Source of the DNA: Nitrososphaera sp.
Lineage (GTDB): Archaea; Thermoproteota; Nitrososphaeria; Nitrososphaerales; Nitrososphaeraceae
Length of the DNA stretch: 12,560 bases
Reading direction: 5' to 3'
Assembly: GCA_022545875.1 (NCBI GenBank)
Contig: JAKEIF010000151.1
Location: 1-12,560 of the forward strand
In this document: positions 1-12,560 of the stretch, one piece after another
Layout of the letters: each line of letters opens with the position of its first letter
How positions within the stretch are numbered: the first letter of the stretch is position 1
The notes under the pieces: generated by a model
Database searches by the model: none
What the model saw: only the letters and a program-made list of their open reading frames with translations
What the model was told of the DNA's origin: nothing
Translations under genes and position numbers: made by a program

Positions 1-548
1 CGATTGTGAGCATTGAAAACGTTGTTGCTTCGGCAACAGTGAACCAGACAGTCAACCTTAACCTAATTACCCAGATTTTTCCCGACGTAGAATATCATCC
101 CGATCAGTTTCCCGGCCTAGTCTTTAGGCTGAGGTCTCCCAAGACGGCTACGCTTATCTTTAGCTCAGGCAAGATGGTCTGCACCGGCGCCAAATCTGAA
201 AAAATGGCCATACAGGCGGTAAAAAACGTAGTCCTCAAGCTGAAAAAGGGCGGGATTCCGCTAGAGCACGACCCGCAAATAGAGATACAAAACATAGTTG
301 CGTCTGCAAGCCTCGGGGGCAAGATCCATCTGGAGCTTGCTGCGAGGGTACTGCCAAGGAGCATGTACGAGCCGGAGCAGTTCCCGGGGCTGATCCACAG
401 GATGCTTGATCCAAAGACAGTCATTCTTTTGTTTGCAAGCGGCAAGCTGGTCTGCACCGGCGCAAAGAAGGAAAGCGAAGTCTACCGCGCGGTGAGCAAT
501 TTGCATACACTGCTTGAAGAAAAGAACTTGATGATCTACGAAGGCTGA
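1..548 (+). CDS. tbp: TATA-binding protein (TBP), 5' end outside window
   Basis: General transcription factor that binds the TATA box and, with TFB, recruits archaeal RNA polymerase. The visible 180 residues form the classic saddle of two direct repeats: roughly residues 3-85 (IENVVASATVNQ, then FPGLVFRL, then SGKMVCTGAK) and 94-176 (IQNIVASASLGG, then FPGLIHRM, then SGKLVCTGAK). The first possible start is a GTG at position 6, but the codons before it (ATT GTG AGC ATT GAA) read IVSIE, which resembles the usual internal lead-in of archaeal TBPs. I therefore infer that this GTG is an internal valine and that a few N-terminal residues lie upstream of the window. The TGA stop (546-548) directly abuts the TAG of the convergent pyrE gene. 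Family assignment is very secure; only the start is uncertain. Confidence 0.95.
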   Translation, partial: IVSIENVVASATVNQTVNLNLITQIFPDVEYHPDQFPGLVFRLRSPKTATLIFSSGKMVCTGAKSEKMAIQAVKNVVLKLKKGGIPLEHDPQIEIQNIVASASLGGKIHLELAARVLPRSMYEPEQFPGLIHRMLDPKTVILLFASGKLVCTGAKKESEVYRAVSNLHTLLEEKNLMIYEG

Positions 549-1178
549 CTAGTCTGCCTCGTAGTCTCCCCTTGAAGCCATCTGCCTGATCACAGAATCC
601 AGGGTATTGTCGTCAATAAGGCCCGCCCCGTGTAATGCACTTGCAATGTCATTCACCGATGCGACAGCCGTTAGCCTGACATTCATTTTTTTCAAGTGCT
701 CTTCAGCTCCTTCCATCCTGTTGACAAGGGCGACCACGTCTTCGACGATTCCACCGTTAGCCCGGATGACTTCGACGGCATAGCCCACGGAATTGCCGGT
801 TGTCGCAACATCATCAACTACGACTGCACGGCCGCCTGACGCAAGGTGACCTTCAATTAGCTTGCTGGTGCCGTAGGCTTTTGACTCTTTTCTGACGTAT
901 GCGAACGGTTTGCCCATCTCGTAAGCAAGTACAGATCCAAACACAAGGCCCGATGTCGGCACTGAAACAAAGGCGTCAAAGCTGTCGCCGATTTTTGTGG
1001 CTACTGCTTGTTTCAGAGCCTCGATTGTCAGACGGAAATGTTTTGGAAAGCTTGGGAGCATGCGCAGGTCAATGTAGTATGAGCTGGTCTTGCCGCTAGC
1101 CAGATCAAATGCACCAAACCGCAGGGCATTTGACTTTAGGAGAAAGGAAGCAAACTCTAGGGTAAAATCAGGATCCAA
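549..1178 (-). CDS. pyrE: Orotate phosphoribosyltransferase
   Basis: Transfers the ribose-phosphate of PRPP to orotate to give OMP, the fifth step of de novo pyrimidine synthesis (cytosol). The 209-residue length is normal for the family. Visible signatures are the N-terminal FGAFDLASGKTSSYYIDLR block (residues 21-39), the lysine-rich flexible loop YVRKESKAYGTSKLIEGH (94-111), and the PRPP-binding motif VVVDDVATTGNS (119-130). The start is a TTG at 1178; a TATA-like element lies about 26 bp upstream and is shared with the divergent LarA-like gene, so a leaderless TTG start is plausible. Its 3' end touches the tbp stop codon with no intergenic base. No OMP decarboxylase or other pyr gene is nearby. 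Confidence 0.95.
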   Translation of the reverse strand: MDPDFTLEFASFLLKSNALRFGAFDLASGKTSSYYIDLRMLPSFPKHFRLTIEALKQAVATKIGDSFDAFVSVPTSGLVFGSVLAYEMGKPFAYVRKESKAYGTSKLIEGHLASGGRAVVVDDVATTGNSVGYAVEVIRANGGIVEDVVALVNRMEGAEEHLKKMNVRLTAVASVNDIASALHGAGLIDDNTLDSVIRQMASRGDYEAD

Positions 1179-1200
1179 TGATAACCGTAACAGAGATTCA

Positions 1201-1217
1201 TTTTTATCTTTATCTTT
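1201..1217. promoter_or_regulatory. Shared bidirectional TATA-like element for pyrE and the LarA-like gene
   Basis: Only 54 bp separate the two divergent start codons (1178 and 1233). They contain a single AT-rich element, TTTTTATCTTTATCTTT. Its centre is about 25-31 bp from both starts, the canonical TATA-to-start distance for leaderless archaeal transcripts, and reads AAAGATAAAGATAAAAA on the minus strand. Position and composition are seen directly; promoter function in both directions is inferred. Confidence 0.55.
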
Positions 1218-1232
1218 GTTGCAGAGCTCTAG

Positions 1233-2357
1233 ATGCCAGAGATTTGGCTCAAGTACGGCACGACGGATATAGTGCTGGACATCAAGTTTGACAACTTGGC
1301 TAGCCAGGTATCCTCTACATTCCAGCCTCTTCCCGAAGATCAGGTCAAGGCTGCTTTTGACGGAGTGCCATTGACAGACAACATGCTGTTGATGGTGCTC
1401 TCGCCTTCAAAGGCCGCTGCGAAAGGCGCCCTCATGCTGGTTGAGGCAGCACGTGCCAAGGGCTTTGGCATCACAATCGACGTGCCGCCAAAAATGGCAG
1501 GGACGCTGCGGACAAACCTTACCGCTCTGGCAGGAGGCGAAGTGATTTCAATAAACCGTGCGGATTACCATTCAGCTCAGGAAAGAACCGGCAAATTTCA
1601 ATCAACAGTAACGCTTTCGACTGTTTCATACGACCCGCTTTTTGGGTTTGCCGGCTCGCCTACCGGAATCCTTAGAAACTTTATGCCGGAAAAGATGGTC
1701 GAAGCATTCAATGCTAGACACGACAACCTGCCGTCTCCAGGCGAAGAAGTCGAGCCGCTAAAGGTCGCGCTCTCTGCAACCGAGAACATCGCATCTACTT
1801 CAGTTGAACTTGTAGCCAACAACTCCGGCATCGCTGGCGTCCATACGGGAAGTATACGGGAAGCATTTGGCAAGGCAACTTCACAGCTCAAGTCGATATC
1901 GGTAGTGGAGGAAGAGCCGGCCAAGTGTGCAGTCATGAGTGCAAGTACGGATGCAGTAGTCCAGACCACTCTCGCGTCATCGCTCAATTCCCTTTGGAAC
2001 AACATACACATCGTCAGGGAAGGCGGGACCGCGATATTGTTGGCGGAAAGCAGGGAAGGAATCGGCGGTGGGGCTCTCCAGACCATGGTTGAAGGAAGGC
2101 TCAAGCCGGAGCATCTAAGCCAGGGCCCCTACATCGAAGGGCTAGAGCACCTTTTTTTTGCAAATGAATTGCGACAAAAATACGAGCTCGGACTGGTGTC
2201 AACTCTTCCGCGCTATTATGCAGGGACCAAGCTCGGTTTTACCACATACTCTGGCATGAATGACGTCTTGCAAAAGCTGCCAGAGAAAATCGGCAAGAGC
2301 TATAGGGCAATAGTGCTCTCTGACGCTGATATCACTTTGCTAAGGCCCAGAATCTAG
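1233..2357 (+). CDS. LarA/DUF2088-family protein with apparently degenerate cofactor site
   Basis: A 374-residue protein with the overall plan of lactate racemase LarA and related nickel-pincer-dependent epimerases. The N-terminus (IWLKYGTTDIVLDI, residues 4-17) resembles the usual YG-x-V-x-V opening. A segment at 133-150 (YDPLFGFAGSPTGILRNF) resembles the LarA PHxFaGySGGrK region, and VREGGTAILLAESREGIGGG (261-280) resembles the C-terminal domain signature. Known LarA proteins bind the nickel-pincer nucleotide through a lysine and use two catalytic histidines. Here the second histidine position reads P-L-F and the lysine position reads threonine, and no equivalent of the first GTHR motif is visible, so racemase activity is doubtful. 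The ATG at 1233 lies about 25 bp from the shared TATA element. The gene ends on CTAG, overlapping the stop of the opposing protease gene. The exact role is unknown. Confidence 0.7.
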   Translation: MPEIWLKYGTTDIVLDIKFDNLASQVSSTFQPLPEDQVKAAFDGVPLTDNMLLMVLSPSKAAAKGALMLVEAARAKGFGITIDVPPKMAGTLRTNLTALAGGEVISINRADYHSAQERTGKFQSTVTLSTVSYDPLFGFAGSPTGILRNFMPEKMVEAFNARHDNLPSPGEEVEPLKVALSATENIASTSVELVANNSGIAGVHTGSIREAFGKATSQLKSISVVEEEPAKCAVMSASTDAVVQTTLASSLNSLWNNIHIVREGGTAILLAESREGIGGGALQTMVEGRLKPEHLSQGPYIEGLEHLFFANELRQKYELGLVSTLPRYYAGTKLGFTTYSGMNDVLQKLPEKIGKSYRAIVLSDADITLLRPRI

Positions 2358-3541
2358 ACTAGGAACGACGGGATAGGGGCGCAGAGAGCGCCAAGTGCCA
2401 TGGCCACGATGAATAGAGCCTTTCTCCCGCTTGACAGAGATGTCACATCATCAAGAGGAGGGTTATCCGGCGCTCTTAGCGTGAGCAGCAAAGCAAGCGC
2501 ACCAATTATCCAAAATGTCATTGTAAACATTGGCAGCACGAGCGGAGGCAATGCAAACATGGCTACTACCATAGCGAAGGTGATCTGCCTGTGATACCGG
2601 GCCCCCAGAGTCGAGCGAAGGATGTGACCGCCATCGAGTTGAGACGCGGGGATAAGGTTGAGGAACGTGAGAAAGAATCCCAGCCAAGCGGCAAACATTA
2701 CCGGCGACATGACAAGCACGCCTTCATCTGTAAATGTGCCCGTCAACTGCATGGTCGCTATCATGAGAAGGCTAGAATTTAACTCAAAGAGTTCGCTGCT
2801 GCCCAAAAGCCTCTCAGCTTCGTCAAGCGGTATCAAAACGGAGATTGACGATCCGTATATTGACACAATAACTGTCACTATAAGGCCTGCGATGGGACCC
2901 GATATTCCCACGTCAAACATTGCGTTTCGAGTCGGCATGTTACTTTTCATACGTATCATCGCCCCTAGCGTAGGCGAAAAGAGGCCGGGGGCCAGCGGTA
3001 TGAAATAAGGCCAGGAGATGCGAATGCCATAATGCTTCGCCGCTATCATGTGGCCCAGCTCGTGAATCCCCAGGATGCCCATAAGCGACATCGTGTAGAC
3101 GATGGCAAGCATTATGGGATCCTGTATCCCCATTCTTGCAAATACAGAATCAGAACGCATGATGCCATCAACGAACACAACTGTCAGCGTAACTATGAAA
3201 AAGGCAAGCGGGATAATTCGGAAAAGGTCTTTCTTTGCCTTTTGCGGAGGAAGCCTCTGGACTGTTAGTACGGTGCCGCCAGATACCGACAGCCTCACGG
3301 ATTTCAGCGTTGGCATCAGCCATCGTATGTATTGCCTCTTGGTGACGGAAGCCACCATCCCTATTTTTCCAAGCTGGTGCAAAAGAGACGGAAACTTGTG
3401 GCGGACATCGGATTCTGCAATGAGAAACTGGACGTAATCGTCCATGGCGTTGTGCTGAAAGTCCTTTACCGTGAAGAGTGACGAGACGATGGGGATCGCG
3501 CGAGTATAATCGCCACTTAGAATGCTGGCCACAGCTACCAT
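2354..3541 (-). CDS. Site-2-protease-like M50 membrane metalloprotease
   Basis: Multi-pass intramembrane zinc protease of the S2P/M50 family. Numbered from a TTG at 3559, it has a soluble N-terminal region of about 110 residues, then a hydrophobic segment (about 113-131), the zinc site GIHELGHMIAAKHYG in a hydrophobic segment (164-178), and several more membrane segments. The second zinc-ligand motif is NLIPASQLDGGH (301-312). Glutamate, both histidines and the LDG aspartate are all present, so it should be catalytically competent. I prefer the ATG at 3541 (395 aa) to the TTG at 3559, because the TATA-like box overlaps 3559 and would place transcription start near 3541. There is no recognisable PDZ domain. 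The substrate is unknown; the context (divergent acetyltransferase, convergent LarA-like gene) does not suggest one. Confidence 0.88.
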   Translation of the reverse strand: MVAVASILSGDYTRAIPIVSSLFTVKDFQHNAMDDYVQFLIAESDVRHKFPSLLHQLGKIGMVASVTKRQYIRWLMPTLKSVRLSVSGGTVLTVQRLPPQKAKKDLFRIIPLAFFIVTLTVVFVDGIMRSDSVFARMGIQDPIMLAIVYTMSLMGILGIHELGHMIAAKHYGIRISWPYFIPLAPGLFSPTLGAMIRMKSNMPTRNAMFDVGISGPIAGLIVTVIVSIYGSSISVLIPLDEAERLLGSSELFELNSSLLMIATMQLTGTFTDEGVLVMSPVMFAAWLGFFLTFLNLIPASQLDGGHILRSTLGARYHRQITFAMVVAMFALPPLVLPMFTMTFWIIGALALLLTLRAPDNPPLDDVTSLSSGRKALFIVAMALGALCAPIPSFLV

Positions 3542-3560
3542 AAGTTGTGTGCCAATCAAA

Positions 3561-3571
3561 TTTAAAGCATA
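3561..3571 (-). promoter_or_regulatory. TATA-like box of the M50 protease gene
   Basis: Minus-strand ATGCTTTAAAT is centred about 25 bp upstream of the ATG at 3541. This is the spacing expected for a leaderless transcript and is the reason the TTG at 3559 is rejected as the start. Confidence 0.45.
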
Positions 3572-3631
3572 TCCCGACTTTTACGCATCACCAGAAAGTT
3601 CTATTCTAAAACGCTGATAAGACCTATAACG

Positions 3632-3640
3632 TTAAATAAT
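3632..3640 (+). promoter_or_regulatory. TATA-like box of the N-acetyltransferase gene
   Basis: TTAAATAAT is centred about 29 bp upstream of the TTG at 3665, consistent with a leaderless or nearly leaderless mRNA. A second AT-rich stretch (TTTTTATC, about 3644-3651) is too close for a leaderless TTG start but would suit initiation at the in-frame GTG at 3686. Confidence 0.4.
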
Positions 3641-3664
3641 CTGTTTTTATCTTTAACTTCTAGG

Positions 3665-4162
3665 TTGCAAACTGCTCTGCGAAAAGTGGGCGGCTATGTA
3701 ATTCGCCGTTGCGAGGAACAAGACCTCCCTATGGTGATCGACATCAACATGGCTGCGCTTCCAGAGCACTACTCTGACTATTTCTTTGAATCAATCTTGA
3801 GGGAACTGCCTGAAGCGTTCATTGTCGCAGAGCTGGATAATAGAATTGTAGGCTATATCATGTGCAAGATCGAGTTCGGATTTTCCAATTTTCGCAAGCT
3901 CGGCTTTGTCAAAAAGGGCCATGTCGTTTCTGTAGCTGTGCTAGAGGAGCATAGGGGAAAGGGCCTTGGCAAGGCTCTGATGCTCGAAGGCATCAATGGC
4001 GCTATGCACAGGAGAAGCGACGAGATCTACCTTGAAGTCAGGGTGAGCAACACTGGAGCCGTGGTAATGTATGAAAAGCTCGGCTTTGAAACAAAGTCGA
4101 GGTTGCGTTCATACTACAGGGACGGGGAGGACGCTTACCTGATGGCCTTGGAACTTAACTAA
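3665..4162 (+). CDS. rimI: Ard1/RimI-type N-alpha-acetyltransferase (GNAT)
   Basis: Cytosolic GNAT enzyme expected to acetylate protein N-termini using acetyl-CoA. The 165-residue sequence closely follows the archaeal Ard1 pattern known from Sulfolobus: PEHYSDYFF (residues 33-41), VGYIMCKIEFGFSNF (62-76), KKGHVVSVAVLEEHRGKGLG (83-102) and YLEVRVSNTGAVVMYEKLGF (122-141), followed by YRDGEDAYLM. RGKGLG is the acetyl-CoA pyrophosphate-binding loop (R/Q-x-x-G-x-G/A). The start is TTG at 3665; an in-frame GTG at 3686 is the alternative and would remove only the first seven residues. It is divergent from the M50 gene. The next gene downstream has its own TATA-like box, so this is probably monocistronic. 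Confidence 0.92.
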   Translation: MQTALRKVGGYVIRRCEEQDLPMVIDINMAALPEHYSDYFFESILRELPEAFIVAELDNRIVGYIMCKIEFGFSNFRKLGFVKKGHVVSVAVLEEHRGKGLGKALMLEGINGAMHRRSDEIYLEVRVSNTGAVVMYEKLGFETKSRLRSYYRDGEDAYLMALELN

Positions 4163-4165
4163 AAC

Positions 4166-4174
4166 ATTATAAAG
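4166..4174 (+). promoter_or_regulatory. TATA-like box of the 74-aa membrane protein gene
   Basis: ATTATAAAG follows the acetyltransferase stop by a few bases and is centred about 33 bp before the ATG at 4203. This gives a predicted start site near 4196 and a very short leader. Confidence 0.5.
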
Positions 4175-4202
4175 TTCGTGGAAGAGCCAATTTCAGTTAT
4201 TA

Positions 4203-4427
4203 ATGAATGTCAAACGTAAGGGCAACAGAGGGACAGGAGCCGCCCTTCTCATTATTGCGATAGCGGCGTTCATAATCTACGCCTATTTTCTTCTCGGATC
4301 GCAATATACCATGATTATATTGCAGCTGACCGTGCTTGGCGCAGTAGCGCTGATGCTGACAGTCCTTGGCTGGATCGGCTATACAATGCTGACTGCTCCC
4401 AGGACAGAAGAGAAACCTAGCGGCTAA
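4203..4427 (+). CDS. Small two-helix membrane protein, unknown function
   Basis: A 74-residue protein with a basic N-terminus (NVKRKGNRG) and two hydrophobic helices at about residues 12-32 and 38-64. A short polar C-terminal tail follows (PRTEEKPSG). The positive N-terminus suggests both ends face the cytoplasm. I do not recognise a named family. The gene is supported by its own TATA-like box, a normal ATG start and the clear membrane topology. Its last 11 bases overlap the end of the opposing trm5 gene. Confidence 0.7.
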   Translation: MNVKRKGNRGTGAALLIIAIAAFIIYAYFLLGSQYTMIILQLTVLGAVALMLTVLGWIGYTMLTAPRTEEKPSG

Positions 4428-5262
4428 CGTATACGTCGGCTACGACCTGATAAAATCTTGGACCCACTTCCCTGACTATCCTGATGCCCTTGGCGGTGTG
4501 ATCGTATTTCGAGAACGCCTCGCTTGCGTCTGCAAGTCCTGCCTCTTGGCTCGCCTTTTTATTATCTGCCCTGACATGGGCAAAATAGTGAACGATGCCC
4601 CCGCTAGGCCTTAGGGCAAGTACCGCTTCATTTACGAAATCCTTGGCGCGCTCGGGCAGCGGCATGAGCACCCTGTCGGCGCTTCCTGCAAGCCGATCCT
4701 TGATCACTTTCGCTGCGTCGCCGGATATCGATTCAACGCGGTCCTGCACTTTGTTCAGTTTAGCATTGATGGTGCACAACTCGGCTGCGGCAATATTAGA
4801 GTCAATGCTGTATACCCTGCATGTCTTGTTTGCTTTTGCGATAACAATAGAGTACGTCCCGACTCCGGCAAACATGTTGACAATGACCTCGTCATCTTGC
4901 ACCATGTCAGCTATCCGCTGTCGCTCAGTTGACAGCCGGGGAGAAAAATACGCTTTTGCGACATCAACTTTGAATCTGCAGCCGTGTTCCTTGTATTCAG
5001 TCATGGTCGTATTCTGGCCAGCCAGAAACTCGAGATCCCGAACTCGAAAATCCCCCTGTACCGCTGAAACCTGCGCAAAGACACTTCTTGCTGTCTTTAT
5101 ATTGTCAAGTATTGCCTGAGCTATTACCAGCTTTTTGGACAACAAGGCATCAGGGATTTTTATTATAACGATTGAGCCTATCTGATCAAAGGCAGAGTAA
5201 ACCTGTGAGGTCTCCTCCGGCGAAAGTACGGTTCCCAAGACTTCTTTGAGCATGTGGGGCAT
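4417..5262 (-). CDS. trm5: Trm5-type tRNA (guanine37-N1)-methyltransferase
   Basis: Class I SAM-dependent methyltransferase expected to make m1G37 next to the anticodon, which prevents +1 frameshifting; in archaea it can also feed wyosine synthesis. In the 281 residues one sees an N-terminal region with IGSIVIIKIPDAL (28-40), the YFSPRLSTERQRI block (105-117), the SAM-binding motif VNMFAGVGTYSI (128-139), the acidic ribose-binding segment YSIDSN (151-156), and the MPLPERAKDFV motif (200-210) in the position of the Trm5 NLP motif. The PLP variant is what stands out. Taw2 (wyosine aminocarboxypropyl transfer) is the nearest alternative, but the MPLPERA motif favours Trm5. The ATG overlaps the TAA of ABCE1 (TAATG), so translation is probably coupled and no separate promoter is needed. 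Confidence 0.85.
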   Translation of the reverse strand: MPHMLKEVLGTVLSPEETSQVYSAFDQIGSIVIIKIPDALLSKKLVIAQAILDNIKTARSVFAQVSAVQGDFRVRDLEFLAGQNTTMTEYKEHGCRFKVDVAKAYFSPRLSTERQRIADMVQDDEVIVNMFAGVGTYSIVIAKANKTCRVYSIDSNIAAAELCTINAKLNKVQDRVESISGDAAKVIKDRLAGSADRVLMPLPERAKDFVNEAVLALRPSGGIVHYFAHVRADNKKASQEAGLADASEAFSKYDHTAKGIRIVREVGPRFYQVVADVYVSR

Positions 5263-7073
5263 TAGTGGTTCTTTACATAGTAATAGTTGCCTGATTGCTT
5301 CTGCTCCCTGTCCAGTCTGCCGGATTCCTTGTTTACGCGCGGCCTGCCTGTAGTTTCGTCTCGTCTGTATGTTATTGAAAGCGCCTTGAGGAAGCGATTC
5401 ATTCCGTCTTCTTTCCGCATTGGAGCCGTTGCAAGCCCCTGGCGGCCCGGCTCGCCTTCAAATATTACGAGCGTATCTGCTACCAAATCAATTAGCTGCA
5501 TGTCATGTTCTATTATGATGGCGGATCTTCCCTGGGCCCGTACGAAACGCTGAAGGAATTTGGCGATTGCAATCCTGTCCTCTGCATCGAGAAATGCGGA
5601 TGGTTCGTCTAGGGCGTAGATGTCTGCTTCGCGCAGGAGCGCCGCAGTTACAGCGACTTTCTGCAGCTCGCCGCCGCTGAGGGTCTTGACGTTCTTTTCA
5701 TAGAGCTTTTTCACTCCCATCGGGATGATTATCTGATCCTCAACGCTCGAGCCTTCAATAGCACTCTGATATGCCGTGTAAAGTAGCGAACGCACGTCGC
5801 CCTCATAATCCTGGTTAAGGTACTGCGGCTTGTAGGAAATCCTTGCGCCTATATCTATTGTACCAGAATCAGGCTTGTCAACGCCGGCAAGCATCTTCAT
5901 GAACGTTGTCTTGCCAAGTGCATTTGCGCCCACTACGCCCACAACCTCGCCCTTACGGACTTTGCCGGCAGAGATGGAAAGTGTGAATGAAGGAAATGAC
6001 TTCCTTAGGTCTGAATAACTCGCAACAGGCACGTCAAGTATGACGTCATCTATTGAAGAAGCGACATCGAACTTGAAAGCCTTGTCGCGGAACCGGACGT
6101 TTTCTGCTGGCAAAAAGCCTTCAAGAAAATTGTTGATCCCTACTTTGGTGCTCTGCAGTGTAGAGACAATCCCATATGCGCCTGGCTCACCATAAAGGAT
6201 GTGAACATAATCCGAGAGATAGTCAAGAAGCGTCATGTCGTGTTCTACCACCATTACTGACTTGCCGGCCTCTGCAAGCTCTTTCATTACCTTGGCCACT
6301 GCCAGCCTCTGGTAAACATCGTTGTACGATGATGGCTCGTCAAAAAAGTAGTACTCTGCATCCTTTGCGGCTGCTACAGCGACTGCCAGCCTCTGCAGCT
6401 CGCCGCCGCTCAACTGTGCAACGTCGCGGTCAAGTATATTCTCCAGGCCAAGCTGCTGAACGAGCTTGTCAGTCACACTGCGTTCATCATATTTTTTCAA
6501 CAACTCTTTTGGAATGCCCTTGAAGGCCTTTGGAATCAGGTAGACTAGCTGGGGCTTGATGCTTGCGCGCATTGTCCCAGATGCAATCTTTTCAAAGTGA
6601 GACTTTAGTTCTGTTCCCTGGAAGTATTTTAGTACTTCATCCCAAGAAACTTCAGAATTGTACTTGCCCAGATTGGGCTTTAGGTTTCCTGATAGCACGT
6701 TGACGACCGTCGACTTGCCCATTCCGTTCCTTCCCACCAATCCAACGACTGAACCCTTCTTTGGGGTTGGTAGGCGATAGAAGCGGAACGAGTTAATGCC
6801 ATACTGATGAACCTTCTCCTCTGAAAGCTCCCGTGCAAGGTTTACGATTACAATCGCGTCAAAGGGGCACTTTTTGATGCAAATGCCGCAGCCTGTGCAT
6901 AGGTCTTCGGATATTACGGCCTTGTTGTCTTCAGGCCTCTGGACGATGCACTCGCCGCCTGTCTTGTTTACTGGGCAGTAGATAATGCACTCAAGCCCGC
7001 ATTTTCTTGGCTGGCACAGTTCTTCGTCTAGTACTGCGACTCTATGAGTATTTTCTGCTTCAGAATTGCCCAA
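5262..7073 (-). CDS. abce1: ABCE1/Rli1 ribosome-recycling ATPase
   Basis: Essential soluble twin-ATPase that splits ribosomes after termination. The 603 residues show the full family architecture. The N-terminal two-cluster [4Fe-4S] domain has cysteines at 20, 25, 29, 33 and 42, then 59, 62, 65 and 69 (CTGCGICIKKCP). NBD1 has Walker A GRNGMGKS (114-121), signature LSGGE (221-225), FFDEPSSYNDVYQR and H-loop EHDM (277-280). NBD2 has Walker A GANALGKT (382-389), signature LSGGE (465-469), LDEPSAFLDAEDR and EHDM (522-525). The NBD2 P-loop has alanine where GPNGIGKT is common, but the core G-K-T is kept. The start must be TTG at 7073: the only nearby ATG is followed at once by TAA in frame, and no later start precedes the cysteines. 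It leads a two-gene operon with trm5. Confidence 0.97.
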   Translation of the reverse strand: MGNSEAENTHRVAVLDEELCQPRKCGLECIIYCPVNKTGGECIVQRPEDNKAVISEDLCTGCGICIKKCPFDAIVIVNLARELSEEKVHQYGINSFRFYRLPTPKKGSVVGLVGRNGMGKSTVVNVLSGNLKPNLGKYNSEVSWDEVLKYFQGTELKSHFEKIASGTMRASIKPQLVYLIPKAFKGIPKELLKKYDERSVTDKLVQQLGLENILDRDVAQLSGGELQRLAVAVAAAKDAEYYFFDEPSSYNDVYQRLAVAKVMKELAEAGKSVMVVEHDMTLLDYLSDYVHILYGEPGAYGIVSTLQSTKVGINNFLEGFLPAENVRFRDKAFKFDVASSIDDVILDVPVASYSDLRKSFPSFTLSISAGKVRKGEVVGVVGANALGKTTFMKMLAGVDKPDSGTIDIGARISYKPQYLNQDYEGDVRSLLYTAYQSAIEGSSVEDQIIIPMGVKKLYEKNVKTLSGGELQKVAVTAALLREADIYALDEPSAFLDAEDRIAIAKFLQRFVRAQGRSAIIIEHDMQLIDLVADTLVIFEGEPGRQGLATAPMRKEDGMNRFLKALSITYRRDETTGRPRVNKESGRLDREQKQSGNYYYVKNH

Positions 7074-7085
7074 TTACATGTAATT
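7072..7085. repeat. 14-bp perfect palindrome at the ABCE1 start site
   Basis: AATTACATGTAATT is a perfect inverted repeat lying between the ABCE1 TATA-like box (7100-7110) and its TTG start codon, two bases of which it includes. It would cover the transcription start, where a bound repressor could block initiation. The palindrome is seen directly; an operator role is inferred. Confidence 0.4.
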
Positions 7086-7099
7086 TTTGCAATAATGCG

Positions 7100-7110
7100 T
7101 TATATAGATA
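7100..7110 (-). promoter_or_regulatory. TATA box of the ABCE1-trm5 operon
   Basis: Minus-strand TATCTATATAA is centred about 31 bp upstream of the TTG at 7073, implying a leader of only a few bases. It lies in the 67-bp gap after the small upstream membrane protein gene, so the operon has its own promoter. Confidence 0.6.
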
Positions 7111-7140
7111 CCGATGATGCTCGCAGAGCAGTGAGGATGA

Positions 7141-7329
7141 TCAGTTTACCCTTGAAGCTATTGCGGCCGTACCAAATGTCACTGCACTCCCTATTATGAG
7201 CACGAATCCTACATTTGCCCAGTTCACGTACGGAAAGTGTATGACAGGAAGGCCTACAGTGCTGAGGAAGAAAATCCCAGAGGCAGCGAGAAGGATGCCT
7301 ACAAAGATCAGCCCAAATACCTTGAACAT
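7141..7329 (-). CDS. Small two-helix membrane protein, unknown function
   Basis: A 62-residue protein starting MFKVFGLIFVGILLAASG, with one hydrophobic helix at about residues 3-22 and a second near 41-60, ending SRVN. The frame extends upstream to another ATG at 7404 (87 aa), but the added part is basic and cysteine-containing and has no promoter-like sequence at the right distance. An AT-rich element (AGTATTATTC, 7351-7360) sits about 26 bp before the ATG at 7329. I therefore favour the shorter, leaderless form. No named family is recognised. It lies on the same strand as ABCE1 but is separated from it by a TATA-like box. Confidence 0.6.
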   Translation of the reverse strand: MFKVFGLIFVGILLAASGIFFLSTVGLPVIHFPYVNWANVGFVLIIGSAVTFGTAAIASRVN

Positions 7330-7350
7330 TGAAAAATCTAGTTCAAAAAC

Positions 7351-7360
7351 GAATAATACT
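7351..7360 (-). promoter_or_regulatory. TATA-like box of the 62-aa membrane protein gene
   Basis: Minus-strand AGTATTATTC is centred about 26 bp upstream of the ATG at 7329. The spacing is right but the sequence is only a moderate match. Confidence 0.35.
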
Positions 7361-7516
7361 ATTTGAGCTAAGAACAATTGAGTTCGGGCACGACACTTTT
7401 TCATCTATTCTCATTCAGTAGCTTTGTTCTAGCCGGCGCGAAGCGAGCGTTCATTTTGTCATGAGGCGGCAATACTGACGCACCTTCCATTCTATAGCGT
7501 CGACGTGAGTAGCAAG

Positions 7517-7525
7517 ATTAAATTA
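7517..7525 (+). promoter_or_regulatory. TATA-like box of the 5S rRNA gene
   Basis: ATTAAATTA is centred about 25-26 bp upstream of the mapped-by-eye 5' end of 5S rRNA (about 7546), indicating independent transcription. The remaining bases between 7405 and 7516 show no gene or clear structure. Confidence 0.5.
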
Positions 7526-7545
7526 ACCCCTTTGTGAATGATTTG

Positions 7546-7665
7546 GTAAGCCGGTCATAGCGGCAGGGTGCGACCCGGTCCCATTCCGAACCCGGAAGTC
7601 AAACCTGCTGTCGCTGCTGTGTTACTGACCTGCGTGAGCGGTTGGGAAGCAGCAGTGCTGGCACC
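7546..7665 (+). rRNA. rrf: 5S ribosomal RNA, solitary
   Basis: Large-subunit 5S rRNA. The region contains the archaeal 5S core CATAGCGGCAGGG followed by CCCGGTCCCATTCCGAAC and CCGGAAGTCAAACCTGCTGT. Terminal helix I can be formed by GCCGGU (7550-7555) with GCUGGC (7657-7662), and helix II by GCGGCAGG with the CCTGCTGTCGC segment. The total of about 120 nt is normal. Ends are estimated to within a few bases from the haloarchaeal-like TAAG-x-CGG start and the helix I partner. A short T-run (CCTTTTA, 7664-7670) follows directly and may serve as terminator. No 16S, 23S or tRNA gene is adjacent, matching the unlinked 5S arrangement known in thaumarchaea. The convergent protein gene ends at 7668. 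Confidence 0.92.
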
Positions 7666-7667
7666 TT

Positions 7668-8243
7668 TTATGCTCCAACATCTTCTCCAAGGTGGATCGC
7701 CTTTATTAGTTTCCTTACGTCATACGCGATTCTGTCAATTATTCCAAATGAAGAAGCAAGTCCATTAGGATCCCAGGCTCTGGTCTCGATGACGCAACAA
7801 TAGTTTGAGGCCCTGAGAGTGATCCTTTTCACCTCTTCTTTCATGATCGACTTTGAGAATTCATCTGACAAAGTGCTATCCTTTGCGAGAATTGTTGAAA
7901 TGACTCCGCCGCTCCAGCCAAGCCGGGTGACCTCGCCTTCAAGGAGTTCGTAGTACGGCCCGGCATCCAAAAGCTTGTGGGCATTGTCATCTCCCTCCAC
8001 GATAGAATCATTTTCAACGACGCAGTAGATGTTAAAGAAAGGGCCCATTCTCACGACTTCTTCGACTCCAAGGAAATCTACGTTGCCGCTTAGCATTCTG
8101 ATAAAGCCGTCTCTGTTTGAAAGCCATCTCTCAAAATACGGCCTCCGTACAGGATGTACGTCAAGCTCGATGCTGCCTATTCTTGAGCTATAGCCGTTCT
8201 CTTCAAGGGAGTTGACCAGACTATCTAGCTCAAAGACAGGCAT
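7668..8243 (-). CDS. Conserved-looking protein of unknown function, in operon with leucyl aminopeptidase
   Basis: A soluble, acidic 191-residue protein with no signal peptide, membrane segment or metal-binding motif that I can identify. Noticeable segments are IELDVHPVRRPYFERWL (residues 25-41), DAGPYYELLEGEVTRLGWSGG (93-113), and a C-terminal ASNYCCVIETRAWDPNG stretch (145-161) with paired cysteines. It looks globular with mixed alpha/beta character. The ATG lies six bases after the aminopeptidase TGA, so the two genes are almost certainly cotranscribed. The stop codon lies in the T-run just after the 3' end of the 5S rRNA gene on the other strand. I do not recognise the family. Its length and operon position make it a real gene. 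Confidence 0.8.
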   Translation of the reverse strand: MPVFELDSLVNSLEENGYSSRIGSIELDVHPVRRPYFERWLSNRDGFIRMLSGNVDFLGVEEVVRMGPFFNIYCVVENDSIVEGDDNAHKLLDAGPYYELLEGEVTRLGWSGGVISTILAKDSTLSDEFSKSIMKEEVKRITLRASNYCCVIETRAWDPNGLASSFGIIDRIAYDVRKLIKAIHLGEDVGA

Positions 8244-8249
8244 GGCTCA

Positions 8250-9761
8250 TCACGGCTGCTGCGGCTTTTCGTCTTCTGCAAGTAGCCGGACAAGCGTCCT
8301 TACGCCAAAGCCCGTGGCGCCTTTCGGATTATAGCTTCGCTCAAAAGTGCCGTCCTGGGTCCAAGCAGTTCCTGCAATGTCCACATGTGTCCAAGGTACT
8401 CCATTGACAAAGTTAGAGAGGAACGCGGCAGCAGTGATTGCGCCGCCAGGCCTGCCGCCGATATTACGAATGTCGGCAAAAGTGCTTTTTATCTGTTCAT
8501 GGAATTCTTCGTATAGCGGCAGTTCCCACATTTTTTCTCCGGTTTTGTCTGAATGTTTGCGTAGCCTGTCTGTGAGCTGCTTGTTTGTGCTGACTAGAGC
8601 GGCAACATTGGATCCAAGCGCGATTATGGCTGCGCCTGTCAGAGTCGCCAGATCGATCACTGCTTTTGGCGAATATGTTGCTATCCCGTATGCAAGCGCA
8701 TCGGCAAGTATCATCCGGCCCTCTGCGTCGGTGTTGAGAACTTCGACTGTCTTGCCGTTGTACATTTTGACAATATCACCGGGGCGGTATGAAGTAGAAG
8801 AAGGCATGTTTTCGGCAGATGGAACGATTGCAACAATATTTACTGCAAGCTTTAGTGACGCCGCGGCGCGCATGACGGCAAGCACCGTGCACCCGCCGCA
8901 CTTGTCAAACTTCATTTCATCCATCTTTTCGCCCGGCTTGATCGAAATGCCGCCTGTATCAAACGTCACTGCCTTTCCCACAAGCAAGTATGGCTTTTGG
9001 TCGCTGGGAGCTCCGTTGTATTCAAGTATGATTAGTTTTGGAGGGTTATTGCTCCCCTTCCCCACGGCGACGATTCCACCCATCCCCATGTTTTCCAATT
9101 CATATCGATCGATAATCCGCGATTTCATTCCATAATCTTGGGCGAGTGAACTTGCGATTCCGGCCAGCTGTGCGGGAGAGCAGTCATTTGGCGGCATGTT
9201 GCCGATGTCTCGTCCGAAATTCACAGCCTCGACCACAAGGCTCGTCCTCTCTGCTATCGACTGGAATTTAGGCGAATCAGAGTTTATCAGAATGGTTATC
9301 TCTTCAACCTTGGAAGGAGGACCCTTGCCGGTGTCCGGTGCCTTGTACCTGTCAAATGAATAAAGCGCAAGAGCCGCGCCCTCAGTCATTGCCTCTATGA
9401 GGCCCTCATCGATACTGGAGAACTGTAGCATCGAGAATTCCTTGACGCCTAGCTCTTTTGCCTTGTGCGCGGCTTTTCCCGCACAAATTCGAGCGCTCTC
9501 GTCAACGAATTTCTCGCGCTTGCCCAAGCCAAGCAACATTATCTTTTTCATCGGTCCCTTTCCTAGCGTGTATACAAGTACGCTCGAACCAAATGTTCCC
9601 CGAAACTCTTTGTTTTCCAGGGTCTCCTTGATTGACGCAAACACCGCGGGGTCCAGTTCCTTAGACTGCGAAAAATCGTTTTCCCCTTCAAAGACGCCTA
9701 TTACCAGAAGTGTAGTCTGTTTCTGGTCGATCTTTGCCTTCTCGACCTTGATCTGAACCAT
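8250..9761 (-). CDS. pepA: Leucyl aminopeptidase (M17 family)
   Basis: Cytosolic two-metal aminopeptidase that releases N-terminal residues from peptides, normally a hexamer. Numbered from a TTG at 9779 (509 aa), the ligand set is complete: K269 and D274 in VGKAVTFDTGGISIKPG, D292 in KFDKCGG, and D351 and E353 in the family signature NTDAEGRM (349-356), with the catalytic arginine R355. The N-terminal half (to about residue 170) is the usual less conserved macrodomain-like region. The ATG at 9761 (503 aa, starting MVQIKVEKAKIDQ) is preferred over the TTG at 9779, because a TATA-like box lies about 28 bp upstream of it. It is the first gene of an operon with an unknown 191-aa protein. Confidence 0.95.
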   Translation of the reverse strand: MVQIKVEKAKIDQKQTTLLVIGVFEGENDFSQSKELDPAVFASIKETLENKEFRGTFGSSVLVYTLGKGPMKKIMLLGLGKREKFVDESARICAGKAAHKAKELGVKEFSMLQFSSIDEGLIEAMTEGAALALYSFDRYKAPDTGKGPPSKVEEITILINSDSPKFQSIAERTSLVVEAVNFGRDIGNMPPNDCSPAQLAGIASSLAQDYGMKSRIIDRYELENMGMGGIVAVGKGSNNPPKLIILEYNGAPSDQKPYLLVGKAVTFDTGGISIKPGEKMDEMKFDKCGGCTVLAVMRAAASLKLAVNIVAIVPSAENMPSSTSYRPGDIVKMYNGKTVEVLNTDAEGRMILADALAYGIATYSPKAVIDLATLTGAAIIALGSNVAALVSTNKQLTDRLRKHSDKTGEKMWELPLYEEFHEQIKSTFADIRNIGGRPGGAITAAAFLSNFVNGVPWTHVDIAGTAWTQDGTFERSYNPKGATGFGVRTLVRLLAEDEKPQQP

Positions 9762-9784
9762 GATGTATTGACAGAACAATGAAC

Positions 9785-9794
9785 TTTATTTTAA
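9785..9794 (-). promoter_or_regulatory. TATA box of the aminopeptidase operon
   Basis: Minus-strand TTAAAATAAA is centred about 28 bp before the ATG at 9761 and only about 10 bp before the alternative TTG at 9779, which argues for the ATG start and a nearly leaderless mRNA. Confidence 0.55.
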
Positions 9795-9835
9795 CTTTAG
9801 AAGTCAGAGATTGGAATAGCCGAATCGAAGAGCAG

Positions 9836-9844
9836 CTATAAATA
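9836..9844 (+). promoter_or_regulatory. Strong TATA box of the PRC-barrel-like repeat gene
   Basis: CTATAAATA is a near-ideal archaeal TATA box, centred about 33 bp before the ATG at 9873. The predicted start site is near 9866-9868, giving a leader of about five bases. Confidence 0.65.
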
Positions 9845-9848
9845 GGCA

Positions 9849-9867
9849 GAACATGAATTAATTGTTC
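9849..9867. repeat. Operator-like inverted repeat GAACA-N9-TGTTC
   Basis: Two 5-bp arms (GAACA at 9849-9853, TGTTC at 9863-9867) flank an AT-rich 9-bp spacer. The element lies between the TATA box and start codon of the repeat-protein gene, over the expected transcription start. It is short and could occur by chance. Confidence 0.25.
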
Positions 9868-9872
9868 AGATT

Positions 9873-10448
9873 ATGGCCTCCGGCAAATACTTTAACAGAG
9901 GTGTAAAGGCGTTGGATGCTCCGCATGTTGGTCACGTCGTTCGAGAAACTTCAGACATGATCGTAGTCTTTGGTCAGGGAGACGACAGGTATGACATACC
10001 AAAGTCAGCCATCAAGTTTGCGGCAGCCAATGTTCTAATCAATTTGCCATTTCACGAGATCGTAAAGAAGTATAAAGTTAGCAGGGAGGAGCCACTGCCC
10101 ACTGATGCCAAGACAGCAACTGCAGACACGATAGAAGCAGTTGACTTGGCGACATATGAGGGAAGATATCCAAAGTCGCTTTTCAACAAAGGCGTTAGGA
10201 CCCAGGATGAAGAGCACATCGGTCACGTAATGATGGAAGCCAAGAGCAAGATCGTGGTTTTTGGCCACTACGATTGGAGATTTGACATCCCCAAGAACAA
10301 AATCATTGCAGTTGGAAGAAACGTCATCATCGGAGTAGACTACAAAGACGTTTTCAAGTACAAAGTCGACAGAAAGGCAGACCTACCAGGCGGCGGGTCT
10401 GTGAAAAAGTTGGGTGATGTCCCGGATTTTCCCAATTTCATGGGTTAG
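9873..10448 (+). CDS. Tandem-repeat PRC-barrel-like protein
   Basis: A 191-residue soluble, charged protein built of two homologous halves. Residues about 6-76 (YFNRGVKALDAPHVGHVVRE, then IVVFGQGDDRYDIPKSAI, then LINLPFHEIVKKYKV) match about 103-172 (LFNKGVRTQDEEHIGHVMME, then IVVFGHYDWRFDIPKNKI, then IIGVDYKDVFKYKV). The pattern of a G-H-V turn, a hydrophobic strand and D-I-P-K-x-x-I resembles PRC-barrel or DUF2171-type small beta-barrels, which often mediate RNA or protein contacts. That family link is a judgement from pattern only. A linker of about 25 residues separates the halves, and a glycine/proline tail follows. The very good TATA box suggests strong expression. The TAG stop overlaps the TAA of the opposing DCC-like gene. 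Confidence 0.85.
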   Translation: MASGKYFNRGVKALDAPHVGHVVRETSDMIVVFGQGDDRYDIPKSAIKFAAANVLINLPFHEIVKKYKVSREEPLPTDAKTATADTIEAVDLATYEGRYPKSLFNKGVRTQDEEHIGHVMMEAKSKIVVFGHYDWRFDIPKNKIIAVGRNVIIGVDYKDVFKYKVDRKADLPGGGSVKKLGDVPDFPNFMG

Positions 10449-10861
10449 AATCTAAAGGTCGCCCCGTGGCTCAATAGCTTCAAAATCCGCCTCAGGGTGT
10501 TCGTCGACGTAAAGCACGACATGCCTTGCTCGTATTCGCAGGCGATCGCAGAATCGGAACGATCCTTGCTGCCCCGACCCGCAAGCATTCCAAAGGCAAT
10601 TTCCTTTGTCACACGCGGCAGACCAGACCTGGCTCCAAAAGCTCCATTCCTGTTGACTAGCCAGAACATTTTCGTTGCATCGTACCCTGCGGGAAAAATG
10701 ATGCTCTTGGCTTGCCTTGCTTCTGGTGAATAGTAGTGGCCGGCGATTCTTATCCACCCCCTCGAAAGGCTCTTTGCGATCTGGGCAAACCTTGTGCACG
10801 AATAGCACTTGTCGTCATATATCAACAGAGGCCGCATGAAAAGCGACGATATCGACGACAT
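10445..10861 (-). CDS. DCC/DUF393-like small thiol oxidoreductase-type protein
   Basis: Numbered from the ATG at 10867 (140 aa), the protein has LLIYDDKCYSCTRFAQIA (residues 14-31). This matches the DCC family hallmark, an aspartate followed closely by CxxC (C21, C24), near the N-terminus of a small thioredoxin-like fold. The remainder is basic and includes a FWLVNRNGAFGARSG segment (68-82), as in DUF393 proteins where a strand and small domain follow. Function in the family is poorly known; a thiol-disulphide role is usually assumed. The start is ambiguous: ATGs at 10867, 10861 and 10837 are all in frame, and a TATA-like box at 10882-10890 favours 10861. No signal peptide is obvious. The stop overlaps the stop of the convergent repeat-protein gene. 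Confidence 0.72.
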   Translation of the reverse strand: MSSISSLFMRPLLIYDDKCYSCTRFAQIAKSLSRGWIRIAGHYYSPEARQAKSIIFPAGYDATKMFWLVNRNGAFGARSGLPRVTKEIAFGMLAGRGSKDRSDSAIACEYEQGMSCFTSTNTLRRILKLLSHGATFRF

Positions 10862-10881
10862 GTGCATAATTCGTGTCAGAA

Positions 10882-10890
10882 CCTATTAAG
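10882..10890 (-). promoter_or_regulatory. TATA-like box of the DCC-like gene
   Basis: Minus-strand CTTAATAGG is centred about 25 bp before the ATG at 10861, suggesting leaderless initiation there instead of at 10867. Confidence 0.35.
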
Positions 10891-10949
10891 TCTTGGTCAG
10901 GCTCAAGAGTAAGATTACATAGGAGTTCTTGTGCTATCTGCGGAGCTAG

Positions 10950-10959
10950 CTTTTTATCT
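10950..10959 (+). promoter_or_regulatory. TATA-like box upstream of the transketolase-epimerase fusion gene
   Basis: CTTTTTATCT resembles the TTTTTATC element in front of the LarA-like gene. It predicts a start site near 10981 and a leader of about 27 bases. The leader would contain GGAG (10995-10998), nine bases before the ATG at 11008, a reasonable ribosome binding site. Confidence 0.45.
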
Positions 10960-10960
10960 T

Positions 10961-10978
10961 GCTCTGAAGAGCTTTTTT
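10961..10978 (+). terminator. Hairpin plus T6, intrinsic-terminator-like
   Basis: GCTC-TGAA-GAGC forms a four-bp stem with a TGAA tetraloop (extendable to five pairs with a two-base loop), followed at once by six T residues. It lies between the presumed TATA box and start site of the fusion gene. It may stop transcripts coming from the upstream plus-strand gene, or be coincidental. Confidence 0.3.
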
Positions 10979-11007
10979 GTGTTACAGTTTACGCGGAGAG
11001 TGTGAGA

Positions 11008-12560
11008 ATGGGTTTTAACATGCGTTACCTTGACCTGAAAAGAAGAATCCGAGATGTTCGGATGTGGGCAATCCAGGGCATTGCAGAGGCAGGCTCGGGA
11101 CATCCGGGTGCGTCTTTCTCTGCGGCCGAGATCATGGGCACTTTGTATTTTAGGAAAATGAAGCATGAGCCGTCCAACCCCACGTGGGAGGACAGAGACT
11201 ATTTCATTAATTCAAAGGCGCATTCTGCGCCGGGGTTCTATTCTACCCTCGCCATGGCAGGGTATTTCCCCCCGGAGGAGCTCAGGACGCTGCGAAAGCT
11301 GGGGTCCAGGCTGCAGGGACACCCTGTGAGATTTTCTGAACGGCAGAGAGATCACAGTGTACCGGGCGTTGAATACTCGGGAGGATCCGAGGGCATTGGG
11401 CTTTCGGTTGGAATTGGGATAGCCCTTGCCAAAAGACTCGACGACAGAGAGAACCGAATCTATGTGCTCATAGGAGATGGTGAATCAAATGAGGGCCAGA
11501 TCTGGGAAGCTTCGATGGCGGCCGGCAAGTTCAAGCTGGATAACATAGTCGCGGTACTTGACAGAAATAGGATCCAGCAGGATGGCTTTACGGAAGACAT
11601 TATGCCACTTGACCCTACAAAGGATAAATGGGCCGCGTTTAACTGGCAAGTCTTTGAAGTCGACGGGCACAGAGTCGAGCAGATAGTTGACGCGCTGAAT
11701 AGGGCGGCTCAGATACACGACAAGCCCGTCATGATAGTGGCCAATACCGTCAAGGGCAACGGGATACGCCATATGGCAAACAACCCCCAGTGGCACGGAA
11801 AGGCCCCTCCTCGGAAGCACACCCCCATATTACTAGAAGAGCTCGAAAGCGAAATGCTGATTGCCCCATCGATCATCGCCGGCGAGCGCGAGAATTACGA
11901 GGACAAGATAAGAAAGGTAGAGCGCGAAGGCGTCGAAATGATCCACCTCGATGTAATGGATGGCAGGTTTGTCCCAAATACCACGTTCTTTGCCGACACG
12001 ATAAAAAAACTGCGCAGGCTGACCAGCTTGCCGTTTGACGCCCATTTGATGATTGAGCGGCCCCTTGAGCAGGTGCAGGAATACATTGATGCAAGATGCG
12101 ACATTATTACCGTGCACGCAGAGGCCTGCACCGGCGAAGAATTTGTGAAAATTCAGGACAAGCTTATCGCAAACGGGATAAGCCCCGGAATCGCGATAAA
12201 CCCGGCGACTGACGTCCCAGACTGGCTTTACTCCTGCCTCCACGATCTTGACGTTATTATCGTAATGTCTGTGAATCCGGGGTTCGCAGGCCAAAAGTTT
12301 ATGCCCGAAGTCATTCCAAAGATGGTGTCACTTAACAAAAAGCTCAGAGAACGCGGATTCAAGGGATACATTGAAGCAGACGGCGGGATTGACGCAACCA
12401 CTCTCCAGCAGGTCTATGACGCAGGGGCCAGGATATTTGTCGCGGGCAACGCGGTTTACGGGGGAGGAGACATCCACGGGGCAATAATACAGCTGAGACA
12501 CAAGGCCGCAGTTGCCCTTGAGCGTAAATTGCTTGACCATTCTACACATCTTGGGATAAG
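11008..12560 (+). CDS. Transketolase N-terminal subunit fused to ribulose-phosphate 3-epimerase (3' end outside window)
   Basis: One uninterrupted frame of 517 codons, still open at the window end. Residues 1-282 are a full archaeal-type transketolase N-terminal (ThDP-binding) subunit: AGSGHPGAS (28-36), SKAHSAPG (69-76, SKGH in most relatives), GGSEGIGLSVG (125-135), the GDGESNEGQIWEA signature (156-168) and WHGKAPP near its end. Residue 283 is the methionine of MLIAPSI, the normal start of ribulose-phosphate 3-epimerase, which runs to about 507. Its metal ligands H313, D315, H346 and D458 are all present (IHLDVMDGRFVPN, FDAHLM, EADGGID), with SVNPGFAGQKF (421-431). There is no linker. The epimerase converts ribulose 5-phosphate to xylulose 5-phosphate, the ketol donor of transketolase. 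The transketolase C-terminal half is not in the window. ATG 11008 has GGAG nine bases upstream; ATG 11020 is the alternative. Confidence 0.93.
   Translation, partial: MGFNMRYLDLKRRIRDVRMWAIQGIAEAGSGHPGASFSAAEIMGTLYFRKMKHEPSNPTWEDRDYFINSKAHSAPGFYSTLAMAGYFPPEELRTLRKLGSRLQGHPVRFSERQRDHSVPGVEYSGGSEGIGLSVGIGIALAKRLDDRENRIYVLIGDGESNEGQIWEASMAAGKFKLDNIVAVLDRNRIQQDGFTEDIMPLDPTKDKWAAFNWQVFEVDGHRVEQIVDALNRAAQIHDKPVMIVANTVKGNGIRHMANNPQWHGKAPPRKHTPILLEELESEMLIAPSIIAGERENYEDKIRKVEREGVEMIHLDVMDGRFVPNTTFFADTIKKLRRLTSLPFDAHLMIERPLEQVQEYIDARCDIITVHAEACTGEEFVKIQDKLIANGISPGIAINPATDVPDWLYSCLHDLDVIIVMSVNPGFAGQKFMPEVIPKMVSLNKKLRERGFKGYIEADGGIDATTLQQVYDAGARIFVAGNAVYGGGDIHGAIIQLRHKAAVALERKLLDHSTHLGI

Follow-up and report, generated by a model that had tools for sequence, protein, structure and literature searches.

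The window analysed here is a stretch of 12,560 nucleotides from Nitrososphaera sp. that makes up the whole of contig C139, and its last gene (tktN-rpe, 11008..12560, + strand) joins the N-terminal half of transketolase (TktN) to ribulose-phosphate 3-epimerase (Rpe). The single-frame TktN-Rpe fusion is confirmed as real. Its product is very probably a bifunctional protein, in which the ThDP-binding N half of a split transketolase passes with no linker into a complete, metal-dependent epimerase. With the C-terminal transketolase subunit (TktC) it is predicted to form an alpha2beta2 enzyme, the Rpe part taking up xylulose 5-phosphate (Xu5P). This reading builds on what the sequences show: a single frame, preserved active-site residues, the gene cluster, purifying selection on either half in those pairs that were measured, and a tree best explained by a single fusion of neighbouring genes.

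Translation of positions 11008-12558 gave one open frame of 517 residues without a stop, as the preliminary description had read it by eye. Pfam searches of this product placed Transketolase_N (PF00456) at residues 12-266 (167 bits; cut-off 22) and Ribul_P_3_epim (PF00834) at residues 285-484 (197 bits; cut-off 21). By sequence, the first part has its best PDB match in 6yak, the N-terminal component of a split transketolase, and the second part in stand-alone epimerases. The closest named relatives of the protein come from Nitrososphaera, followed by Nitrosocosmicus and Nitrosopumilus records. The contig end falls inside the gene, so that 517 residues, previously given as the whole protein, represent a truncated product. 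Positions 12504..12560 (57 bases) recur without a mismatch at the edge of another contig of this genome, C151. There the frame runs on to a stop, which brings the full-length protein to about 546 aa. A close relative (L004) is likewise 546 aa long and 92% identical to the window protein.

The same frame was read at related loci (L001-L052, L001 being the window). TktN and Rpe lie in one ORF in 50 of the 52, and the other two (L045 and L051) reach a contig edge inside tktN. This recurrence of the single frame rules out a chance event as well as a sequencing error near 11854, and with them the missed stop or frameshift considered in the preliminary description. The source assembly consists of 284 contigs with a completeness of 72%, and it could be supposed that its assembly joined two genes in error or masks a stop near 11854. 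Such an explanation is vanishingly improbable, as 49 of the 51 loci from other assemblies have the same single frame, the remaining two being truncated by contig ends, and single-contig genomes (G011, G014 and G015) also show the fusion. An assembly artefact is thus refuted by independent and single-contig genomes.

The fusion is widespread in two families. In the window's own family, Nitrososphaeraceae (f1), 57 of 61 genomes gave a match, and 55 of the 57 matches span both domains. The short matches belong to G047 and G050, and one of the 55 (G009) contains a TGA inside the match. The four genomes without a match (G003, G004, G017 and G049) have completeness values of 65-85%. In the second family (f9), each of the 62 genomes that gave a match in the phylum sample carries the fusion. 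The match is a single aligned piece free of stops in 60 of them, and in the other two (G178 and G204) it falls into two pieces within one ORF. The fusion gene is also part of a conserved cluster. tktC is the next gene downstream in 48 of the 50 fused loci, and is followed by the transaldolase gene tal in 45; the remainder lie at contig ends. Contig C151 shows the same arrangement, the end of the fusion gene being followed by tktC and then tal. The C subunit therefore lies where the preliminary description had proposed to look for it. Ribose 5-phosphate isomerase, sought in the same place, does not: the gene after tktC encodes transaldolase, and rpiA of the window's genome is on contig C196, away from the fusion cluster. 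In the L009 copy of tktC, PF02779 and PF02780 are present, so that the pyrimidine-binding and C-terminal domains lie on a chain separate from TktN, as in a split-type transketolase.

Several individual records deserve mention. Locus L007 (Nitrososphaera sp. UBA217) has an in-frame stop at about 6058, near residue 20, possibly a sequence error. Two loci titled Nitrosopumilus (L030 and L034) and one titled Nitrosopumilales (L012) have titles at odds with the protein. L030 and L012 group among Nitrososphaeraceae rows, with L030 adjoining Nitrosocosmicus, and the tail of L034 is nearly that of Nitrosocosmicus rows. Upstream of the fusion (window positions 8250-12560), Pfam identified a gene for an M17 leucyl aminopeptidase along with a small divergent gene. 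The same pair was seen by eye in L009 and L044, one Nitrososphaera and one Nitrosopumilus locus; the L044 aminopeptidase appears in two ORF pieces. Three window ORFs had no Pfam match at E 1e-5, namely 1233-2354 (+, 374 aa), 7671-8243 (-, 191 aa) and 9873-10445 (+, 191 aa), and a fourth (10448-10867, -, 140 aa) had none at E 0.01.

Residue conservation was assessed in an alignment of 42 rows, comprising the window plus 41 of the 49 further fused loci. Eight of the 50 fused loci were omitted: L007 for its stop, L028 because it is cut, and six (L021, L022, L023, L025, L032 and L049) that, judged from their ends, are close to retained rows. In the TktN half (residues 1-278; 11008..11841, +), H72, H105, D157, N187 and H263 are invariant in 42/42 rows. 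We take these to be the catalytic histidines and ThDP-site residues, including the GDG...N motif. In the Rpe barrel (residues 285-497; 11860..12498, +), H313, D315, H346 and D458 are likewise invariant in all 42, and presumably represent the four metal ligands (two His, two Asp) of Rpe. The Rpe Ser is also identical in 42/42 fusions. The ThDP-binding signatures and the four metal ligands reported from the first reading are thus both present.

The PF00834 match to the Rpe half covers profile positions 2-198 of 198, and the subfamily model NF004076 scored 208 bits, above its cut-off of 165. With TIGR01163 the match extends over positions 1-211 of 211 and scores 202.5 bits against an equivalog cut-off of 212.6, a curated threshold for naming rather than a structural feature. 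The full-length match and the ligands suggest that this cut-off may have been missed through divergence. As for selection, most of the 11 pairs had saturated dS. The two pairs with low dS gave dN/dS values of about 0.05 (TktN) and 0.13 (Rpe), so both halves are under purifying selection in those pairs.

An AlphaFold2 single-chain model of L004 (mean pLDDT 86, pTM 0.89) was used together with the alignment and the codons to analyze the junction (residues 279-285; 11842..11862, +). The last TktN helix (269-280) runs almost straight into the first barrel strand (284-289), and the model therefore leaves no real linker between the halves; pLDDT falls to 68 in the block 291-300. Could the two halves also be produced separately, through a start inside the gene near codon 283 or through proteolytic cleavage? 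In the window an ATG at 11854 (Met283) directly precedes the epimerase, and codons 278-285 contain an ATG in 18 of the 42 sequences and an ATG, GTG or TTG in 26. However, an ATG at codon 283 itself occurs in only one of the 42, 16 of the 42 have no ATG, GTG or TTG at codons 278-285, and the modelled helix-to-strand junction has no flexible linker. We consider separate production quite improbable, and an internal start at Met283 is rejected as unconserved across the 42 sequences.

A further feature of the fused protein is its C-terminal tail, which begins in the window (residues 498-517; 12499..12558, +) and continues on contig C151 with a conserved Trp. From the DGG motif to the C-terminus there are 79-91 residues in the 41 complete fusions, the truncated window being excluded, as compared to 46-69 residues in 13 unfused epimerases. 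A Trp is present in this stretch in 41/41 complete fusions, in a single alignment column (W521), and in 1/13 unfused epimerases, where it is the final residue. In the L004 model the C-terminal helices are 489-515, 518-524, 526-536 and 539-544. Comparison of the model with PDB structures left the tail unmatched; among the 50 matches listed, none extended past residue 508. Values of dN/dS for the tail were 0.648 in L038/L044 (50 codons) and 0.089 in L033/L035 (39 codons), with 0.206 and 0.088 in two further pairs. The helical tail with its Trp is an addition common to the fused forms and absent from the 13 unfused epimerases.

In four other families (f2, f3, f8 and f10), tktN, rpe and tktC are separate ORFs in the same order in each of the 12 loci read. 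tal is next in 8 of the 12; three others reach the contig end, and L112 has about 700 bases after tktC. Both f3 loci have an ATGA overlap between the tktN stop and the rpe start. The ammonia monooxygenase profile amoA (PF12942) was found in 6/6 f1/f9 genomes, in 6/6 f2/f3 genomes and in none of the 8 others tested. Two amoA-bearing families thus keep the genes separate, and the fusion is therefore dispensable for this way of life.

All three trees recover the fused rows as a single clade, with support of 99 for TktN, 98 for Rpe and 100/100 in the four-gene tree. The two single-domain trees are quick trees, and the four-gene tree was built without the f18 and DPANN rows (4 of 37). A grouping of f1 with f2 was rejected (p-AU 3e-30). 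The unfused f2, f3, f8 and f10 fall together in the TktN tree (84), whereas f2 and f3 are nearer the fused clade both in the Rpe tree (96) and in the four-gene tree. In the latter, the amoA-bearing rows lie on one side of a branch with a support of 93/92 only, unstarred. The simplest reading is that adjacent genes fused once, in the common ancestor of f1 and f9 and outside f2 and f3.

These data bear on whether the fusion matters at all. It may have arisen as a neutral accident, by a short deletion between overlapping neighbours, and been kept as harmless while the enzymes act independently. The adjacency of tktN and rpe in the unfused families, with the ATGA overlap in f3, makes fusion an easy mutation, and f2 and f3 live without it. 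All f1 and f9 copies examined are nevertheless fused, contig-end-truncated ones aside, the added tail is common to the fused forms, and an independent fusion has joined these two domains the other way round. A neutral origin is a credible alternative that we nonetheless judge to be on the improbable side.

The opposite-order fusion was found in two genomes (G411 and G417) of one genus of f18, another genus of the phylum, where a single ORF (539 and 537 aa, respectively) encodes Rpe first and TktN second (L127, 3099-4715, - strand; L137). These ORFs are followed by tktC and tal; Pfam was run on the G411 copy. The Rpe-TktN fusion is present in 2 of the 32 genomes searched of that genus, and a sample of 60 f18 genomes gave one fusion (G411) and one Rpe-only match (G498). 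In both domain trees the Rpe-TktN copies stand beside the two DPANN rows, apart from the fused thaumarchaeal clade. In a Micrarchaeota locus (L067, 5971-7560), rpe and tktN share one frame, with a single in-frame TAG and then an ATG between them, and the gene pair is 71% identical to the Rpe-TktN fusion. Because the trees group the fused copies with DPANN and the L067 genes are parted by one TAG, Rpe-TktN is an independent fusion that arose from an rpe-tktN gene order. In the phylum of L067, 102 of 245 sampled genomes gave a match. An open-frame column hinted at further reverse fusions there, but rpe and tktN were separate ORFs in 12/12 loci read; other matches, among those listed, were judged from the match table alone. 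Matches of the L067 type, with a single stop in frame, were also seen in two genomes (G590 and G665).

That the two domains were joined independently in both orders suggests a benefit in holding transketolase and Rpe together. A stronger proposal is that TktN-Rpe with its tail is an obligate transketolase-epimerase assembly that channels Xu5P, with Rpe-TktN an independent solution under the same pressure; we regard this as speculative and unlikely. In the bifunctional reading preferred here, the neighbouring C half and the fusion chain would form a split-type alpha2beta2 transketolase with one epimerase on each alpha chain. Because every alpha chain would carry an epimerase, the two activities are predicted to be produced in constant proportion and kept together.

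The non-oxidative set of tkt, rpe, tal and rpiA is present in the window's genome. In an autotroph whose sugars come from gluconeogenesis, Xu5P is more likely a product of transketolase and a substrate of Rpe. Flux would then probably run from fructose 6-phosphate to ribose 5-phosphate: transketolase, with the transaldolase of the same cluster, would convert fructose 6-phosphate and glyceraldehyde 3-phosphate to Xu5P, the fused epimerase would convert this to ribulose 5-phosphate, and RpiA, encoded elsewhere, would yield ribose 5-phosphate. The earlier proposal that the fusion tethers production of Xu5P, seemingly by Rpe, to its use is less supported, the direction being reversed on these general metabolic grounds.

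The distribution of TktN was compared with that of Phi, an enzyme of the RuMP pathway, in 101 genomes, with thresholds of at least 100 bits for TktN and at least 60 bits for Phi (TIGR03127). TktN was matched in 79 genomes and not in 22; Phi was matched in 19, in 12 of these above the curated cut-off. Only one of the 79 TktN-positive genomes (G064; 65 bits, 382-aa frame) had Phi, as compared to 18 of the 22 TktN-negative genomes, the other four being incomplete f1 genomes. If weaker matches are included, some Phi match occurs in 100/101 genomes; the weak ones, which lie mostly in frames of about 590 aa, seem to represent a different sugar-isomerase protein. The TktN half and Phi are thus nearly mutually exclusive in these 101 genomes, and the transketolase module therefore appears to replace RuMP as pentose source. 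The two ammonia-oxidizing families (f1 and f9) most likely make pentoses through the non-oxidative pentose-phosphate cluster, and other families of the order carry Phi instead.

The TktN-Rpe fusion of Thaumarchaeota has been known since 2024, which bears out the suspicion in the preliminary description that related thaumarchaea might already be annotated with it. The text excerpted from PMC11237513 (mSystems 2024) reports a fusion of the Tkt N-terminus with Rpe (cluster 341.1) in 73 of 98 Thaumarchaeota assemblies and infers a complete nPPP. The window agrees with that fusion in domains, order and lineage, and is a further member. Relative to these excerpts, the present analysis adds the junction, the tail, the gene cluster, the count of origins, the unfused amoA-bearing families and the reverse-order fusion. 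PMC11131427 describes transketolase expression in soil AOA, and its main text lacks the words 'fusion', 'fused' and 'epimerase'. The parts of these two papers at hand mention neither the reverse fusion, the tail and the unfused amoA-bearing families nor the near exclusion of Phi. The reverse order is likewise unmentioned in the main text of PMC7110647, which names tkt and rpe in Bathyarchaeota without 'fusion' or 'fused'; supplements lay outside the scope for all three papers. A literature search found no paper on 'split transketolase' in archaea or on 'split-gene transketolase'.

Another two-enzyme fusion in archaeal pentose supply is the bifunctional Hps-Phi enzyme of other archaea, named in the excerpts of PMC11237513. 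It is built from other enzymes and belongs to the RuMP pathway, and its Phi component nearly excludes TktN in the genomes searched. Compared with the split transketolase of PDB 6yak, titled an active alpha2beta2 heterotetramer, the window protein differs in carrying an epimerase; the 6yak chain has 309 residues and no such domain. The epimerase half resembles stand-alone Rpe (NF004076; PDB 2fli and 5umf) in its barrel and metal ligands but, unlike 2fli and 5umf, it is joined to TktN and bears an extra C-terminal helical tail.
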